A stretch of DNA of 64,000 nucleotides, from NCBI RefSeq assembly GCF_900167535.1, contig NZ_FUYE01000010.1:1-64000 (forward strand), given 5' to 3'. Made by a program: the position numbers and the translations under genes. Within the stretch, counting starts at the first letter, position 1. Each line of letters starts with the position of its first letter. Source of the DNA: Prosthecobacter debontii. GTDB lineage: Bacteria; Verrucomicrobiota; Verrucomicrobiia; Verrucomicrobiales; Verrucomicrobiaceae. Below the pieces are notes generated by a model, which was not told the DNA's origin, ran no database searches, and worked only from the letters and a program-made list of their open reading frames with translations. Positions 1 to 64,000 of this stretch are shown piece by piece.

Positions 1-238
1 CAGGCTTGGCCTTGAGATGCTGGCGGATGGCGATGCGATGCTCGGCGACAATGGTTTTCTTGCGTCCGGCGCGATGATGACGTGCTTTGATACAACCGGT
101 CTTGCGGCGCTGCTGAAGAAGCTTTTTGACCATGCCTAAAGACACATCGAAGCGGCGAGCGATCTCGGGTTGAGTGCCCTCGCCTTGATCATAGGCTTTG
201 ACGATACGTTCACGTAAATCCAGAGAAAGAGTGGCCAT
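1..238 (-). CDS. IS630-family transposase, N-terminal part (cut by window edge)
   Basis: The 79 visible codons give an N-terminal helix-turn-helix domain: a SLDLRERIVKAYDQG opening, then EIARRFDVSLGMVKKLLQQ as the recognition helices, then a basic linker. This is the usual DNA-binding half of IS630/Tc1-mariner-type transposases. The DDE catalytic half would lie beyond base 1, so it cannot be said whether the gene is intact. The ATG at 238 is the natural start. The AT-rich stretch at 240-300 next to it is where an insertion-sequence end would be expected, but I could not delimit a terminal repeat. Confidence 0.75.
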   Translation of the reverse strand, partial: MATLSLDLRERIVKAYDQGEGTQPEIARRFDVSLGMVKKLLQQRRKTGCIKARHHRAGRKKTIVAEHRIAIRQHLKAKP

Positions 239-988
239 GCTCAGACTATCTCACACTCCCTCTTGTTACGCTATAGAATTATTTAATATGCTCTAACCCT
301 ATTCAAGAAAGTGACATGCTGAGGGCTAATGGAGACAAGAGCGGGGATTGTCGGGGGGCACGTTCTGCTCAAAAGTGTCAGGATCGGGAAACGGCTGTGG
401 AACCCGCCGCCTCAACGGCTTGGCGACGGCACAATCCGCTTGCATCGCCGGAGGTTAACCCACCCGGTCGGGGGATGAGCATGGAACAGCATCGGTCAGT
501 GGTTTATCGGCATCATCGGAAGGTCTGGGTGGAGATGATGCGGGCGAGGCAGGCTGGGGCTGCGAGATTCATTGAACGCCCATGGAAGGTGCGGTTCACG
601 GCGTCGCAAGGCGTGCGGGACGTCGCCGCGCTCGCAAGAGCGTGGCCGGGGGACGGTGGTGTGAATGGAAAGGTGATGCGGCCACTCTTGGCCGCAGGGT
701 CGGTTTTCCGGGCGGATGGAGACGAACAAAGCCCGTTCACCTGCGGGCAGGATCACCGCAGGCGCGGGACAGGGTGCCCACATCACTTGGATGAGAAGAC
801 CACCGTTTGGCAACGGCGGCTACGTGTTGTGCTTTGGAGCCGTTTCGAGCCAGGGATGAGCCATCGGGCAACGGGGGCAATCCGTTTAATGGCAACGGTT
901 TGGGATGCTTTTTCGACCCGGAAGGGGGCGAAAATGCAAAAGCTCTACAAAAGGCATCAAAGGGCTCATTTCAGCCACTATGAACCTA
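239..988. other. gene-poor GC-rich gap
   Basis: No reading frame here resembles a protein. Open frames exist on both strands, but their translations are rich in Arg, Gly and Pro without domain-like pattern, as expected for accidental frames in GC-rich DNA. An AT-rich strip at 255-310 borders the transposase fragment. The rest may be decayed insertion or intergenic sequence. Confidence 0.4.
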
Positions 989-1259
989 GGGTGTGTTTTA
1001 AAATTGGGGAAGAGCTCGTTGAGTCAGAACGGAGGTCAGGGCAAGGCGTGAGCGCCGTGCCTATATCCTCTGCGATACTGGCCCAGCGAAGCAACGCCGC
1101 CATGGCCTTCGTTCTGACTCAACCCGGAGGGCCCTTGAGAAGGTGCCGAATAGCTGCGTTGAACAGCTCGGAGCTATGTATCCATAGCCCCATCGGCGTT
1201 CGCCTTGCTCTGCAGCACCTTCTCAAGGGCGAGCCTCTCCCGAATTTTAAAACACCCCC
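989..1259. repeat. MITE-like element with nested inverted repeats and TA duplication
   Basis: The ends are 17-nt inverted repeats, GGGTGTGTTTTAAAATT at 989-1005 and its complement at 1243-1259, with one mismatch. Each end is flanked by TA (987-988 and 1260-1261), the target duplication made by IS630/Tc1-mariner elements. Inside lie two further hairpins. GTTGAGTCAGAACG (1018-1031) pairs with 1110-1123. A perfect 16-nt arm (1131-1146) pairs with 1215-1230. No coding frame of the element's own is evident. The neighbouring IS630-type transposase fragment makes mobilisation in trans plausible but unproven. Confidence 0.6.
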
Positions 1260-1281
1260 TAGACAGCCCTTGGCCCTGGCT

Positions 1282-1743
1282 TCAAAGAATGGCAGAGACC
1301 TGGAAGGTGAGGCCCGGGCGGACTTCAACATGGTCACCGGCTTTTTTTCCCATGAGCTTTTGCCCCAGCGGCGAGGCGGGTGTGATGAGGAGGATCTCCT
1401 GGCCCTCCACCTGAATCTCGGTGCCCCCTGCCCCTGGGCCGATGAAGTGCAGATGCTGGCCGTCCAGGGTGACGAGGGAGCCGAGGCCGACCCTGTCCAT
1501 GACGGCTGGAGGCTGCCGAGAGAGAACCTGGAACTGGTGCACGGCCTCTTGGAGTTCCGCCACGCGCTGGGCCTGGCCCCGGGCCACGTAGGAGGCCTCC
1601 AGGGTGCGGGTGTCATACTTATTCTCCGCGCGGCTGTCGGGATCGGTGGCGGCGGCAAAGGAGGCACGAGCCCCGCGCGTCAGTGCAGCGAGTTCCTGGC
1701 CTAGAGCCTCGACAATGGCGGAGACGACAGCGGTTTTGTTCAT
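1282..1743 (-). CDS. GreA/GreB-like transcription elongation factor
   Basis: A 153-residue protein. The N-terminal half is helical and charged (residues 1-75, likely a coiled coil). The C-terminal half matches the Gre FKBP-like domain: VGLGSLVTLDG, a GGTEIQVEGQEILLITPASPLG core, then GQKLMGKKAGDHVEV. Gre factors rescue backtracked RNA polymerase by stimulating transcript cleavage. It is close to the usual Gre length (about 158 residues) but diverged in the coiled-coil tip, so it could instead be a Gre-like secondary-channel regulator. It is transcribed divergently from the gene at 1880, and the AT-rich spacer between them probably holds both promoters. Confidence 0.7.
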   Translation of the reverse strand: MNKTAVVSAIVEALGQELAALTRGARASFAAATDPDSRAENKYDTRTLEASYVARGQAQRVAELQEAVHQFQVLSRQPPAVMDRVGLGSLVTLDGQHLHFIGPGAGGTEIQVEGQEILLITPASPLGQKLMGKKAGDHVEVRPGLTFQVSAIL

Positions 1744-1879
1744 CTGTCTGAGTTGGAAAGCAGGCTCAAAACGTCAAGATCGAAGACGTCCAAAAGCGGC
1801 ACATCGAGCAAAATGCAAAAATTTCCCATCATGCTTTAATTTCCATAATTTTAAGCTATTTCTATCTACATCTCCCGAA

Positions 1880-4114
1880 ATGCCCGATACCCCCGCCGCT
1901 CAGCCCAAAAAGCGTGTGCGCCTAACTCCATGGCGCGGGCCATTTCATTTTTTGCTCCTGCTCATCACGAGCAGCCTGACGCTGATGCTGCCATTAGGCT
2001 ATCTCCTCGTGGTCGTGGTTCTCGGGTTCTTTGTCGGTTGGCTTGGCTTTGAATGGACGACCTACTTGGCCTTAGCGGAGACGTGGAAGTGGCAGGACAT
2101 CCTGCCCCTCTCCTACATTGCTGCGGGTGCAGCCACTTGGATCTTTATGCTGCGGCCCTTGCTGCCGAAGCCTCGCGCCGACCATGTGGCGCTGCAGATG
2201 GCTCCGGCCAATCAGTCCCGCTTGTTTGCTTTGGTCGATGAGCTGTGCTGGCATCTGCGTCTAGATCCGCCTCAGGAAATCTGGTTTGATACCACCACCA
2301 GCATTCGGTCCTCGGTGCGTGATGGCGTGCTGGGCGTCACGGGGGGGGAGCTGATCTTGCACATTGGTCTTCCCGTGGTTTCAGTGGTCAACGCCCGAGA
2401 ATTCGCTGCTTTGCTCGCCCGGGAGTTGGCCATGAATGCCGGGGGGTTAGGAACGACCTTTTCTCATTTGGTGCGGGAATTGAACGTCTGGTTTTACCGA
2501 GCATTGCATGAGCGGGATCCCTGGGAGATGGAGATGCGTGTCGGCAAGTCCAAAGAAACGGCGACCCAACGTCTTGTGCGTGTTGCCACCTGCTTGTGGA
2601 TGGGCGTGGCTAAAGTTCCCTTCGCACTCTTCGTCATCGCCGCACGTCTCATCAGTCTGGCCGCTTTAGCGCGGCTGTCCTCAGGGGCAGATGCTGCCGG
2701 GGTCAATCTGATTGGCAAAAGCCGTTGGAAGAAGCTGCGCGAGAAAATGGACCATCTTCAAAACGCGTGGGACGCTTCGCGAACCGAGATCCAGCGCGGT
2801 GTCAGCCAGCATCGTCTGCCGGACAATCTGGCCCTACTGATCGCCCGGCATGTCAGTCGAAATCTGGCCTCAGGTGGTAAGGCTGAGGAGGCCAAGGAAT
2901 CGACTACGCCCCCTCGTGGAGCGACGATCACAGAAGGGTTGCCTGAAAACATCCCTGCGGCTGCCTTGGTGCGCGGGTTTGTCGATCTCTCCCGCCAAGT
3001 GACCTGCTTCTACTATCAACATGAGCTCGGCATCAATTTGCATGAAATGCGATTGGTGGCCGACGAAGAAGTCATTCATCAGAATCGACGAGAGGATGAG
3101 TCCCTCGTCGCCATTCGTCGGTATTTTGGCGGCCTGGCGCATCCCGAACGCGCGATGTGCGGCTTGGGCAATACCCACCAAGTGTCACCTGGAAGGCTAC
3201 AGCTTCAGGAAGAAGTGACCCGAGTGCGTGAGGAGATTCGTCAATGGGGCAGTCGGCTCAAGCTGGCGCTTCAGGAGTGGAACTTAGCCTGGCAGCGCCG
3301 TCGTGATTTGGAGGCGGCAGCTGTCCTGAGCCTAGCCGGTTTCACGATCTCCCGTATTCAGTTTGGAACCGATGATTCTTCGCCTCAATCTCTACGCAGT
3401 GAAGCCGCTCGCCAGCGCATGCTGATGGAGCACATGGAGACTTCTCTCGCCGCCTACGAAGCCAAACTGGAGAGTCGATTTGCCGCTGCCCTGGGGCTGC
3501 TCTGGTGGAGTGAGAAAGAGTTGCTGGATGAGGCCCTGATCGAGCGTCGTAACGACCTACCTGCCTGGGTTTCCATCTATGAAGCCATGGCGGGCTCTCT
3601 ACCCAGCTTTCGAGAACTCCTAACCACCTTCTTCGCCTTCCAGACACTCGGGGCGCGCCACACGAGCCTGGATGATACCCACAATTACTTCGCAGCGCTT
3701 CAGTCCGTCGTGCCTAAGATGAACAATCTGGTCAGGCAGATTCTCTCCTCCATGGACGGTGCCATGTATCCCTTCACGATGAATCGGCGTGCAATTCCTC
3801 TGACCGATCATTTGCTACAAGGAAAACTCCCGGAACCGATCAGCGTCTCCATGAATCCCAGCGCTGCGGCCGATACCAAGGCCCTGGCGAGCAAGATGGC
3901 CGCCGACACGTCGGAGCTGATTGCGCCCTTTGTCGATCGCTTCCTCCAACTCTACCACAAGGCTTATGCTTGGCTGGCAGAAGCTGCCGAGAAGACAGAA
4001 CTGCATTTTCTAGGGCCGATGAGTTTAGGAGCCGATGCAGAACTGCTCATGCCCGAAGAGTATGCCAAAATGCACGATAGCCAACCGCTTACGCCGAAGT
4101 CTAGACTTCCTTGA
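1880..4114 (+). CDS. membrane protein related to M48 metallopeptidases, zinc motif degenerate
   Basis: A 744-residue protein. Hydrophobic segments lie near residues 18-52 and 75-95, followed by a domain resembling the soluble part of M48 (HtpX/Ste24-like) peptidases, then another hydrophobic stretch near 235-265 and a long helical C-terminal half. At the place where M48 enzymes carry HEXXH in a helix, this protein reads EFAALLARELAMNAGG. The first zinc-binding histidine and the spacing are lost, so peptidase activity is doubtful. The ATG at 1880 was chosen over more upstream in-frame starts because those would run back across the divergent promoter and the gre-like gene. Function unknown. Confidence 0.65.
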   Translation: MPDTPAAQPKKRVRLTPWRGPFHFLLLLITSSLTLMLPLGYLLVVVVLGFFVGWLGFEWTTYLALAETWKWQDILPLSYIAAGAATWIFMLRPLLPKPRADHVALQMAPANQSRLFALVDELCWHLRLDPPQEIWFDTTTSIRSSVRDGVLGVTGGELILHIGLPVVSVVNAREFAALLARELAMNAGGLGTTFSHLVRELNVWFYRALHERDPWEMEMRVGKSKETATQRLVRVATCLWMGVAKVPFALFVIAARLISLAALARLSSGADAAGVNLIGKSRWKKLREKMDHLQNAWDASRTEIQRGVSQHRLPDNLALLIARHVSRNLASGGKAEEAKESTTPPRGATITEGLPENIPAAALVRGFVDLSRQVTCFYYQHELGINLHEMRLVADEEVIHQNRREDESLVAIRRYFGGLAHPERAMCGLGNTHQVSPGRLQLQEEVTRVREEIRQWGSRLKLALQEWNLAWQRRRDLEAAAVLSLAGFTISRIQFGTDDSSPQSLRSEAARQRMLMEHMETSLAAYEAKLESRFAAALGLLWWSEKELLDEALIERRNDLPAWVSIYEAMAGSLPSFRELLTTFFAFQTLGARHTSLDDTHNYFAALQSVVPKMNNLVRQILSSMDGAMYPFTMNRRAIPLTDHLLQGKLPEPISVSMNPSAAADTKALASKMAADTSELIAPFVDRFLQLYHKAYAWLAEAAEKTELHFLGPMSLGADAELLMPEEYAKMHDSQPLTPKSRLP

Positions 4115-4157
4115 AAATCAGGTTTACGCCTGAGCTTGCCCGAGCCAAGGTGGACTG

Positions 4158-4880
4158 ATGCGAATCCTGGCTATCGGAGACATCCACGGCTGCTCCATCG
4201 CTCTCCGAACACTGCTGGATGTGGTGCAACCTGGGAGCGATGACATACTCGTCACTCTAGGCGACTATGTGGACCGAGGCCCCGACTCCAAAGGAGTTTT
4301 GGACACATTGATCAGCCTTGAAAAAACCACACAGCTCAAGCCTCTTATTGGGAACCACGAGATTCTCTTTCTCGATGCAATCACCGAGCAGCTCGATGCC
4401 GAGGCGTGGCTCAGAGTCGGCGGACGCGAGACGATGCAGTCTTATGTGGCTGAGGGTCAAACGCCCACCTGGGCAGATGTGCCAGCAGCGCATATTGAAT
4501 TTCTCAAGGAACGCGGCCTGCGATACTGGGAAACAGAACAGCACATCTTCGTCCATGCCAATGCCAATTCAGTCTATCCGCTCAGCGAGCAAAGCGACGA
4601 TTGGCTGTTTTGGACACGCTTCGATGACAGCTTCCCCCATGTGTCAGGTAAGACGATGATTTGCGGCCATACCGCTCAAAAAGACGGTGTGCCGGGCTTA
4701 CGCCCACGGGCTATTTGCCTGGACACCTGGGCCTATGGTGAGGGCTGGCTGACTTGCATGGATGTGGCAACGGGAGAGTTTGTTCAGGCCAACCAACTTG
4801 GGCAAATCAAACGACTTTCCTTGGCTGATCTAGACTTGTTATCCTACCAGTTACCAACTCAAATCATCAAACCCAGTTAG
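4158..4880 (+). CDS. metallophosphoesterase, serine/threonine protein phosphatase-like
   Basis: A 240-residue calcineurin-type phosphoesterase. The signature motifs appear in order: GDIHG near residue 8, GDYVDRGPDS near 36, GNHE near 67, and late histidines in VHAN and CGHT. These residues bind the two metal ions. The arrangement is that of the PrpA/ApaH-like protein phosphatase family. Substrates may be phosphoproteins or dinucleoside polyphosphates, and the sequence does not decide between them. The stop codon overlaps the tail of the convergent glycosylase gene by 4 bases. Confidence 0.85.
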   Translation: MRILAIGDIHGCSIALRTLLDVVQPGSDDILVTLGDYVDRGPDSKGVLDTLISLEKTTQLKPLIGNHEILFLDAITEQLDAEAWLRVGGRETMQSYVAEGQTPTWADVPAAHIEFLKERGLRYWETEQHIFVHANANSVYPLSEQSDDWLFWTRFDDSFPHVSGKTMICGHTAQKDGVPGLRPRAICLDTWAYGEGWLTCMDVATGEFVQANQLGQIKRLSLADLDLLSYQLPTQIIKPS

Positions 4881-5617
4881 GCTGCTTTCCAAATTCCTAG
4901 CTTAATCAGTTGTCGGGTTGCCTCCCCTGCCCAATCGCGATTGGCCAATGGACTCGCGGGACTCGGATGGAGAACACGCCCCACTTTGAACTGCGCCTTA
5001 CCCTTTAAGCTCTCTTGGGCACGCAAGGCACGCTCTTCCGCAAAGCCACCGATCCCGATCACCCATTCGGGCTCTAAGATCGTAATGACGTCTCTCAAAT
5101 GCTTATCGCAGAGAGCTTCCATGGCTTCGGTCTCATGAGCTGGCAGTTTGTCCGGGGTTCGATTCCGGCCACCTTCTTCCATGAAAACCAGCGGGCAATA
5201 GTTGGCGACGAAGTGTTCCTGAAAGAAGCTCTCAGGACTTCCAAAACGCTGGGCAAAAAGCCCCCAGAGACGGCGTCCACTCACCTCGGAGTTTTTGCAG
5301 GCGAAGCCAGTAACCTTACGCTTCGGGTGTTCTTTGTCGGGCTTCCCGACCGGAGCTTCAATCTTCATCCAATCTCGCACGGCAGCAATTTCGCCGAAAG
5401 GCACGCCGGTCTGAGTCATCCCAAAGGGCCCCGGATTCATCCCCACAAAGACGACGCGCTTTTGCCCCTCACCATAACGGCTCAGGTAAAGTTCATGAGG
5501 AGCGCGGGCATAATCGAGCGGCCGATACACATAGGCCGTCGGAGGTTCGAAATTGACCGCCAGGAGTCCCTCATTGAGATCTCGGGCTGCTTGGATGAGT
5601 CGAGCTGAAGTGGACAT
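4877..5617 (-). CDS. SMUG1-type single-strand-selective uracil-DNA glycosylase
   Basis: A 246-residue protein of the UDG superfamily. The motif VGMNPGPFGMTQTGVPFGE (residues about 57-76) is the SMUG1 active-site motif, with the Asn expected to position the catalytic water. The second motif is HPSPASPLANRDW near the C-terminus (residue about 217), supplying the catalytic His. SMUG1 removes uracil and oxidised pyrimidines from DNA. It starts 2 bases after the hemB stop on the same strand, so the two are probably co-transcribed. The rare SMUG1 type is known in some bacteria, including this phylum, but is less common than UNG. Confidence 0.9.
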   Translation of the reverse strand: MSTSARLIQAARDLNEGLLAVNFEPPTAYVYRPLDYARAPHELYLSRYGEGQKRVVFVGMNPGPFGMTQTGVPFGEIAAVRDWMKIEAPVGKPDKEHPKRKVTGFACKNSEVSGRRLWGLFAQRFGSPESFFQEHFVANYCPLVFMEEGGRNRTPDKLPAHETEAMEALCDKHLRDVITILEPEWVIGIGGFAEERALRAQESLKGKAQFKVGRVLHPSPASPLANRDWAGEATRQLIKLGIWKAA

Positions 5618-5619
5618 GA

Positions 5620-6591
5620 TTACAGGACAGCGGCGACTTTTTTGGCGAAGTAAGTGAGGATCATGTTGGCACCGGCGCGACGGATGCCCAGCAGCGATTC
5701 CATCACGACTTTGTCTTCATCCAACCAGCCAGCGGCGGCTCCGGCTTTGATCATGAGGTATTCACCACTGACCTGATACGCGGCAATCGGCAGGGTAGTG
5801 GCGTCGCGCAGACGCGTGATGATATCCAGGTAAGGACCTGCTGGTTTGACCATCAAGATATCGGCCCCTTCCGCTTCATCCAAGGAGGCTTCGCGCAGAG
5901 CTTCCAGAGCGTTGGCCGGATCCATCTGATAGGTTTTCTTGTCCCCAGCTTTCGGAGCTGAGTCCAAAGCTCCGCGAAACGGACCATAGTAGGCGCTGGC
6001 ATACTTGGCCGTGTAACTCATGATGGAGACTTGAGTGAATCCTGCATCGTCCAGGGCTTCACGCAGCGCTTCGACACGGCCATCCATCATGTCGCTAGGA
6101 GCGACGATATCCGCACCGGCTCGGGCATGGCAGAGGGCTTGCTGACAGAGAACCTCGACGGTCTCGTCATTGAGGATACGCCCATCGGTGGCCACCAATC
6201 CGTCATGCCCATCACTGTTGTACGGATCGAGCGCTACATCGGTAATGACCATCAAGGTTGGATGGGCTGCTTTCAGAGCTTTGATGGCACGAGGCACCAA
6301 CCCTTCATCGTTATAAGACTCTTCGGCTCCAGACGTCTTGAGCTCGTCAGGGATGCGTGGAAACAAGACCACGGCAGGAATGCCCAACGCGTGAGCTTCA
6401 CCCGCTTCCTTGACCAGATCCTCCACACACCAGCGCTGGCAGCCCGGCATGGCACTGATGGGCGTGTTGTCACTCCCATCCTGTAGGAACAGCGGATAGA
6501 TCAGGTTTCCTGGCGTCAAAACCGTCTCGCGAACGAGATCGCGAATGGCGGGAGACTGTCGGTTACGACGCGGACGGATGGGTAAATTCAT
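5620..6591 (-). CDS. hemB: delta-aminolevulinic acid dehydratase (porphobilinogen synthase)
   Basis: A 323-residue HemB, full length. It condenses two 5-aminolevulinate molecules to porphobilinogen in heme and corrinoid synthesis. The two Schiff-base lysines are visible in SYTAKYASAYYGPFR (about residue 195) and MVKPAGPYLD (about 248). The metal-site segment reads DVALDPYNSDGHDG, with Ala/Asp replacing the Cys ligands of zinc-type enzymes. This predicts the magnesium-dependent, zinc-independent class, as in Pseudomonas. It lies 38 bases downstream of the secreted cytochrome-type dehydrogenase on the same strand. Confidence 0.95.
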   Translation of the reverse strand: MNLPIRPRRNRQSPAIRDLVRETVLTPGNLIYPLFLQDGSDNTPISAMPGCQRWCVEDLVKEAGEAHALGIPAVVLFPRIPDELKTSGAEESYNDEGLVPRAIKALKAAHPTLMVITDVALDPYNSDGHDGLVATDGRILNDETVEVLCQQALCHARAGADIVAPSDMMDGRVEALREALDDAGFTQVSIMSYTAKYASAYYGPFRGALDSAPKAGDKKTYQMDPANALEALREASLDEAEGADILMVKPAGPYLDIITRLRDATTLPIAAYQVSGEYLMIKAGAAAGWLDEDKVVMESLLGIRRAGANMILTYFAKKVAAVL

Positions 6592-6629
6592 GCCTTCATC
6601 ATGGCGGGCGAGCGAGGGAGATCAAATCC

Positions 6630-9600
6630 TCACTTCACGGCTTCGATGAAGCTGAGCAGATTCGCCATGTCGTCCAGGCTCATGCCTTGCTCCAATCCCT
6701 CGGGCATCAGGCTTTGACCGACCGACTGGCTGCCTTGGATATTGAAACGTTGAATGGTCATTTCGGCTCCCCCCATCATTTTCAAGGTCATGCTGTTGGC
6801 ATCGTCGCGGGCAATGATGCCGGAGAGCGTTTGTCCGTCCTTGGTGTTGACCGTGTAGGCGATGTATTGGGAGGCGACTTCCTTGTGAGGTTCCAAGATG
6901 GCCGTGAGCAAACCGTCGCGGCCGCGGGTTTTGACCGTGGTCATGTTCGGCCCCACTTCGATCCCCTGCCCATTCGCCACATGGCAAGCGAGGCATCGAG
7001 ACAGGAAGACGATGTTCCCTGCCTGAGCATCCCCTTTCATGGCGACCGCAGGCTGGAATTTTTTCACCACCTCTTCGCGTGAAGGCGGGATAACGGAAGC
7101 CAGAACTTGTTTGGCAAGCGTGGCGATCTGCGGACTCTTGTGCTTCGCCAAGGCTTGAATTTGGGAGGCCGAGAAGTCCGATGGCAAGACAGCGGAATCC
7201 TTGCTCTGAAGAGATTCAAGGAGTGTCTTCACACTGTCTTCCCGCACCATCATGGCAGCCAGAGCCGCTTCTCGTGACTTCGGCTTCAGTCCTTTCCAAG
7301 AAGCCAATAAATGCGCTGCTGTCTGCTTTCCGCCCAAACTGGATAAGGCCGCAATGGAGGCGGTTTGAATGATCTCGCCTTGAGTTTCCTTCAGGCAGGC
7401 CAGCAAAGTCGTTTCAGCCTGTTCTTTGGTCGCTAGAGCCAAGAGAGCAATAGCCTCCAGGCGTGAAGCTTCTGCCGCCTTTTCATCGGCTGCCGTTGCG
7501 GCCGCTTGGGTAAAGACGACACTCAACTGCCCTTGGCTATCCACTTTGGCAATGGAAGTGCCAGCGTGTTTCAATCCTTGAGCAAAGGCTTTGAGAAGCT
7601 TCACTTGGGAAGCGGGTTTCATGGCCACCAAGGAGGCAAGGAGTCGCTGACGATCTTCCGGAACGTCACGCGCAGCCACGATCTCAAACATCGGAATCAA
7701 ATCATCATCACCACCTTCATTTGTGGCGAGGCGAAGCATCAGTGTTGCCGTGATCAAATCCGCAGGCGCACTCAAAAGGGCGGGTTGAAGGGATTTGTCA
7801 GCTCCTGCGTTGGTGGCTTTGGAAAGCTGAGCAAACAGCCTAACGATGGCGTCATCCGCTGCGTCAGGATTCGGCCGCAATCCGCTTCCGAACAAACTGC
7901 CCAGGCTAAGCACGGCCTGAAAACGGACTCGCTTCGAGTCGTCTGATTCAGCGAGTTTAAGCAGCGATGGCAACAGCGTATCTGCCGTTGTTGGTGTTGC
8001 CTGGATGAGTGACTCGGCAGCTTTGATGCCCTTCTCTTTGACAAAAGGGTCCATTGATACCAAGGCGATTTGAACCGCGCGAACATCCACAGCATGCAAG
8101 CCATCGAGGGCGTTCAAGGTATGGATCTTGGCCAAAGGTGAACTGTCTTTAGCAAGGTTTTCAAAGAGCAGCGGCACCACTGCCCTATCCTGTTTTTCAT
8201 AAAGCAATCGTGCGGCGGTATCGCGATGCCATCCGTTGGAATGCCCCAAGGTTTGAATCAGTTCTGGAGTGCTGGCTTCGTCCAGGGCTGGCTGAGTGCG
8301 ATAGGCACCTTTTTCTGGGGCGGAATCTTCGCGAATGATGCGCCAGATACGACCGCGATTGCGGCCGCTATTCAGATCCAAATGAGTTTTGATTTCGTCC
8401 GGAATGGCCCAGGGATGCTCAATGATCTCCCGATACATGTCACACACATAAAGGTGGCCATCGGGAGCGTTGGCGAAGTTCACCACACGAACCCAAGTGT
8501 CGTCACTCGCGGCAAATTCATAGCCCCGCTCATCCGCTGGACGTTCACCCAAGAGATCGATGCCATTGTCGGCATAACGAATGGTTTTGCGATGAATGAG
8601 CTGACCACCTGCATCGCCCGTGAAGCTGTTGTTCAGGAAGTCTGGCCCATAAGCATCGCCACGATAAATCGTGGTGCCCGTGGCGCCGGTGAAATAACCA
8701 CTCACACGCCCCCCGCCTTCCACGGCCCCCTTCACCACACCCGCAATACGCCAGCGGGTACGGATGATCCGCCAGGGCTCATCGGGACTCAGGCGAAAGA
8801 CCTCTGCAGCGCCGCCATCCACGGCGATGCTTTTGCGCGCCGGAGGCATGGAATAGAAGGGATTCCGCGTCCGATACTTTTCATCGTAGCTCCAGTATTG
8901 CAGGTGATCCGAGTTGGAGCAGCCGAACTTGCGACCGTAGTTATCAAAGCTCATGCCATACTGAGCACCACCGGCTTCCAGACCGAACTCATGGGTTAAT
9001 GGATCAAACCAAAAATCTTTCCCGCCCAACTCCACCTCCGGAAGTTCAGGGTTCTTGAAGCATTTGATTTTTCCACGGTTGCCACCTCCGGCTAACACAT
9101 GGATGCGGTTATCCTGACCCCACTGAAAGCTGTTCATGAGGCCTTGGACATTGAGAATTTTCAAGCCGGTGCCGAAGCCCGTGTAAACCTTCTCACGGAC
9201 TTCCGCCTTGCCGTCGCCATCCTGATCTTCGAAGCGCCAGATGTCAGGAGTCGCTCCGACATAAAGGCCCCCCTTGGCCCAGATCAATCCAGTCGGCCAC
9301 GGGAGATTATCCGCAAAGACTTGGCCTGTTTCAAAAAAGCCATCGCCATCCTTGTCTTCTAAAACCGACACACGTCCGAGATGCGGAGTCACATCACGCA
9401 TCTCCGAGTAGTCAATCATCTCGCAGACGAACATCCGCCCACGTTCATCGAAGCAAACCGCGATGGGATCTCTCACCAAGGGTTCATGAGCCGCCAGCTC
9501 CAACCGGAAACCTTTCTTCACCTCCCACCTCGCCACCGCATCCTTCGGCTCCACCGCAGGATAACGCGGGAGATCCTTGGCAGGGTCTACCGCCACCGCA

Positions 9601-9722
9601 TTCTTCGTGGCTCCATAGGCCTCAGCATGCGTCGTGACGGACTTGATGCCGTCCGCAGGAGGTGGGGCGGCCATGAGTGATCCGACCCAGACAAAAGAAA
9701 TGACGCCAAATAGTTTCATCAT
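6630..9722 (-). CDS. secreted PVC-type dehydrogenase with HEAT repeats and cytochrome c heme-binding domain
   Basis: A 1030-residue exported protein; the signal peptide ends near SLMAA. Residues about 65-450 form the beta-propeller membrane-bound dehydrogenase domain (TIGR02604 type) with repeated DGDG-containing loops such as EDKDGDGFFETG. Residues about 490-860 are helical HEAT-like repeats. The C-terminal 130 residues are the PVC heme-binding domain (TIGR02603 type), with CLACH as the single c-type heme site. The family is greatly expanded in Planctomycetes and Verrucomicrobia and is thought to oxidise sugars or alcohols in the periplasm, but the substrate here is unknown. Two in-frame ATGs (9722, 9719) are equally possible starts. 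Heme attachment would need the CcsA/ResB pair at 59.9-63.1 kb. Confidence 0.9.
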   Translation of the reverse strand: MMKLFGVISFVWVGSLMAAPPPADGIKSVTTHAEAYGATKNAVAVDPAKDLPRYPAVEPKDAVARWEVKKGFRLELAAHEPLVRDPIAVCFDERGRMFVCEMIDYSEMRDVTPHLGRVSVLEDKDGDGFFETGQVFADNLPWPTGLIWAKGGLYVGATPDIWRFEDQDGDGKAEVREKVYTGFGTGLKILNVQGLMNSFQWGQDNRIHVLAGGGNRGKIKCFKNPELPEVELGGKDFWFDPLTHEFGLEAGGAQYGMSFDNYGRKFGCSNSDHLQYWSYDEKYRTRNPFYSMPPARKSIAVDGGAAEVFRLSPDEPWRIIRTRWRIAGVVKGAVEGGGRVSGYFTGATGTTIYRGDAYGPDFLNNSFTGDAGGQLIHRKTIRYADNGIDLLGERPADERGYEFAASDDTWVRVVNFANAPDGHLYVCDMYREIIEHPWAIPDEIKTHLDLNSGRNRGRIWRIIREDSAPEKGAYRTQPALDEASTPELIQTLGHSNGWHRDTAARLLYEKQDRAVVPLLFENLAKDSSPLAKIHTLNALDGLHAVDVRAVQIALVSMDPFVKEKGIKAAESLIQATPTTADTLLPSLLKLAESDDSKRVRFQAVLSLGSLFGSGLRPNPDAADDAIVRLFAQLSKATNAGADKSLQPALLSAPADLITATLMLRLATNEGGDDDLIPMFEIVAARDVPEDRQRLLASLVAMKPASQVKLLKAFAQGLKHAGTSIAKVDSQGQLSVVFTQAAATAADEKAAEASRLEAIALLALATKEQAETTLLACLKETQGEIIQTASIAALSSLGGKQTAAHLLASWKGLKPKSREAALAAMMVREDSVKTLLESLQSKDSAVLPSDFSASQIQALAKHKSPQIATLAKQVLASVIPPSREEVVKKFQPAVAMKGDAQAGNIVFLSRCLACHVANGQGIEVGPNMTTVKTRGRDGLLTAILEPHKEVASQYIAYTVNTKDGQTLSGIIARDDANSMTLKMMGGAEMTIQRFNIQGSQSVGQSLMPEGLEQGMSLDDMANLLSFIEAVK

Positions 9723-9770
9723 AGAAAGTGCCTAAAACCAACGTGCTAGCGAATCTTGGCGTCCAGTTGG

Positions 9771-9852
9771 GGGATGATAGGAACAAATACTTTTATCCCT
9801 GGCAATGGCAGAAAGCCGATCGTGAAAGCCTGGCACCCAATTTTATCATCCC
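9771..9852. promoter_or_regulatory. upstream region of lipid-modification operon with inverted repeat
   Basis: The 197-base region before the operon start at 9920 contains 9-nt inverted arms GGGATGATA (9771-9779) and TATCATCCC (9844-9852), 64 bases apart. Related CFA operons in proteobacteria are driven by an ECF sigma factor, but I could not identify a convincing -35/-10 pair here. The arms may be operator half-sites or coincidence. Confidence 0.25.
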
Positions 9853-9919
9853 GAGAAAAGCTTTGAATCCAGATTGCGTCGGCAAGCGAAAAACAGCTCG
9901 ACAAAACATATACAATTTC

Positions 9920-11197
9920 ATGTCGAAACCTCGTCTATGCATCATTGGCACAGGGATATCCGGGCTCGGATGTGCCTATTTATTAGACAAAAAGTTTGAC
10001 ATCACTCTCTACGAAGCCGCAGATTACGTGGGAGGGCATACAAATACCGTCACGGTGTGCGAAGATGGTGAGGAGGTGCCAATCGACACGGGATTCATGG
10101 TTTTCAACCACCAGACCTATCCCCTCCTTTGCCGCCTCTTTCGTGAGCTAGGCGTCGAAACGAAACGGACGGATATGTCCTTCAGCCTTCGGCATGACTC
10201 GACGGGCTATGAATACAACGGCAAGAATCTCGACACGCTTTTTGGGCAGCGCAGGAATCTGGTGAGTCCGCGATTTTGGAGGTTTCTGCTGCAAATCCAG
10301 CGGTTCAATGAGGAGACGGTGCAAGCCATGAACGATCCTCGGTTCGAGCAAATGTCACTTCGGGAATACACGGAAGCACGTGGTTACGGACAGGATTTCC
10401 TGAACCTCTATATTTTACCTATGGGAAGTGCGGTGTGGTCCACACCACCGGAACTGATGATGGATTTTCCCGCGCGGACCTTGATGCACTTTTGGTTTAA
10501 CCACGGGTTCTTGGGTATGAAAAATCGGCACCCCTGGTGGACCGTCGTGGATGGATCTCGCCAGTATGTGCGTCGATTGATTCCTCCGTTTAAAGATCGC
10601 ATCCGCCTCAGAACAGCCGTCCAGCGGATCGAGCGTCGGGAAGGCAAGGTCACCGTGCATGCGGAGGGACAGTTGCCGGAGACCTATGACAAAGTCATCC
10701 TCGCAACTCATGCGCCGACATCCCTGAAGATGCTTGATGAACCAACGCCTCTCGAAGAGGAGTTATTACCAGTCTTCAAGTATCAGTCGAATATCGCGAC
10801 TCTACATACGGATGATCGCTTCATGCCGCGCACCCGCAAATGCTGGGCCTCATGGAACTACCACATTCGGTTCAAGCCGAATGGGGTGATTCAGCCGAGC
10901 ACTCATTACTGGATGAATTTGCTGCAAGGAGTCTCTCAAAAAAACAACTACTTCGTCAGCATCAATGCACCGGACGAAGTGGCGGAGGAGAAGGTCATCC
11001 GCCGAATCTCTTACGAGCATCCGCTTTTCGATCTGAAAGCGGTGAATGCTCAAAAGCGGCTACCTGAGCTCAACCGCCTTTCGAAAAACCAGACCACCTA
11101 TTACTGTGGAGCCTGGTTCCGCTATGGCTTCCATGAAGACGGGTTCATGTCGGCCGTGAATCTCTGCCGCGATCTTTTGGGGGAAGAGCCATGGTAG
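9920..11197 (+). CDS. FAD/NAD-binding amine-oxidase-like oxidoreductase (COG2907), first gene of lipid-modification operon
   Basis: A 425-residue flavoprotein. A Rossmann FAD-binding motif lies at the N-terminus (CIIGTGISGLGCAYLLDK, then an acidic residue at the end of strand two in YEAADYVGGHTNT). The C-terminal motif YYCGAWFRYGFHEDGF is typical of this COG. The ATG at 9920 places the Rossmann motif at the normal position; a longer in-frame frame upstream would add a non-conserved tail. In other bacteria this family is always found beside DUF1365 and CFA synthase and has been linked to oxidation of unsaturated or methylated acyl chains. The role here is inferred from that context. It overlaps the next gene by 7 bases. 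Confidence 0.85.
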   Translation: MSKPRLCIIGTGISGLGCAYLLDKKFDITLYEAADYVGGHTNTVTVCEDGEEVPIDTGFMVFNHQTYPLLCRLFRELGVETKRTDMSFSLRHDSTGYEYNGKNLDTLFGQRRNLVSPRFWRFLLQIQRFNEETVQAMNDPRFEQMSLREYTEARGYGQDFLNLYILPMGSAVWSTPPELMMDFPARTLMHFWFNHGFLGMKNRHPWWTVVDGSRQYVRRLIPPFKDRIRLRTAVQRIERREGKVTVHAEGQLPETYDKVILATHAPTSLKMLDEPTPLEEELLPVFKYQSNIATLHTDDRFMPRTRKCWASWNYHIRFKPNGVIQPSTHYWMNLLQGVSQKNNYFVSINAPDEVAEEKVIRRISYEHPLFDLKAVNAQKRLPELNRLSKNQTTYYCGAWFRYGFHEDGFMSAVNLCRDLLGEEPW

Positions 11198-11991
11198 AGA
11201 TCAAGTCAGCCATCTACGAATGTGAAGTGATGCACCACAGGCTCAGTCCCAAGGTTCATCACTTCGAATACCGTCTCTTTTACTTGTGGCTGGATCTCGA
11301 TGAATTGGATTCCTTGAGCCATCAGCTCAAGCTCTTCAAAAGAAACCGAGCTAGCTTGTTTTCCTTCTTTGACACGGATCACATCAGCCTCGGTCAAAAA
11401 GATGTCCGGGCTAATCTCTTGGCGATCCTTGAGAAAGATGGGAAAGACATTTCAACGGTTCATCGAATCAGACTGCTGACCTTCCCTCGTGTGCTGGGGT
11501 ATGTGTTTAACCCCGTCTGCTTCTATTACTGCTTCGATGCCGACGACCGGCCCCTGTATGCAGTAGCCGAAGTGACCAACACCTTTCATGAGCAGAAGCC
11601 TTATGTGGCGGATCAACAGGATGGACAGGGTTTTCGCCTGATCACGCCGAAGCACTTCTACGTGTCGCCGTTCTTTGACTTGGAGCTCAACTTTGATTTT
11701 AAGCTGCCTGTTCCTAACGAGAAACTGAACATCCATATCGATGATCGGCGCGGCGATGAGCGGGTGATTCTGACCGCCCTGAAAGGCAAACGCCGTGAGC
11801 TTACTGACAGCGCCTTACTGAGCTGTGCTGTGCGTTATCCGCTGCTGACGCTGCGAGTCATGTTTCTCATCCATTGGCATGCGCTTCGCCTTTGGATCAA
11901 AGGGCTCAAGGTTTACCGCAAAGCAGCCTGTCCTGAACTCCAAACCGGTCTCTACCGCCCGCATCAATCCATCGCCTCCGTTAAACCATGA
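11191..11991 (+). CDS. DUF1365 family protein
   Basis: A 266-residue protein with the DUF1365 hallmarks: an N-terminal HHRLSPKVHHFEYRLFY segment, the NPVCFYYCFD motif near residue 107, EVTNTFHEQ near 127, and KHFYVSPFFD near 150. The biochemical activity is unknown. Genes of this family sit between the COG2907 oxidoreductase and CFA synthase in many genomes, so a role in acyl-chain modification is inferred. Both gene borders overlap their neighbours (7 and 4 bases), indicating translational coupling. Confidence 0.85.
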   Translation: MVEIKSAIYECEVMHHRLSPKVHHFEYRLFYLWLDLDELDSLSHQLKLFKRNRASLFSFFDTDHISLGQKDVRANLLAILEKDGKDISTVHRIRLLTFPRVLGYVFNPVCFYYCFDADDRPLYAVAEVTNTFHEQKPYVADQQDGQGFRLITPKHFYVSPFFDLELNFDFKLPVPNEKLNIHIDDRRGDERVILTALKGKRRELTDSALLSCAVRYPLLTLRVMFLIHWHALRLWIKGLKVYRKAACPELQTGLYRPHQSIASVKP

Positions 11992-13277
11992 ACTCGACCT
12001 CGCTCATCCTTCCCGAAGCAGTCGCCAATACCGAAAGTCAGGTTAAGACCCGGATTGGACTTTATGAAAAGCTTGTGATGAAGCAGCTAAGCCGTTTTTC
12101 GCTGGGTGCTCTGCGCATGACTTTGCCAGACGGTCGAGAGTATCACTTGGGGCAATCAGGTGCGGAGATCGAGGCCGAGATGCGAGTGAGAAACCTCGAG
12201 TTTTTTCGGCATTGCGCTCTCTATGGCAACATCGGTTTCGGGGAGTCCTACGTCGCCGAGGATTGGGATACCGATGACATCGCGGCAGTCATTTCATGGT
12301 TCATCCGCAACATCGCTCATCAGCAAGGTAGCCGAGCTTCGTCCACCCGTCTCAGTGGCATGAATTTCCTCAAGGGAATCAATCGAGTGTTCCATCTTTT
12401 ACGCCCTAACAGCGTGAGGATGAGCCGACGTAACATCTCGGAGCACTACGATCTTGGGAATGATTTTTATTCGCTGTGGCTGGATGCGACGATGACCTAT
12501 TCTGCCGCTCGTTTTGAGCATGCTCATCAAAGTCTCGAGGAGGCCCAGTTCAGCAAATACGAGGCTCTATGCCAGAAGCTTAAGCTCAGGCCAACCGATC
12601 ATGTCCTGGAAATTGGATGCGGCTGGGGAGGTTTCTGTACCCATGCAGCCCGTGAGCATGGCTGTCGTGTCACTGCAGTCACAATCTCCCAACAGCAATT
12701 CGACTACGCTCAAAAACGAGTGAAACGCGAAGGCTTGGAGCATCTGATCGAGATCCGACTTCAGGATTATCGTCATGTCACCGGCCAATTTGATAAAATT
12801 GCCTCCATTGAAATGCTGGAAGCTGTGGGTGAGTCCTATCTGAACGGATACTTTGCCAAGTGTCACGAGCTACTCAAACCTGAAGGTCTATTGGCATTTC
12901 AGGTCATCACCGTGCCAGACTGCCGTTATTCCAACCTGGTGAAAGGAGTTGATTGGATTCAGAAACATATTTTCCCCGGTTCGCTACTCCTCAGTCTGGC
13001 TCGGTTTAACCAGGCCATCAACCAAACAGGGGATATGTTCCTGCATGGCCTTGAAGATCTGGGAGCTGGTTATGCCAAGACACTGAATCTTTGGTATGAA
13101 CGCTTCAATGCACAGCTGGACGAGGTGCGTCGGCTTGGTTTCAGCGAGCCATTCATCCGCAAGTGGAATTTCTATCTGAAATACTGCGAAGCAGCTTTTG
13201 CCACTCGGAACATCAGTGTGGTACAGGCGGTTTATACACGGCCTAACAATTATTCACTTCATCAAACCTGGAGCTGA
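11988..13277 (+). CDS. cfa: cyclopropane-fatty-acyl-phospholipid synthase family methyltransferase
   Basis: A 429-residue class I SAM-dependent methyltransferase of the CFA/mycolic acid type. The segment SRRNISEHYDLGNDFYSLWLD (about residue 145) and SAARFE follow the family pattern. The SAM motif is VLEIGCGWGGFCTHAA (about residue 206), and SIEMLEAVGESYL supplies the conserved Glu. Such enzymes methylate or methylenate the double bond of unsaturated phospholipid chains at the membrane surface. The start ATG overlaps the previous stop by 4 bases. A second CFA-type enzyme lies 1.7 kb downstream, so the two may act on different positions or substrates. Confidence 0.9.
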   Translation: MNSTSLILPEAVANTESQVKTRIGLYEKLVMKQLSRFSLGALRMTLPDGREYHLGQSGAEIEAEMRVRNLEFFRHCALYGNIGFGESYVAEDWDTDDIAAVISWFIRNIAHQQGSRASSTRLSGMNFLKGINRVFHLLRPNSVRMSRRNISEHYDLGNDFYSLWLDATMTYSAARFEHAHQSLEEAQFSKYEALCQKLKLRPTDHVLEIGCGWGGFCTHAAREHGCRVTAVTISQQQFDYAQKRVKREGLEHLIEIRLQDYRHVTGQFDKIASIEMLEAVGESYLNGYFAKCHELLKPEGLLAFQVITVPDCRYSNLVKGVDWIQKHIFPGSLLLSLARFNQAINQTGDMFLHGLEDLGAGYAKTLNLWYERFNAQLDEVRRLGFSEPFIRKWNFYLKYCEAAFATRNISVVQAVYTRPNNYSLHQTWS

Positions 13278-13313
13278 ACACAGAGCCGATTAATCCGAAA
13301 TCTCCATCCCTTT

Positions 13314-13655
13314 ATGATCTGGTTTCTCCGAATCTTTTTTCTCGTCGTCCTGATTTCCATGCTGGGAGTCACCAGTTGGGCCAGTTCTCAAGTGGCCCTC
13401 TGGAAGCTGCCGTTTGAGACGTGGACTCACCCGTGGTTTTTGGCAACACTGGCTGACGCCTACTGGGGGTTTTTGACTTTTTACTGCTGGGTCTTCTACA
13501 AGAGCAATCATTGGTGGAGCCGATTGCTGTGGCTGGTTGCCGTTCTTCTTCTGGGTAATATTGCGATGGCTGTCTATGCTTTGGTTGAGCTGTTCCGTCT
13601 GCCCTCCACCGCTCCCATCGAGGATCTGCTTCTTCGGAGGAAACGTTATGCCTGA
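13314..13655 (+). CDS. small membrane protein, DUF1475-like
   Basis: A 113-residue protein with three predicted membrane segments (residues about 4-22, 43-62 and 70-93). The patterns MLGVTSWASSQ, DAYWGFLTFYCWV and LGNIAMAVYALVELFRLP resemble the DUF1475 family, which recurs in CFA/COG2907 gene clusters. No enzymatic motif is visible. Its stop lies 8 bases inside the next gene, so the two are coupled. Confidence 0.7.
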   Translation: MIWFLRIFFLVVLISMLGVTSWASSQVALWKLPFETWTHPWFLATLADAYWGFLTFYCWVFYKSNHWWSRLLWLVAVLLLGNIAMAVYALVELFRLPSTAPIEDLLLRRKRYA

Positions 13656-14145
13656 GTCTCGACGCAGCTTGTGGCAGAAATGGGTCGTGCAGCCTGTGGT
13701 TCAGCAACTAACCCAGGGAACATCTCCTCACCAAGTCGCGCTGGCGATTGCGATGGGATTACTCATCGGCGTATTTCCCATCCTCGGCTCCAATACGCTA
13801 CTGGCATTGTTGATTGGGATTCCATTGCGCCTCAATCAGCCGCTCCTTCAGGGATTCAAGACAGTCGCATACCCGCTGCAATGGATTTCATTGCTGGGCT
13901 TTTACCGGGCAGGTGAAATGATGTTTGGGGTGCCCCATGTCAGCATCCACATCCCGACCATGATGGAACGGTTCTTCACTGAACCTGGTCCATTTTTCCG
14001 AGACTACGGCATGACGGCCCTCTACGGCATCGCCGTCTGGTGCCTGATCGCACCACCTTGCGTGATCCTACTTTACGCGATCTCCAAACCTCTGGTGGAA
14101 GCCATCGCCAAGAAACTTCCAGCTAAAAAAACAATCCTGGTCTGA
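13648..14145 (+). CDS. DUF2062 membrane protein
   Basis: A 165-residue protein. The segment TSPHQVALAIAMGLLIGVFPILGSNTLLALL (residues about 25-56) is the DUF2062 signature: an amphipathic entry then a Gly-rich membrane helix. A further membrane segment lies near 125-150. The ATG at 13648 has a good ribosome-binding site (GGAGG 7-8 bases upstream), one of the clearest in the window, and this favours it over upstream in-frame starts. Function unknown; the family is often linked to cell-envelope lipid genes. Confidence 0.8.
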   Translation: MPESRRSLWQKWVVQPVVQQLTQGTSPHQVALAIAMGLLIGVFPILGSNTLLALLIGIPLRLNQPLLQGFKTVAYPLQWISLLGFYRAGEMMFGVPHVSIHIPTMMERFFTEPGPFFRDYGMTALYGIAVWCLIAPPCVILLYAISKPLVEAIAKKLPAKKTILV

Positions 14146-14164
14146 ACTTCACTTTTTGTTCGTC

Positions 14165-14935
14165 ATGATGATTCTCTCTGCCCTCTTTCTCTTGGCTCTT
14201 TTCGCTATTGTCTGGAGGCTGAGCGTCAGAAGCAACAATTACTCCTGGGTCGATGTCGCTTGGGCCATGTCGTTCGCCCCGGTGGCACTCGGATATACCT
14301 TGGGGGGGGACGGTTGGCTGCCGCGTCGCCTTGGTGTTGGGCTTCTGGTGGCTGCATGGAGTCTGCGTTTGGGCCTTCATTTATGGTGCCGAGTGGCATC
14401 CCATCATCCCGATGAAGACCCTCGCTATGCAGTGCTCCGTGAACGCTGGAAGCAAGGATTACAGAGAAAGTTCTTCTACTTTTTTCAGGCTCAAGGCGTC
14501 CTGGTTTGGCTGCTTACCCTACCCGTTGCTCTGATTGTTCAGCGCACATCCACCTCGTTCCATCTTCTCGAATGGGTAGGATTGACCCTCTGGTTCATTG
14601 CTTTACTGGGTGAAGGCATTGCTGACGCTCAACTGGCGCACTTTAAACGCACCTCCTCTCACCGTGATGCTGTATGCCAGAATGGCCTTTGGCGCTACAG
14701 CCGTCATCCGAACTACTTTTTCCAAAGTCTTCTCTGGTGGGGCTTGTTTTTAATGGCCTTACCTTCGCCTTGGGGGTGGTTGTCCATCCTGGCCCCTTTG
14801 TCCATGCTGCACTTTTTGTTAAACGTGACGGGTATTCCTTTGACGGAAAAGCTGTCGGTGCAGAAGCGCGGTGATGTTTACCGCGAATACCAACGGACGA
14901 CCAGTGCCTTCATCCCCTGGTTTCGCCGTGCTTAA
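14165..14935 (+). CDS. DUF1295 / steroid 5-alpha-reductase-like membrane protein
   Basis: A 256-residue polytopic protein. Six or so hydrophobic segments precede the C-terminal motif [20 protein letters not shown] (about residue 175) and the closing [20 protein letters not shown]. This is the COG3752 (DUF1295) pattern, related to isoprenylcysteine methyltransferases and 5-alpha reductases. It could reduce or methylate a lipid substrate. In this operon it probably acts on the same acyl chains as the CFA-type enzymes. The start could be ATG 14165 or 14168; a TTG at 14156 is less likely. Confidence 0.85.
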
Positions 14936-14973
14936 CAGGTCTTCTTCTTTACGTCTCACACGCCCCTACCCCC

Positions 14974-16029
14974 ATGATCAATCTCAACGACCTCCTCGCG
15001 AAGGACTTACTTCCTGATGCAGCCATCCGTTTCGGTATTCGGCAGCGACTGGCTAACACGCTGCGTAAGCACCGCCAGCCTAATCTGGAGGCTCAGCGCG
15101 CGGCTCTCCTACGACACGTCAACGAGTTAAAAGCAAGTCCTGTGGCGATCGCTACCGACGAGGCCAATCAGCAACACTATGAGGTTCCGACTCGCTTTTA
15201 CCAGCTTTGCCTGGGGCCTCATTTGAAATACAGCAGCGGCTATTGGCCGGCCCCAACCACCACCTTTGAGGAGTCGGAGGCTCACATGCTGCGCCTGACT
15301 TGTGAGCGAGCCGAATTGCAGGATGGACAGAACATCTTGGAGCTCGGTTGTGGCTGGGGATCACTTTCTCTCTGGATGGCGGCTCATTATCCGAACGCCA
15401 AAATCACCAGCGTTTCCAATTCCCGCACCCAAAAAGAGTTTATTGATGCTGAAGCGGCCAAGCGAGGTCTGACCAACCTCACCATCGTCACGGCAAACAT
15501 GATCCACTTTCAGGGTGTCGGCGATGGCGTCTTCGATCGCTGTGTTTCGGTGGAAATGTTCGAGCACATGAAAAATTATCAGGAGCTCATGCGCCGCATC
15601 TCCACTTGGCTGAAGCCTGGCGGTAAGCTGTTCGTGCATATTTTTACTCATCGTGAGTATGCCTACCATTATGAGGTCACGGGCGAAGATGATTGGATGG
15701 CCCGCTACTTCTTCACTGGAGGTCAGATGCCCTCCGATGATCTTCTGCTCTATTTTCAGGACCATCTCAAAATCGACGATCACTGGTGTGTCAGTGGCAT
15801 TCATTACAGCAAGACTTCCGAAGCTTGGCTGGCCAACATGGATGCGAATAAAGCGGAAATCATGCCTCTCTTTGCAGAGACCTATGGGGCTGATCAGGCC
15901 GTGAAATGGTGGGCTTACTGGCGCATCTTCTACATGGCTTGCGCAGAACTTTGGGGCTACCACGAGGGCGAGGAGTGGCTCGTGTCTCACTACCGATTTA
16001 CCAAACCTATCCCTTCGGAATCTGCATGA
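14974..16029 (+). CDS. second CFA-type SAM-dependent methyltransferase
   Basis: A 351-residue protein of the CFA synthase superfamily. Characteristic pieces are [25 protein letters not shown] (about residue 67), the SAM loop [16 protein letters not shown] (about 120), and [15 protein letters not shown] (about 190). It lacks the longer N-terminal region of classical CFA synthase and is closer in layout to the branch that includes plant coclaurine-type N-methyltransferases. It may therefore methylate a different lipid or a small amine. Its stop overlaps the following ATG (ATGA). Confidence 0.85.
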
Positions 16030-16766
16030 AAACGATCCTTGGACTTCTCTTGTTTGCTAATTGGGTGTCGGCAGCTGACCTCTCGACCTTGATCCAGCGG
16101 GGCGATGTCTATGATCAGCAGTTACAACCAGATAAAGCCCTGCAATATTATCTGCCCGCCGAAAAACAGGCTCCCACGAATGCCTCCCTGCTGGTGAAAA
16201 TCGCTCGGCAGTATGTCTTTCGCATGGATTCGCTGAAGACTTCGGCTGAAAAACTAGCTTTAGCACAAACAGCCTTGGGGTATGCCCAACGAGCCGTAAA
16301 AGCTGCCCCCAAGGAAGGAGACGGCTATCTTTCCATGGCCATCGTCTATGGGAAAATGACGCCCTTGCTGGGCAACCGCGAGAAAATCGAATTGTCTAAA
16401 AAGATCAAAGAAGCCTCTGAGAAAGCTGTTCAATTGGCCCCTCAAAACGATTACGCTTGGCACATGCTGGGTCGCTGGCATCAAGCTTTAGCAGGTATGG
16501 GAAGCCTCACCCGCAGTTTAGCTCAGTTGGTTTATGGTGAGCTCCCTGAGGCGTCGCACGAAGAAGCCATACGATGCTTCAAAAAAGCGATCCAACTCAA
16601 TTCAGAACGTCTGATTCACTACATTGAGTTAGGCCGGACATATGCCCAGATGGGGGATACGGCTCAGGCTCGCCAATGGATTGAAAAAGGCCTGGCGATG
16701 CCCAACCGTGAAAAAGACGATCCAGAAACCAAATCACGAGGCAGACGCACCCTCAATAGCTTGTGA
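16026..16766 (+). CDS. exported TPR-repeat protein
   Basis: A 246-residue protein starting with a signal peptide ([16 protein letters not shown], cleavage before ADLS). At least four helical TPR-like repeats follow: residues about 25-60, 75-110, 120-155 and 180-225, with [22 protein letters not shown] the clearest. The ATG sits inside the previous stop (ATGA), so this is the last gene of the lipid operon. It probably works as a periplasmic scaffold, but no partner can be named from the sequence. Confidence 0.8.
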
Positions 16767-16821
16767 ACCCGCCAAAAGACGAGATCACAAGAAGGTAAAA
16801 CTCGATATCTATCGAAGCCGA

Positions 16822-18384
16822 TTAACCGCGCCTGAACAGGAAGAACTCCAGGCTATCCACCAGGGCCTGCCAACTGGCGTCGATCACGTTGGTGGAGACC
16901 CCCACGGTGCCCCAGGTGCGGGTGCCGTCGCTGCTGACCACAAGCACGCGAGTTTTGGCCGCTGTGCCACTGCCACTGTCGATGATACGCACCTTGTAGT
17001 CTTCCAAACGAACTCGGGCGATTTCAGGGAAGTGCGGCAGCAAGGCTTTGCGCAGGGCTTTATCGAGAGCATTCACGGGGCCGTCACCTTCATCCACGGT
17101 GTATTCCGCATTGCCGTTGACATGAATTTTCACCGTAGCTTCGGTGGTTTCAAGGCTCGCTCCGGGATGATGGCGATGCGTCGTGTGATATTCGATGAGA
17201 TCAAAGATCTGGGTCTGCTGACCGAGCTGTCTGCGGATCAACAGTTCAAAGCTGGCCTCGGCCGCCTCAAATTCGAACCCTTCACTTTCCAGGTGCTTCA
17301 CGGTGGACAGGATCTTTTGCACCTCGGGGCTGCCCTTGGCCAAGGCAACGCCCATGGTCTCGGCCTTCATCAGGATGTTGGATTGGCCCGACATATCCGA
17401 GATGGTGATGACACGTTCGTTGCCGACCAATGAAGGATCCACGTGCTCATAGGTTCGAGCCAGTTTCTGGACGGCATGCACGTGCAAACCGCCTTTGTGC
17501 GTGAACGCGGCTATACCGACGTAAGGGGCGCGGATGTCGTGCGGAACGTTGGCCAATTCATCCACGAAGAAGGCCAGATCACGCAGACGTGTCAGGTCCA
17601 AGCCCAGGTTGTAACCCATCTTGAGTTGGAGGTTGGGCATCACCGTGATGAGGTTGCAGTTCCCCACACGTTCACCGTAACCATTGATCGTGCCTTGCAC
17701 CTGATTGGCTCCGGCGCGGACTGCGGCTAAGGCATTGGCCACGCCGACTCCACCATCGTTGTGCGTGTGAATGCCGACGGGGCAGCCGAGATGAGTGATG
17801 ACTTTGCGGGTCACTTCCTCCACCCATTCAGGCAAGGCACCGCCATTGGTTTCACAGAGCACGACGAGATCAGCCCCTGCATCTTTGGCAGCTTTGACGG
17901 TCTTCAGCGAGTATTCGGGATCTTCGCGGAAACTGTCAAAGAAGTGCTCAGCATCGTAGAGCACTTCACGGCCATTCTTTTTCAGATAGGCCACCGTATC
18001 GGCAATCATGGCGAGGTTTTCCTCCAAGCTCACTTGGAAGACCTCGGTCACATGCAGAGGCCAAGTCTTGCCCACAATTGTCACTGCAGGAGTCTGTGCG
18101 TCCAGGAGCATCTGCACCTGAGGATCCTCCTCCACCTTCATCTTACCGCGCCGTGTCATGCCGAAGGCGGTGATCTTCGCATTCTTCCAGGTGCGCTTGG
18201 CGGCTTCTTGGAAAAAGGCCGCGTCTTTGGGGTTAGACCCCGGCCAACCGCCTTCGATGTAATGAACGCCAAAATCATCGAGCCGCTCGGCCACACGGAT
18301 TTTATCGAGAGTGCTGAAGGAGATGCCGGTGCCCTGGGTGCCATCACGCAGGGTGGTATCGTAGATCGTAACAGGAACGGACAT
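16822..18384 (-). CDS. cimA: (R)-citramalate synthase
   Basis: A 520-residue enzyme of the DRE-TIM metallolyase family. The N-terminal IYDTTLRDGTQGTG carries the catalytic Arg-Asp, HTHNDGGVGVANAL supplies metal-binding His residues, and NGYGERVGNCNL is the second signature. The C-terminal 130 residues form the LeuA-type allosteric regulatory domain, the expected site of isoleucine feedback. Overall pattern and length match the CimA type (TIGR00977) rather than isopropylmalate synthase. It condenses pyruvate and acetyl-CoA to citramalate, giving 2-oxobutanoate for isoleucine without threonine. A putative attenuation leader lies upstream at 18447-18626. Confidence 0.9.
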   Translation of the reverse strand: MSVPVTIYDTTLRDGTQGTGISFSTLDKIRVAERLDDFGVHYIEGGWPGSNPKDAAFFQEAAKRTWKNAKITAFGMTRRGKMKVEEDPQVQMLLDAQTPAVTIVGKTWPLHVTEVFQVSLEENLAMIADTVAYLKKNGREVLYDAEHFFDSFREDPEYSLKTVKAAKDAGADLVVLCETNGGALPEWVEEVTRKVITHLGCPVGIHTHNDGGVGVANALAAVRAGANQVQGTINGYGERVGNCNLITVMPNLQLKMGYNLGLDLTRLRDLAFFVDELANVPHDIRAPYVGIAAFTHKGGLHVHAVQKLARTYEHVDPSLVGNERVITISDMSGQSNILMKAETMGVALAKGSPEVQKILSTVKHLESEGFEFEAAEASFELLIRRQLGQQTQIFDLIEYHTTHRHHPGASLETTEATVKIHVNGNAEYTVDEGDGPVNALDKALRKALLPHFPEIARVRLEDYKVRIIDSGSGTAAKTRVLVVSSDGTRTWGTVGVSTNVIDASWQALVDSLEFFLFRRG

Positions 18385-18446
18385 GGAAATGAGAAAAGGA
18401 ACTCAGGGGGACGAAACGTATCAAAGAGGAGTCACCACCAGATGTT

Positions 18447-18472
18447 AAAAAAACGCTCCATCCAGCGGAACG
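18447..18472 (-). terminator. putative attenuator terminator of cimA
   Basis: On the minus strand the RNA folds CGUUCC (18472-18467) with GGAGCG (18459-18454), 6 pairs including one G-U, around a 7-nt loop. Seven U residues (18453-18447) follow directly. It lies between the leader peptide stop and the cimA start (62 bases before the ATG), as expected for a transcription attenuator rather than an end-of-operon terminator. Confidence 0.5.
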
Positions 18473-18545
18473 CAGGGGGCAGTTGCTCAGATACAGCGCC
18501 GACTGGCGCGGAGACAACGGACCGTGACGGACTCCAAAGGCTGCG

Positions 18546-18626
18546 TTACGCGCAGAGGAGCCCGTTGATAATTCGAATCACGAAGATGGCCGGTTGGCTT
18601 GCCATGAGGGCGCGGAGGATACTCAT
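18546..18626 (-). CDS. putative cimA leader peptide (26 aa), isoleucine-rich
   Basis: A 26-codon frame precedes cimA on the same strand. It contains the run IFVIRII (residues 14-20): four Ile codons and one Val in seven, with further Leu and Ile residues. Just at and after its end the RNA can form a long hairpin: GGGCTCC (near 18573) pairs with GGAGUCC (near 18524), with CUGCG/CGCAG nested inside. An intrinsic terminator follows at 18447-18472. This is the architecture of ribosome-mediated attenuation of branched-chain amino acid genes. No strong Shine-Dalgarno is visible, and an internal Met (18605) could be the start. Coding status is inferred. Confidence 0.5.
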   Translation of the reverse strand: MSILRALMASQPAIFVIRIINGLLCA

Positions 18627-18675
18627 CCGAAGGCCCTAGGCAAGCCTTGCTTTGACTAAATTTGCCCAGGCTTTT

Positions 18676-19557
18676 TCACTTGGCTGGATACAGAGAGAGC
18701 ACCCATTCTCCAGCCCGTTCATACCAAAGTCCGACGGGTAAATCGGTCTTTTTCATGCCGAAGCCGTGACCGCCATCGCTGTAGATGTGCAGTTCAGCAG
18801 GCAACTTCTGTTTTTTGTATTCCAGATAGATCAGGGCACTGCCAGCAGCACTGTGGGGGTCATTGCTTGCATGAATGAGGCACATCGGCGGGGCTTTATC
18901 CGTCACCTTGATCTCTGGCACCAATTGAAACTCCTGTTCCCCCTTGCCGACGAGGTAAGCTGGATAGACCGGGATGGCAAAGTTCGGCGTCGCATCCGCC
19001 ACATCCAAAGCAGGATCTTGCTCATAGGTGCGATCATTGGCGTGCAGGCTTGTCATCACCGTCAAGTGACCGCCAGCCGAGAAGCCGAGAATCCCAATGC
19101 GATCGGGCTGAAAACCAAACTCCGCCGCGCGATGGCGCAGAATGCCGATGGCACGCTGAGCATCTTGAAGAGGAGCCTTGCTAGGGTCGGTTTCATCTCG
19201 GCGAGGCACGCGGTATTTCAGCAAGATGGGGGTAACGCCGATGCTACGGAAATAGTCACACACCAGGGTGCCCTCGTGCTCGATGGCGAGGATGCTGTAA
19301 CCACCGCCAGGGCAGACTAGCACGGCGGTGCCATTGGGTTTATCCACGGGATAAACGGTGATGGTGGGATCGGAGACATTACCCAAACGTTTGATGCCGT
19401 CGTCTTTGTCTTTTTTGATGTAGGCTTCAGGCTCGATCTTGAAGCCCTCTTTTTCAGCCGCTCCTTGGGGCCAAAGCTTGATGACCACAGGGTCTTCGGC
19501 AGGTGCCAATGCGGCAAAGCCAAGCGAAAGAATGGATAGCGTGAGCAGTCTTTTCAT
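18676..19557 (-). CDS. secreted alpha/beta hydrolase (acetyl-xylan-esterase/BD-FAE-like)
   Basis: A 293-residue protein with a signal peptide (MKRLLTLSILSLGFAALAPA). The oxyanion-hole motif is CPGGGYSILAIEHEG (about residue 97), the nucleophile elbow GFSAGGH (about 172, Ser), and the late His is in DGGHGFG (about 273). This is the esterase/lipase fold of carbohydrate esterases common in Verrucomicrobia, so deacylation of plant or algal polysaccharides is likely but the substrate is not shown. The start at 19557 is chosen because it begins the signal peptide; an upstream in-frame start would bury it. Confidence 0.85.
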   Translation of the reverse strand: MKRLLTLSILSLGFAALAPAEDPVVIKLWPQGAAEKEGFKIEPEAYIKKDKDDGIKRLGNVSDPTITVYPVDKPNGTAVLVCPGGGYSILAIEHEGTLVCDYFRSIGVTPILLKYRVPRRDETDPSKAPLQDAQRAIGILRHRAAEFGFQPDRIGILGFSAGGHLTVMTSLHANDRTYEQDPALDVADATPNFAIPVYPAYLVGKGEQEFQLVPEIKVTDKAPPMCLIHASNDPHSAAGSALIYLEYKKQKLPAELHIYSDGGHGFGMKKTDLPVGLWYERAGEWVLSLYPAK

Positions 19558-19697
19558 GGTGGAAATGCAGCTAACGGAGGCCGCACCGTTATTCACGCGC
19601 AAAAATCATCAGTAAAGATTTAGAATTTAAGTTGCGCGCAGCTCAATGCGAGCCATTATCTCAGCCCGCTCGAAACCAACCCGGTTCTTCCGAGCAT

Positions 19698-19774
19698 CGG
19701 GGCGTAGCTCAGCCTGGTAGAGCGCTTGCTTTGGGAGCAAGAAGTCGTCAGTTCGAATCTGGCCGCCCCGACCA
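19698..19774 (+). tRNA. tRNA-Pro (anticodon UGG)
   Basis: A complete cloverleaf. The acceptor stem is CGGGGCG (19698-19704) with CGCCCCG (19764-19770), and the D-arm is GCTCAGCCTGGTAGAGC. The anticodon stem CTTGC/GCAAG encloses loop TTTGGGA, giving anticodon TGG (19732-19734). The T-arm contains GTTCGAAT. The CCA end is encoded (19772-19774). Confidence 0.95.
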
Positions 19775-19792
19775 TTCAGATGAATGGTTTCT
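19771..19792 (+). terminator. possible tRNA-Pro terminator
   Basis: ACCATTC (19771-19777) pairs with GAATGGT (19782-19788) around a 4-nt loop and is followed by TTCT. The stem reuses the tRNA's CCA end and the T-run is short, so this is tentative. Confidence 0.3.
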
Positions 19793-19815
19793 AATCTGAA
19801 ATTTCAGGTTACTGA

Positions 19816-20313
19816 ATGTCCGCTCTCTACGCTGCTACTCTCTCCGCCTTTAAAACCCAAGGCTGGCATTACCGCGAAGTCCAGGGCATGGAGGTTATCG
19901 AATCTGAGTTCGAAGCTCATCACACCAAAGTTCCTCTGCATGTGCAGATTTACGGCGAGGCTCATGTGGCCAGTGTGGTATCCACGGCTTCCATCCAAGT
20001 TCCCACGACACATCGTCTTCAAGTCGTAGAACTGCTCATGCGCACCAACAAGGAGCTCAATCTGGGCAACTTCGAACTCGAGTGGGATGAAGGCGTGGTC
20101 ATGTTTCGCGTGGCGAACATTTTCCCCCCCCATCGTTACGACGAACGCATCCTCGCGAACATGGTGCATAGCGCCATTGCCGAGATGGATCGTCTCACAC
20201 CCTTCCTGGGAGAAATCTGCCAGACTCCCAAAGGCGAACTGCTGCTCGTGAGGGTAAAGGATCTGATGAAACGAGAAGATCTGCTGCCGCCAGCCCTCGA
20301 AGAGCAGGCTTGA
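19816..20313 (+). CDS. YbjN-domain protein
   Basis: A 165-residue protein with the two-layer YbjN/type III chaperone-like fold pattern. It opens with a short helix, then strands separated by turns (HVQIYGEAHVASVVSTASI), RLQVVELLMRTNKELNLGNFELEWDEGVVMFRVAN, and an MVHSAIAEMDRLTPFLGEI helix. YbjN proteins are small cytoplasmic proteins of unclear, possibly chaperone-like, function. It lies between tRNA-Pro and gluQ, 34 bases before gluQ. Confidence 0.75.
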   Translation: MSALYAATLSAFKTQGWHYREVQGMEVIESEFEAHHTKVPLHVQIYGEAHVASVVSTASIQVPTTHRLQVVELLMRTNKELNLGNFELEWDEGVVMFRVANIFPPHRYDERILANMVHSAIAEMDRLTPFLGEICQTPKGELLLVRVKDLMKREDLLPPALEEQA

Positions 20314-20347
20314 GTCCACATGCGTCGGGGAGTATCCTGATTCTGCC

Positions 20348-21193
20348 ATGTCGGTCACTACCCGCTTCGCTCCCAGTCCTACAGGATGGCTGCATTTGGG
20401 GCATGCCTACGCAGCGCTCTTTGCTGAAGAGCAGGCGCGGCGAGAGGAGGGACGTTTTCTCATCCGACTGGAGGACATTGACGGCACCCGCTCCCGTCCC
20501 GAATACGAAACCGCTCTCTTTGAGGATCTGGAATGGCTCGGACTTTCGTGGGAACAGCCCGTGCGGCGGCAATCCGAACATGAAAGTGATTACCGCCAAG
20601 CGTTGACTCAACTCGACTCTCTGGGGCTGCTTTACCCCTGCTTTTGCACCCGACGAGAAATTCAAGAGGAGATCGCCCGTGCAGGCCAGGCGCCACACGG
20701 CCCGGATGGTCCGCTCTACCCCGGAACTTGTCGGAATCGGAACCTCTCGGAGTGTGCTGATCTCATCGCCAGCGGACAGCCCTACGCACTGCGGTTGAAT
20801 GTCGAAAAGGCCATTCATCTCGTGAATAAAACGCTCACCTGGGAGGATGCCTCGCGTGGGGTTCAAGAAGCCCAGCCCGCGATTTTTGGTGATGTGGTCC
20901 TGGCTCGAAAAGATACACCGGCGAGTTATCACCTGGCGGTCGTCGTGGATGACGCACTCCAGGGCATCACCTTGGTGACCCGTGGAGAAGATCTCTTCGA
21001 GGCCACCCACCTGCATCGTCTGCTGCAAGAGTTGCTCAAGCTCCCCGTGCCGCGCTGGCATCATCATTCCTTGATCACCGATGACGCAGGCAAACGACTC
21101 GCCAAGCGTGACGATGCACGCTCCTTGCGCTCGCTCAGAGACTCGGGCTGGACTTCCGACGATGTCCGGGCCGCCTTAGCGCGGAGCGCCTAA
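20348..21193 (+). CDS. gluQ: glutamyl-Q tRNA(Asp) synthetase
   Basis: A 281-residue class I aminoacyl-tRNA synthetase catalytic domain without an anticodon-binding domain. This length and layout define GluQRS rather than GltX. The HIGH motif is HLGH (about residue 17), and RLEDIDGTRSRPEY is the next conserved block. A zinc site is suggested by CFC with YPGTC, and the KMSKS equivalent is KRLAKRDD (about 254). It glutamylates queuosine in the anticodon of tRNA-Asp. The 3' end overlaps the convergent hydrolase gene by 18 bases. Confidence 0.9.
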   Translation: MSVTTRFAPSPTGWLHLGHAYAALFAEEQARREEGRFLIRLEDIDGTRSRPEYETALFEDLEWLGLSWEQPVRRQSEHESDYRQALTQLDSLGLLYPCFCTRREIQEEIARAGQAPHGPDGPLYPGTCRNRNLSECADLIASGQPYALRLNVEKAIHLVNKTLTWEDASRGVQEAQPAIFGDVVLARKDTPASYHLAVVVDDALQGITLVTRGEDLFEATHLHRLLQELLKLPVPRWHHHSLITDDAGKRLAKRDDARSLRSLRDSGWTSDDVRAALARSA

Positions 21194-23407
21194 CCAACGA
21201 CGCAAAAACGCAAAAGTCCCTGCACCGTTGATCGTATGGGGACCCTCGAAGTGCTCGATCTCGGTGCGCTCCCCGATGCCCAGTTGATTGTAAAGCTGGC
21301 GCACTTTGGCGTATTCGTAGTTCACCCACTCGTCCACCCCCACACCATCGCGATGGCCACGCTCCACCATGAACGGGCGCGGGGCGATCAGTGCGGCCAT
21401 CTCAGCGTAGTTGAAGGTGCGGCCCAGGTTCCATTCCCAGATCTCATATTCGCCAGTGAAGACATAGCTCAAGGGCAGATCCGTCGTCGCGCATTTCCGC
21501 ACCCATTCATTGAAGTCGCCGGAGCAAATGCTGAGGCAATATCCAGGCAACGCCGCAGGGATGCGCATCGCGCTTTTGCCCCCATAACTGAGTCCATAAA
21601 AGGCGATCTTATCAGGCTGCACATAGGACTGGGTTTGCAGCCATTCTAAAAGGCGTTGGTGCTGGCCGATGATGACCGAAAAGAGCGACTTGCCGAGTGG
21701 ATTCAGCTTCCGTTGCAGCGAGCGAAAGGCATCGCCTCCGCGATAAGGATTGTGCGGTGCAAAGACGATATACCCCTGCTCCGCCAGACGCAGGGCAAAG
21801 GCTTTGTAGGCCTTCCAGGCGCGAGTCGTTTCATCCGTCTCGAAGCAGTGCTCCGGCAGTCCCTCCAAACCATGCTGACAGACAATGACCGGGCGTTTTT
21901 CTCCGGGCTTCAGATCTTTGGGAAGAGCCAGCCAGCCCCACGCAAACACATCGGCCCAGACATCCAGCGTGACTTCGTAAAGGCTCACCGAATCCGTCTC
22001 CCGCACCACTCGACTACGCGGATTCATCGGCACATCGGGATCTGGGAAACGACCCAAAACGTCACTCCAGAAACGCTCCCGCTGAGGCTCCATCGCGGCC
22101 TCATACGGCTTCACGTCGCCTAAGGGCATCGGTTTCCAGAACTGCGCTTTCCTTTCGGCCTCGGTCGTGATCAGCAATCGCTGGGTGAAAGCCTCCATCT
22201 CACGGACAAGATCGCGCTGGGCATTGACGAGCGGCTTCACATGAAAGGTGTCACCGCGCGGTGAATCTGCGATTGCTTGCACCATGGCCTCTCCAGTCTC
22301 CCCCGGGAAGAGATGTCGAATGATGTTCTCGTTGGGTTCTTGATCTCGAACGAGCTTGACCCACCCTTGAAAAGCCGGGACCAGAGCTTCAGCTCGCTGC
22401 ACCTCGTCCTGCACCGCCGCAAACTCAGGGATCACCACGCCACCCGGAGCTGCCATAGCTCGCGCCCCCTTGGCTGCCGCTGGCGGTCCTTTCACTTTCG
22501 GAAATCCGGCATGCTGAATCACCAACGGGCGCGGAGCGATCATGGCCGCCAATTCAGCGCCCCCAAACTCGCGCAATAAGCCGAAGACATTGCGATAGAT
22601 CGGCTGCTGCCACAGGTCTTCGAGCGGGCCAAACGATCCCCACAGATAGGTCGAGGTGATGCGCGAATCGAGAGCCCCCGCAAACAGCGCTAAGCTGCCC
22701 CCTTCCCCAAATCCGGCCACGCAGATCGGCAACTTCTCAGGCTGCTGATCGAACCAATCCACAACCCCCAGCACCTTGTGCAGCTCGTAGCCAATGATAT
22801 GGCGTCCCAGGATGAACGACTGCCGGTAGATCCATTCGCGATGCGGAATGTTGGTGTGAATCCCCAGTCGGTCACTGCCTGAAAAGTCCGCCTCGCGTGA
22901 GGCTAACCGAGGAATGACGATCTCCGCTCCTGAATACACCAGCGCGGCTTCCAGCAGCTTTTCCGGCGGTGTATCCGCATCCGGGATGCAGACGATCCGA
23001 GCTAAGACTTTCCCCTTGGGGCGAATCCACAGCCCTTCCCCATGCACGCCGTCTAGCACCTGCCAGCGCACGCGTTTGACAGTCACGTTAGCCGTTTCCA
23101 CCACCGTCTCTGAAGTCTCTGTGTCCGCCACGATCTCCAGGGCTTTCACGGGCAGCCTCTCATCCACCAGCCCGAGCCTCTCTTTGAGACGCTCTCGGTT
23201 AGGTTGGATCGAGGTTTCGTAAGCCTGCGGCGATGACAGATCCCTTTTCCACAAAGCCTCGCGCTGACTTCTCGACGCTTCGGTTTCCCGCAGTAGGAAA
23301 CGATCCATGCCTGCGACCATCGCCGCCGAAAAATCAGCTTCCGGCGCCAGCGGTGCCGTGCCAGGCAACTGAAGCGCCGCCGCAGCGAAGAAAGGCAGTA
23401 AATGCAT
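21176..23407 (-). CDS. large secreted protein with two alpha/beta-hydrolase domains
   Basis: A 743-residue protein with a short signal-like N-terminus (MHLLPFFAAAALQLPGTAP). Two hydrolase folds follow. In the first (residues about 90-330) the nucleophile elbow reads AGFGEGG, with Glu where Ser is expected. In the second (about 430-743) it is intact, GLSYGG (about residue 616), with a late EGPHTINGAG His. The N-terminal domain is probably non-catalytic or uses another mechanism. The family is typical of Planctomycetes/Verrucomicrobia acetyl-xylan-esterase-like proteins; the substrate is unknown. Confidence 0.75.
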   Translation of the reverse strand: MHLLPFFAAAALQLPGTAPLAPEADFSAAMVAGMDRFLLRETEASRSQREALWKRDLSSPQAYETSIQPNRERLKERLGLVDERLPVKALEIVADTETSETVVETANVTVKRVRWQVLDGVHGEGLWIRPKGKVLARIVCIPDADTPPEKLLEAALVYSGAEIVIPRLASREADFSGSDRLGIHTNIPHREWIYRQSFILGRHIIGYELHKVLGVVDWFDQQPEKLPICVAGFGEGGSLALFAGALDSRITSTYLWGSFGPLEDLWQQPIYRNVFGLLREFGGAELAAMIAPRPLVIQHAGFPKVKGPPAAAKGARAMAAPGGVVIPEFAAVQDEVQRAEALVPAFQGWVKLVRDQEPNENIIRHLFPGETGEAMVQAIADSPRGDTFHVKPLVNAQRDLVREMEAFTQRLLITTEAERKAQFWKPMPLGDVKPYEAAMEPQRERFWSDVLGRFPDPDVPMNPRSRVVRETDSVSLYEVTLDVWADVFAWGWLALPKDLKPGEKRPVIVCQHGLEGLPEHCFETDETTRAWKAYKAFALRLAEQGYIVFAPHNPYRGGDAFRSLQRKLNPLGKSLFSVIIGQHQRLLEWLQTQSYVQPDKIAFYGLSYGGKSAMRIPAALPGYCLSICSGDFNEWVRKCATTDLPLSYVFTGEYEIWEWNLGRTFNYAEMAALIAPRPFMVERGHRDGVGVDEWVNYEYAKVRQLYNQLGIGERTEIEHFEGPHTINGAGTFAFLRRWLGAPR

Positions 23408-23528
23408 TCCCCTTCTACGGAGTTACCAAGCCGATACTCACAAGGATCTCGGTTTTCAATGAGCAGTTTTCAGGCTCTGTCCCTGGAGGCATGAACCCAG
23501 GACTCAAAGAGGAGTCAACCACTCATGG

Positions 23529-23590
23529 CCACTGATCGACACTGATGGATGTTCTTTCAGCCATGAGTGTCCATGAGTGCCGATCAGTGG
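23529..23590. repeat. 20-nt inverted repeat
   Basis: CCACTGATCGACACTGATGG (23529-23548) is complementary to 23571-23590 at 18 of 20 positions, with a 22-nt loop. A partial third copy (CCATGAGTGT) lies in the loop. The two flanking genes are divergent, so it does not serve as a simple shared terminator. Confidence 0.6.
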
Positions 23591-23913
23591 TTCATCATCG
23601 ACTTGGGCACGCGCTCACTCCCGCGCCAGTCCAACCTGCTACCACCTCGGAGAACGGACAGCCGCGAGGACGCCGCTGTCTGCACGCGGGACGCGTGCGC
23701 TCCCGTTCCCTGATCACCGCCTCACCAAGCTGCCAACGGCGCGGCGCGCTTTTTAACCATGGCCAACCATCGCTAACGTGAGCGCAGCGAACAGCTCACA
23801 TCACCGTCACCACCGTCTCTGGGCTCGATACAAGACGGGCTAGCTCACCCAAACGCATATCGGAACCGCCTAATCACCCTCAACCCTTGCCATATCTCCA
23901 GCGTGGATCGCAG

Positions 23914-24161
23914 CCCCGCCGTAGGACGGGTTTGTCCGGCATTGGATCAGCCTCTCTCGCTGGATCAAGGTGCCGAATAACCCGTCTATTCGAACGACGT
24001 GAAGAGGCCTCAAGACCTTCGCCCCTAGGACCAAGGCGGAAAAGAGCCTCCTTCCCACTTCCCCATCCAAGGGCTGCCACCTCCCTAGGAGCCGGGTTAT
24101 CCGGCCACGAGGCACAAGAAGAAAAGCCCCTCCGCAGCCGGACAAACCCAGCCTACGGGGG
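23914..24161. repeat. 248-bp imperfect palindromic element
   Basis: The outer arms at 23914-23940 and 24137-24161 share the exact 13-mer GGGTTTGTCCGGC in inverted orientation, plus a flanking CCGTAGG. Degraded internal copies of a related motif are present (GGGTTATCCGG near 24095, and GAATAACCCGTC near 23975). No coding frame of its own. It looks like a non-autonomous palindromic repeat family, but other copies would have to be found elsewhere in the genome. Confidence 0.45.
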
Positions 24162-24455
24162 ACCGCTGTGTGCACGTCTATTTGGTCACTCTGCATCGCT
24201 CCACGGGCACCCGGCACTGCTCCACGGGCACCCGGCATCATGCCGCCTGAGACTGAAGACCCCTTATTGAGACTCCAAGCCCTCCTTGATGAGAATCCAG
24301 CCCCGTTATTGAGAACCCGGGCTCCGTCCTCTGTCTTCCGACCTCCGCGCCTCCGCACGCGAGATCATTCGTTCCCGCACGCGGGATCATTCGTCATTCG
24401 TCATTCGTCATTCTTCTTCCCTTGCCACCCCAACCCGCCCCCTGCAAAATCCCCC

Positions 24456-27305
24456 ATGGCGACACCGGAAGAACAGATGAGTCCTCAGGAGCAGAAGGCT
24501 TACAACGAGGCGCTGAAGAGGATTGAGGCGTGCCGAAAGAAGGGAAAGCGGGGCACTTCGCTTGATCTGATGAATTTAGGCCTGACCCGCCTGCCGCCGG
24601 AGATCGGAAAACTCCATGCCCTAATAGGGCTTTACCTACACGACAACACTCTCTCGAGCCTGCCGCCAGAAATAGTAAAATTCCAGGCTCTGAGGGAGCT
24701 TTTTATCTCCTACAACCTACTCACGAGCCTACCGCCGGAGATCGGCCAACTCCAGGCTCTGACAGTGCTTGACCTCCGTAACAACCAACTCACGACCCTG
24801 CCGCGGGAGATCGGCCAACTTCAGGCTCTCACAGGGCTTTACCTCCACGACAACCAACTCACGAGCCTGCCGCCGGAGATTGGCCAACTTCAGGCTCTCA
24901 CAGAACTTGCCCTTTCAGACAGCCAACTCACGAGTCTTCCGCCGGAGATCGGCCAACTGCAGGCTCTGACAGTGCTTGACCTCCGCAACAACCAACTCAC
25001 GAGTCTTCCGCCGGAGATCGGCCAACTGCAGGCTCTGACAGAACTTGACCTTTCAGACAGCCAACTCACGAGTCTTCCGCCGGAGATCAGCCAACTCCAG
25101 GCTCTCACTGAGCTTTACCTGCATGGGAATCCTGGTTTGAATCTACCCCTGGGAGTACTGGGTTTTACATGGATGGAGGTTGCCAACAACGAAGGCAACC
25201 CAGCACCTCCAAAAGCGATCCTGGACTACTACTTCGCCCGCCAAAAAGGCACTCGCCCTCTCAACGAAGTGAAGCTGCTCCTGGTCGGGCGTGGAGAGGC
25301 CGGAAAGACCTCGGTCTCCCGAGCCCTTCGCGGAGAAGAATTCCAAAAAGACCAAGGCGAGACGCCGGGGATTGAGATTCGGCCTTGGAATTTGGCTTGT
25401 CCTGAGGGGGCGCCGGTGAAGGTGCATGTGTGGGACTTCGCCGGGCAGGAGATCACCCATGAGACGCATCGTTTTTTCCTCACGGAGCGCAGTTTATATC
25501 TGGTGGTGCTGGATGGGCGCGGCGGGCAGCAGATGGAGGAGGCGGAGTATTGGCTGAGTCATGTGGACCGCTATGGCAGCCGCAAGGACGGCGACAAGGT
25601 GGAGCGGTCCCCGGTGATCGTGGTGCTGAACAAGTGGCGCAGCCCGGGGCCCTATGACGTGGAGAAGCGCCGTCTCCAGCGTGAGTATCCAAACATCCGC
25701 GCCTTTGTGGAGACAGATTGCCGGGAGGGACATGGCATTGAGACTCTGAAGGAGACCATCTGCGCGGTGCTGGAGCAGATGCCTGCCGTGCGGCAGGAGT
25801 GGCCGCTCACTTACTTCAATGTGCGGCAGAAGCTGGATGACCTGGCGATGCCCGAGGATGCCCACCAACGGCGACATTTCCTCAACTGGGACGCCTATAA
25901 AGGAGTGTGTGCCGAGTGGGGGGTGACGGAACAGGACCAACAGAAGCGTCTGGCGGAGAACCTGAATGCTCTGGGTGTAGCGCTCTATTACGGCGATGAC
26001 GAACGGCTCCGCGATACGCGGGTGCTGAACCCCAACTGGGCGGCCAATGGTCTGTATGGTCTGGTGCGCGGCGTGCATCGGAAGCCCTTCCAAAACAAAC
26101 CGGGGCTGCTCTGGCAGGGAGAGTTTGCCGCAGTGCTGGCCGAGGGTATGGAGGGGATGAGCAAGGAACGGGGGGCGACCATTGACGACTATCCTGAAGA
26201 ACGAGACGGGGTGCGCGTGCATGACTTCCTGCTGGAGCTGATGCAGGATCGGGAGCTGGGCTTCCTGGCTGGGGAATACCGAAAACAACCGCTGTATCTG
26301 CTGCCCGGTCTGCTGACCCTGGATGAACCGGAGCCGAAGGACTACGACATCACCGCGCATATCGACCGGGCAGAGCTGCGCTTCCGCTACCTGTATGAGC
26401 TGCTGCCTGCCGGGGTGATGAGCCGGTTCATCGTGCGCACCCATCCACTCAGCGATGACTATTTCCGCTGGCAGCGCGGTGTGGTGCTGGGCTGGGGAAA
26501 TGCGCGTGCCCTGGTCATGGCCGAACGGCGTCGCAATCCCCGTGTGGATGTCTTTATCCAAGGCGGCACGCCCGAGGAACGCCAGGAACTGGCCGGGGTG
26601 GTGCGGGCGAACATGGAGGAGATCCATCGCGGTCTGCCGGACGGGCTCAAAGGCCGTGAGGAACTGGACCTGACGGTGGCCGGTGATCAGTATGAAAACG
26701 TGGAGAAACTGGAGCGCCTGGAAGCCGAGAACAAACCGGTGCAAGTGGTGACGGCCCGAGGGGTCATCGAGCTGCCTGCAGAAAAGGAACTGGAGCAGGT
26801 GCAACCTGCCAAGGCCCGCCGGAAGACCGCCCCGAAACTGAAGGTCTTCGTCAGCTATGCCCACGCCAACTACAAGCTCTGGGAGCGCCTGAAGACGCAT
26901 CTGGACATCCTCAAAAACGAACGGCAGGTCTCGATCTGGTTCGACGGTAAGATCCGCCCCGGTAGCGAATGGGACGATGCTATCCGCAAGGAACTGAAGG
27001 AGGCGGACATCGTCATCGTGCTGCTCAGCAACGCCTTCTTTGCCTCCAAATATATCCAAGGCGTCGAGATGAAAGAAGCCCGGCGACGCCAGCAAGTTGG
27101 AGAAGCCGAAATCCTCCCCGTGCTGCTGGAACCGAGTGAAGCTTTTACCAAGCACAGATGGCTTCGAGACCTGCAAGCCGTGCCTAGCGTCAAGGGGCAA
27201 CTGCGCCCGATCAGCAGCTTTAACCCCGGCGTCAATGGCTGGCACCTCGTCGAGCAAGCCCTGCGCGGGATGATTGAGGAGGTGGCCCAGCGGAGACGGC
27301 GCTGA
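24456..27305 (+). CDS. LRR-Roc-COR-TIR (Roco family) protein
   Basis: A 949-residue multidomain protein. Residues about 36-235 hold eight or nine 23-residue leucine-rich repeats of the LTSLPPEIGQLQAL type. The Roc GTPase domain starts near 270, with P-loop GRGEAGKTS (about 277), the G3 motif DFAGQE (about 327) and G4 motif LNKW (about 390). COR follows (about 450-720). Residues 794-949 are a TIR domain starting KVFVSYAHAN, with SKYIQGVE placing the probable NADase Glu near residue 871. Bacterial TIR domains commonly degrade NAD+ in immunity, so a sensor-switch-effector role is inferred. The start at 24456 gives a short helical lead-in to the LRRs; upstream in-frame ATGs would add repeat-derived residues. 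The ATPase/HNH pair begins 48 bases downstream. Confidence 0.9.
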   Translation: MATPEEQMSPQEQKAYNEALKRIEACRKKGKRGTSLDLMNLGLTRLPPEIGKLHALIGLYLHDNTLSSLPPEIVKFQALRELFISYNLLTSLPPEIGQLQALTVLDLRNNQLTTLPREIGQLQALTGLYLHDNQLTSLPPEIGQLQALTELALSDSQLTSLPPEIGQLQALTVLDLRNNQLTSLPPEIGQLQALTELDLSDSQLTSLPPEISQLQALTELYLHGNPGLNLPLGVLGFTWMEVANNEGNPAPPKAILDYYFARQKGTRPLNEVKLLLVGRGEAGKTSVSRALRGEEFQKDQGETPGIEIRPWNLACPEGAPVKVHVWDFAGQEITHETHRFFLTERSLYLVVLDGRGGQQMEEAEYWLSHVDRYGSRKDGDKVERSPVIVVLNKWRSPGPYDVEKRRLQREYPNIRAFVETDCREGHGIETLKETICAVLEQMPAVRQEWPLTYFNVRQKLDDLAMPEDAHQRRHFLNWDAYKGVCAEWGVTEQDQQKRLAENLNALGVALYYGDDERLRDTRVLNPNWAANGLYGLVRGVHRKPFQNKPGLLWQGEFAAVLAEGMEGMSKERGATIDDYPEERDGVRVHDFLLELMQDRELGFLAGEYRKQPLYLLPGLLTLDEPEPKDYDITAHIDRAELRFRYLYELLPAGVMSRFIVRTHPLSDDYFRWQRGVVLGWGNARALVMAERRRNPRVDVFIQGGTPEERQELAGVVRANMEEIHRGLPDGLKGREELDLTVAGDQYENVEKLERLEAENKPVQVVTARGVIELPAEKELEQVQPAKARRKTAPKLKVFVSYAHANYKLWERLKTHLDILKNERQVSIWFDGKIRPGSEWDDAIRKELKEADIVIVLLSNAFFASKYIQGVEMKEARRRQQVGEAEILPVLLEPSEAFTKHRWLRDLQAVPSVKGQLRPISSFNPGVNGWHLVEQALRGMIEEVAQRRRR

Positions 27306-27353
27306 CGGCAATCCCGGCTTGCAATCAAGCGCCCCGAAAGTGACTATCTCGCT

Positions 27354-28604
27354 ATGCGTCTGACTAAGCTCACCTTGAAGAACTTTGCGCCCTTTGCCGA
27401 TGGCGAAATGGATTTCCCTGCCGTGGAAGGTGAAGACACTGAAGGGCTCGCTGAAGTGCATCTTTTCACCGGTGAAAACGGCACCGGGAAAACACGAGTG
27501 CTTGCCGCACTCATGGGCGCGCTAGGCAATCTGAATCCGCTCCAAGATCGAGTGAGGCAGGACTCGGGGGCGGAGATTGAGGTGTGGGGAAAAACCGTCG
27601 GTAAGACAACCCTTTCAAGTTACGAAGGTTCATGGGGCTATCGAAACGGAGCAGAAGATCCAGCGAAGCCCAGTTTTCCGATTCAACATGATATAGCCTT
27701 TGCATTAGCAGGAACAAGCATTGCATTACTTGATGATGTCAAGGTGAGTGCGGGAGCAGAAATCAAACCTGCGCGCGTTCATGAGACTTTGAATATTAGC
27801 GGCTCTGTCGGTGGGGTTGGAATTCTTCAGCGACTGATGAATCTAAGAATGCAAGTGGCCCTTGAGCGAGACGCTAATGGGGCTGCCACTCAGGGACGGA
27901 TGACAAGCTGCCTTACCCAATTAGAACAAGCGATCTCGACCATCTCAGGAAAATCTTTTTCTATCGTGGTCAAACCAGGAAGAGAGATTCGTCTGATGGC
28001 TATGTGGGGAGATGTCGAACTCTACTTCTCCGAACTCCCTGATGGCATGCGATCACTCTTAAACTGGCTCGCTGGCTGGGTCGTTCTTCAGGCGGAACAT
28101 TATGATGAAGCCGAGGCTCCACTGAATGAACCAGTGGTTCTCATCCTCGACGAACCCGAGAACCATCTGCATCCCGCTTGGCAGCGGCGTGTCTTGCCTG
28201 CGGTGCAGAAGTTGTTTCCGAAGGCACAGATGTTTGTGGTTACCCACTCGCCCTTTGTGGTGAGTTCCCTGAATGTCGGTTGGATTCACAAGTTCACCCG
28301 CAATTCCCAGGGTCGTGTCGAGATCGAGCCGCCCAAAGCAGCAAGCCGCGGTGACAGCTACATGACGGCGGTGCAGGAAGTTCTCGATTTAGCCGAATGG
28401 TTCGATCCCGAAACAGAACAGGAAATCGCCGACTTTGAAGCAGCTCTCGACAAAGCCTATGAGAACAATGGCAGCAGTGTGAACGAGATGCGGAGGAAAG
28501 CCGATAAACTGGCTCAACGGAGTCAAGAGGTCACCAATCTCGTGATGGGACTGGTGGCACAATTTGACCGCACGGCAGCAGCCCGTGAAAAATCTGTGAA
28601 CTGA
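27354..28604 (+). CDS. AAA/SMC-like ATPase, PtuA-like (Septu-type defence)
   Basis: A 416-residue ATPase of the ABC/SMC-like AAA_15/AAA_21 type. The N-terminus LTLKNFAPFADGEMDF is the usual strand before Walker A, HLFTGENGTGKTRVL (about residue 39). The late motifs are LILDEPENHLHPAWQR (Walker B with catalytic Glu, about 264) and VTHSPFVVSS (H-loop, about 295). Immediately downstream (11 bases) is an HNH protein, so the pair has the PtuA/PtuB architecture of Septu and of retron-associated effectors. Those cleave nucleic acid on phage infection, and the same role is inferred here. There is no toprim domain, so it is not an OLD nuclease. Confidence 0.8.
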   Translation: MRLTKLTLKNFAPFADGEMDFPAVEGEDTEGLAEVHLFTGENGTGKTRVLAALMGALGNLNPLQDRVRQDSGAEIEVWGKTVGKTTLSSYEGSWGYRNGAEDPAKPSFPIQHDIAFALAGTSIALLDDVKVSAGAEIKPARVHETLNISGSVGGVGILQRLMNLRMQVALERDANGAATQGRMTSCLTQLEQAISTISGKSFSIVVKPGREIRLMAMWGDVELYFSELPDGMRSLLNWLAGWVVLQAEHYDEAEAPLNEPVVLILDEPENHLHPAWQRRVLPAVQKLFPKAQMFVVTHSPFVVSSLNVGWIHKFTRNSQGRVEIEPPKAASRGDSYMTAVQEVLDLAEWFDPETEQEIADFEAALDKAYENNGSSVNEMRRKADKLAQRSQEVTNLVMGLVAQFDRTAAAREKSVN

Positions 28605-28615
28605 ATGCGAAGACG

Positions 28616-29278
28616 ATGCACGCCTGGGAACGACCGCAAGAGCCTGACGAACTCAAGACGCAGCATCCGGCGTTGACCTTAGCCTTTGCGGAGGAGCATC
28701 AGCGGACGGGAAAGGTTCCAAGCTGCGATTGGCCCCAGGTGAAAAATGAAAACGGTGAGATGGAAACGCTTCAAAAGATGCTTTCCCGAAGCACCTGCAT
28801 GCATTGCAGCTATTGCGATAGTCTGATGGGATATTCCAGTCGCGACACGATCGACCATTTTTTACCCAAGAAGCACTTTCCTCATCTGGCGTATGTCTGG
28901 ACCAATCTCTATCTTTGCTGCGACGGCTGCCAACGTAAGGGCACGAAGTATGATGAAGAGGCTCTGAGACCGGATGAAGCAGAATACAGTTTTAGTCGTT
29001 ACTTCCGCTATCGCAGAAACGGAGAAATGAGTGTCGTGGCAACGGATGAAAATGATCGGCGACGTGCTGAGATCACGCTCAACGTTTTAGATTTGAATGA
29101 TGTCGAGTTGGTTCGAGATCGCGCGGCCGAATTCAGAAAGCACCTCGTCCCACGTGCACGCCCCTTGCGGCCAGGACTTGATTCCAAAACAGCTTTAGCT
29201 AGGCAGGAGGCCCAACGCCCCTCATATGAAGACAGGCCATTCAGGGATTTCTTTGCTCAAGATCCTGCTCTTGGTTGA
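28616..29278 (+). CDS. HNH endonuclease, PtuB-like
   Basis: A 220-residue protein. The nuclease core is visible as CSYCD (about residue 64), then TIDHFLPKKHFPHLAYVW (catalytic His, about 80), NLYLCC and CQRKG. The four Cys would bind the structural zinc, as in HNH proteins of the PtuB/retron group. It is the second gene of the ATPase-HNH pair. The C-terminal RPLRPGLDSKTALARQEAQRP tail is basic and less conserved-looking. Cleavage target and trigger cannot be deduced from sequence. Confidence 0.8.
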   Translation: MHAWERPQEPDELKTQHPALTLAFAEEHQRTGKVPSCDWPQVKNENGEMETLQKMLSRSTCMHCSYCDSLMGYSSRDTIDHFLPKKHFPHLAYVWTNLYLCCDGCQRKGTKYDEEALRPDEAEYSFSRYFRYRRNGEMSVVATDENDRRRAEITLNVLDLNDVELVRDRAAEFRKHLVPRARPLRPGLDSKTALARQEAQRPSYEDRPFRDFFAQDPALG

Positions 29279-29385
29279 GATTGTCAGTTAATGAGATAGC
29301 CGAGAGGAGACGGTAAGGAAGTTTGCTCACGGCGTGTGCAGACCACGTCGTAGCTGCGTCTGAACGGATCATTCACTTCCCTGAC

Positions 29386-29617
29386 GGCTCTTGGGGACCA
29401 AGAGCCCTACCGTGCAAGCGGCTCTGGTAGGGCACGTTGTCCCAACGGGCCGCCCGAGGTTGTGAGCTCTCACGGGGAGGGTTTGATGAAAGTGTCAACC
29501 CAGGTGTTGGTAGGGACCGGTCTTCGACGTGGAGGCGTCGCTGTCGCTCCTTGAGAGTCGGACGAGACGCATTCATCCTTCCGCCGTTGGCTACGGAGAA
29601 TGCAGCTCGTCCCTACC
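29386..29617. repeat. cluster of inverted repeats (intergenic)
   Basis: Three nested or adjacent hairpins: GGCTCTTGG (29386-29394) with CCAAGAGCC (29398-29406); GCCCTACC (29404-29411) with GGTAGGGC (29426-29433); and GGTAGGGAC (29509-29517) with GTCCCTACC (29609-29617). The last pair bounds about 109 bp. The shared GGTAGGG core suggests degraded copies of one palindromic repeat family. They lie between two convergent genes, so the first hairpins might also end transcription. Confidence 0.45.
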
Positions 29618-29628
29618 CAGGGGGGGGA

Positions 29629-30567
29629 TCAATGCATCTCGACGGCACAGCTGCCGAGGCCGCCGCGGAAGTAGTTGAACTGCACGTTCGGGTGGTCGGC
29701 GAGCAGGGACATGGGGACGGCGGAGTCGGCGAGGCGCTTGGAGATCATGAGCGCGGTGAGGCGCTGGCCCAGAGGGTTGTCATGCATGCCGGCCTGCCAG
29801 ATGCTGACTTTCTCCGCCATCCAGGTTTCTTTGGGGCCGACGGTGATGGCCATCTTTGGCACCATGGTGATGTTACCCCCGCCGGAGGTGCGGGCGTTTT
29901 GGGAGAGGGTGACGGGATGCAGATCCACGATGCGGGTGCCGAGCTTACGATACTCCGCTGGGGGTGGCGGCTCGTTCTTCCATTTGCCGCTGCGCTTGAG
30001 CGGATCGTTGAAGGCCCAGTGCTTGATGTCCCCCTGCCCGCCTTGCATGACGATGCAGCGCACGCCGCTGTGCCAGCTTTTGACGTATTCGGTCACATCC
30101 GCCTTGGGGAAGTGCATGTGGGCATCGGACATGACGAGCTTTTTCTGGATGCGGTCGAAGCACAGCTCACGATCGGCTTTCTCAAAGGAGAGCGGATGCT
30201 CCATGGAGACTTCCTTCTTGGTCTCGGGATCATACCACTCATCCATGCCCCAGAAGTGGCCGTCCTTGATGGAGATGCCGAGGTCATTGATCAGGCGTGC
30301 CACGAGTGGCAGCTGCTCGGTGGGGCCAATGGGGCCGCAGATGCCGGTGGGGTTATCCGCAGTGGCCTGTTTCCAGGCGTGGATGTACTCCAGGGCTTGA
30401 GCCAGGTAAAAGTCCTCCAGGGTGTCATACATCACGACCTTGAATCCCGGCCGGGAGAGCTGGCGGAGATCTCTTTCAGTCAGGCGAGCTGCATCATTGA
30501 TGAGATCGTAGTCGAGCGTGGTGTAGTCCCACCAGTCGGGGGCGATGTGGCTGAGTTTGCGCGGCAT
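29629..30567 (-). CDS. glucosamine-6-phosphate deaminase/isomerase-like protein
   Basis: A 312-residue protein of the NagB/6-phosphogluconolactonase fold. The segment [17 protein letters not shown] (about residue 182) corresponds to the NagB active-site motif GxGxDGHIAFNEP, with His, Phe, Asn and Pro preserved but one extra residue. [11 protein letters not shown] (about 103) matches the Asp-Glu substrate-binding strand. NagB interconverts glucosamine-6-phosphate and fructose-6-phosphate plus ammonia. The divergence from classical NagB leaves the exact sugar phosphate uncertain. Confidence 0.7.
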
Positions 30568-30798
30568 GGTGTCGGAAAAAAGGGGTTAAGGTTACGCTGC
30601 GAACGCTGCGGAGTTTGCCGCCTCTCTTCTCCTTTGCCAAGACAGAAAAGCTCTACCTGCATGTGCAAGGATCATCTTATTGTGATGCTGATCCTGGCCG
30701 ACTTCTCATCCAGAGACAGCGGGTCAGATTCACAGCGTGCTTGCAGCCCCCTCTTGCAAAGCGGGCGAGTCGCACTGAAAACTGAGGGCTGACCGACC

Positions 30799-32109
30799 AT
30801 GTCCTACCCTGCCCCAGCCCCTTCCCGCATTGATCTCTCCCAGATCGGAGAGCCTGTGTATCGCGGTTCCGTCCAGCACCTGTATGCGGTGCCGGATCAC
30901 CCCGCTTACGTCGTGTTTGAAACCACCCCGGCAGGGTCGGTCTTTGATGTGGGCAGCATTTTCACCATCGAGGGCAATGACCTCAATCGCGCCATTTTCC
31001 GGCATGCGATGTACACCCGGCTGACGGAAACCGACACCTGGCAGCGGGTTCACGCCGCTCTCCTCAGCACGAGTTCCCTGAACCCCACGTGGCGGGATCA
31101 ACTGATGGATGGCCCCCTCCAGAGCATGCTGGAAGGCGGTGCCCGCACCCACCATGTGGGGATGCTGGATGGCCAGACGGGCGAGGTGGTCACCACCGGT
31201 ATGCCGACCACGCCGAGCTGCTTCAACGTGGTGCGTCGGTTCCCTGTGATGAAGCCCCCGCAGCGCAATGTGATGGGGAACTTCGTCTTTGATTACGCTC
31301 AGTTTCACCAGAGCGACACCTATGTGGTGCCTCTGGAGTACATCGTGCGTTTTGGCGTCACCAGCGGCAGTTCCATTTTACGCAAATATGAAGCTCTCAG
31401 CGACAAAGAGCGCCGCGCCTTTGAGCAGGAATTGGGACTCACTGGCCCGATGAAAGCCTGGCAGATGCTGGATCGCCCGATCTACGACCTCACCAGCAAG
31501 TATGAGCCGGAAGACCGTGCCGTGAGTAAGCAGGAGGCCTTGCTGATGTCGGGCCTCAGCGCCCAGCACTTCACCGATACGATCAAGATGGCCCTGCTGG
31601 GAGCCTGGGCGGTGAAAGACCTGCTCGATGAGATCGGGCTTCAGCTCTGGGACCTGAAGTGGGAGTTTGCGGTGGATCGCGAAAGCCTGCTGTTTGTGGA
31701 TACCATTGATGCCGATAGCTTCCGCGCGACCAGCACCGTCCAGGTGGACGGGCGTGAACTCATCATCCACTACAACAAGCAGGCTATGCGTGACTACTAC
31801 CGCATCGTCTGTGCAGACTGGTATGCAGGCATCAATGCCGCCAAAGCTGAGGCTCAAAAGCTGGGCACTCCCTTCAAACAAATCCTCAAAGAAGGTCAGG
31901 CTGCGGGGATCTACCCAGCGACGCCTGAGGTGGATGCGACTTTCCTGGAACTGCAAGCCCGCAAGACGGCCTTGATCAAAGAACACGTCCTCGGCATTTC
32001 CGATGCTGAAAAGGTTCGTGCCGGGCTGATCGAGACCGGATTGGCTGAAGCCGAATTCTACCGCAGCCGCGGCCATCTGGAGGAACTGCTGAAGCTGAAT
32101 GCTCTGTAA
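30799..32109 (+). CDS. purC: phosphoribosylaminoimidazole-succinocarboxamide synthase-like
   Basis: A 436-residue SAICAR synthetase-type protein, longer than typical PurC (about 240-300). It shows GSVQHLYAV near the start (nucleotide-binding strand), VPLEYIVRFGVTSGSS (about residue 178), LQLWDLKWEFAVD (about 285; usual form DTKFEFG) and DTIDADSFR (about 304; usual DEILTPDSSR). PurC joins CAIR and aspartate in purine synthesis. Sequence changes in two motifs mark it as a divergent PurC branch, so a related ligase role is possible. A strong terminator follows at 32182. Confidence 0.75.
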   Translation: MSYPAPAPSRIDLSQIGEPVYRGSVQHLYAVPDHPAYVVFETTPAGSVFDVGSIFTIEGNDLNRAIFRHAMYTRLTETDTWQRVHAALLSTSSLNPTWRDQLMDGPLQSMLEGGARTHHVGMLDGQTGEVVTTGMPTTPSCFNVVRRFPVMKPPQRNVMGNFVFDYAQFHQSDTYVVPLEYIVRFGVTSGSSILRKYEALSDKERRAFEQELGLTGPMKAWQMLDRPIYDLTSKYEPEDRAVSKQEALLMSGLSAQHFTDTIKMALLGAWAVKDLLDEIGLQLWDLKWEFAVDRESLLFVDTIDADSFRATSTVQVDGRELIIHYNKQAMRDYYRIVCADWYAGINAAKAEAQKLGTPFKQILKEGQAAGIYPATPEVDATFLELQARKTALIKEHVLGISDAEKVRAGLIETGLAEAEFYRSRGHLEELLKLNAL

Positions 32110-32181
32110 GAGGGAGTCACTCTGAAAGCTCTCTGCAAGAGGTGGCGACCGGGCTTAAAGGTAGCCCTCCTTCTTCCAAAC

Positions 32182-32215
32182 AAAAAGCCCTCGAACGTGA
32201 GTTCGAGGGCTTTTT
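32182..32215. terminator. bidirectional intrinsic terminator between purC and actP
   Basis: A perfect stem: AAAAAGCCCTCGAAC (32182-32196) with GTTCGAGGGCTTTTT (32201-32215) around loop GTGA. The A-run on one side and T-run on the other allow it to stop both the plus-strand purC and the minus-strand actP transcripts. Confidence 0.9.
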
Positions 32216-32239
32216 GTTAAAACGAGCTACCGTGGACGA

Positions 32240-33811
32240 TCAGTGGGAGGTCGCTTTCTCAGCGCCCAGGCCCGTGTGGGCACGCACGGACAGTTCGGCA
32301 AATTTAGACTCCGCTTCGGGATCACGAGGAGTCAGGATCGTGCCCAGATAGGCAGCGAGGAAGCCGAGAGGGATGCTGACGATGCCTGGGTTTTGCAACG
32401 GGAATGGAGCCTCTTTGCCAAAGATACCGCTCGGGCTGAGCAGGATCAGGACAATGGAGGAGATCAGCCCTACGGACAGGCCTGCGACAGCACCAGAGGT
32501 GTTGAAGCGCTTCCAAAAAACGCTGAAGATGATGACGGGCAAATTGGCACTGGCCGCCACAGCGAAGGCGAGGCCGACCAAGAAGGCGGCATTGACACTG
32601 GGGCCCAGGAAGATGGCAATGCCGATACTCACGGCACCCACGACGAAGGCGGTGATGCGGGCAACCTTCACCTCAGCCCCGGGGCGGTTTTCTTTGCCGT
32701 GGTGGATCACGTTGGAATAGAAGTCATGCGCGAAGGATGCCGAGGCACTCATGGTCAAGCCAGCGACTACAGCCAGGATGGTGGCAAAGGCGACGGCGCT
32801 GATGAAGGAGAAGAACAGCTCGCCGCCCAACTCATGAGCCAGGATCGGAGCTACCATGTTCGGATTTGGCGCACCGCTCTCGGTCAGGATGAGGGACTTC
32901 TTCAGGATGGTGGCAGCACCAAAGCCGAAGAAGGTCGTCATGATGTAGAAGAGACCAATGATCGCCATGGCCCAGACCACGGAGGACCGGGCGGTCTTAG
33001 CATCTGGCACGGTGTAGAAGCGCACCAGGATGTGTGGCAGACCCGCGGTGCCGAGCACAAGACCCAAGCCGAGAGACACCAGATCCAGAGGTCCCCAGGG
33101 GCCTGCTGCCGCGATGCCGTATTTCAGCCCAGGCTCCAGAAGGTTCTTCGGCTCTGCCGTGCCTGCATAATCGGCTTTCGACACTGCTTCAAAGAAACCA
33201 GTGAGACTGAAGCTATGATACTGGAGCACGAGATAGCTCAGCAGCACGGCACCCGCCATGAGGAGGAGAGCTTTCACGATCTGCACCCACGTGGTGGCCA
33301 ACATGCCGCCGAACACCACATACACGAGCATGAGCAGACCCACACCGATCACCGCCGGAGCAAAGGGAACATGGATGAGCTCCTTGATGATGCCACCCGC
33401 TCCCACCATCTGGGCAATCATGTAAAAGGTGGAAACTGTCAAAGTGCTGAGGGAAGCCAGCGCCCGCACCGGACGGGGACTCATGCGATAGGCCAGCAAA
33501 TCGGCCATGGTGTATTTACCCGCATTTCTCAAGGGTTCAGCGACGATCAAGAGCACCGTGATATAGGCGACCAGGAAACCGACTGAATACATGAAACCGT
33601 CGTAACCGGAGAAACAGATCATGCCGGAAATCCCCAGGAAGGAAGCGGCACTCATGTAGTCACCAGCCACAGCGAGACCGTTTTGCCAACCCGTAATGCT
33701 ACGGCCAGCGGCAAAATAGGCGCTGGCACCGGTGTTGCGTTTGGCCGCCCAGAAAGTGATCAGCAACGTGAACCCCACGAAGCAGAGGAACATGATGAGG
33801 GAGATAGACAT
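32240..33811 (-). CDS. actP: cation/acetate symporter (sodium:solute symporter family)
   Basis: A 523-residue transporter with about 13 hydrophobic segments. Conserved pieces are FAAGRSITGWQNGLAVAGDYMSAASFLGISGMI (near residue 35), the classic SSS sodium-site region, and GLAFAVAASANLPVIIFSVFWKRFNTSGA (about 415). The ActP type is supported by the DUF485 (YjcH) gene 51 bases upstream on the same strand. It imports acetate or other short carboxylates with Na+ or H+. The start at 33811 begins the first membrane helix; an in-frame ATG at 33853 is an alternative. No clear Shine-Dalgarno at either. Confidence 0.9.
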   Translation of the reverse strand: MSISLIMFLCFVGFTLLITFWAAKRNTGASAYFAAGRSITGWQNGLAVAGDYMSAASFLGISGMICFSGYDGFMYSVGFLVAYITVLLIVAEPLRNAGKYTMADLLAYRMSPRPVRALASLSTLTVSTFYMIAQMVGAGGIIKELIHVPFAPAVIGVGLLMLVYVVFGGMLATTWVQIVKALLLMAGAVLLSYLVLQYHSFSLTGFFEAVSKADYAGTAEPKNLLEPGLKYGIAAAGPWGPLDLVSLGLGLVLGTAGLPHILVRFYTVPDAKTARSSVVWAMAIIGLFYIMTTFFGFGAATILKKSLILTESGAPNPNMVAPILAHELGGELFFSFISAVAFATILAVVAGLTMSASASFAHDFYSNVIHHGKENRPGAEVKVARITAFVVGAVSIGIAIFLGPSVNAAFLVGLAFAVAASANLPVIIFSVFWKRFNTSGAVAGLSVGLISSIVLILLSPSGIFGKEAPFPLQNPGIVSIPLGFLAAYLGTILTPRDPEAESKFAELSVRAHTGLGAEKATSH

Positions 33812-33862
33812 GCGTAAGAAAGTGGAAAAAGGAACTGCGGAGAGAGGATGCAAAAAGAGGGC

Positions 33863-34174
33863 TTACTTCACGTCGGCAATAACGGCCGCGGCTTCCTTAT
33901 CCCACTTGGAGGCGACGCGCACATAAACGAAAGCCATGATCCAGGCCATGAAGAACTGTGAGAAGGCAAACAGATAAGCCACATTGACCTCGCCGAAGAC
34001 TTTCGTTTTCATGAAGTCGGGCGCATACCCCACGAGGATGGGCAGGGCCAAATAATAGGCCATGAAAAAGATGGTCGCTTTGATGATGAAGCGAGCCTTG
34101 CGACCTAGCAGGGCATGAAATTCCGGCTTTGCCGCCAGCCGGTTCCAATCCACGGGAGTTTTATTTTCGTCCAT
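33863..34174 (-). CDS. yjcH: DUF485 membrane protein (YjcH-like)
   Basis: A 103-residue protein with two membrane helices (residues about 28-50 and 62-85). The segment EFHALLGRKARFIIKATIFFMAYYLALPILVG is the DUF485 pattern. The family is almost always encoded directly upstream of actP and is thought to be an accessory subunit of the symporter. ATG 34174 is preferred; a GTG 12 bases upstream is possible. Confidence 0.85.
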   Translation of the reverse strand: MDENKTPVDWNRLAAKPEFHALLGRKARFIIKATIFFMAYYLALPILVGYAPDFMKTKVFGEVNVAYLFAFSQFFMAWIMAFVYVRVASKWDKEAAAVIADVK

Positions 34175-34349
34175 GGAACAGGACACTAGGAAGCCACTTC
34201 TAAAATGGCAAGAGGGATATCTTTTTTCTCTCTATTATCACGCTAGTTAAATCATCCTAAAGCCTGATTGAAAGAACTCATCGGTCCTGGACGCGTGCTA
34301 GTAGTGTTCGTCTTGCGCAAGCAAGTTCCCCACCGGAAGATGGCTTAAC

Positions 34350-36101
34350 ATGAAGGGACTCATCTCCGTCGTCACCACCATCCTTCAGGATCGCACCAGC
34401 CGAAGTAATCTCCAAGCGTTGGTCCGCCTCCTTGTGGTTTTAGTCGGGCTGACGGTGGTTTTTTCCATTCTCTTCCATCTGATCATGGAGTGGGAGGGCC
34501 AGAAACATTCCTGGATCACGGGGTTTTATTGGACGCTTACAGTGATGACGACCTTGGGCTTTGGCGACATCACCTTTGAGGGAGATCTGGGCCGGTTTTT
34601 CTCCATTGTCGTGCTGGTCACGGGAGTGATTTTCATGCTGGTGCTGCTGCCTTTCACCTTCATCGAGTTCTTTTATGCCCCGTGGATGCGTGCCCAGGCA
34701 GCAGCCAAGGCACCGAGAGAGCTGCCCTCGATCATGAGTAATCATGTGATCCTGACCTGCTACGATGCTGTGGCCACGGCACTGATTCCCATGCTACTCA
34801 AATACGGCCACCCTTACGTGGTTCTGTGCCCCACTCTGGTCGAGGCCCTTGAACTCGATGAACGAGGTGTCAAAGCCGCAGTGGGAGATCTCGATGATCC
34901 CGAAACCTATCGCAAGATGCGCATCGAACAGGCAGCGATGCTCGTCACCACTCGGGGCGATATGATCAACGCCAACGTCACTTTCACAGCTCGCGAACTG
35001 GCCCCCAACCTCCCCATCGTGGCCTCCGCAGGCTCTCACGGGTGCAGGGATGTCTTGGAACTCGCTGGAGCGACCTTGGTTCTGCGTCTGGAAGACGTGA
35101 TGGGCAATACGTTGGCTCGACGCATCAGCATTCGGGATTCCGACGCACACGTCATTGGCAACCTTGAAGGGCTGCTGATTGCTGAGGCATCAGCTGCTGG
35201 CACTCCGTTAGTTGGCACCACCTTAGCGCAAAGCCAAATCCGCACTCAATCAGGCGTGAGTGTCATCGGCACTTGGAATCGTGGGAAGCTTGAGATTGCC
35301 CAGCCCGATAAGGTCATCACCGATGACACCTTGTTTGTGCTCGCGGGCACCCAGAAGCAGTTGGATCAATTCAATCGATCCTTCACCACCACAAGCAAAA
35401 GCAAGCCACGTGTCCTGATCATTGGCGGCGGCAGAGTTGGCCGTGCCACTTACCACGCGCTGCGCGACATGGATGTTTGCTCGGTCAGTCTGATCGAAAA
35501 ACGGCCCGATCGTGTTCTCAATATCCCAGATGCGGTGATCGGCGACGCCATGCAGATGGATGTGCTGAAGCAAGCCGGGGCCAGAGAAGCGACTACACTC
35601 ATCATCACCACGCATGATGACGACACCAATGTGGCGCTCACCATTTTCTTTCGCCGACTGCGGAGTAACTGGCAGATTCTGACCCGAAGCACCATGGATC
35701 GAAACGTCGCTACCCTGCTGCGAGCGGGGGCGGACTTGGTCCTCTCCTACGCGGCCATGGGAGCCAATACCATCCTCAACATCCTGCGGGGTTCCGATCA
35801 TCTGCTGCTCGCCGAAGGCGTGAATGTCTTTCCCGCCGAAATTCCGGCTTCCATGGCTGGCCGAAAACTGAAGGATCTCCAGGTGCGATCACAAACGGGC
35901 TGCACCATCATTGCTGTGGAGGAAGGTGGAAAACGCGAAATCAATCCCCCAGCCGACTATCAACTGCCCATGCAGGGACGCATGTTCCTAGTCGGCACCA
36001 TTGAGGCGGAGGATCTGTTTTTGAAGAGATTCAAACCCGCCTTAGAACCTTTGCGAAAGCGCAAGCATGCCAAGGCGAAACAGCTTTCTAACGCTCCTTA
36101 A
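34350..36101 (+). CDS. potassium channel with two TrkA-N/RCK-type regulatory modules
   Basis: A 583-residue protein. The N-terminal pore module has two helices (residues about 24-46 and 82-108) around a P-loop with the selectivity filter TTLGFGDI (about 71). Cytoplasmic Rossmann domains follow at about 130-250 and 355-480, the second with the canonical IIGGGRVGRATYHAL dinucleotide motif; the first is degenerate. TrkA-C-like segments follow each (about 265-335 and 500-570). It is predicted to be a ligand-gated K+ channel. Its 3' end overlaps the convergent sufE by 14 bases. Confidence 0.88.
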   Translation: MKGLISVVTTILQDRTSRSNLQALVRLLVVLVGLTVVFSILFHLIMEWEGQKHSWITGFYWTLTVMTTLGFGDITFEGDLGRFFSIVVLVTGVIFMLVLLPFTFIEFFYAPWMRAQAAAKAPRELPSIMSNHVILTCYDAVATALIPMLLKYGHPYVVLCPTLVEALELDERGVKAAVGDLDDPETYRKMRIEQAAMLVTTRGDMINANVTFTARELAPNLPIVASAGSHGCRDVLELAGATLVLRLEDVMGNTLARRISIRDSDAHVIGNLEGLLIAEASAAGTPLVGTTLAQSQIRTQSGVSVIGTWNRGKLEIAQPDKVITDDTLFVLAGTQKQLDQFNRSFTTTSKSKPRVLIIGGGRVGRATYHALRDMDVCSVSLIEKRPDRVLNIPDAVIGDAMQMDVLKQAGAREATTLIITTHDDDTNVALTIFFRRLRSNWQILTRSTMDRNVATLLRAGADLVLSYAAMGANTILNILRGSDHLLLAEGVNVFPAEIPASMAGRKLKDLQVRSQTGCTIIAVEEGGKREINPPADYQLPMQGRMFLVGTIEAEDLFLKRFKPALEPLRKRKHAKAKQLSNAP

Positions 36102-36525
36102 AAACCCCAGCGGCCTCTTTCATTCGATCCAGCACATAATAAACGGTTTGGCTTCTTAGCCGAACCAGATGGGCGCCGATAATGCGAGGGACAAAGTCAG
36201 GAGGCACCTCCAAGATATCCTCTAGGGTGCTGCCATTCAGCCCTTTGCACAGAATCACGGTCATCGCCTTGGTCAGTGTCTGGACCTTAGGTCCCAGCTC
36301 AATCGCAAACTCCACCTTTTGACCGCTCGTCACTTTCAGAAAGACCCCCACGGTATCGGTGCATTGCTCATCCTTTCGGACATCTTCCACATCGTAAGAC
36401 TCGCCTGCTCGACGCCGAAAAGATTCCGCCTGCTCAGATTCATGGATCAGCATTTCCCGGCGTTCGGCTTCCGGTAGAAGCTCGAAAAGCTGGATCAGCT
36501 CGTCAAGGGCGGCAGGATAGGGCAT
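36088..36525 (-). CDS. sufE: SufE-like sulfur acceptor
   Basis: A 145-residue SufE-family protein. It opens with LDELIQLFELLPEAERREMLI (the LxxxF/L pattern of SufE). The catalytic cysteine is in DEQCTDTVGVFLKV (about residue 54). SKGL-like CKGLNGST and GAHLVRLRSQTVYYVLDRMK complete the fold. SufE takes persulfide from SufS, encoded divergently 132 bases away, and activates it. The usual consensus CxSxVW is modified here to CTDTVG. Confidence 0.85.
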   Translation of the reverse strand: MPYPAALDELIQLFELLPEAERREMLIHESEQAESFRRRAGESYDVEDVRKDEQCTDTVGVFLKVTSGQKVEFAIELGPKVQTLTKAMTVILCKGLNGSTLEDILEVPPDFVPRIIGAHLVRLRSQTVYYVLDRMKEAAGVFKER

Positions 36526-36656
36526 CCGTTAAGATGACGGTGGCTTTCCTCGTTCTGGAAACGAAAATTTCAGGAATTTCAGTCCGGCGACTGCACTGTC
36601 TTTCCTCACCGGTGCCTCTTGCGCGGCGTATCCAGCAATGATAGCAAAGAGCAAAC

Positions 36657-37871
36657 ATGGATTGGTCCCAACTACGCGCAGATTTCCCCATCCTGGATCA
36701 GACGGTCCACGGCCATCCTCTGGTGTACTTCGATAACGCCGCCAGCAGCCAAAAACCCCGCCAAGTGGTGGATACCCTGGTGCGCTATTATCAGACGGAC
36801 AATGCCAACGTTCACCGTGGGCTGCATGAGCTCAGCATGCGCGCGACAGATGCTTTTGAAGCCACCCGGAAGAAAGTGGCTCGATTCATCGGAGCAGCCC
36901 GTGAGGAAGAGATCATTTACACTCGCGGCACCACGGAGGCCATCAACCTCGTGGCGGGAGTCTGGCCTGCCCAGTTTCTCCAGCCTGGCGATGTCATTCT
37001 CCTCACCGGCATGGAGCACCACAGCAATCTGGTGCCTTGGCAATTGGCCGCCAAGCGCACGGGAGCTGTTTTGAAACACATTCCCGTCTTGGAAGACGGC
37101 ACTCTGGATCTTGATGCGGCGGAAGTTCTACTGACCGAGGAGGTCAAGCTCTTTGCCTGCGTGCATATCTCCAACTCTCTGGGAACGGTCAATCCGGTGA
37201 AAGAACTGGTGGCCAAGGCTAAGGCCTTGGGTGCTGTCACCCTCGTGGACGGAGCTCAGGCAGTGGGGCATGTTCCCGTCGATGTTCAGGACATCGGCTG
37301 TGACTTCTATGCTTTCTCCGGTCATAAAATGTGTGCTCCGACCGGGATCGGTGCGCTCTATGGCCGCTATGAGTTGCTGGAAAAAATGGAGCCCTGGCAG
37401 GGCGGCGGTGAGATGATCACCACCGTGACTCTGGAAAAGAGCGACTACAAAGCTCCTCCCGCCAAATTTGAAGCCGGCACGCCGAATATCGCTGATGTGA
37501 TTGGGTTGGGGGCTGCCATTGACTACCTCGAAAACATTGGCGTCGAGGCGATCCAGGCTCATGGAGCTGAGCTAACCGCTTATGCCTACCAGAGAATGGC
37601 GGAGCTGCCTGGCATCCGTATTTTAGGTCCAGAGGCTCCCCGGGGGTCTTTGGTCGCCTTCCACCTGGCCTGTGCTCACCCCCATGACTTGGTTGAGTTT
37701 GCCAACACTTACGGATTGGCTCTGCGTGGGGGACACCACTGCACTCAGCCGCTGATGAAGCGCTTCAAGGTGCCCGGCACCAGCCGAGCCAGCTTCTACC
37801 TTTACAACACGAAAGCCGAGGTGGATCGGATGATGAACATCCTCCACCAAGCTGTAAACTTTTTCTCCTGA
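36657..37871 (+). CDS. sufS: cysteine desulfurase SufS
   Basis: A 404-residue PLP enzyme of the group II (SufS/CsdA) desulfurases. The N-terminal YFDNAASSQKPRQVVD (about residue 24), THE PLP lysine in FSGHKMCAPTGIGALYGR (about 224), and the active-site Cys in RGGHHCTQPLMKRF (about 362) are all present. It releases sulfur from cysteine for Fe-S cluster assembly. Its stop shares one base with the SufU start, and it is divergent from sufE, so the three genes form one Fe-S module. Confidence 0.95.
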   Translation: MDWSQLRADFPILDQTVHGHPLVYFDNAASSQKPRQVVDTLVRYYQTDNANVHRGLHELSMRATDAFEATRKKVARFIGAAREEEIIYTRGTTEAINLVAGVWPAQFLQPGDVILLTGMEHHSNLVPWQLAAKRTGAVLKHIPVLEDGTLDLDAAEVLLTEEVKLFACVHISNSLGTVNPVKELVAKAKALGAVTLVDGAQAVGHVPVDVQDIGCDFYAFSGHKMCAPTGIGALYGRYELLEKMEPWQGGGEMITTVTLEKSDYKAPPAKFEAGTPNIADVIGLGAAIDYLENIGVEAIQAHGAELTAYAYQRMAELPGIRILGPEAPRGSLVAFHLACAHPHDLVEFANTYGLALRGGHHCTQPLMKRFKVPGTSRASFYLYNTKAEVDRMMNILHQAVNFFS

Positions 37872-38323
37872 TGGCCCTCTCAGACGAACTGCGCGACTTG
37901 TATCAACAAGTGATCCTCGATCACTCTCGGAATCCACGTAATCACGGTGAACTCACGGGGGACTGTGTGCATGTCCATGGAGACAATCCCACCTGTGGCG
38001 ATGAGATCGACGTTTGGGTGAAGTTTGGGGCCGACGGTAAAGTCGAAGACATCAAATTCATCGGCCAAGGTTGTGCCATCAGCCAAGCCAGTGCCTCCAT
38101 GATGACCGTGAAGATCAAAGGCGCGGAGGGCGGTAAGGTTCAATCCCTCATGGAAGACTTCCGCCATGTCGTTCTCGGCGATGCACCCGTTAAGGATGAG
38201 GATTCCCTGGGCGAGCTGGTTCTGATGGAAGGCGTGCAGAAGTTTCCCCAGCGGGTGAAGTGTGCCATGCTCGGTTGGAGAGCTTTGGAGCAAGCCATCG
38301 GTGAGCACAAGAAGGCAGACTGA
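37871..38323 (+). CDS. sufU: Fe-S cluster scaffold SufU
   Basis: A 150-residue U-type scaffold. The three cysteines are visible: NPTCGDE (about residue 42), GQGCAISQASASMM (about 69) and QRVKCAMLGWRALEQ (about 133), with the Asp in the first motif completing a zinc/Fe-S site. The insert between the second and third Cys is the SufU mark that distinguishes it from IscU. It is translationally coupled to sufS. Confidence 0.92.
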   Translation: MALSDELRDLYQQVILDHSRNPRNHGELTGDCVHVHGDNPTCGDEIDVWVKFGADGKVEDIKFIGQGCAISQASASMMTVKIKGAEGGKVQSLMEDFRHVVLGDAPVKDEDSLGELVLMEGVQKFPQRVKCAMLGWRALEQAIGEHKKAD

Positions 38324-38344
38324 CCTGCGTCGGACCAGCCTCCC

Positions 38345-40726
38345 CTAGCCTACATTCATGGGGTCCACATCCCAGGTGATGTAGATGTCTTGGGGCAGAC
38401 TCAGACCCGCGATCACCTTGCGGATGTGAGCACATAAGGCACGAATTTTTTCACTGCGGAGAAGAAGCTGGAACCGATGGTGCCCATGCGCCTTCGCCAG
38501 CGGTGCGGGTGCGGGTTCCCCCATGATGCACCCCTCCGGCAGATCATTCTCCAGACGCTTGTGCAAGGTCTGAAGGGCAAACTCCGCCTGGGCCTCGTGT
38601 TTCCCTCGCGCACTGATCAGCACCACATGACTGAAGGGTGGATATTTGAAAGCGATGCGATGCTCGAGCTCCTGAAGAGCATAACCATCGAAGTCATTGT
38701 GTCGGCTAAACTGAATGGCCGGACTATGCGGAGCGTGGGTTTGCACAAAGACCTCACCTTTCACCTCACCACGCCCTGCTCGACCTGCCACCTGGACGAG
38801 CAATTGGAAGGTGCGCTCCGCCGCACGGAAGTCAGGGATATTCAGGGCTGTGTCAGCATTCAAAACGCCGACTAGCGTGACATTGGGAAAGTCCAGTCCT
38901 TTGGCAATCATCTGAGTCCCGATGAGGATGTCCAGCTTCTGCGCTCGAAACTCTTTCAAGGTGTCCCGGAGCTGATTCTTCCGCTGCATGGTGTCCGTAT
39001 CCACGCGGGCAATACGAGCTTGTGGAAAGACTTCTTTGACGGCCTGCTCCACCCGTTCCGTGCCAAACCCGCTGTATTTGAGCCCAGGCTCCTTGCAGGC
39101 AGGACACTTGGTGGGCGGCACTCTCCGGGCCCCGCAGATGTGGCAGACGAGGCGATTGTCCTTCTTATGCAAGGTCATCGGGATGGCACACTCTTGGCAT
39201 TGGACTGTCTCTCCGCAAGACACGCAAGAAAGGCTGGTATTGAAACCACGACGGTTCAGGAAAAGGATCGTTTGTTCCTTTTTGGTTAGGCGATCGGTGA
39301 TGGCCGTGCGGAGTTTTTGGGAAAGGATGCCGGTGTTCGCAAAAGACACTTCGGTTCCCTTCCGGCGCTCCATTCGCATATCCACAATCCGGATCAGAGG
39401 CATGGATTTCCCGTCTGTCCGCTTGGTCATGGTGAGGAGTTGATACTTCCCAGTGGTGGCGTTCTGAAACGACTCCAGGCTGGGAGTCGCCGAGCCTAAC
39501 AGGACGGGGCACTTTTCAATTCGCCCCCTCACGACTGCCACGTCTCGGGCATGATAACGCGGAGCGTCTTCCTGCTTGTAAGAAGGCTCATGCTCCTCAT
39601 CCACAATGATCAAACCCAAGTTCTCGAGAGGAGCAAAAATGGCACTGCGGGCTCCAATCACGATCTGTGCCCTGCCCTCGTGAATCTTGAACCACTCATC
39701 GTGTCGTTCCCCATCGCTCAGATGGCTGTGCAGCACAGCAATCGCGTCTTTGCGCTCCGAAAAACGAGCTTTAAATCGTTCAATCGTCTGCGGCGTCAGG
39801 CTGATCTCGGGCACGAGCACCAAGGCGGTTTTGCCTTGCTTCAAGACCTCGGCAATCGCTTGCAAATAGACCTCGGTCTTACCGCTTCCGGTCACGCCAT
39901 GCAGCAGCAAGGTGGAAGGCTTGGGCTCTTCTCCGCCTGCTGGCGATGCCTCGGCGGCAAACATGACACCGAGAGTCTTGATGAGGGTGTCATAAGCCGC
40001 TTGCTGCTCCTCCGTCAGCTTCAGTGGCTGGCTAGGCAGAAACTCCTCCGTTTGAAAAGGGTCTCGCTCCACCCGGATCTCGCTGCGGGTGATCCACCCC
40101 GCTTTGATCAGTGGCTTGATGATGGTCGTTGCTCGCGGCAGTTCACGGCGCAATTCACTCAAGGTGGCCTCCCCACCATGGCTGCGCAGCTTTTCCAAAA
40201 TGCGTGCCTGCATGGGGGCCGTCTGATGCAGTTTATCAAAGATTTCCGGGGAGGGTTCCTTCGCCAGTTTGAGATGGCTATCCGTCAAGAACGTCTCCGG
40301 CTTTTCCCTCACCGCCTGCGGTAACATCGTCCGCAGCACACGGTTCACAGGCACCACGTAGTATTCGGAAATCCAGTTGGCCAATCGCAGAAGCCCCGAA
40401 GTAAACATGGGGCGTGAACCCACGACGGAAAGAATCTCCTTCAGACGCGTATTCCCCTCAGGACTGTCTAAAATCTCTAGGACCACGGCGGTGACACGCT
40501 GCTGTTGGAGAGGCACGGTGAGACGGGTGCCAACTCGCACGGATTTCTCCAGTTTCTCGGGGATCGCGTAGTCGAGCTCCAACGCGGCGGCCGTTTCGAG
40601 CTGAACCCGCGCCACTTTCCGAATGGCCCCGCTGCCGCTCTCCTCAGGAGACTCACCACGCGGCAATCCCAAATCAAAGAAGCTTTGGGCAGCAGGTGAA
40701 GAGGAATGGGAGGTCGGAGGCGGCAT
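38345..40726 (-). CDS. priA: primosomal replication-restart helicase PriA
   Basis: A 793-residue superfamily 2 helicase. An N-terminal 3'BD-like domain occupies residues about 35-135, Walker A is in LLHGVTGSGKTEVYLQAI (about 283), DEEH at about 375 and LLGSATPSLES at about 410. Eight zinc-binding Cys run from SCVSCGETVQCQEC to CHICGARRVPPTKCPACKEPG (about 515-560). It restarts collapsed replication forks. ATG 40726 has a GAGGT ribosome-binding sequence about 9 bases upstream and is favoured over GTG 40738. Confidence 0.95.
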   Translation of the reverse strand: MPPPTSHSSSPAAQSFFDLGLPRGESPEESGSGAIRKVARVQLETAAALELDYAIPEKLEKSVRVGTRLTVPLQQQRVTAVVLEILDSPEGNTRLKEILSVVGSRPMFTSGLLRLANWISEYYVVPVNRVLRTMLPQAVREKPETFLTDSHLKLAKEPSPEIFDKLHQTAPMQARILEKLRSHGGEATLSELRRELPRATTIIKPLIKAGWITRSEIRVERDPFQTEEFLPSQPLKLTEEQQAAYDTLIKTLGVMFAAEASPAGGEEPKPSTLLLHGVTGSGKTEVYLQAIAEVLKQGKTALVLVPEISLTPQTIERFKARFSERKDAIAVLHSHLSDGERHDEWFKIHEGRAQIVIGARSAIFAPLENLGLIIVDEEHEPSYKQEDAPRYHARDVAVVRGRIEKCPVLLGSATPSLESFQNATTGKYQLLTMTKRTDGKSMPLIRIVDMRMERRKGTEVSFANTGILSQKLRTAITDRLTKKEQTILFLNRRGFNTSLSCVSCGETVQCQECAIPMTLHKKDNRLVCHICGARRVPPTKCPACKEPGLKYSGFGTERVEQAVKEVFPQARIARVDTDTMQRKNQLRDTLKEFRAQKLDILIGTQMIAKGLDFPNVTLVGVLNADTALNIPDFRAAERTFQLLVQVAGRAGRGEVKGEVFVQTHAPHSPAIQFSRHNDFDGYALQELEHRIAFKYPPFSHVVLISARGKHEAQAEFALQTLHKRLENDLPEGCIMGEPAPAPLAKAHGHHRFQLLLRSEKIRALCAHIRKVIAGLSLPQDIYITWDVDPMNVG

Positions 40727-40855
40727 TCGTGACCTCACTTTGAACCATCATTTGGGAGCAAATGCACGGACGATGTTCAGGCCCCTGAAAAAGTTGGCCC
40801 ATTCGGCCACAGTTCGAGCTTGGCTTCGGATCTGGCCGAACGCTAATCTCCGGCC

Positions 40856-42424
40856 ATGATACCTTCGACCCGTCGCCGTTTTCTTCAGCAGCTCACCGTG
40901 AGCAGTCTTGGCCTGTGGCTTCCTCAGCTACCTGCGAAAACGATCCCATCGAACAGCGGACTTCCGCGCAGCACACCCGCCGCTCAAGGCGTCTCTTCGG
41001 AGGCCCTTCAAGCCTTCTTGGCGAGGATTGCCGAGGCAGAAATCGAGTTACACAGCTTCATGATGGTTCGGCATGGCCACGTCATCGCGGAAGGCTGGTG
41101 GGCACCTTATGGACCGGCCTACGTCCACAGCATGTACTCCATGAGCAAGAGCTTCACCTCCACCGCGGTGGGGCTGGCAGTAGCTGAGGGAAAACTCAAA
41201 GTCAGTGATCGCGTCATTTCCTTTTTCCCCGAGTCCTTACCTGAGCAAGTCAGTGAAAACCTCGCAGCTTTGACCATCCAGGATCTCCTGACGATGTCGG
41301 TGGGCAATGAAAAGGAACCGACGCAGCCCGTCGTCAAATCGGAGGACTGGGTGCGCACCTTCCTGGCTCAACCGATCACCCATCAGCCCGGCACCGAATT
41401 CATGTACAACAGCGCCGCCACCTACATGTGCTCGGCCATTGTCCAAAAGGTCACAGGGCAAAAGATCCTGGACTACCTGACCCCACGTCTGTTTGAGCCG
41501 CTCGGCATCACGGGCATGCGCTGGGAAACCTGTCCGAAAGGCATCAATACCGGAGGTTGGGGACTGAGCATTCCCACGGAAGCCATGGCGAAGTTTGGCC
41601 AGCTTTACCTGCAAAAAGGCCTGTGGAATGGACGCCAACTTTTACCCGCAGCTTGGGTGGAGGAAGCCACCGCATTTCACATTCAGCAACCCGGCGATGC
41701 CAGCTCTGGTCGGCCCGATTGGCTGCAGGGTTACGGCTATCAATTCTGGCGCTGTCAGCACGGTCACTTCCGCGGCGATGGTGCCTTTGGACAATTCACC
41801 ATCGTCCTGCCTGAGCATGATGCTGTCATTGTCATGACCAGTGAAAACAAGAACATGCAGGGACAGCTCGACCTCGTCTGGCAGCATCTCCTGCCAGCCT
41901 TTCAAGCCGCTTCAGCCCAAGATGACTCGGCCCTGGCCGAACACCTCCAGGGGCTGAAACTGACACCCCTCCAAGGTCAATCCAACTCACCCAAGATCGA
42001 ATCCATTGGCGGTAAAACCTTTGCCCTGGAGGTGAATGATTTGGGCCTCACGTCCATCCAGTTTAACTTTCACGGCAGCCGTTTGGCCTTCGTCGCGAAG
42101 GCTCAGGATACGGCTCATGAAATCACCTGCGGCATTGGTCAGTGGCAGCTTGGCCAGACTCAGATGCCGGGCACACCACCGCGACTCATTTCCGGCGGCA
42201 AACCGACGCTCCCTGTAAATTCCCCTGTCGCGGCCAGTGCCACATGGACCGATGACAGCACCTTGGTCATGACTTGGCAATACTACGAGACTCCCCATCA
42301 TGACACCGTGACCTGCCGTTTTGACGGAGATCAGGTAAAGGTCAGCTTTCTCAACAGTATTGCCGCCATGGCTCCGAACCCCAAGGATCCTCGCACGGAG
42401 TTGGTGGGGAAGATGGTCGGCTGA
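40856..42424 (+). CDS. Tat-exported class C beta-lactamase-like serine hydrolase
   Basis: A 522-residue protein. The N-terminus STRRRFLQQLTVSSLGLWLP is a twin-arginine signal. The beta-lactamase-type catalytic motif SxxK is SMSK (about residue 100), and the Tyr motif is MYNSAATY (about 182). The C-terminal third (from about 370) is a beta-rich extension with no motif. Such proteins are usually esterases or D-aminopeptidases rather than true beta-lactamases. A hairpin terminator separates it from the convergent transporter gene. Confidence 0.85.
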   Translation: MIPSTRRRFLQQLTVSSLGLWLPQLPAKTIPSNSGLPRSTPAAQGVSSEALQAFLARIAEAEIELHSFMMVRHGHVIAEGWWAPYGPAYVHSMYSMSKSFTSTAVGLAVAEGKLKVSDRVISFFPESLPEQVSENLAALTIQDLLTMSVGNEKEPTQPVVKSEDWVRTFLAQPITHQPGTEFMYNSAATYMCSAIVQKVTGQKILDYLTPRLFEPLGITGMRWETCPKGINTGGWGLSIPTEAMAKFGQLYLQKGLWNGRQLLPAAWVEEATAFHIQQPGDASSGRPDWLQGYGYQFWRCQHGHFRGDGAFGQFTIVLPEHDAVIVMTSENKNMQGQLDLVWQHLLPAFQAASAQDDSALAEHLQGLKLTPLQGQSNSPKIESIGGKTFALEVNDLGLTSIQFNFHGSRLAFVAKAQDTAHEITCGIGQWQLGQTQMPGTPPRLISGGKPTLPVNSPVAASATWTDDSTLVMTWQYYETPHHDTVTCRFDGDQVKVSFLNSIAAMAPNPKDPRTELVGKMVG

Positions 42425-42428
42425 GATT

Positions 42429-42451
42429 GGTCAGTTGGAGCCCAACTGACC
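42429..42451. terminator. hairpin between convergent genes
   Basis: GGTCAGTTGG (42429-42438) and CCAACTGACC (42442-42451) form a perfect 10-bp stem with a 3-nt loop just after the hydrolase stop and 4 bases before the transporter stop. It lacks a T-run, so its efficiency as an intrinsic terminator is uncertain. Confidence 0.6.
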
Positions 42452-42455
42452 TACT

Positions 42456-43460
42456 TCACCGCTGCACCAAGCGATTGGCTAACAAACCATTCACAAAAAG
42501 CTGGAGCGGGTGATAAAACATGATCGGCAGGAGAATCAGCGTCAGATCCGCGCGATCTCCGAAGATGAGCATGGCTAAGGGCACCCCCATGGCGAGGGTT
42601 TTTTTCACCGAGCAAAAGTAAGCGGCAATGCTGTCCTCGCGATTCAAGCGCAGGGCTCGACAAGCCCCCCAGACCAGCAGCGACATGAAAACGAACAGCG
42701 CCACCACGACAGCACCAGTCTGAAGCGTCAAGGTGGTGCCAAAGCGGTGCCAGATCTGCTGCTCCACCGACTCACAAAACGCCGCATACACAATGAACAA
42801 GATCACCCCATTGCTGATGCGGGTGATCCACACCTTGTGGCCCTCGATGAGGCTCTTCACATGCGGCCTCGCCAGCATTCCCAGGCTGAACGGCAGGAGA
42901 GTGAGTAAGGTGATCTTCAGCAGTAACGGGCCAAACTCCCCCGTCTGCCCCGTCTTCTGCATCAGCAGATGGACAAGGATGGGGGTCACCAGCACGCCGA
43001 GAATGTTGGAGAGGGCCGCATTGAACAGCGCCCCCGCCGTATTACCCCCGGCCAAGGCCGTCAGCACCACCGAGGTCGAAATCGTCGAAGGCAGCACACA
43101 CAGATACAGGAACCCATCACGCACCGCCTGCGGTTGATCCGGAAACAGCCAGGGCACGATTCCATTGAGCATCAGCCCCACGACGGGAAAAACCGCAAAC
43201 GTGAAGCTCTGGATGATCACATGCAGCCGCCAATTCGCCGCCCCGCTTTTGATCTTTTCGAGAGCCAGCGACAGACCTTGCAGAAACAGAATCAACGCAA
43301 TGCCCCCATTGCTCACCACCTCCGCATGCAGCCCCCCATGCCGCGATCCCGGCCCCGGGATGATGAATCCCAGAATCACCGCCAGCACAAGCCCGATCAG
43401 AAATCCATGCACACGCCACCAGGGCACCGAGGGAGATTGGGCGGAGTGAAGAGAGGACAT
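42456..43460 (-). CDS. bile acid:sodium symporter family (BASS7/YfeH-like) transporter
   Basis: A 334-residue protein with nine to ten hydrophobic segments. The motif LPSTISTSVVLTALAGGNTAGALFNAALSNILGVLVTP (about residue 130-170) is the double-crossing Na+-binding region of this family, and KKTLAMGVPLAMLIFGD (about 285) is a second conserved element. Substrates of the YfeH branch are unknown. ATG 43460 is the likely start; a longer in-frame frame upstream is not supported. Its upstream side borders the cassette array. Confidence 0.88.
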   Translation of the reverse strand: MSSLHSAQSPSVPWWRVHGFLIGLVLAVILGFIIPGPGSRHGGLHAEVVSNGGIALILFLQGLSLALEKIKSGAANWRLHVIIQSFTFAVFPVVGLMLNGIVPWLFPDQPQAVRDGFLYLCVLPSTISTSVVLTALAGGNTAGALFNAALSNILGVLVTPILVHLLMQKTGQTGEFGPLLLKITLLTLLPFSLGMLARPHVKSLIEGHKVWITRISNGVILFIVYAAFCESVEQQIWHRFGTTLTLQTGAVVVALFVFMSLLVWGACRALRLNREDSIAAYFCSVKKTLAMGVPLAMLIFGDRADLTLILLPIMFYHPLQLFVNGLLANRLVQR

Positions 43461-43569
43461 TCGTCCGCAACAAACGGAAGAACCGGCACGACGCAAATCC
43501 GCACTGCGCGTCGCGTCTCGGAAAGCGGATGAGAATCACTCTTCCTTCCCCCACTCGCGGAGTTGTGCG

Positions 43570-43595
43570 CCGTTGCCACCACTGACTTGTTCTGC
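43570..43595 (-). repeat. half attC-like site at array edge
   Basis: The plus-strand sequence GCCGTTGCCACC (43570-43581) followed by ACTGACTTGTTCTGC nearly repeats the arm of the complete site at 54209-54304 (GCCGTTGCCACCC, ATGACTTGTTCTGC). The complementary left arm is absent between here and the BASS gene, so this appears to be the broken outer end of the array. Confidence 0.45.
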
Positions 43596-43767
43596 CCGGC
43601 TGATTGTTATCGATGAACTGCCGACCTGAGGAGAGAAGGCATTAGAAACTCAGACAGGAGCCAAGTCCGACGTCATGCCTCCGGCTTCGGCCAGCCATGA
43701 CGATTGTAGGTCAAATCTCTTCATCTCACGTTCCTTCGACCAACCCTCCCATCCCTTCTCATCGCCA

Positions 43768-44004
43768 TCAACCCAGGCAGCGATGGAAATGTGCGACAGA
43801 ATCGTCCGGTCTGAACGGAATCTGGACCGAAAGCCGCCCGTTGTCCTGGTAACGAAACGTCTCGAATGGGCCGACAGAACGGAATCTCAGCCCCCCATGT
43901 CCGTAAAATCCTGAATGATCGAATTGCGGCTTCTTGCGGAGCCATCCAGCGCACCCAAGAAAATAAATCGTGTGATCGGGGCATTTCTCGGTAGAACGCT
44001 CAAA
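43768..44004 (-). pseudogene. start-less open frame in last cassette
   Basis: A 78-codon open frame begins right after the attC at 43991-44045 and has protein-like composition. It reads FERSTEKCPDHTIYFLGCAG, then ... GFYGHGGLRFRSVGPFETFR ... RPDDSVAHFHRCLG before a stop. There is no ATG, GTG or TTG at its beginning, so it may be a gene truncated by cassette recombination or one using an unusual start. An overlapping 87-codon frame (43721-43984), which has an ATG 7 bases after the right-hand attC box, is the alternative. Its Arg/Pro-rich product looks less natural. Confidence 0.35.
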
Positions 44005-44045
44005 CTAAGCCAAGCAATCGCATTGGCTCCAATGCCTTATTAGGC
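43991..44045 (-). repeat. attC site 1
   Basis: 55 nt on the minus strand: left box GCCTAAT (44045-44039), right box GTTCTAC (43997-43991), and a central hairpin AGCCAA/TTGGCT. The stop codon of the adjoining gene (44040-44042) lies within the left box, as is common for cassettes. Length and layout match short attC sites. Confidence 0.6.
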
Positions 44046-44675
44046 TCCTTTTTTCTTTTCTGATGAAATGTCCTCGATTGAGCCAAGGTAAATGCTTTGC
44101 CTCACTTTAGGGTCAGAAACAACGAATTGCTCTGGCGGAAGAAGCACTATTCGATATTCTTTCTGCGATGAATACTTGGAGGAATCCTTGAGGAAAAATA
44201 GATCGCCTTGCTTGGCTCCAAACGGAACGTGCGAGAAATCCCAATACTGCGCTGGCGCAGAAAGGGCACCCCATCCCGGAAGTTGCGCGTTTAATGCTTT
44301 CTCAAACCGCTGAAAGAAAGCCGTGACATCGAAAATTTCCACGCACAAATCGCCATCAACCTCTTCATACATTTTTTCTGAGTAGCCTAACGAAAAACAC
44401 TTCATGAAGTAGGGAATGCGAATTCCGAAACTCATCTTTATCGACCGTAGATTTGCAATGGGCTGCGCACTATCGATTCCTGCATCGCCGACCAGAACGC
44501 TTGTCGTCTTCACTGATGGTGATGCGGTTCGGCTCATCTCGTCATCTCGCTGGCCAGCCGTAAGTCCCTCCCGGGCAAATCCCGCCGCTAGCCCGAACGA
44601 TAGATGTCCGGTGGAGCGAAAATCACCAATGTGACAAGATTGGCCGAAATGCCAAAGATTGGAAGGGTATGACAT
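44040..44675 (-). CDS. cassette-encoded protein of unknown function
   Basis: A 211-residue protein, not recognised. The segment KMSFGIRIPYFMKCFSLGYSEKMYEEVDGDLCVEIFDVTAFFQRFEKAL (residues about 79-130) and SQKEYRIVLLPPEQFVVSDPKVRQSIYLGS (about 170-200) look like an alpha/beta fold with strands ending in hydrophobic triplets. A small cytoplasmic protein resembling DUF2971-type phage-associated proteins is possible, but I cannot confirm it. It starts near a GCAGAAC box (44692-44686) and ends in attC site 1. Confidence 0.6.
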   Translation of the reverse strand: MSYPSNLWHFGQSCHIGDFRSTGHLSFGLAAGFAREGLTAGQRDDEMSRTASPSVKTTSVLVGDAGIDSAQPIANLRSIKMSFGIRIPYFMKCFSLGYSEKMYEEVDGDLCVEIFDVTAFFQRFEKALNAQLPGWGALSAPAQYWDFSHVPFGAKQGDLFFLKDSSKYSSQKEYRIVLLPPEQFVVSDPKVRQSIYLGSIEDISSEKKKGA

Positions 44676-44731
44676 AGTTTGTTCTGCCTAAGGGTTTAGC
44701 TTTGGCAGAGCGGGGACAGGTACGTTGCGTT

Positions 44732-44812
44732 GACGAACGAAAGGATCATCCGAGCCATGAGTGACGACCAAAACAAGCCACTCGTGCTGTTGCCAGCAGC
44801 TTTTTGTTCGCT
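44732..44812 (-). repeat. possible attC site 2
   Basis: Left-type box AGCGAAC (44812-44806), followed by GCTGCTGGCAACAGC, and right-type box GTTCGTC (44738-44732), 81 nt in all. The inner arms pair poorly, so this is a weaker candidate. The interval 44676-44874 carries no convincing gene. Confidence 0.3.
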
Positions 44813-44874
44813 GTTGAACGTCGATAAATCATCATTATGCCAATTCTCGTCGAGCTTGATCTCTTCTCGCATAG

Positions 44875-45456
44875 TCACAGGCTTGTGGATGCAACAGCGT
44901 CCTCGAACTGCCATGGCCCGTATCTCTGTTCGATCTTCATACAAATGGCCTCTTTCTCACGCTCAATGGCGAGGATCTTGGGATGCTTCATCAGATCCAC
45001 CTGTCCGTGGTATTCTGCCAACTCTCCTTCATTCCAAAGTCTGTGAGCAGTGTCGAAAATGCGGACGAACTCCTTCACATCCTTGTCGTGGGCAAGAGGC
45101 TTTCTGATATTGTTCACCTGTCTGCCCTGGTAACGTCTGTGTGGGTCTCTGAGGAAGAGGATGCGGGGAATGGGCTCCGTGCGCGGAACGATGTCATGGA
45201 GCACGCCATCAGGAGACTGCCAGACCGAGTGAAACTCCGCCTCAATCAATACCTTCGCCCGCTCCCAGATAGCCCACCCAATAACAGCCTGCCCGCCGTG
45301 GGAACTTACCCGCGCCTCAATCGTTGGGAAACAGTCGCCATCCGAAAGGCGATCCAGAGGCGCGCAAGGGATGTATCCGAGTTCAATGTCAATCGAGCGA
45401 ACAACCTGCCTCGCGAAGCTGATGACGTAGGGTTTGATTATCCTAGGCGGGCGCAT
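44875..45456 (-). CDS. cassette-encoded conserved protein of unknown function
   Basis: A 193-residue soluble protein. The central block DCFPTIEARVSSHGGQAVIGWAIWE, then VLIEAEFHSVWQSPDGVLHDIVPR and ILFLRDPHRRYQGRQVNN, matches a widespread hypothetical family often annotated near SEC-C zinc-finger proteins; the His/Trp/Asp pattern could form an active site. No SEC-C Cys motif is present here. The ATG is 9 bases after the right-hand attC box at 45465-45471, as expected for a cassette gene. Confidence 0.7.
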   Translation of the reverse strand: MRPPRIIKPYVISFARQVVRSIDIELGYIPCAPLDRLSDGDCFPTIEARVSSHGGQAVIGWAIWERAKVLIEAEFHSVWQSPDGVLHDIVPRTEPIPRILFLRDPHRRYQGRQVNNIRKPLAHDKDVKEFVRIFDTAHRLWNEGELAEYHGQVDLMKHPKILAIEREKEAICMKIEQRYGPWQFEDAVASTSL

Positions 45457-45464
45457 TTGTTTTC

Positions 45465-45597
45465 AGCGAACGATCAAGCTTTGGCACGGGAGGGGCGGCG
45501 GTGAGCATGAATGAAACGGGTGATATCTAATTACGACATAGGCCTCGATACGACAACTAGCGCCCCTCCCAATTGTCTAGCAGCGCCGTTGTTCGCC
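45465..45597 (-). repeat. attC site 3
   Basis: 133 nt: left box GGCGAAC (45597-45591), right box GTTCGCT (45471-45465). The arms 45561-45570 (CGCCCCTCCC) and 45488-45497 are perfectly complementary over 10 bases. It lies between the stop of one minus-strand gene (45607) and the start of the next (45456). The length is within the known attC range but long. Confidence 0.6.
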
Positions 45598-45606
45598 TTA
45601 TTGTCT

Positions 45607-45861
45607 TCACGATCCGGGTTCTCGTCCTGTGCCGTCGCAAACGCCACATGGCCTACCTGGACCACCAATGATTCGAGTCTCGGTTAGTAATTCGGATGCT
45701 TTGTTAAATAGATTCCGTCTCTCTTGGCTTGCCTGGGCGTCAAATTCGCGCTGCAGAGCCAACGCCCGCTTGTAGGCCAAAATGGCCTCGATAGCTTCTT
45801 GGACCTTATAAATTGCGTATCTGCGCTCAATGTCAGGACTTGGTTGGCTGGCGGGCTGCAT
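45607..45861 (-). CDS. small cassette protein with CxxCxGxG motif
   Basis: An 84-residue protein, mostly helical and charged (residues 10-60, possibly a coiled coil), ending in GGPGRPCGVCDGTGREPGS. CGVCDGTG is half of a DnaJ-type zinc-binding unit, here single. It overlaps the upstream gene by 29 bases, so the two share one cassette and probably one transcript. Function unknown. Confidence 0.55.
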   Translation of the reverse strand: MQPASQPSPDIERRYAIYKVQEAIEAILAYKRALALQREFDAQASQERRNLFNKASELLTETRIIGGPGRPCGVCDGTGREPGS

Positions 45862-46384
45862 ATGCTTTAATTTCGAGGTAAACTGCGCGGACTAAGGCTG
45901 AAAGAAACTGCTTACAGGTTTTCACTGGTTTCGTGTAGCCTGGGACATTCTTATCACAACCATCAAGCTGCTCAAAGAGCTCAATGTAAACTGAGCCGTA
46001 TTGCTCGTGTATAACGTCTTTGGAAAGAAAGCGTTTCCTCCAATACATAGCTGTCATCTGTAAAGCGTTGCCAGCTTTTTCAACTGCTGGGCCAATGAGA
46101 TTATCGCAATCAATGTAGTTCACTCCCGTCCAAGCCTGCTCTAATCTGTGAAGTGCTTGTTCATCTGAGGGGGCAGCACTGGACTTGAGCCACGCACCAA
46201 CACCAACTATCAAAGCCAGAAAGGTCAGCCCCAGGAAGGTCAGCATGACAATGAAGGTCTGATCCTTATCTAAGCGGGAAAAGATATCGAGGGCCAGCCA
46301 CTGTCTATAAAGTGACAGAAAGGTAAAAAATGCGACTGCGGCGAGGCCCGCAACGGCGAATGCTACTCTCCAAATACGATCCAT
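45833..46384 (-). CDS. cassette-encoded membrane protein
   Basis: A 183-residue protein. Two membrane helices lie near residues 7-25 and 43-66, with a short cytoplasmic linker (SLYRQWLALDIFSRLDKDQT) and a C-terminal soluble helical domain of about 115 residues. No motif recognised. The ATG is 29 bases after a right-hand box GTTCGCC (46419-46413), which closes the first of three dispersed repeats. Two-gene cassette with the CxxCxGxG protein. Confidence 0.6.
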   Translation of the reverse strand: MDRIWRVAFAVAGLAAVAFFTFLSLYRQWLALDIFSRLDKDQTFIVMLTFLGLTFLALIVGVGAWLKSSAAPSDEQALHRLEQAWTGVNYIDCDNLIGPAVEKAGNALQMTAMYWRKRFLSKDVIHEQYGSVYIELFEQLDGCDKNVPGYTKPVKTCKQFLSALVRAVYLEIKAYAARQPTKS

Positions 46385-46412
46385 ATGCTGTTATATGTGT
46401 ATAGTCTTTTGA

Positions 46413-46693
46413 GGCGAACAGTGTCATTAGTGTGCTGCAATATCGATATCAGTGCGAGCCGCAGCGCTTATTTCGAGGTCATGGATGAGCTGGAAGGCCC
46501 ATCCGATCAAGGTTTGAAGGAGTTTGTGCAGCATGATGCATTGCGTTGGCTTTCTTAATCATTGGCTAAACGGAATGAATCGGTATTGCGTGCAATAATA
46601 TCGATATTTGACAGCTCACCAAACCTTTTGTGAAGGCGAGACTAAAAAGAAGTTGGATAGCAGGCCCAGGCTCGGGGATTAAGGCGTAGAGGC
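46413..46693 (-). repeat. dispersed repeat copy R1 (ends in attC-like right box)
   Basis: First of three copies of a repeat (others at 52789-52998 and 54622-54903). The shared core (46413-46623) runs, on the minus strand, from TTGGTGAGC through CGATATT, GCATCATGCTG and CTCCTTCAA to CAGCACACTAATGACACTGTTCGCC. R1 and R3 share another 70 bp or so beyond the core (to GCCTCTAC). Each copy ends a few bases before a cassette gene. A 35-codon ATG-to-TAA frame (46427-46534 here) is open in every copy, but differences between copies are mostly non-synonymous. Confidence 0.7.
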
Positions 46694-46868
46694 ATCGCCG
46701 GGAGGCGCATTGAAGGGTGGGGTAGGTCGCCTACTCCGTCAGGAGCAACACGGCACCGAAGACAGCAGCCTCCGGCAAGCAACCAATGTCGAACGGATGG
46801 GCATCGTCCAAGTCCCGCGCTTCAGCGAGTGCCCGCTGAGCATCCGCAGCTATTCGAGATCAAGTCAG
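46694..46868. other. array sequence next to the element, no gene seen
   Basis: No convincing frame. It ends with the target sequence AAGTCA (46863-46868) that is duplicated at the far side of the inserted element. Confidence 0.4.
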
Positions 46869-46972
46869 GGCCCCCACATACCTCCAACCTATTGATCTTT
46901 GGTCGCAACAAGCATGGCAAAATGGAAGTTTCGTTAGGCTCCAACCGCCCAAACATTGGACCACCAACTTAG

Positions 46973-47227
46973 TTAAGCGTATTCTATCCTATAAAGATGC
47001 GGTGCTGGGTCCACCATCCATGCGCCGCTTGTTATCTCCTGAAGAACGAAAAACTCGATGGGCGATTGTTCGGGCTCATTGGATTTCAAGAAGTATCTTT
47101 GCGTGGTATTGGTCAATAAGGCGACAGAACTCAGTATCGCTTGATGCCATCCGTCACATACCATTGCCCCTCCTATGGATTGGCTATCTGGCCCAACGAT
47201 TTGAAATTTTTGGAAAGTCATACCCAC
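46973..47227 (-). CDS. small protein of unknown function in the element
   Basis: An 84-residue protein (or 82 from the next Met at 47221). Beta-rich pattern: FQIVGPDSQSIGGAMVCDGW, RYFLKSNEPEQSPIEFFVLQEITSGAWMV, PHLYRIEYA. No family recognised. It is the gene nearest the left terminal repeat. AT-rich codon use matches the rest of the element. Confidence 0.45.
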   Translation of the reverse strand: MGMTFQKFQIVGPDSQSIGGAMVCDGWHQAILSSVALLTNTTQRYFLKSNEPEQSPIEFFVLQEITSGAWMVDPAPHLYRIEYA

Positions 47228-47349
47228 TCTCTACGCAAACTTCAACCTAATCCTATCATGAAAGAAACTAATCTTTATTCTAGTGCACTCACATACCATC
47301 TCACCTAATAGGACAAGTTCTCAAAAACTCGAAGAAGGTCCAAGGTTCT

Positions 47350-47616
47350 CTACACTTCGAAAAATCCTACAAACTCTCGCTTCGCTCCATCCCATTGAAT
47401 TCTATCGAGCATGGAAGCGTTCAAGGTTCGAACGTCGTTTTGAACGGCTCCAAAAGCAGAGCACACGCCTTGTAGCTGAATGCTGCAAAGGCCATCCTGA
47501 AAAACGTCTATATGTAAAGTGCCAGTTCGCTCCTCACCCTGGCCATAACGATAACGGATTGGTCTCCCCTGAAAAAACGGAACAATCAAGTGAGCGGGCA
47601 GATAAACAGTGTCCAT
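47350..47616 (-). CDS. small protein of unknown function in the element
   Basis: An 88-residue protein with plausible composition: VYLPAHLIVPFFQGRPIRYRYGQGEERTGTLHIDVFQ near the start and LDRIQWDGAKREFVGFFEV at the end. Not recognised. It is separated from the gene at 46973 by 122 bases. Confidence 0.4.
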   Translation of the reverse strand: MDTVYLPAHLIVPFFQGRPIRYRYGQGEERTGTLHIDVFQDGLCSIQLQGVCSAFGAVQNDVRTLNASMLDRIQWDGAKREFVGFFEV

Positions 47617-47785
47617 GCTTTCCTTACCTCTAAGTCATAAGAATCTTTCTTCTCAATATATGCAATAAACAACTTTATCCATGCATTATCCTGTATACTC
47701 CGTTCGGAATTGCGTTTGCAGTTAGTTGATAATCAATGCTTTATGAATTCTTCTTGCGCCGCAAAAAATGGCTTTAAATTAACCC

Positions 47786-47965
47786 ATGAAGAAGCGCGCC
47801 GCCAAAAAACCTGAATTTTACGAGGGAAAAGAGGCTGCGCAGCGCTTTGAAAGCCTTCTCGACACAGTTTTAACCGTTCCAAAGGACAAAATTTTGGAAC
47901 TAGAAAAGGGCGCTCGAAAAAAATCGGGGGCCGAAAAGAAAAATAGAAAAGAAGGTGCCGATTAA
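47786..47965 (+). CDS. small companion protein of IS1595-type transposase
   Basis: A 59-residue basic protein: KKRAAKKPEFYEGKEAAQRF, then SLLDTVLTVPKDKILELEKG and a Lys-rich end. A short protein with the FYEG...A..RFE...L..VPK pattern is commonly encoded beside ISXO2-like (IS1595) transposases in diverse bacteria. Its function is unknown; a regulatory or transposition-accessory role is possible. Its stop overlaps the convergent transposase stop by 4 bases. Confidence 0.6.
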   Translation: MKKRAAKKPEFYEGKEAAQRFESLLDTVLTVPKDKILELEKGARKKSGAEKKNRKEGAD

Positions 47966-48903
47966 GCACTTTTCGAGATCAGTTCCCTGTATCTGATTCT
48001 CTTGCCAGATACTTCTGAAACCGCCAAATCAAAGCGGTTGGAATCATTGCCCGTTCTCTCGTTAAATCTAAAGGCCTGCTCATCTAAATATCGGAAAAGA
48101 TGGCGGCGGCTAGGGCAAATGTAGGTACCCTTAATTGTGCGCTTCAAAAGACTCCAAAAGTTTTCCATGCCGTTTGTGTGAACGTCGCCCATGACATAAC
48201 AAAAAGCATGATCCACCGTCTTGTGCGTATATCGTTCGTTCAAGCCATTGTAAGACCTGAGGGCATCAGTGTAGAGTTTTGATCCATCCTCAACAAACTC
48301 AGACACGCCGCCATGAATGTCAGGCCGTTTGCGAGAGTTTAAAACTTTGAGGCGAACTTGTGAAGGCCTGTCTTCCGTCCCCCTTTCTAGCGCACCAAAG
48401 ATTGGAATCATAGCAATCGGCCCAGTTCCTTTAACTTTTTCGCGCCGCTTGGATTTATGCATGTTGCTCGCTTTCATGCCGACAAAAGTTTCATCAGCTT
48501 CTACCGTCCCCTTCAGCTTGTCGATACTCCCTTGTTGGAAAGCCAAACGGATGCGATGGCCCATGAACCAAGCAGACTTCTGAGTGATTCCTAAAGTGCG
48601 GGCTAACTCACAAGATGAAGCGCCGTTTTTGGCATTGGCTATGATCCACATTGCAGCCAACCATTTGTCTAGGCCAAGAGGCGAGTTCTCGAAGATCGTC
48701 CCCACCTTAATTGAAAACTGTTTGCGGCAGTCTTTGCAATTCCAGATGCGGCGCGAACGGCTAAAGCCCCCCACATTTTTAGATATACAATGAGGACAGA
48801 TAACTTGCCCATCAGGCCACCTTTTAGACATGAGGTAGTTATGGCAATTCTCTTGGTTTGAGAAGAAAACGATGGCCTCTAGATGGGTGAGCGGCGCTTC
48901 CAT
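47962..48903 (-). CDS. IS1595-family (ISXO2-like) transposase
   Basis: A 313-residue protein. The N-terminal zinc ribbon has CPHC (about residue 36) and CKDC (about 55). A helix-turn-helix follows (SCELARTLGITQKSAWFMGHRIR, about 96-120). The ISXO2-like catalytic domain starts VEADETFVG (first Asp, about 138), then LYTDALRSYNGL (second Asp, about 214) and HTNGMENFWSLLKRTIKGTY (Asn/Glu, about 246). All key residues are present, so it may be active. An Xre-operator-like palindrome sits 3 bases upstream of the ATG, overlapping the ribosome-binding region. Confidence 0.9.
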   Translation of the reverse strand: MEAPLTHLEAIVFFSNQENCHNYLMSKRWPDGQVICPHCISKNVGGFSRSRRIWNCKDCRKQFSIKVGTIFENSPLGLDKWLAAMWIIANAKNGASSCELARTLGITQKSAWFMGHRIRLAFQQGSIDKLKGTVEADETFVGMKASNMHKSKRREKVKGTGPIAMIPIFGALERGTEDRPSQVRLKVLNSRKRPDIHGGVSEFVEDGSKLYTDALRSYNGLNERYTHKTVDHAFCYVMGDVHTNGMENFWSLLKRTIKGTYICPSRRHLFRYLDEQAFRFNERTGNDSNRFDLAVSEVSGKRIRYRELISKSA

Positions 48904-48905
48904 CA

Positions 48906-48919
48906 GGCATTATAATGCC
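48906..48919. promoter_or_regulatory. operator-like palindrome upstream of the transposase
   Basis: GGCATTATAATGCC, a perfect 14-bp palindrome directly before the transposase start. It has the same GGCATT-N2-AATGCC form as the site at 49245-49262 in front of the Xre gene, so both are probable binding sites of that regulator. Confidence 0.6.
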
Positions 48920-48962
48920 CTAAAGTTAGGGCGCAAAGTAATAGTTAAACTATTCGCACCGC

Positions 48963-49211
48963 CTATTTTTTTGCTTCTTTTTGCGCGCGAATAACACAGG
49001 CTCCAAAATCCAACCCCAACCCATCAGCGATCTTTTTCAAAACCCAAAAAGTGGGCCGCGCATCATCGCTTTCAAGATGGGTGATAGTGGTTCTGGCCAC
49101 GCCAATTTGCGCCGCCAGTTGGGTTGCAGAAATCCCCGCGCGCAAACGTTCGTTCTTGAGAATCAAGACGATAGCGCGTTCCATAGGATCAATCTGAGAA
49201 GGGCGTGGCAC
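48963..49211 (-). CDS. Xre-family HTH transcriptional regulator
   Basis: An 82-residue protein that is essentially one HTH_3 domain: LRAGISATQLAAQIGVARTTITHLESDDARPTFWVLKKIADGLGLDF. The start is GTG 49211; an ATG at 49184 would still keep the whole domain. It is divergent from the passenger genes at 49267. Operator-like palindromes lie on both sides of it, so it probably represses its own promoter, the passenger genes and the transposase. Confidence 0.85.
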   Translation of the reverse strand: MPRPSQIDPMERAIVLILKNERLRAGISATQLAAQIGVARTTITHLESDDARPTFWVLKKIADGLGLDFGACVIRAQKEAKK

Positions 49212-49244
49212 CCTACTAAAATTATCGCGTTGACGGGATAAACA

Positions 49245-49262
49245 CGGGCATTAAAATGCCCG
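49245..49262. promoter_or_regulatory. operator-like palindrome between xre-type gene and passenger genes
   Basis: CGGGCATT-AA-AATGCCCG: 8-bp arms around a 2-bp centre, lying 5 bases before the plus-strand gene at 49267 and about 34 bases before the regulator start. It matches the 48906-48919 site in the central 14 bp except for the 2-bp spacer. Confidence 0.6.
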
Positions 49263-49266
49263 ATCT

Positions 49267-49536
49267 ATGAGAACGTTTTTCGCCTTCTGGTTGATGATTC
49301 TTTTTGCCGCTCCGCTTTATGCTGACAAAGCATACTATGACCAACAAGAGGAAATTCGTAAAGCAGCCGAAAGACTTGTTGAGCATGATCGACAACAGCG
49401 GCAAGAGGCGAAGGAACGCTATGACCAAAGATATTCCTATCGCCGCACTCAAAGCGGATGGGAAATTACTTGGATCGTGATCAAATTGATCTTTTGGATA
49501 GGGGTGATTGGGTTCGTTGCCTATTGCTTCATGTGA
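49267..49536 (+). CDS. small exported or membrane-anchored protein
   Basis: An 89-residue protein. The signal peptide is MRTFFAFWLMILFAAPLYA. A charged helical middle follows (YYDQQEEIRKAAERLVEHDRQQRQEAKERYDQRYSY) and then a C-terminal membrane helix (WIVIKLIFWIGVIGFVAYCF). The topology suggests an inner-membrane protein with a periplasmic coiled coil. No family recognised. It starts just after the operator at 49245-49262. Confidence 0.6.
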   Translation: MRTFFAFWLMILFAAPLYADKAYYDQQEEIRKAAERLVEHDRQQRQEAKERYDQRYSYRRTQSGWEITWIVIKLIFWIGVIGFVAYCFM

Positions 49537-49562
49537 TGAATAACTTTTCTAACTTGAAAAAA

Positions 49563-49970
49563 ATGAAAACTTTTTTGGCGGCGCTGCTAATTTTTTCCCT
49601 GTCTTCTTGTGCAGCAAGCAAAGTTGTTCACAGACTTAACCATGACTCCACCTTCCAATATTCGGCGGAAGCTTTGGTAAGGGACTATCTAAACTCTCAA
49701 ATGTATGGAGAAGATGGAAGAAAGTTTGGAATAACTTCAAACTTCTATAACCTGATGCAATATCACATTGAAGGCATGGGCGTGCAATACTGGCAACCCG
49801 CTGTGATTTTTCGTGCGCAGGCTGGCAATCAACTTGGCGGAATAACGTGGAAAAGCTACTGTGCAACCCTTCGCCATGATCCAAAAGCCGAAGCCATGCA
49901 AGATGCGTATTCAGGTTTACGTCTCACTTCCGTAAAACCCACTGTGGAACAATTGTTGAGGGATAATTGA
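49563..49970 (+). CDS. putative lipoprotein
   Basis: A 135-residue protein. MKTFLAALLIFSLSSC is a lipoprotein signal with lipobox LSSC, giving a lipid-attached Cys at residue 16. The mature part (SAEALVRDYLNSQMYGEDGRKFG ... YWQPAVIFRAQAGNQLGGITW) has no known motif. It is 26 bases downstream of the previous gene and 2 bases upstream of the next, within a probable three-gene operon. Confidence 0.6.
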   Translation: MKTFLAALLIFSLSSCAASKVVHRLNHDSTFQYSAEALVRDYLNSQMYGEDGRKFGITSNFYNLMQYHIEGMGVQYWQPAVIFRAQAGNQLGGITWKSYCATLRHDPKAEAMQDAYSGLRLTSVKPTVEQLLRDN

Positions 49971-49972
49971 TT

Positions 49973-50530
49973 ATGATAAAAGACGACCCGCTCTCATTTA
50001 AAGTATTTCCATATCCGCCCAACCATACGAATGGCAGGAAAAACAATGGAGGGTTCGATCTTGTCGCTTATCCATTTAAAATTGATGACATTCACGAAAT
50101 AGCTTCCGTCCCTTGGAAGAAGCAGATTATTGTTCACATAAATCGAAAGGAAGGTATTTTTAAAACCTATGGCTGTGATTTCGAAATTACGCCAGAGGGC
50201 TATGCTAATGGTTATATCGAATTTTCTTTTCGTGACAATTTTTTGAGCGGCGTAATAGAAAATTACGAATTACTTTTCTCTCGATTCCAGGAATTTCTGA
50301 TAAGAACACATCCCGACCCTAATGTAATTCTGGATTCTCAAAACCTCCAAAAGGCACAAATCTTCCTTCAGAACGAGGGTTCAGTAATATGGAAGATACA
50401 TTACGACTACATTGCTCAAAATCAGGATGCAGCCAGCCAACTCGTTCAATTATTCTTTTGTAAGCTTGAGGAGATAGCCAACCGCGAATTAATATCTCCC
50501 AAAACAGCTTCCGAAGTATCTTCTTCATAA
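49973..50530 (+). CDS. protein of unknown function
   Basis: A 185-residue soluble protein. Strand-rich N-terminal half (HEIASVPWKKQIIVHINRKEGIFKTYGCDFEI), aromatic-rich centre (GYIEFSFRDNFLSGVIENYELLFSRFQEFL), and a helical C-terminus. Third gene of the plus-strand passenger operon; no family recognised. Confidence 0.55.
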   Translation: MIKDDPLSFKVFPYPPNHTNGRKNNGGFDLVAYPFKIDDIHEIASVPWKKQIIVHINRKEGIFKTYGCDFEITPEGYANGYIEFSFRDNFLSGVIENYELLFSRFQEFLIRTHPDPNVILDSQNLQKAQIFLQNEGSVIWKIHYDYIAQNQDAASQLVQLFFCKLEEIANRELISPKTASEVSSS

Positions 50531-50559
50531 GTTTAGGAATAGAATGCAATCAGTTGCTG

Positions 50560-50602
50560 AGGTTGACATCCTCCCCGCCCTAAAAGGACGAGGATTCCTA
50601 GG
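50560..50602. repeat. IS200/IS605-type terminal hairpin remnant
   Basis: The sequence GGTTGACATCCTCCCCGCCC, then TAAAAGGACGAGGATTCC, is the well-known subterminal imperfect hairpin of IS200/IS605 (TnpB-carrying) elements, with ATCCTC/GAGGAT as the outer stem. No tnpA or tnpB is nearby, so it is a solo end or a target acquired by transposition. Confidence 0.5.
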
Positions 50603-50608
50603 AAGTAA

Positions 50609-50860
50609 TTGGTTGATTTGAAAGATAAAGGCGCGGATAATCGTACAAGAGGCATGAGAGCGATCGTAGAAATTCCGAAAGGCGAGCCGTTTACAGGCAC
50701 TCAAATACTAACTTTAGAAACCGCGCCACAAGTTGGCCATTATATTGGTGATGCAAACGGAAGGCTTTACCGCATTGAAAAAGTAGTTCATCTACTCACC
50801 CGTAACGAAGAAGCTGGCTATCCATTCTTGAAGCTTATCGTTCAGAAGGAGACGACATAA
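50609..50860 (+). CDS. small protein of unknown function
   Basis: An 83-residue frame starting at TTG; an internal ATG at 50654 is an alternative. The part MRAIVEIPKGEPFTGTQILTLETAPQVGHYIGDANGRLYRIEKVVHLL looks like a small beta-barrel-forming domain. It lies after the IS605-type hairpin and overlaps the tail of a convergent small frame by 26 bases. Confidence 0.4.
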   Translation: MVDLKDKGADNRTRGMRAIVEIPKGEPFTGTQILTLETAPQVGHYIGDANGRLYRIEKVVHLLTRNEEAGYPFLKLIVQKETT

Positions 50861-51014
50861 AGACAGTTTTATAAAAAGCGGCGGTCTTGCCAGGAGGGAC
50901 GTTTTCGATCATCCATTTATAGCCCTCGATCTTTTCAAGGTTGAGAGCGATCTTCTCTTTCAGCCCATCCAACAAGCTCTTGTATGCCCATTCATCAGGA
51001 GTCAAATCTGCCAT
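50835..51014 (-). CDS. small helical protein near right end of the element
   Basis: A 59-residue protein: MADLTPDEWAYKSLLDGL, KEKIALNLEKIEGYKWMIEN, VPPGKTAAFYKTVFMSS. Compact and plausible but unrecognised. The in-frame TTG at 51029 is an alternative start. Confidence 0.35.
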   Translation of the reverse strand: MADLTPDEWAYKSLLDGLKEKIALNLEKIEGYKWMIENVPPGKTAAFYKTVFMSSPSER

Positions 51015-51113
51015 CTTTCGGTTTTGCAACCCCTGCCATCAGGGCATCATTGCACACATTTCTCCGATCTAACTGAGACGATTTCTCGTTAGGAGAGAGG
51101 TATGTGGGGGCCC

Positions 51114-51426
51114 AAGTCAGAGGTCAACTTTCCGAAAAGCAGGTCTAGAAAATGAAAAATCAGACCGAGATTTCCGGAAAGCAGACCAAGAGAATGAAAA
51201 TCTCGGTCTCGAATGGAAACAGATCATCAGGATTTGATGGAGTGCTGGCACTCGGAATGCCGGACGATTCCGATACAGTAACGGTCCTTACAGTCAAAAC
51301 CGGAGCCATTTGCTGCCGCGCATGGTTAGGGATTGCGGCTGTTGTCATGGGTTAATTCATCGCCGTGGTGCAGGCTACCACGAAGCTATCGGAACGAACG
51401 ACAACAATGCCCTGCCAGCCCATGCA
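51114..51426. other. cassette-array DNA right of the element, no firm gene
   Basis: Contains two direct-repeat units of about 34 bp with about 80 percent identity (51128-51161 and 51170-51203), plus a CAGACCGAGATTTC/GAAAATCTCGGTCTC inverted pair. Overlapping 62- and 67-codon frames on opposite strands (51160-51348 minus, 51152-51355 plus) cannot be told apart as real or accidental. Near 51370-51390 is a hairpin CGTGGT/ACCACG that could be a worn attC. Confidence 0.35.
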
Positions 51427-51666
51427 CTAGCTCCAAAAGCGCTTCGGGCTATCGAAGGTCCAAAGTTGGTCGCCCGGCTGTAGTTGTTGCTTGAGGGCGA
51501 CCCAATCGGGGAAGTCCGGCGGCAAGGGTCGCTCTCTGCCGAATAACGGCTCCGACTCGACTCGCTCGACGGAAACCAGCTCTCGCCACCACGCCATGAA
51601 AGCCTCCGACAACGGGACCGTGTTCCAGTAGGCGTCATCGGGTGAGGGTGGGTGGGCTTCATTCAT
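51427..51666 (-). CDS. small cassette protein of unknown function
   Basis: A 79-residue Trp/Pro-rich protein: AYWNTVPLSEAFMAWWRELV, PDFPDWVALKQQLQPGDQLW, TFDSPKRFWS. The ATG at 51666 is preferred over one at 51693 because the latter falls inside the right-hand attC box GTTAGGT. Similar short W-rich proteins occur in cassettes and as fragments of larger immunity-like proteins; no family recognised with confidence. Confidence 0.55.
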   Translation of the reverse strand: MNEAHPPSPDDAYWNTVPLSEAFMAWWRELVSVERVESEPLFGRERPLPPDFPDWVALKQQLQPGDQLWTFDSPKRFWS

Positions 51667-51683
51667 AGGACGCACGTAGCAAC

Positions 51684-51794
51684 ACCTAACCATTAAGCTG
51701 AGCCAACCCCGCCGGGGCGGCGGTGATGGTTGAAATGAGCGAAAGGCGACTCTGGCATGGAGCCCCAGCGGTTGCCTCTTGTGCCTCGTTCCCC
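51684..51794 (-). repeat. attC site 4
   Basis: 111 nt: left box GGGGAAC (51794-51788), right box GTTAGGT (51690-51684). Inner arms GCCCCAGCGGTTGCC (51762-51776) and GCCAACCCCGCCGGGGC (51702-51718) are imperfectly complementary with extrahelical bases. The upstream gene reads into it before stopping at 51693. Confidence 0.55.
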
Positions 51795-52355
51795 CCTTGG
51801 TTGGTCGGTGGCTTCGATCATCTCCCTGCTGGATAGGAAGTGATATCCTTCATGAGAAGAAATGTATAACCTGCCCCCGAGGGCCCCCGAGGGCCCCCGA
51901 TAAACACCGGAACCACCGAGCAACTTCCACGCGGCTGCAGCGAAAGCCCATGCCTCCCCCTCATCGCACTCGATCTTTGACTGAGTAAAATCCTCCATGC
52001 TGTTGGATTCGCCGTAGTCTCTGACGGCGCAAGTCGCCGCAGTCAGTCCGGGAACTAGAGATCTGTTCGCCCATCCCCACATCCAGGTGGCTGTCTGACT
52101 TGAGTAAGTGCCCAGGATCACAACTGGCGTTTCGATGCGGATGTTGCCCTGCTCGTCTAAGAACCGCAAGATGCCCTCATCCTGATTCAGTGACCACTCG
52201 TCAAACATCCCCAAGCCATGATCATCCATGGCAAGCTGATTCCGGGCCTTGAGTTCTACGAGCGACTGGTTCAGAAATGCATTATATCGCTTGTCGGACT
52301 CAGGCGTAATCTGGTCTGCGATCTTCTTGCCGAAAATAGACTCGAATAGTCCCAT
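51693..52355 (-). CDS. DUF6882-like cassette protein
   Basis: A 220-residue protein. MGLFESIFGKKIADQ begins it. The domain has ILGTYSSQTATWMWGWANRS (about residue 75) and AWAFAAAAWKLLGGSGVYRGPSGALGGRLYI (about 132), the aromatic pattern of the DUF6882 family, which recurs in bacterial toxin-immunity loci. About the last 35 residues are translated from the attC itself, so the functional end is near residue 185. ATG 52355 preferred over the frame's earlier start. Confidence 0.65.
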   Translation of the reverse strand: MGLFESIFGKKIADQITPESDKRYNAFLNQSLVELKARNQLAMDDHGLGMFDEWSLNQDEGILRFLDEQGNIRIETPVVILGTYSSQTATWMWGWANRSLVPGLTAATCAVRDYGESNSMEDFTQSKIECDEGEAWAFAAAAWKLLGGSGVYRGPSGALGGRLYISSHEGYHFLSSREMIEATDQPRGERGTRGNRWGSMPESPFAHFNHHRRPGGVGSA

Positions 52356-52379
52356 GGTCGTTGGTGGCACTGTCAGTTG

Positions 52380-52472
52380 GGCGGACGTCTAAGCTGTGGT
52401 GATGACAAGCGCAAGACGTTGATGACACGACAGACAGCCTTCGAGCCGTTGCCTGCATCTGTTTTGTTCGGC
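52380..52472 (-). repeat. attC site 5
   Basis: 93 nt: left box GCCGAAC (52472-52466), right box GTCCGCC (52386-52380). The inner part GATGCAGGCAACGGC is partly complementary to GCTTGTCATC near the other end. It lies between the barstar-like gene stop (52480) and the DUF6882 gene start (52355). Confidence 0.45.
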
Positions 52473-52479
52473 TTGTGTG

Positions 52480-52782
52480 TCATGTGTGTCCATAGCAAAG
52501 CGCAATAACGGAATCTCCACCAGACTCTGCCGACCGATAATTGATAAACGCTGAGCACTCATTGAGGGCTTCGTAAATCTCAGGGCAACGGGTCTTCAGT
52601 GCCCTCATCCCCTTGAGGTCGAGACGCAGGCTGCTCTCTCCAACAGCAAAATCCTTCATGCAGTCGATCCACGCATCCATGTTCCGGCCATAGTAGTCTG
52701 GAGAGTCGAACAACTGGGCGAAGAGTTCGTGGAAAGACTCCCATCCGGTGACCGTCGTCAGGTCTATTGTGGCGATCTTCAT
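52480..52782 (-). CDS. barstar-like ribonuclease inhibitor
   Basis: A 100-residue protein with the barstar fold pattern: GWESFHELFAQLFDSPDYYGRNMDAWIDCMKDF (residues about 13-46), in which YYGRNMDAWIDC is the signature, then SLRLDLKGM and CPEIYEALNECSAFINYR. Barstars neutralise barnase-type RNases and are common as orphan immunity genes. No barnase-like partner is next to it. It begins 7 bases after the right-hand box GTTCGGC of repeat R2. Confidence 0.8.
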   Translation of the reverse strand: MKIATIDLTTVTGWESFHELFAQLFDSPDYYGRNMDAWIDCMKDFAVGESSLRLDLKGMRALKTRCPEIYEALNECSAFINYRSAESGGDSVIALCYGHT

Positions 52783-52788
52783 GTCTTA

Positions 52789-52998
52789 GCCGAACAGTGT
52801 CATTAGTGTGCTGCAATATCGATATCAATGCGATACGCAGTGGTTATTTCCGGGGCATCCATGAGCGGGCAGGCCTGTCCAGTCAAGGTTTGAAGGAGTT
52901 TGGGGAGCATGATGCATGAAGTTTGGCTTTCTTAACCATGGGCTCAACAAAAGGAATCGATATAGCGTGCAAAATATCGATCTTTGACGGCTCACCAA
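52789..52998 (-). repeat. dispersed repeat copy R2
   Basis: Second copy of the cassette-array repeat, limited to the core. On the minus strand it starts right after the stop of the gene at 53009 (with a possible left box TTCGAAC at 53008-53002) and ends in GTTCGGC (52795-52789), 7 bases before the barstar-like gene. The 35-codon frame is 52803-52910. If R2 is itself an attC, it would be 220 nt, longer than known sites. Confidence 0.7.
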
Positions 52999-53008
52999 GT
53001 GGTTCGAA

Positions 53009-53425
53009 TCATAGGCTTAATAAACCGGCTACGATTGGAAAGGAGAGCAATGCGAACAAAACAAACTTCAAAAAAGATCGATATCGCAATTTGATCATGA
53101 GGAATTCTCGATCACCAAAGTCTTCGGGAGAAAAAAGGAAGCTCATCATTTTGAATCGATTGCTCCAGCTTTCACCTTGGCCGATTAATTCAGACACCTC
53201 ACCCCATCCACTGGCTTGAGCCTTTCTCACGGATGATGCCAATGCCTTACCCTCAAGAAAATTGAGCACCACAATTGGAAGCCAAACACCAACAAGGTAG
53301 ACAATAAAAAATGAAGACGTGTCGAATTTGGGAGCTACCCAAAAAAGCATCATTTTGAGCCCGAGGGCCCCACACGTGATCCCTGCCCAAGACAACCAAT
53401 ACACTTTAATTGCGGGCAGTTTCAT
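53009..53425 (-). CDS. cassette-encoded membrane protein
   Basis: A 138-residue protein with three or four hydrophobic segments (residues about 7-27, 37-57 and 115-138) and a soluble loop containing ASSVRKAQASGWGEVSELIGQGESWSNRFKMM. No family recognised. ATG 53425 is chosen because a longer frame to 53539 would run across attC site 6. Confidence 0.55.
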   Translation of the reverse strand: MKLPAIKVYWLSWAGITCGALGLKMMLFWVAPKFDTSSFFIVYLVGVWLPIVVLNFLEGKALASSVRKAQASGWGEVSELIGQGESWSNRFKMMSFLFSPEDFGDREFLMIKLRYRSFLKFVLFALLSFPIVAGLLSL

Positions 53426-53431
53426 TTTGCT

Positions 53432-53519
53432 GAATGTCAAAGCTATGGCGACGGCGAGCGCAAGACTCCGCTCATGCGACAGACTGCTACGAGCCGTTGC
53501 CACCAGCGCCTTGTTCGCC
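53432..53519 (-). repeat. attC site 6
   Basis: 88 nt: left box GGCGAAC (53519-53513) and weak right box GACATTC (53438-53432). Inner arms TGGCGACGGC (53446-53455) and GCCGTTGCCA (53494-53503) are complementary except for one G-U pair. It lies between the DMP19-like gene stop (53536) and the next start (53425). Confidence 0.5.
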
Positions 53520-53535
53520 TTAGTTACATGGATGT

Positions 53536-54186
53536 TCATTTGTAACGATCTCGGAAATCTCCAAAGAACTGATCGGGGTGTTGACGAATGTAAGTCGTTC
53601 GAGCCGACTTGGCGGCCTCTTTCTCCGCGTAGAACCGGTCTGTGGCTAAATCGACTTTAGAGTCTTCATAGCGAGACATAAACTCGTCTAATTGCTCATC
53701 CGGAGCCTCCGTCTGCGGAGGCTTCATCGCCAGTTCCTCATCATACGCAGCCTTGGCTGCATCCGCTATCTGAACCAGAGTGGTCAGCCCAAGGCGCTGG
53801 TAACCCTCTCTAGCCATTGGGAAATAGTGCCGAGTCGAGTTGTAAAAATACTGTTGGAAACCGCCATTGCTGACCTCTGTCTCAAGCTGAAGAGTCGTGT
53901 AAATAGTCTGATAACCGATCCCAAGCTCCGAGAGTGTTGTTAAGCTTTGATCAAGAGACTTGATGGGCATGGCCCAAACAATATCGAAGATAGCAATCTC
54001 GAGTTCATCATCAGGAATTGCAGCCAAAGTTTCAGCGGTAATGTGTCTCCACTTGGGGCGCTGCTGCAAACTTCCGAAAAACGCTCCCGTATGCTTCTCG
54101 ACCAGTGAGGCAGCCTTGTCGCCACCTGGGGAAACTGGAGGTAGTGGTTGCTGTGGTGAAGACTTTTTGCGTGTGAATGGCCACAT
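53536..54186 (-). CDS. DMP19/DUF4375-family protein
   Basis: A 216-residue protein. LETEVSNGGFQQYFYNSTRHYFPMAREGYQRLG (residues about 100-132) is the DMP19 signature (VxNGGFxQYF). A basic, Pro-rich N-terminus (MWPFTRKKSSPQQPLPP) and an acidic helical C-terminus follow the family layout. DMP19 was named from a DNA-mimic protein in Neisseria; the biochemical role of this branch is unknown. It starts 22 bases after the right-hand box of attC site 7. Confidence 0.8.
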   Translation of the reverse strand: MWPFTRKKSSPQQPLPPVSPGGDKAASLVEKHTGAFFGSLQQRPKWRHITAETLAAIPDDELEIAIFDIVWAMPIKSLDQSLTTLSELGIGYQTIYTTLQLETEVSNGGFQQYFYNSTRHYFPMAREGYQRLGLTTLVQIADAAKAAYDEELAMKPPQTEAPDEQLDEFMSRYEDSKVDLATDRFYAEKEAAKSARTTYIRQHPDQFFGDFRDRYK

Positions 54187-54208
54187 GGCAGGAAGCGTGT
54201 TCTAGTTG

Positions 54209-54304
54209 GGCTAACGTCAGATGTGGTGGCACGGCGGCGCAGGACTCACAGAGCGAAGCGAACGAGGGACGTTGTCCGCCGTTGCCACCCATGACTTGTT
54301 CTGC
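54209..54304 (-). repeat. attC site 7 (best-formed)
   Basis: 96 nt: left box GCAGAAC (54304-54298), right box GTTAGCC (54215-54209). The arms ATGGGTGGCAACGGCGG and CCGCCGTGCCACCACAT pair almost fully with single unpaired bases, the extrahelical feature that gives attC sites strand polarity. Spacers AAGTC and CTGAC sit between arms and boxes. It separates genes 54325-54612 and 53536-54186. Confidence 0.65.
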
Positions 54305-54324
54305 TTCTTCATGTTTTTCCGGGT

Positions 54325-54612
54325 TCAGACTTTGATTCTTCCAGACTGCCAGCCATCCACAAGATCTGCGACGGTCGTGGCAACGGGTTCGAATTGGCGT
54401 TCAATCGGGTGGTAAGTGTAGATCCCATCCTTCTCGGGGTGGCAGCAAAACTGAATCCGATCGACTCCCGGACCTCCAATCGAAACCCACCCCGGACAAT
54501 CTATCATCTCCCATTCGTCAACAGGACGGACGGTCCAATAGTGCTCCTCCTGCGAGTAAACGCCGTCACGCGGAGCTTGGACCTTCATCGCAATGTTATC
54601 GTGGAGGGTCAT
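54325..54612 (-). CDS. small cassette protein of unknown function
   Basis: A 95-residue protein: YSQEEHYWTVRPVDEWEMID, CPGWVSIGGPGVDRIQFCCH, PEKDGIYTYHPIERQFEPVA, then a helix TVADLVDGWQSGRIKV. The pattern, with WxxxxP and a final W-containing helix, resembles SUKH/SMI1-type immunity fragments, but I cannot assign it. It starts 10 bases after the right-hand box GTTCTGC that closes repeat R3. Confidence 0.6.
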   Translation of the reverse strand: MTLHDNIAMKVQAPRDGVYSQEEHYWTVRPVDEWEMIDCPGWVSIGGPGVDRIQFCCHPEKDGIYTYHPIERQFEPVATTVADLVDGWQSGRIKV

Positions 54613-54621
54613 GATTTCTTG

Positions 54622-54903
54622 GCAGAACAGTGTGATTAGTGTGCTGCGATATCAATATCAGTGCGATACGCAGCGGTTATTTCCGGGTCATGAATGAGCT
54701 TGAAGGCCCGTCCCATCAAGGATTGAAGGAGTTTGGACAGCATGATGCATGAAGTTTGGCTTTCTTAATCATGGGCTAAACGGAATAAATCGATATGGTG
54801 CGCAAAATATCGATCTTTGACGGATCACCAATCTTTTTGTTAAGATGAAGACTAAAGAGAGGATGAGAGGAACCGTCAGGCTGGGGCATAAGGATGTAGA
54901 GGC
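54622..54903 (-). repeat. dispersed repeat copy R3
   Basis: Third copy, core 54622-54831, with homology to R1 continuing to 54903. Right box GTTCTGC (54628-54622). The 35-codon frame is at 54636-54743 and is intact. The copies differ by scattered substitutions and few indels, so they are old duplicates or recombinant cassettes. Confidence 0.7.
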
Positions 54904-55323
54904 CCTTGCTCGTACTCCGACACGGTCACCCGCACACGGAGTGTGCGGACCACGCCGCTGAGTCATGTCGCAGTCAGCGGCTGGCAGCACTACTTAGACC
55001 CACTCCGAGCTAGCCACAATAGGCGGTCTCTAAAGATTTGGAACCCCTTTGGGGTTCACCGGTCATTCAGGGTTTGATCGCCACGTTTTTTCCAGGGGAG
55101 CCGTTGCGCAGCAACTCTTCGCTGTGATTCGCAAACCCGTTGGGTTTGAAGACAGGACCACGCCACATCGGAAATGCTTTTCGTGATTGGCTAGAAGCCC
55201 AAGCGGAGCAGCGGCTCATTCGATGCATGGTAAGCAACGGTCTCAAGGAGTGGCACTCGCTGAGTACCAAGAAGGCAGTTGGCAACTGCCGCTCCTTGGT
55301 GAAAGGCCAATCAGAAAACAAAA
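54904..55323. other. intergenic stretch before ahcY terminator
   Basis: No supported gene. It contains a small hairpin GAACCCC/GGGGTTC (55041-55057). A sequence around 55098-55120 (GAGCCGTTGCGCAGCAAC) is echoed at 55379-55400, suggesting a worn intergenic repeat. Open frames on both strands do not look like conserved proteins. Confidence 0.4.
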
Positions 55324-55352
55324 ACGCGCCCGGCTTTTCGGGCCGGACGCGT
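55324..55352 (-). terminator. ahcY intrinsic terminator
   Basis: On the minus strand ACGCGTCCGGC (55352-55342) pairs with GCCGGGCGCGT (55334-55324), with one mismatch, followed by TTTTTG. It lies 56 bases after the ahcY stop. Confidence 0.8.
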
Positions 55353-55408
55353 TGTCATTTTGAGCGATTGAGCTCCAAGGCTCCCGTTGCGGCGCAACGG
55401 GGCTACTT

Positions 55409-56812
55409 TTAGTAGCGGTAGTGATCGGTCTTGTAAGGACCATCCACAGGCACGCCGATGTAGTCGGCCTGTTCCTGGGAGAGTTTGGTCAGCTTGACGC
55501 CGATCTTGGCCAGGTGGAGGCGGGCGACTTCTTCGTCCAGCTTCTTCGGCAGCACGGTCACGCCGACAGGGCGGGTGTCCTTGGTTTCCCACAGCTCGAT
55601 CTGAGCGAGGGTCTGGTTGGTGAAGCTGTTGCTCATGACGAAGCTCGGGTGGCCGGTGGCGCAGCCGAGGTTCACGAGACGGCCTTCAGCCAGCATGAAG
55701 ATGCTGTTGCCAGCCGGGAAGGTGTACTTGTCCACCTGAGGCTTGATGTTGAGGCGCTTGACGTCGGAGCGGGCGTTCAGGCGGTCCACCTGGATCTCGT
55801 TGTCGAAGTGGCCGATGTTACAGACGATAGCTTGGTCCTTCATCTTCTCCATGTGCTCCAGAGTGATGATGTCCTTGTTACCGGTGGTGGTGACGTAGAT
55901 GTCGCCAGTGCCGAGGGTGTCTTCGATCGGCATGACGCGGTAACCTTCCATGGCGGCCTGGAGGGCACACACTGGGTCGATTTCGGTCACGATGACCTGG
56001 GCGCCCATGCCACGCAGAGCGGCGGCACAGCCTTTACCCACGTCGCCATAACCGCAGACGACGCCGACTTTACCGGCGATCATGACGTCGGTGGCGCGCT
56101 TGATGCCGTCCAGGAGGGACTCGCGGCAGCCGTAGAGGTTGTCGAACTTGGACTTGGTGACGCTGTCGTTGACGTTGATGGCGGGGAACAGGAGCTTGCC
56201 TGCCTTGGCCATTTCATAGAGGCGGTGCACACCGGTGGTGGTCTCTTCGGAGACGCCTTTGAGGTCCTTCACGATTGTGTGGAAGATGCCAGGCTGCTCT
56301 TTCTGGATCTGCTTGAGCAGGTCCTTGATGACTTTCACTTCGTGGTTGTCGGAAGGGGTGTCCACCCAGGTGTCACCGTTTTCCATTTCATAACCCTTGT
56401 GGATGAGGAGGGTCACGTCACCACCGTCATCGACGATCAGTTCTGGGCCTTTGTCTCCTGGGAAGATGATGGCCTTCCAGGTGCACCACCAGTATTCTTC
56501 CAGAGTCTCGCCCTTCCAGGCGAACACCGGTGTGCCGGAGGCCGCGATGGCGGCAGCGGCGTGGTCTTGGGTGGAGAAAATATTGCAGGAAGCCCAGCGC
56601 ACGTCGGCACCCAGTTCCTTCAGCGTCTCGATCAGCACGCCGGTCTGGATGGTCATGTGCAGGGAACCGGTGATACGGACGCCAGCGAGGGGCTTCTTCG
56701 GACCATACTTCTCACGGGTGGCCATGAGTCCTGGCATTTCGCTCTCGGCGATGTCGAGTTCTTTACGGCCAAAATCGGCGAGGCCGATGTCTTTTACTTT
56801 GTAGTCGGACAT
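55409..56812 (-). CDS. ahcY: adenosylhomocysteinase
   Basis: A 467-residue SAH hydrolase. The N-terminal [21 protein letters not shown] (about residue 44) holds substrate-binding residues, and [25 protein letters not shown] (about 217) includes the catalytic Lys and Asp region. The NAD-binding Rossmann motif is [20 protein letters not shown] (about 253). It splits SAH to adenosine and homocysteine, clearing the product inhibitor of SAM methyltransferases such as the two CFA-type enzymes here. The C-terminal KTDHYRY is the canonical end. Confidence 0.95.
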
Positions 56813-56857
56813 GTGGGGTAGGTAGGGCGTGGTTCGTTTAGAGGAATGAAATCCAAT

Positions 56858-56877
56858 ACATCAACGCATCTTGATGT
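56858..56877. promoter_or_regulatory. palindrome upstream of ahcY
   Basis: ACATCAA-CGCATC-TTGATGT, 7-bp perfect arms with a 6-bp spacer, 46-65 bases before the ahcY start. ArsR-type SahR regulators bind ATCAA/TTGAT-containing palindromes in front of ahcY in proteobacteria. No regulator is in this window, so the link is only suggestive. An RNA hairpin role is equally possible. Confidence 0.35.
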
Positions 56878-57085
56878 GATGATATGATCCTGATTCAGCC
56901 GCGAGTGTCAACCTGCGTTTTGTATCTGGCGAGAGGCTCTTTCCGAGATTCGCCGACCAGGTTTCACGGCCAGGGTTCTTTCGATTTGCCCTAATCGCCC
57001 CACAAAACCCCATTTCCGCTCGCGCTATCTATGCGTCGCAATACGCTCTTTTCTTTTAGACAACTCTTGTTACACAATCGCCGAA

Positions 57086-57214
57086 TCAATGCCCTCCGGC
57101 AAGCCCGCAGATACGGAGGTCATAAGCCTTCAGCAGCTCGTCGTTAGGGCAGCAGCTGTATTCGATTTTGTCGGCAGAGTCGCAGAGATAAGATCCAGGG
57201 AAAAAGTCGCATGG
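57086..57214 (-). pseudogene. in-frame continuation after the stop of the prepilin-like gene
   Basis: After the TAG at 57215-57217 the same frame stays open for 42 codons: PCDFFPGSYLCDSADKIEYS, then CCPNDELLKAYDLRICGLAG and GH before TGA. Five Cys residues and a natural composition hint at a lost C-terminal domain. An open run of this length can occur by chance, so confidence is low. The rest of the gap 56878-57085 shows nothing. Confidence 0.25.
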
Positions 57215-57943
57215 CTATTTTGTGGGTGGAAGACCAGGGAGTGACCCGTATGAATAATCGCCTTTTCCAGCCACCTCGATATCGAGCATTGTCATCGGAG
57301 GTAATGGCTTTTTACCACCAGGAGCTAGGATCCGCTTGGGTAGATGCAGATACTCGCCTTTTCGATCCAGCTTCACCGTCTCAACAGAAGCGTCATTGAA
57401 GGCGACGACGATCCCATCTTTTGGCCAAGCTCTGCCACGCACAGGTTTAAGCTCCTTATCCGCCCACCACCTCGGAGGCCATGAGAGATCAACCGTGTTT
57501 TCCAGGACGACAGGGTAGTAGGAAGGCGATGTCGGGCTTAGGCCAGCAACCATCATCCAGTGATTTTCTCCAGAAATGAGTGCCTGATCATTGTCAGGCG
57601 CGGTGCCGAGATTTTTATCCGGCATGAAACGTGATCCCGGACAGCCAAAGATGGTCTCGTCTGGAACCCAGCCTTCCTGAACTAAACGACGGAAGGCCTC
57701 ATTGGAGGTGACCTGAGTCAAATCCAGCCCATGATCCGTGTAGTGGTCGCCATAGTCGCTCGCGTAAGTGAGTAATAACGCCACGATCTGCCGCGAGTTG
57801 CTGGCCGCCTTCATCTGGTTGGCTTTGACGGTAATACGACAGCTACAGGGTATCAAAGTGTCGATCAGCAAAATCAGCACAATACCTGACACAAGCCAAT
57901 GCCACCAACGCCAGCCGGTTCGTGTCTGAGGGGGGGGGCTCAT
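57215..57943 (-). CDS. prepilin-like (type II secretion pseudopilin-type) exported protein
   Basis: A 242-residue protein with one N-terminal membrane helix (residues about 14-34, ending PCSC), then a helix NQMKAASNSRQIVALLLTYASDYGDHY, as in pseudopilin-like DUF1559/type II secretion proteins of PVC bacteria. The C-terminal half is beta-rich and contains GIVVAFNDASVETVKL, the usual final strand motif. No canonical prepilin peptidase site (G-F-T-L-x-E) is seen, so processing is uncertain. Confidence 0.65.
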   Translation of the reverse strand: MSPPPQTRTGWRWWHWLVSGIVLILLIDTLIPCSCRITVKANQMKAASNSRQIVALLLTYASDYGDHYTDHGLDLTQVTSNEAFRRLVQEGWVPDETIFGCPGSRFMPDKNLGTAPDNDQALISGENHWMMVAGLSPTSPSYYPVVLENTVDLSWPPRWWADKELKPVRGRAWPKDGIVVAFNDASVETVKLDRKGEYLHLPKRILAPGGKKPLPPMTMLDIEVAGKGDYSYGSLPGLPPTK

Positions 57944-58051
57944 TCATGAAGGCATTACACCTCACAGGGATTCATGGAGGCAAGGCTAAAAATACAACCC
58001 AAGTCTGAACGCGGTAGGAAACCGCTATTACACCTGGCTCACAAGGCCATG

Positions 58052-58082
58052 AAAAACCCTGATTGGAACATGCCAACCAGGG
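58052..58082 (-). terminator. terminator of the ThuA-domain gene
   Basis: Minus strand: CCCTGGTTGG pairs with CCAATCAGGG (one mismatch each way) around a 6-nt loop, followed by TTTTTC. It is about 38 bases after the stop at 58120. Confidence 0.65.
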
Positions 58083-58119
58083 GTCGAGGGAAGAAAGAGG
58101 AATGCGCTGAAATCAACGA

Positions 58120-58983
58120 TCACTTCGCATAACCTGCCGCTGGCGTGCCGTCTTCGGCGAGCTTACCGGTGGTCCAGAGGATGGCACGGGTGACGAGACT
58201 GAGGTAACGTGCATCGGCGACGGTGTCGTTGTTATGGCCGATGGTGGTGCTGAAGACACGGGTTTTGTTAGGCCCGTATTCATTGGTCCAGGCAACCACG
58301 GCATTCGCTTCGGTGGCCTTGGCGCTCGGGTCAGGCTGCTGGCCTTTTTTCACGCGAGGCATCTGCATTTGTTTACCGCTGGCCAAGGGCTTGGCGGTGA
58401 GGACCTGAACGTTGTTGTAGAGTTCCTCATTGATGGTGGTCCAGTTGTCCAGGCCCTTGGTGATGGGGTGGGTTGAGTCCGTGAAGGAGATGTCGATAGG
58501 CGACTGCGGACCGTGACCGGTGGATTGCAGACCGATGAATTCATACCAATGCGAGTTGTCCGCACCTGCGGCGACGGGCTCTTTAAAATTGCCCCAGCGA
58601 TAGCTGTGCATGGCGCAATGAAGATTGATCGCCGGAACGCCGCCTTTATGGGCATCGAGGATATTGGTCACATAGGCAGGGTCGGTGACATCGGCCGAGC
58701 ACTCGTCGTGAATGACAACATCGAAGTCTTTGGCCCAGTCTTTGGTCTGGTAGATCTCAAAGGTGGCTTTGGTGGTTTTGTCGGGATTGAAGGCGACGTC
58801 CACAATGGCATTCAGGCGGGACTCAATGCCTTCTTTGAGAATGGTCTGCTGATGTTCGTAATCATGGCAGCAACCACCCGCGACGATGAGGACTCGCAAA
58901 GGTTTGGGAGCTTCGGCAGCTTGGGCCAAATAAAGACCTGCCGCGAGTGCGACAGTGAGTATAGGAGCAAGGAGCTTCTTCAT
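58120..58983 (-). CDS. secreted ThuA-like domain protein
   Basis: A 287-residue protein with a signal peptide (MKKLLAPILTVALAAGLYLAQAAEA). ThuA-type (glutamine-amidotransferase-like fold) pattern: LRVLIVAGGCCHDYEHQQTI, DVVIHDECSADVTDPAYV, GVPAINLHCAMHSYRWG, HPITKGLDNWTTINEELYNNV and RVFSTTIGHNNDTVADARYL. Such proteins are abundant in Verrucomicrobia/Planctomycetes and linked to sugar metabolism; the reaction is unknown. The start at 58983 fits the signal peptide. Confidence 0.85.
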   Translation of the reverse strand: MKKLLAPILTVALAAGLYLAQAAEAPKPLRVLIVAGGCCHDYEHQQTILKEGIESRLNAIVDVAFNPDKTTKATFEIYQTKDWAKDFDVVIHDECSADVTDPAYVTNILDAHKGGVPAINLHCAMHSYRWGNFKEPVAAGADNSHWYEFIGLQSTGHGPQSPIDISFTDSTHPITKGLDNWTTINEELYNNVQVLTAKPLASGKQMQMPRVKKGQQPDPSAKATEANAVVAWTNEYGPNKTRVFSTTIGHNNDTVADARYLSLVTRAILWTTGKLAEDGTPAAGYAK

Positions 58984-59076
58984 GGAGGCTAGGGATGTAG
59001 TCAGTCTCCAACGATGAGTCGAGATCAAACTTGCGAGCAAAGCCTCGGCAAGTTCGATCCCCTGCTCTGCCGCGAG

Positions 59077-59886
59077 TTATTTGAACTCAGGATAAAACGG
59101 ATTGTGGCGTTTTTCCTCACCGATGGTTGTCATGGGACCGTGTCCAGGACAGACGATGGTCTCATCAGGAAGCGTGAAGATCTGAGCGCGATTGGTGGCC
59201 AAGGCTTCGGTGAAAGAAACCGCACCGCCGCCCATGGAGCTGGCAAACAAGGCATCCCCGACGATGGCCACGGGCTTCTGCAAGCCGGTGATCACATAGG
59301 TAGTGCCACCTTTGGAGTGCCCGGTGGTGACTCGTGAACCGATTTTCAGGCTTCCCACGGACCATTCGGTGCCCGGAACAAAGCTCTTGGCTCCCGCATG
59401 CGGCTCAAGCTCGCTGACCAGAACCTCTGGGGCCTGGAGCGTGGGGATATCGGCCACATGATCCGGATGGGTATGGGTGAGGAACAGATACTTCAAGGTC
59501 AGGCCGAGCTCTTGAATCTTCTCCACCATGGGCTGAGCGGTTGCGCCGGTATCGAAGGCAGCGGCTTCTTTCGTGGCCGGATCCCAGACTAGATAGGCAT
59601 TCACCGTCATGTCATGGAAGGTGGTGTTGAATTGAACCAAGCCCTCCAACGCGACCGGTTCAGGTTCCCAAGCGTGATCCGACATCTCGGCCAAGCTCGG
59701 CCCGTGCAAGCCTAAGGCAGCGGCCAGCTTCATCAACACGGAGGCATCGGTGGCACCTTCCTTGGTGGCTTCCACCGCAGCAGCCGTCACTCCGACCCGA
59801 TCCGCCAACACATCGTTGGTTAAACCCAAGCCACGCTGGGCTTTGTCGATGACGTCGTTGAAAAGATCTTCGAGAGGAATGCTCAT
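59077..59886 (-). CDS. HTH domain fused to metallo-beta-lactamase-fold hydrolase
   Basis: A 269-residue protein. Residues 1-72 form an Xre-like helical domain (AQRGLGLTNDVLADRVGVTAAAVEATKEG). From about 80 follows a metallo-beta-lactamase domain with THTHPDHVAD (about 141), TTGHSKGGTTY (about 192), VGDALFASS (about 212) and PGHGPMTTIGEEKRHNPF (about 250), supplying all metal ligands. The C-terminal part resembles glyoxalase II/YcbL-type hydrolases. The fusion suggests a thioester hydrolase tethered to a regulatory domain, or a domain that no longer binds DNA. Confidence 0.8.
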   Translation of the reverse strand: MSIPLEDLFNDVIDKAQRGLGLTNDVLADRVGVTAAAVEATKEGATDASVLMKLAAALGLHGPSLAEMSDHAWEPEPVALEGLVQFNTTFHDMTVNAYLVWDPATKEAAAFDTGATAQPMVEKIQELGLTLKYLFLTHTHPDHVADIPTLQAPEVLVSELEPHAGAKSFVPGTEWSVGSLKIGSRVTTGHSKGGTTYVITGLQKPVAIVGDALFASSMGGGAVSFTEALATNRAQIFTLPDETIVCPGHGPMTTIGEEKRHNPFYPEFK

Positions 59887-59939
59887 GGGCACGGAAAATT
59901 GAAAGGGAAAAGATCAAAGGATACGAACCTCGATGCCGT

Positions 59940-61880
59940 TTAGGCAGCGGCTCTTTTCTTCTCGGCACGCTCCTGCCACCAGAACGCCAAGCATGCGAGG
60001 ATAAAGATCGCCTTGATGCTGTAGCCCGTGTTCAAGGCCAGGGTGATCCCGTCGGTGAATCCATAGCTGTGCAGGCCAATACTAAGCTGATTGACCCCGA
60101 ACCAACTGAACAGCGTCACCGCTCCTAACACGAGCGATAGGGCGTGCAGACCGATTTCACGAATGTAACCACCGAGACGGGCATGAAGGATGATCAGGCC
60201 CATGAGCACGATCATGAGAGCGCCGTTTTCCTTCGGGTCCCACCCCCAGAAGCGCCCCCAGCTATCGTTAGCCCAGATTCCACCCAAGACCGTGCCCACC
60301 AAGGCGAAGAGAAGCCCGAAGCAGACGATCCCATAAGTGATGCGGGTAATGAGGCGGCGGACGTTAGCCACATCATCCCCACGAGCCACCAAGCGATAGA
60401 TGACATACACCATGGACATGATGGAACCGAGCATGGCTCCCGCATAACCAATATTGATGCAAGTCACGTGAGTGGCCAGCCAGAAATTGGTGATCAAAAC
60501 CGCCTCAAGGGTCGGCATCGTATCCTGTCCATCCAGGGCCATGAAACGATTGGACAAGAACATGCCCAGCGCTCCCACAAAACCAGTGACCACGAGTCCG
60601 ATCCCCTGACGGGTGACTCGCTCCACAAACAACCCCACCAAGCCGATGCTGGCCGTGATGAAGATGATGGTTTCGTAAAGCGTCGCGATGGGGGCGCGCT
60701 CATTGATGATGCAACGCTGGACGATACCCCAAACATTGTAACTCAGAGCCAGAATAAGCGTCACCCAGGCGATACGAGCAGTCCAGCGCGCCCAAGAAGT
60801 CTGCGGAGCGACGAGACCGACGAAGCTCACCAAGAAGCCCAGCAAATACCACACGAGAGCGTAAGTGAAGTAGTCCGCTTTATAGTAGCTGACCTCACGG
60901 TCCACATGCTTCAGCTCACCACGCTTTTCCGCCTGGGTTCGGACGTCATCCACGAACGTCTTGGCCGCGGTTTTAAAGGTGTCCGCATTCAAGCTAGCCG
61001 CGTAGAGGGCGTCTTTACCTTTGGAACGACGCAAGTCGCCTTCCGAGAGTGAGCCATCCCGCATGAGATTGGTGATGGTCTGCTCGACCGTCATCCAAGT
61101 ATCGTTTTTGAGGTCATCCGGCGGGAGAAAGGCCAGCGTCTTGCCAGGACGAAGCGTGGTGTTGATGAACAGTTCGAGGAGCTTGTTACTGGTTTCTTGC
61201 CCGAGTGCTTCCAGTTTATGATCGCGAATGAGAACGCCGAGTTTCTCAGCTACATCCCAGACGCTCAGCGTGGCTGCATCCGTAAAGTCCTTGGAGGCTT
61301 CCGGAGGTAGAATAGCGGCAATCTCCTTTTTCCAATCGGTGCGAGCAGCCGTGAGAAAGTCACTGACTGCATCGAAATCGAAGAAGTTGCGAGCGAGGTC
61401 GATCACATTGCGCTGAACCCCTGTGCGAGAATCGTTGGGAATCTCGCTGTAGGCTTGCGCGCGTTTGACCAGTTCTTCTTTGCCTTTGACGATTTCGTTC
61501 CAGGAATAGCGATCCCGGAGACCTTTGGGGTCCACTCCGATTTCCCCGACGGCTTGAGAGTTATCGACAACGAACAGCGGCAGGTCTCGGGCAATGTCGG
61601 GACGGAACCAGGTGAGCAGGAGCCACTCGGTGGCCTTGAGTTTGGTGACTCCAGGCAGTGAAGGGTGATCCACGGAGATACTTTGTTTACCATGCAAGCG
61701 CAGCAACAGATAACGCGCATAGGTATCCAGCGGTTTGACACGACCTCCTTCCTGGACGGGCAGGGATTGGAAGGTTTTGATGATCTCAGGATCTCGTAAG
61801 ATCGCTGGATCTGGCTGCTGCTGGGCATGAGCCTGAAGCAGACCGGTCATCAATAAAAGGAAGCAAAGAAAATGTTTCAT
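59940..61880 (-). CDS. ccsA: cytochrome c maturation protein CcsA/ResC-like, with long periplasmic extension
   Basis: A 646-residue protein. A signal-like helix (residues 1-20) precedes about 310 periplasmic residues beginning ILRDPEIIKTFQSLPVQEGGRVKPLDTYARYLLLRLHG, a layout also found in large CcsA proteins of Bacteroidetes-like groups. The C-terminal half has eight or so membrane helices with the heme-handling motif WGRFWGWDPKENGALM (about residue 545), the WWD-type signature. With ResB upstream it forms System II, which exports heme and attaches it to CxxCH proteins. Confidence 0.9.
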   Translation of the reverse strand: MKHFLCFLLLMTGLLQAHAQQQPDPAILRDPEIIKTFQSLPVQEGGRVKPLDTYARYLLLRLHGKQSISVDHPSLPGVTKLKATEWLLLTWFRPDIARDLPLFVVDNSQAVGEIGVDPKGLRDRYSWNEIVKGKEELVKRAQAYSEIPNDSRTGVQRNVIDLARNFFDFDAVSDFLTAARTDWKKEIAAILPPEASKDFTDAATLSVWDVAEKLGVLIRDHKLEALGQETSNKLLELFINTTLRPGKTLAFLPPDDLKNDTWMTVEQTITNLMRDGSLSEGDLRRSKGKDALYAASLNADTFKTAAKTFVDDVRTQAEKRGELKHVDREVSYYKADYFTYALVWYLLGFLVSFVGLVAPQTSWARWTARIAWVTLILALSYNVWGIVQRCIINERAPIATLYETIIFITASIGLVGLFVERVTRQGIGLVVTGFVGALGMFLSNRFMALDGQDTMPTLEAVLITNFWLATHVTCINIGYAGAMLGSIMSMVYVIYRLVARGDDVANVRRLITRITYGIVCFGLLFALVGTVLGGIWANDSWGRFWGWDPKENGALMIVLMGLIILHARLGGYIREIGLHALSLVLGAVTLFSWFGVNQLSIGLHSYGFTDGITLALNTGYSIKAIFILACLAFWWQERAEKKRAAA

Positions 61881-61905
61881 GAGCCAGAGAGCGCTAAGAG
61901 GTGAA

Positions 61906-63084
61906 TCAGGCCGCTTTGGGTTTGAGCGCGCGGCTGAGGAACCGCACCAAGTGCATGACGAAGTGAATGATCAGGCCGATGGAAACCGCCACACAGCTCC
62001 AGAGCGGCCATTGGTCCGAAGGGTTTTTGACCACGGTGAACACCGACTGCTCACCGCTGGTGCCCGTGCTGAAGCTGGCCTGATAGACCACATAACCTTG
62101 ATCACGCACCGGCACGTTCATGGTCACCACCAAAGGATCCTCTTTGCCGTTCGTGATCTTGGTCACATGGCTGGTGTATTTTTTGGCCTTCATGGTGCCT
62201 GGATGAAGCTCACGCTGGAAGTCTTCCAGACGGATGGCGAAAGGCAGCTTCCACTTCATCCGGGAAAGAGCGAAGGTGTAAGAATGGTCTCCCGCCTTGA
62301 AGGTGTAAGGTGCCAGTGCCCCTTCCCAGAGAAGCGTTTTTTGAGGTGTGCCCTCCTTGGGTTTGATGGTGATCTCCGCAGCCGATACGTTGGCTTCATC
62401 TTCCTTCGCCAGCTTCACGGGTTGGATGCGATAACCATCAATGGCACCCACTTCACCGTCTTCCGCCTGAACGATGTTTGCATTGCGCTGATACCCTGTG
62501 ACTTGAATTTCAAAAGGAAGGTCCTTGGCAAAAAAGTCACGTGCCTTACCTGGGCCGAGATCTGAAAAATGGCTCATCGGGATGATCAGTGCCGTGTCTT
62601 CCCCTTTGCCAGCAGCATCAAAGCGACGGATCTCAATGATACGCTGATGGTAGCTCTGATACTGGTCACTGGCTTGACCTTCAAACAAGGGCATGGCGCC
62701 TTCTGACTTGTAGAGAAAACTCACGAACCCGGCTACAAGCATGAACATGATGGCCAAGTGTGAAATGAGGACCCCAATGGTTCTCCAGCCCTTGCGTATG
62801 CGAATGACTGCACCGCAAAGCATGTTGATGAACAGGATCACCATCAAGAGCCCGCCCCCAGGAAGCGGCACAGGCAAGACGACATCACCCATTTTGAAAT
62901 CGTGGATGAGGCCCCAGGAATCAAAGTAAAGGCGCTGGCTATCCAATAGCCCCATGTCCTTCTGGGCTAAGGTGCCCAGAAAAGTGATCAAAAGCAGGAA
63001 GCTCAACACCACGATCGCCAAGCCGTATGAGGCAAAGAAGGCGAATACGCGGGCAGGCACATTGGTGGAAGACGTGGCAGACAT
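61906..63084 (-). CDS. resB: ResB-like cytochrome c maturation protein
   Basis: A 392-residue protein. Membrane segments lie near residues 12-32, 70-90, 100-125 and 360-380, with a large periplasmic domain between the third and fourth. The opening VFAFFASYGLAIVVLSFLLLITFLGTLAQ and the closing SDQWPLWSCVAVSIGLIIHFVMHLVRFL are ResB/Ccs1 features. It lies 25 bases upstream of ccsA on the same strand. The start at 63084 is preferred over 63105. Confidence 0.85.
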   Translation of the reverse strand: MSATSSTNVPARVFAFFASYGLAIVVLSFLLLITFLGTLAQKDMGLLDSQRLYFDSWGLIHDFKMGDVVLPVPLPGGGLLMVILFINMLCGAVIRIRKGWRTIGVLISHLAIMFMLVAGFVSFLYKSEGAMPLFEGQASDQYQSYHQRIIEIRRFDAAGKGEDTALIIPMSHFSDLGPGKARDFFAKDLPFEIQVTGYQRNANIVQAEDGEVGAIDGYRIQPVKLAKEDEANVSAAEITIKPKEGTPQKTLLWEGALAPYTFKAGDHSYTFALSRMKWKLPFAIRLEDFQRELHPGTMKAKKYTSHVTKITNGKEDPLVVTMNVPVRDQGYVVYQASFSTGTSGEQSVFTVVKNPSDQWPLWSCVAVSIGLIIHFVMHLVRFLSRALKPKAA

Positions 63085-63115
63085 TTCAAAAAAGGGTCGA
63101 TACAAAGCGTTAGAC

Positions 63116-63739
63116 TCACTGCGGCATGCGCAGACTCAAAGAACCGACAAATTGGTCAAAAGCTGCCGTATTGGCCTCCACCAGATCCTTAGGACCGACC
63201 ATTTTGACAAAGAGACCGGAATCTCCCAGCGTGGCTACGACACCGAGCAAGCGGTAGTTTTCTTTGGCCTCAGTGGCGCCGACATTGGTGTAGTTGCCGT
63301 CCACCGTCACAAAAACGCCCTGAATCCCCATGAGAGTCTTCGTCGGCAGCTTGGCCAGCTCTTCTTCGGTTATATCCGGCTGTCCCATCTGTTTACGCCA
63401 GCGATTCACGTTAGCCAGCACACCACCGGCTCCACCTGGCAGCATGGAGAGGTAGCACTCGCCTTCCTTGTTCGGACCGAACGTGAGATTCACCGGTCGC
63501 ATCTGACTACGCTCCGCACGGCCCCAGCCTGCGGGAGTCTCCCACAGCAGGCGTTCATCACCAAAACGCTCTTGAGGATAGGCATTGAGTTTCGGTTTGG
63601 CCTCATAGCTGGAAATTTCTCGGGTCTGGGTAATTTCCATGCGCTCCGTGATCCTTTCACAGGAGACGAGAGCTGGCAGGCAGGCCAAAAGAAGACCCGC
63701 GAGAGAAGAATGGGGGGCTCTAGGGGTGAGAGCAATCAT
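63116..63739 (-). CDS. putative lipoprotein upstream of resB
   Basis: A 207-residue protein. The lipobox is ALVSC (about residue 27) at the end of a hydrophobic signal. The mature part includes ERFGDERLLWETPAGWGRAE, GECYLSMLPGGAGGVLANVNRW and FVKMVGPKDLVEANTAAFDQFVGSLSLR, a PsbP/DUF-like sandwich seen in several Verrucomicrobia lipoproteins. Position 31 bases before resB suggests a role with cytochrome c maturation, which is an inference only. Confidence 0.75.
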   Translation of the reverse strand: MIALTPRAPHSSLAGLLLACLPALVSCERITERMEITQTREISSYEAKPKLNAYPQERFGDERLLWETPAGWGRAERSQMRPVNLTFGPNKEGECYLSMLPGGAGGVLANVNRWRKQMGQPDITEEELAKLPTKTLMGIQGVFVTVDGNYTNVGATEAKENYRLLGVVATLGDSGLFVKMVGPKDLVEANTAAFDQFVGSLSLRMPQ

Positions 63740-63831
63740 GTGGGTGTTTAGTCAACGAACGAGAACGGCGAACCGTTAGTTCGCTCAAGAAAAGCTCCAA
63801 AACAAGAAAGGAAGCGCGAGAGCTACGCTCC

Positions 63832-64000
63832 TCAATTTGCCTTCGGTGCCGGAGCTGTTGCTGGAGGAGCCTCTTTTTTGGCGTCCGGGGTAGGTTTAGC
63901 AGCGGGCTTTGCCTCGGGCTTCGGAGCTGCGGCGGGCTGAGTGCCCTCCTTTTTGGCCACAGGAGCAGCAGGTTTGGCAGCATCCTTCTTTGGCTCTTCT
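63832..64000 (-). CDS. Ala/Pro/Lys-rich C-terminus of a gene cut by the window edge
   Basis: The last 55 codons of a minus-strand gene that continues past base 64000. The visible part is a low-complexity tail of K, A, P and E (such as EEPKKDAAKPAAPVAKKEG and PAAAPKPEAKPAAKPTP). It could be a linker or tail of an envelope or ribosome-associated protein. It is upstream of the lipoprotein gene in the same direction. Confidence 0.6.
   Translation of the reverse strand, partial: EEPKKDAAKPAAPVAKKEGTQPAAAPKPEAKPAAKPTPDAKKEAPPATAPAPKAN

Follow-up and report, generated by a model that had tools for sequence, protein, structure and literature searches.

Positions 46869-51112 of the DNA examined here (the window, a stretch of 64,000 nucleotides from contig NZ_FUYE01000010.1 of Prosthecobacter debontii) very probably represent an intact-looking, single-copy transposon of the IS1595 family, of the transporter IS kind, which would have been inserted as one unit together with its passenger genes. 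In agreement with the original prediction, the data support a single composite insertion with IS1595-type transposase, small companion gene and passengers, a case strengthened by related elements in other genomes. With regard to mechanism, the IS1595 transposase would act on the GGCCCCCACATACCTC ends and insert all 4,244 bp in a single event, with duplication of the 8-bp target CAAGTCAG. Transposase and lysine-rich companion would form the core, and interchangeable passengers would surround it: an XRE regulator, an exported protein and a lipoprotein encoded divergently from it, and then a protein of a phage-accessory family.

Boundaries of the Element and Target-Site Duplication

By direct reading, the 4,244-bp element starts with GGCCCCCACATACCTC and closes with its exact reverse complement, the terminal inverted repeats being located at 46869-46884 (plus strand) and 51097-51112 (minus strand). 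Identical copies of CAAGTCAG adjoin on the left (46861-46868) and on the right (51113-51120). The flank junctions read ...GATCAAGTCAG/GGCCCCC on the left and GGGGGCC/CAAGTCAGAGG... on the right, and the duplicated target is therefore CAAGTCAG, 8 bp in length. Matching ends and a flanking direct repeat that bound the unit, as originally proposed, are thus real and perfect over 46869-51112, while their details had to be corrected. The duplication had been given as the 6-bp AAGTCA and the tip as GGGCCC, set one base too far outward on either side. The target has C as its first and G as its last base, which next to GGCC simulates longer ends; the outermost G on the left and the outermost C on the right are in fact part of the duplicated target, two bases of which were thereby hidden, and the tip is GGCC. 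From the proposed 24-bp ends with 17 perfect bases, 16 identical bases remain, followed by a weak match (CAACCT vs. TCTCCT).

Target duplications of IS1595 elements typically measure 8 bp (PMC8101967), and the one found here has this length. It is the expected one and not unusual, as had been assumed, because IS1595 elements are described with 8-bp duplications, ISApl4 among them. Both tips of the element carry GG, as is the norm in this family, and comparison of 44 end sequences revealed G as base 1 in 42 and as base 2 in all 44.

A blind end-pair search yielded this pair as the sole one around the transposase that combined a 14-bp end with an 8-bp repeat at zero mismatches, in a boundary search that rewards direct repeats and hence favours finding them. 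When mismatches in the 16-bp end plus twice the mismatches in the 8-bp repeat were taken as a score, the best value among 60 triplet-shuffled versions of the region was 3, as compared to 0 for the real sequence. Exact matches to GGCCCCCACATACCTC in the 6.29-Mb genome are confined to these two ends, and the GC content of the element amounts to 44.5% vs. 53.5% in the flanks.

A second copy of the element was not found in its own genome. Joined flanks, searched in 67 family genomes, matched nothing but the two sides of this insertion and short repeats. A search of 67-68 family genomes for an orthologous locus that retains the outer genes and lacks the core, which had been named as the finding that would speak against the unit, was negative, with neither outer genes nor joined flanks found at the DNA level. 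The suggested search for empty sites and further copies via the ends thus led to related ends in two genomes, G034 and G013 (see below), and to no empty site. Scanning of genome contigs with the end sequence gave 20 places, three of which (L015, L020, L021) have element-like ends, while the other places inspected look like chance; the same scan of viral contigs gave none. DNA similarity to the element in plasmids is limited to a short IS605-like stretch, and an Rfam scan of 42-64 kb was negative.

Surroundings of the Insertion

The array in which the element resides, a putative cassette array according to the original prediction, contains a 223-bp repeat between its genes (46400-46622, 52776-52998 and 54609-54831) with 71-86% identity to the reference copy. 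Contig C13 of this genome has four sites that match the stretch which ends and follows this repeat. Beside the element, a 100-aa frame (52480-52782, minus strand) reads as a putative barstar-type ribonuclease inhibitor. For an integron integrase, there was no match above cut-off in the same genome, with a family that also responds in controls; an integron-integrase-like frame with one TAG lies below the curated cut-off on another contig of this genome (L098, G000:C30:21694-22209).

Transposase and Family Membership

The transposase (47962-48903, minus strand) is an intact protein of 313 aa and matches PF12762 (1.3e-36), PF12760 (7.2e-12) and NF033547 (4.4e-50), all above curated cut-offs; for NF033547 the score is 170.5 bits against a cut-off of 75. 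The catalytic residues D, D and E reside in the motifs VEADETFVG, YTDALRSY and HTNGMENFW and are conserved in an alignment of this protein with eight relatives. The PF12760 match corresponds to an N-terminal zinc ribbon, a feature of all IS1595 groups except IS1016; named subgroups of the family are ISPna2, ISSod11, ISNwi1, ISNha5, ISH4 and IS1595. Passengers unrelated to transposition lie between the inverted ends and include at least the exported protein, the lipoprotein and the 185-aa phage-family protein, whereas no relaxase was matched above cut-off among the predicted proteins (Pfam/NCBIfam).

In five genomes of a single genus, an IS1595-type transposase frame with one in-frame TAG occurs in the same order (L036, L037, L051, L052, L056). 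Either an old copy common to these genomes or read-through could account for this.

The Companion Protein

Convergent with the transposase, a small protein of 59 aa is encoded at 47786-47965 (plus strand). Four small proteins located near these transposases align around the pattern F..F......V.VPK..I...E, and the resulting profile was searched in 285 genomes of the class, independently of the presence of any transposase. All 16 significant places (E < 1e-5) lie in delimited elements or within approximately 1.1 kb of another IS1595 transposase, in a search biased to close kin, as the four profile members came from IS1595 loci, and in which distant members may be missed. Among the 11 newly found places, nine are inside elements with exact 8-bp repeats; these nine elements carry passengers as well, including DUF3800 proteins in two. 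The sole further profile match (E 0.002) lies inside a frame of 2,414 codons and looks like chance.

The lysine-rich companion goes with this transposase clade and probably assists or regulates transposition. Its position and strand vary, from convergent beside the transposase in some elements to the far end in others, and for this reason we only infer a role in transposition. No description of the protein was found in the literature searched, which did not extend to Siguier et al. 2009, reportedly the founding description of the IS1595 family.

Passenger Genes

The left region of the element (46885-47780) contains short or broken frames only in six-frame reading, two of which gave no Pfam/NCBIfam match. 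To the right of the transposase, an XRE-type DNA-binding regulator of 82 aa (48963-49211, minus strand; PF01381, 1e-11) is followed by a divergent gene for a small exported or membrane protein of 89 aa (49267-49536, plus strand), predicted from a signal-like N-terminus and a C-terminal hydrophobic stretch and without a family match above cut-off. Next come a predicted lipoprotein with a signal peptide ending in FSLSSC (49539-49970, plus strand), which gave neither a family match above cut-off nor a plasmid match, and a 185-aa protein of a phage-accessory family (49973-50530, plus strand; phrog_18578, 7.2e-15). The remaining frames are an 83-aa one with nothing beyond a weak match to phrog_33073 (0.0043; 50609-50860, plus strand) and a 64-aa one from the open reading frame list (50835-51029, minus strand). 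Most cargo genes are without family support.

The loci L095/L096, L097 and L156 likewise pair an XRE regulator with a divergent gene for a secreted protein or lipoprotein, the exported proteins being unrelated. Chromosomal XRE relatives at L075, L077 and L078 are divergent from a gene for a putative GYF-type membrane protein, and no IS1595 transposase was seen among the frames listed there.

Relatives of the 185-aa protein occur in Pasteurella, Mannheimia and Acinetobacter phage records and on a Pantoea plasmid. In the phages they lie singly and are oriented against the adjacent genes: in Pasteurella with lysis genes on one side and antiterminator Q on the other, in Mannheimia close to the holin, and in the Acinetobacter phage record flanked by tail genes. 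An isolated reverse-strand position of this kind is typical of accessory genes of prophages, with effects on the host or on competing phages. Another relative adjoins a DNA-methyltransferase-like frame in G295, and the 387 genomes of the phylum hold one distant match. The protein gave no match in viral contigs in a single-sequence search and none among PDB sequences in a profile search, and a structure model built from one sequence was too poor for use (mean pLDDT 40.6). The cargo may benefit the host, and interference with the entry of phages or other elements would then be the most likely way, a step that we nevertheless regard as doubtful.

Between the 185-aa and 83-aa frames, the stretch 50560-50606 resembles an IS200/IS605-type end and matches 1222 plasmid records. 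It is found in archaea too and adjoins a YdcM-type transposase in one of three plasmid records inspected, while the window retains no tnpB gene in its vicinity. It is probably a relic of an IS200/IS605 element nested in the larger one.

Sister Core in the Same Genus and Wider Relatives

The closest transposase among 143 related genomes (86% identity) is encoded on contig C683 of the same-genus genome G034. Here, the order of small open reading frame (66%), transposase (86%) and XRE regulator (84%) is retained, together with a near-matching left end, GACCCCCACATACCCC, while the DNA to the left of the small open reading frame is unrelated and the contig stops just beyond the regulator, before any right-hand cargo. 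Lone ends are present elsewhere, i.e., one left and one right end on two other contigs of G034 and one right end in G013, and the last 24 bases of the element studied here are identical to an element end on contig C664 of G034. The 8 bases that adjoin the ends are CTGAATAG on C683 and CTTTTTAG, CTAAATAG and CAAACTAG at the lone ends of G034 and G013. This pattern is what several elements with common ends and differing contents would leave in fragmented assemblies.

In total, 21 other elements have related ends and exact flanking repeats of 8 bp by which they could be delimited, 19 of them in Verrucomicrobiota and two on plasmids, and extra coding frames are present in all. Ten Verrucomicrobiota loci with transposases of 39-57% identity (G056, G154 twice, G292, G301 twice, G163, G079, G127 and G087) could all be delimited, each with an exact repeat of 8 bp and with ends that approximate GGNANNTAYATACTTGACT. 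They span 1,983-4,297 bp and invariably exceed what a transposase needs. Their cargo ranges from a HicA-like frame with a HicB-type antitoxin (L090), HicA with a RelA/SpoT protein (L091; PADLOC PDC-S33, 4.7e-111), an EcoRI-type methylase (L092) and a GmrSD-HNH endonuclease with an EcoRI-type methylase (L093) to secreted proteins or lipoproteins (L095-L097), the rest carrying unknown or membrane proteins. Plasmid relatives from Mesorhizobium and Methylobacterium delimit likewise, the latter with a gene annotated as VapC. Boundaries were found neither around four other plasmid loci (L124, L125, L126 and L129) nor around L162 and L163. Judged from these gene contents, passenger carriage and exchange, some of it of predicted defence type, is usual in this IS1595 lineage. 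The cargo, originally considered unusual, therefore loses this status, since every relative that can be delimited contains extra genes and several exhibit the layout of XRE regulator plus exported protein.

Comparison With Known Systems and Alternative Explanations

IS1595 elements that carry passengers are regarded as borderline between insertion sequences and transposons. The name transporter IS (tIS) has been given to members of the family with passengers (PMC3129680), and recorded examples are tISCpe8 and MTnSag1/tISSag10 (PMC5704250) as well as ISNha5, for which a transcription regulator is on record as passenger (PMC11891212). These elements share with the one described here an IS1595-type DDE transposase, inverted ends, target duplication and passengers between the ends. 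On the other hand, the passengers differ, with a regulator, an exported protein, a lipoprotein and a phage-accessory protein in the present case instead of resistance or mobilization genes. ISApl4 agrees in the motif pattern of the transposase and in the 8-bp duplication (PMC12561309), but is a passenger-free element of 712 bp from the IS1016 subgroup, whereas the present unit of 4,244 bp has a zinc-ribbon transposase. Eukaryotic Merlin transposons exhibit a related DDE domain, GG tips and 8-bp duplications (PMC8101967), a likeness that reflects distant relation only.

That the end pair is coincidental and merely frames unrelated genes beside an IS1595 transposase could be argued from the lack of both a second copy in the genome and an empty site. 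It is, however, scarcely credible in view of exact 16-bp ends and an exact 8-bp repeat that beat the shuffle null, and of an end that recurs in G034 and G013 and resembles those of 21 other elements. A plain IS1595 element could also have arrived first and captured its outer genes later by recombination or nested insertion, so that the unit was not whole on arrival; the IS605-type end-like relic inside and the broken frames at the left do mean that the interior was remodelled at some time. Even so, the perfect duplication and matching ends imply that the unit was complete when it was last inserted, and the delimited relatives are all composite already, which makes later capture very improbable, if somewhat less so than coincidence. 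Insertion as one unit with passengers thus appears by far the best reading.

For the companion, an antitoxin-like or host-interaction protein that rides along with the element is an appreciable, albeit less probable, alternative to a transposition partner. Its place and strand relative to the transposase differ between elements, as might be expected of such a protein, but it tracks the transposase clade and no particular passenger, and all 16 places are spread over many different cargoes. The partner reading is therefore preferred. Tentatively, and with rather less assurance than in the case of the companion itself, a widespread Verrucomicrobiota IS1595 lineage may be envisaged in which a dedicated small partner is required for the transposition of oversized units, or controls it, and which acts as a carrier exchanging defence-type cassettes (toxin-antitoxin, RelA/SpoT, restriction and phage-exclusion lipoproteins) between genomes.

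Taken by itself, the element is ordinary for its kind, and a regulator as passenger is already known from ISNha5. What reaches beyond the single element is the pattern in the lineage, with extra genes in each delimited relative and a companion that tracks the transposase. If the companion were a transposition partner, the route from a small insertion sequence to a gene carrier would be open to a simple assay.
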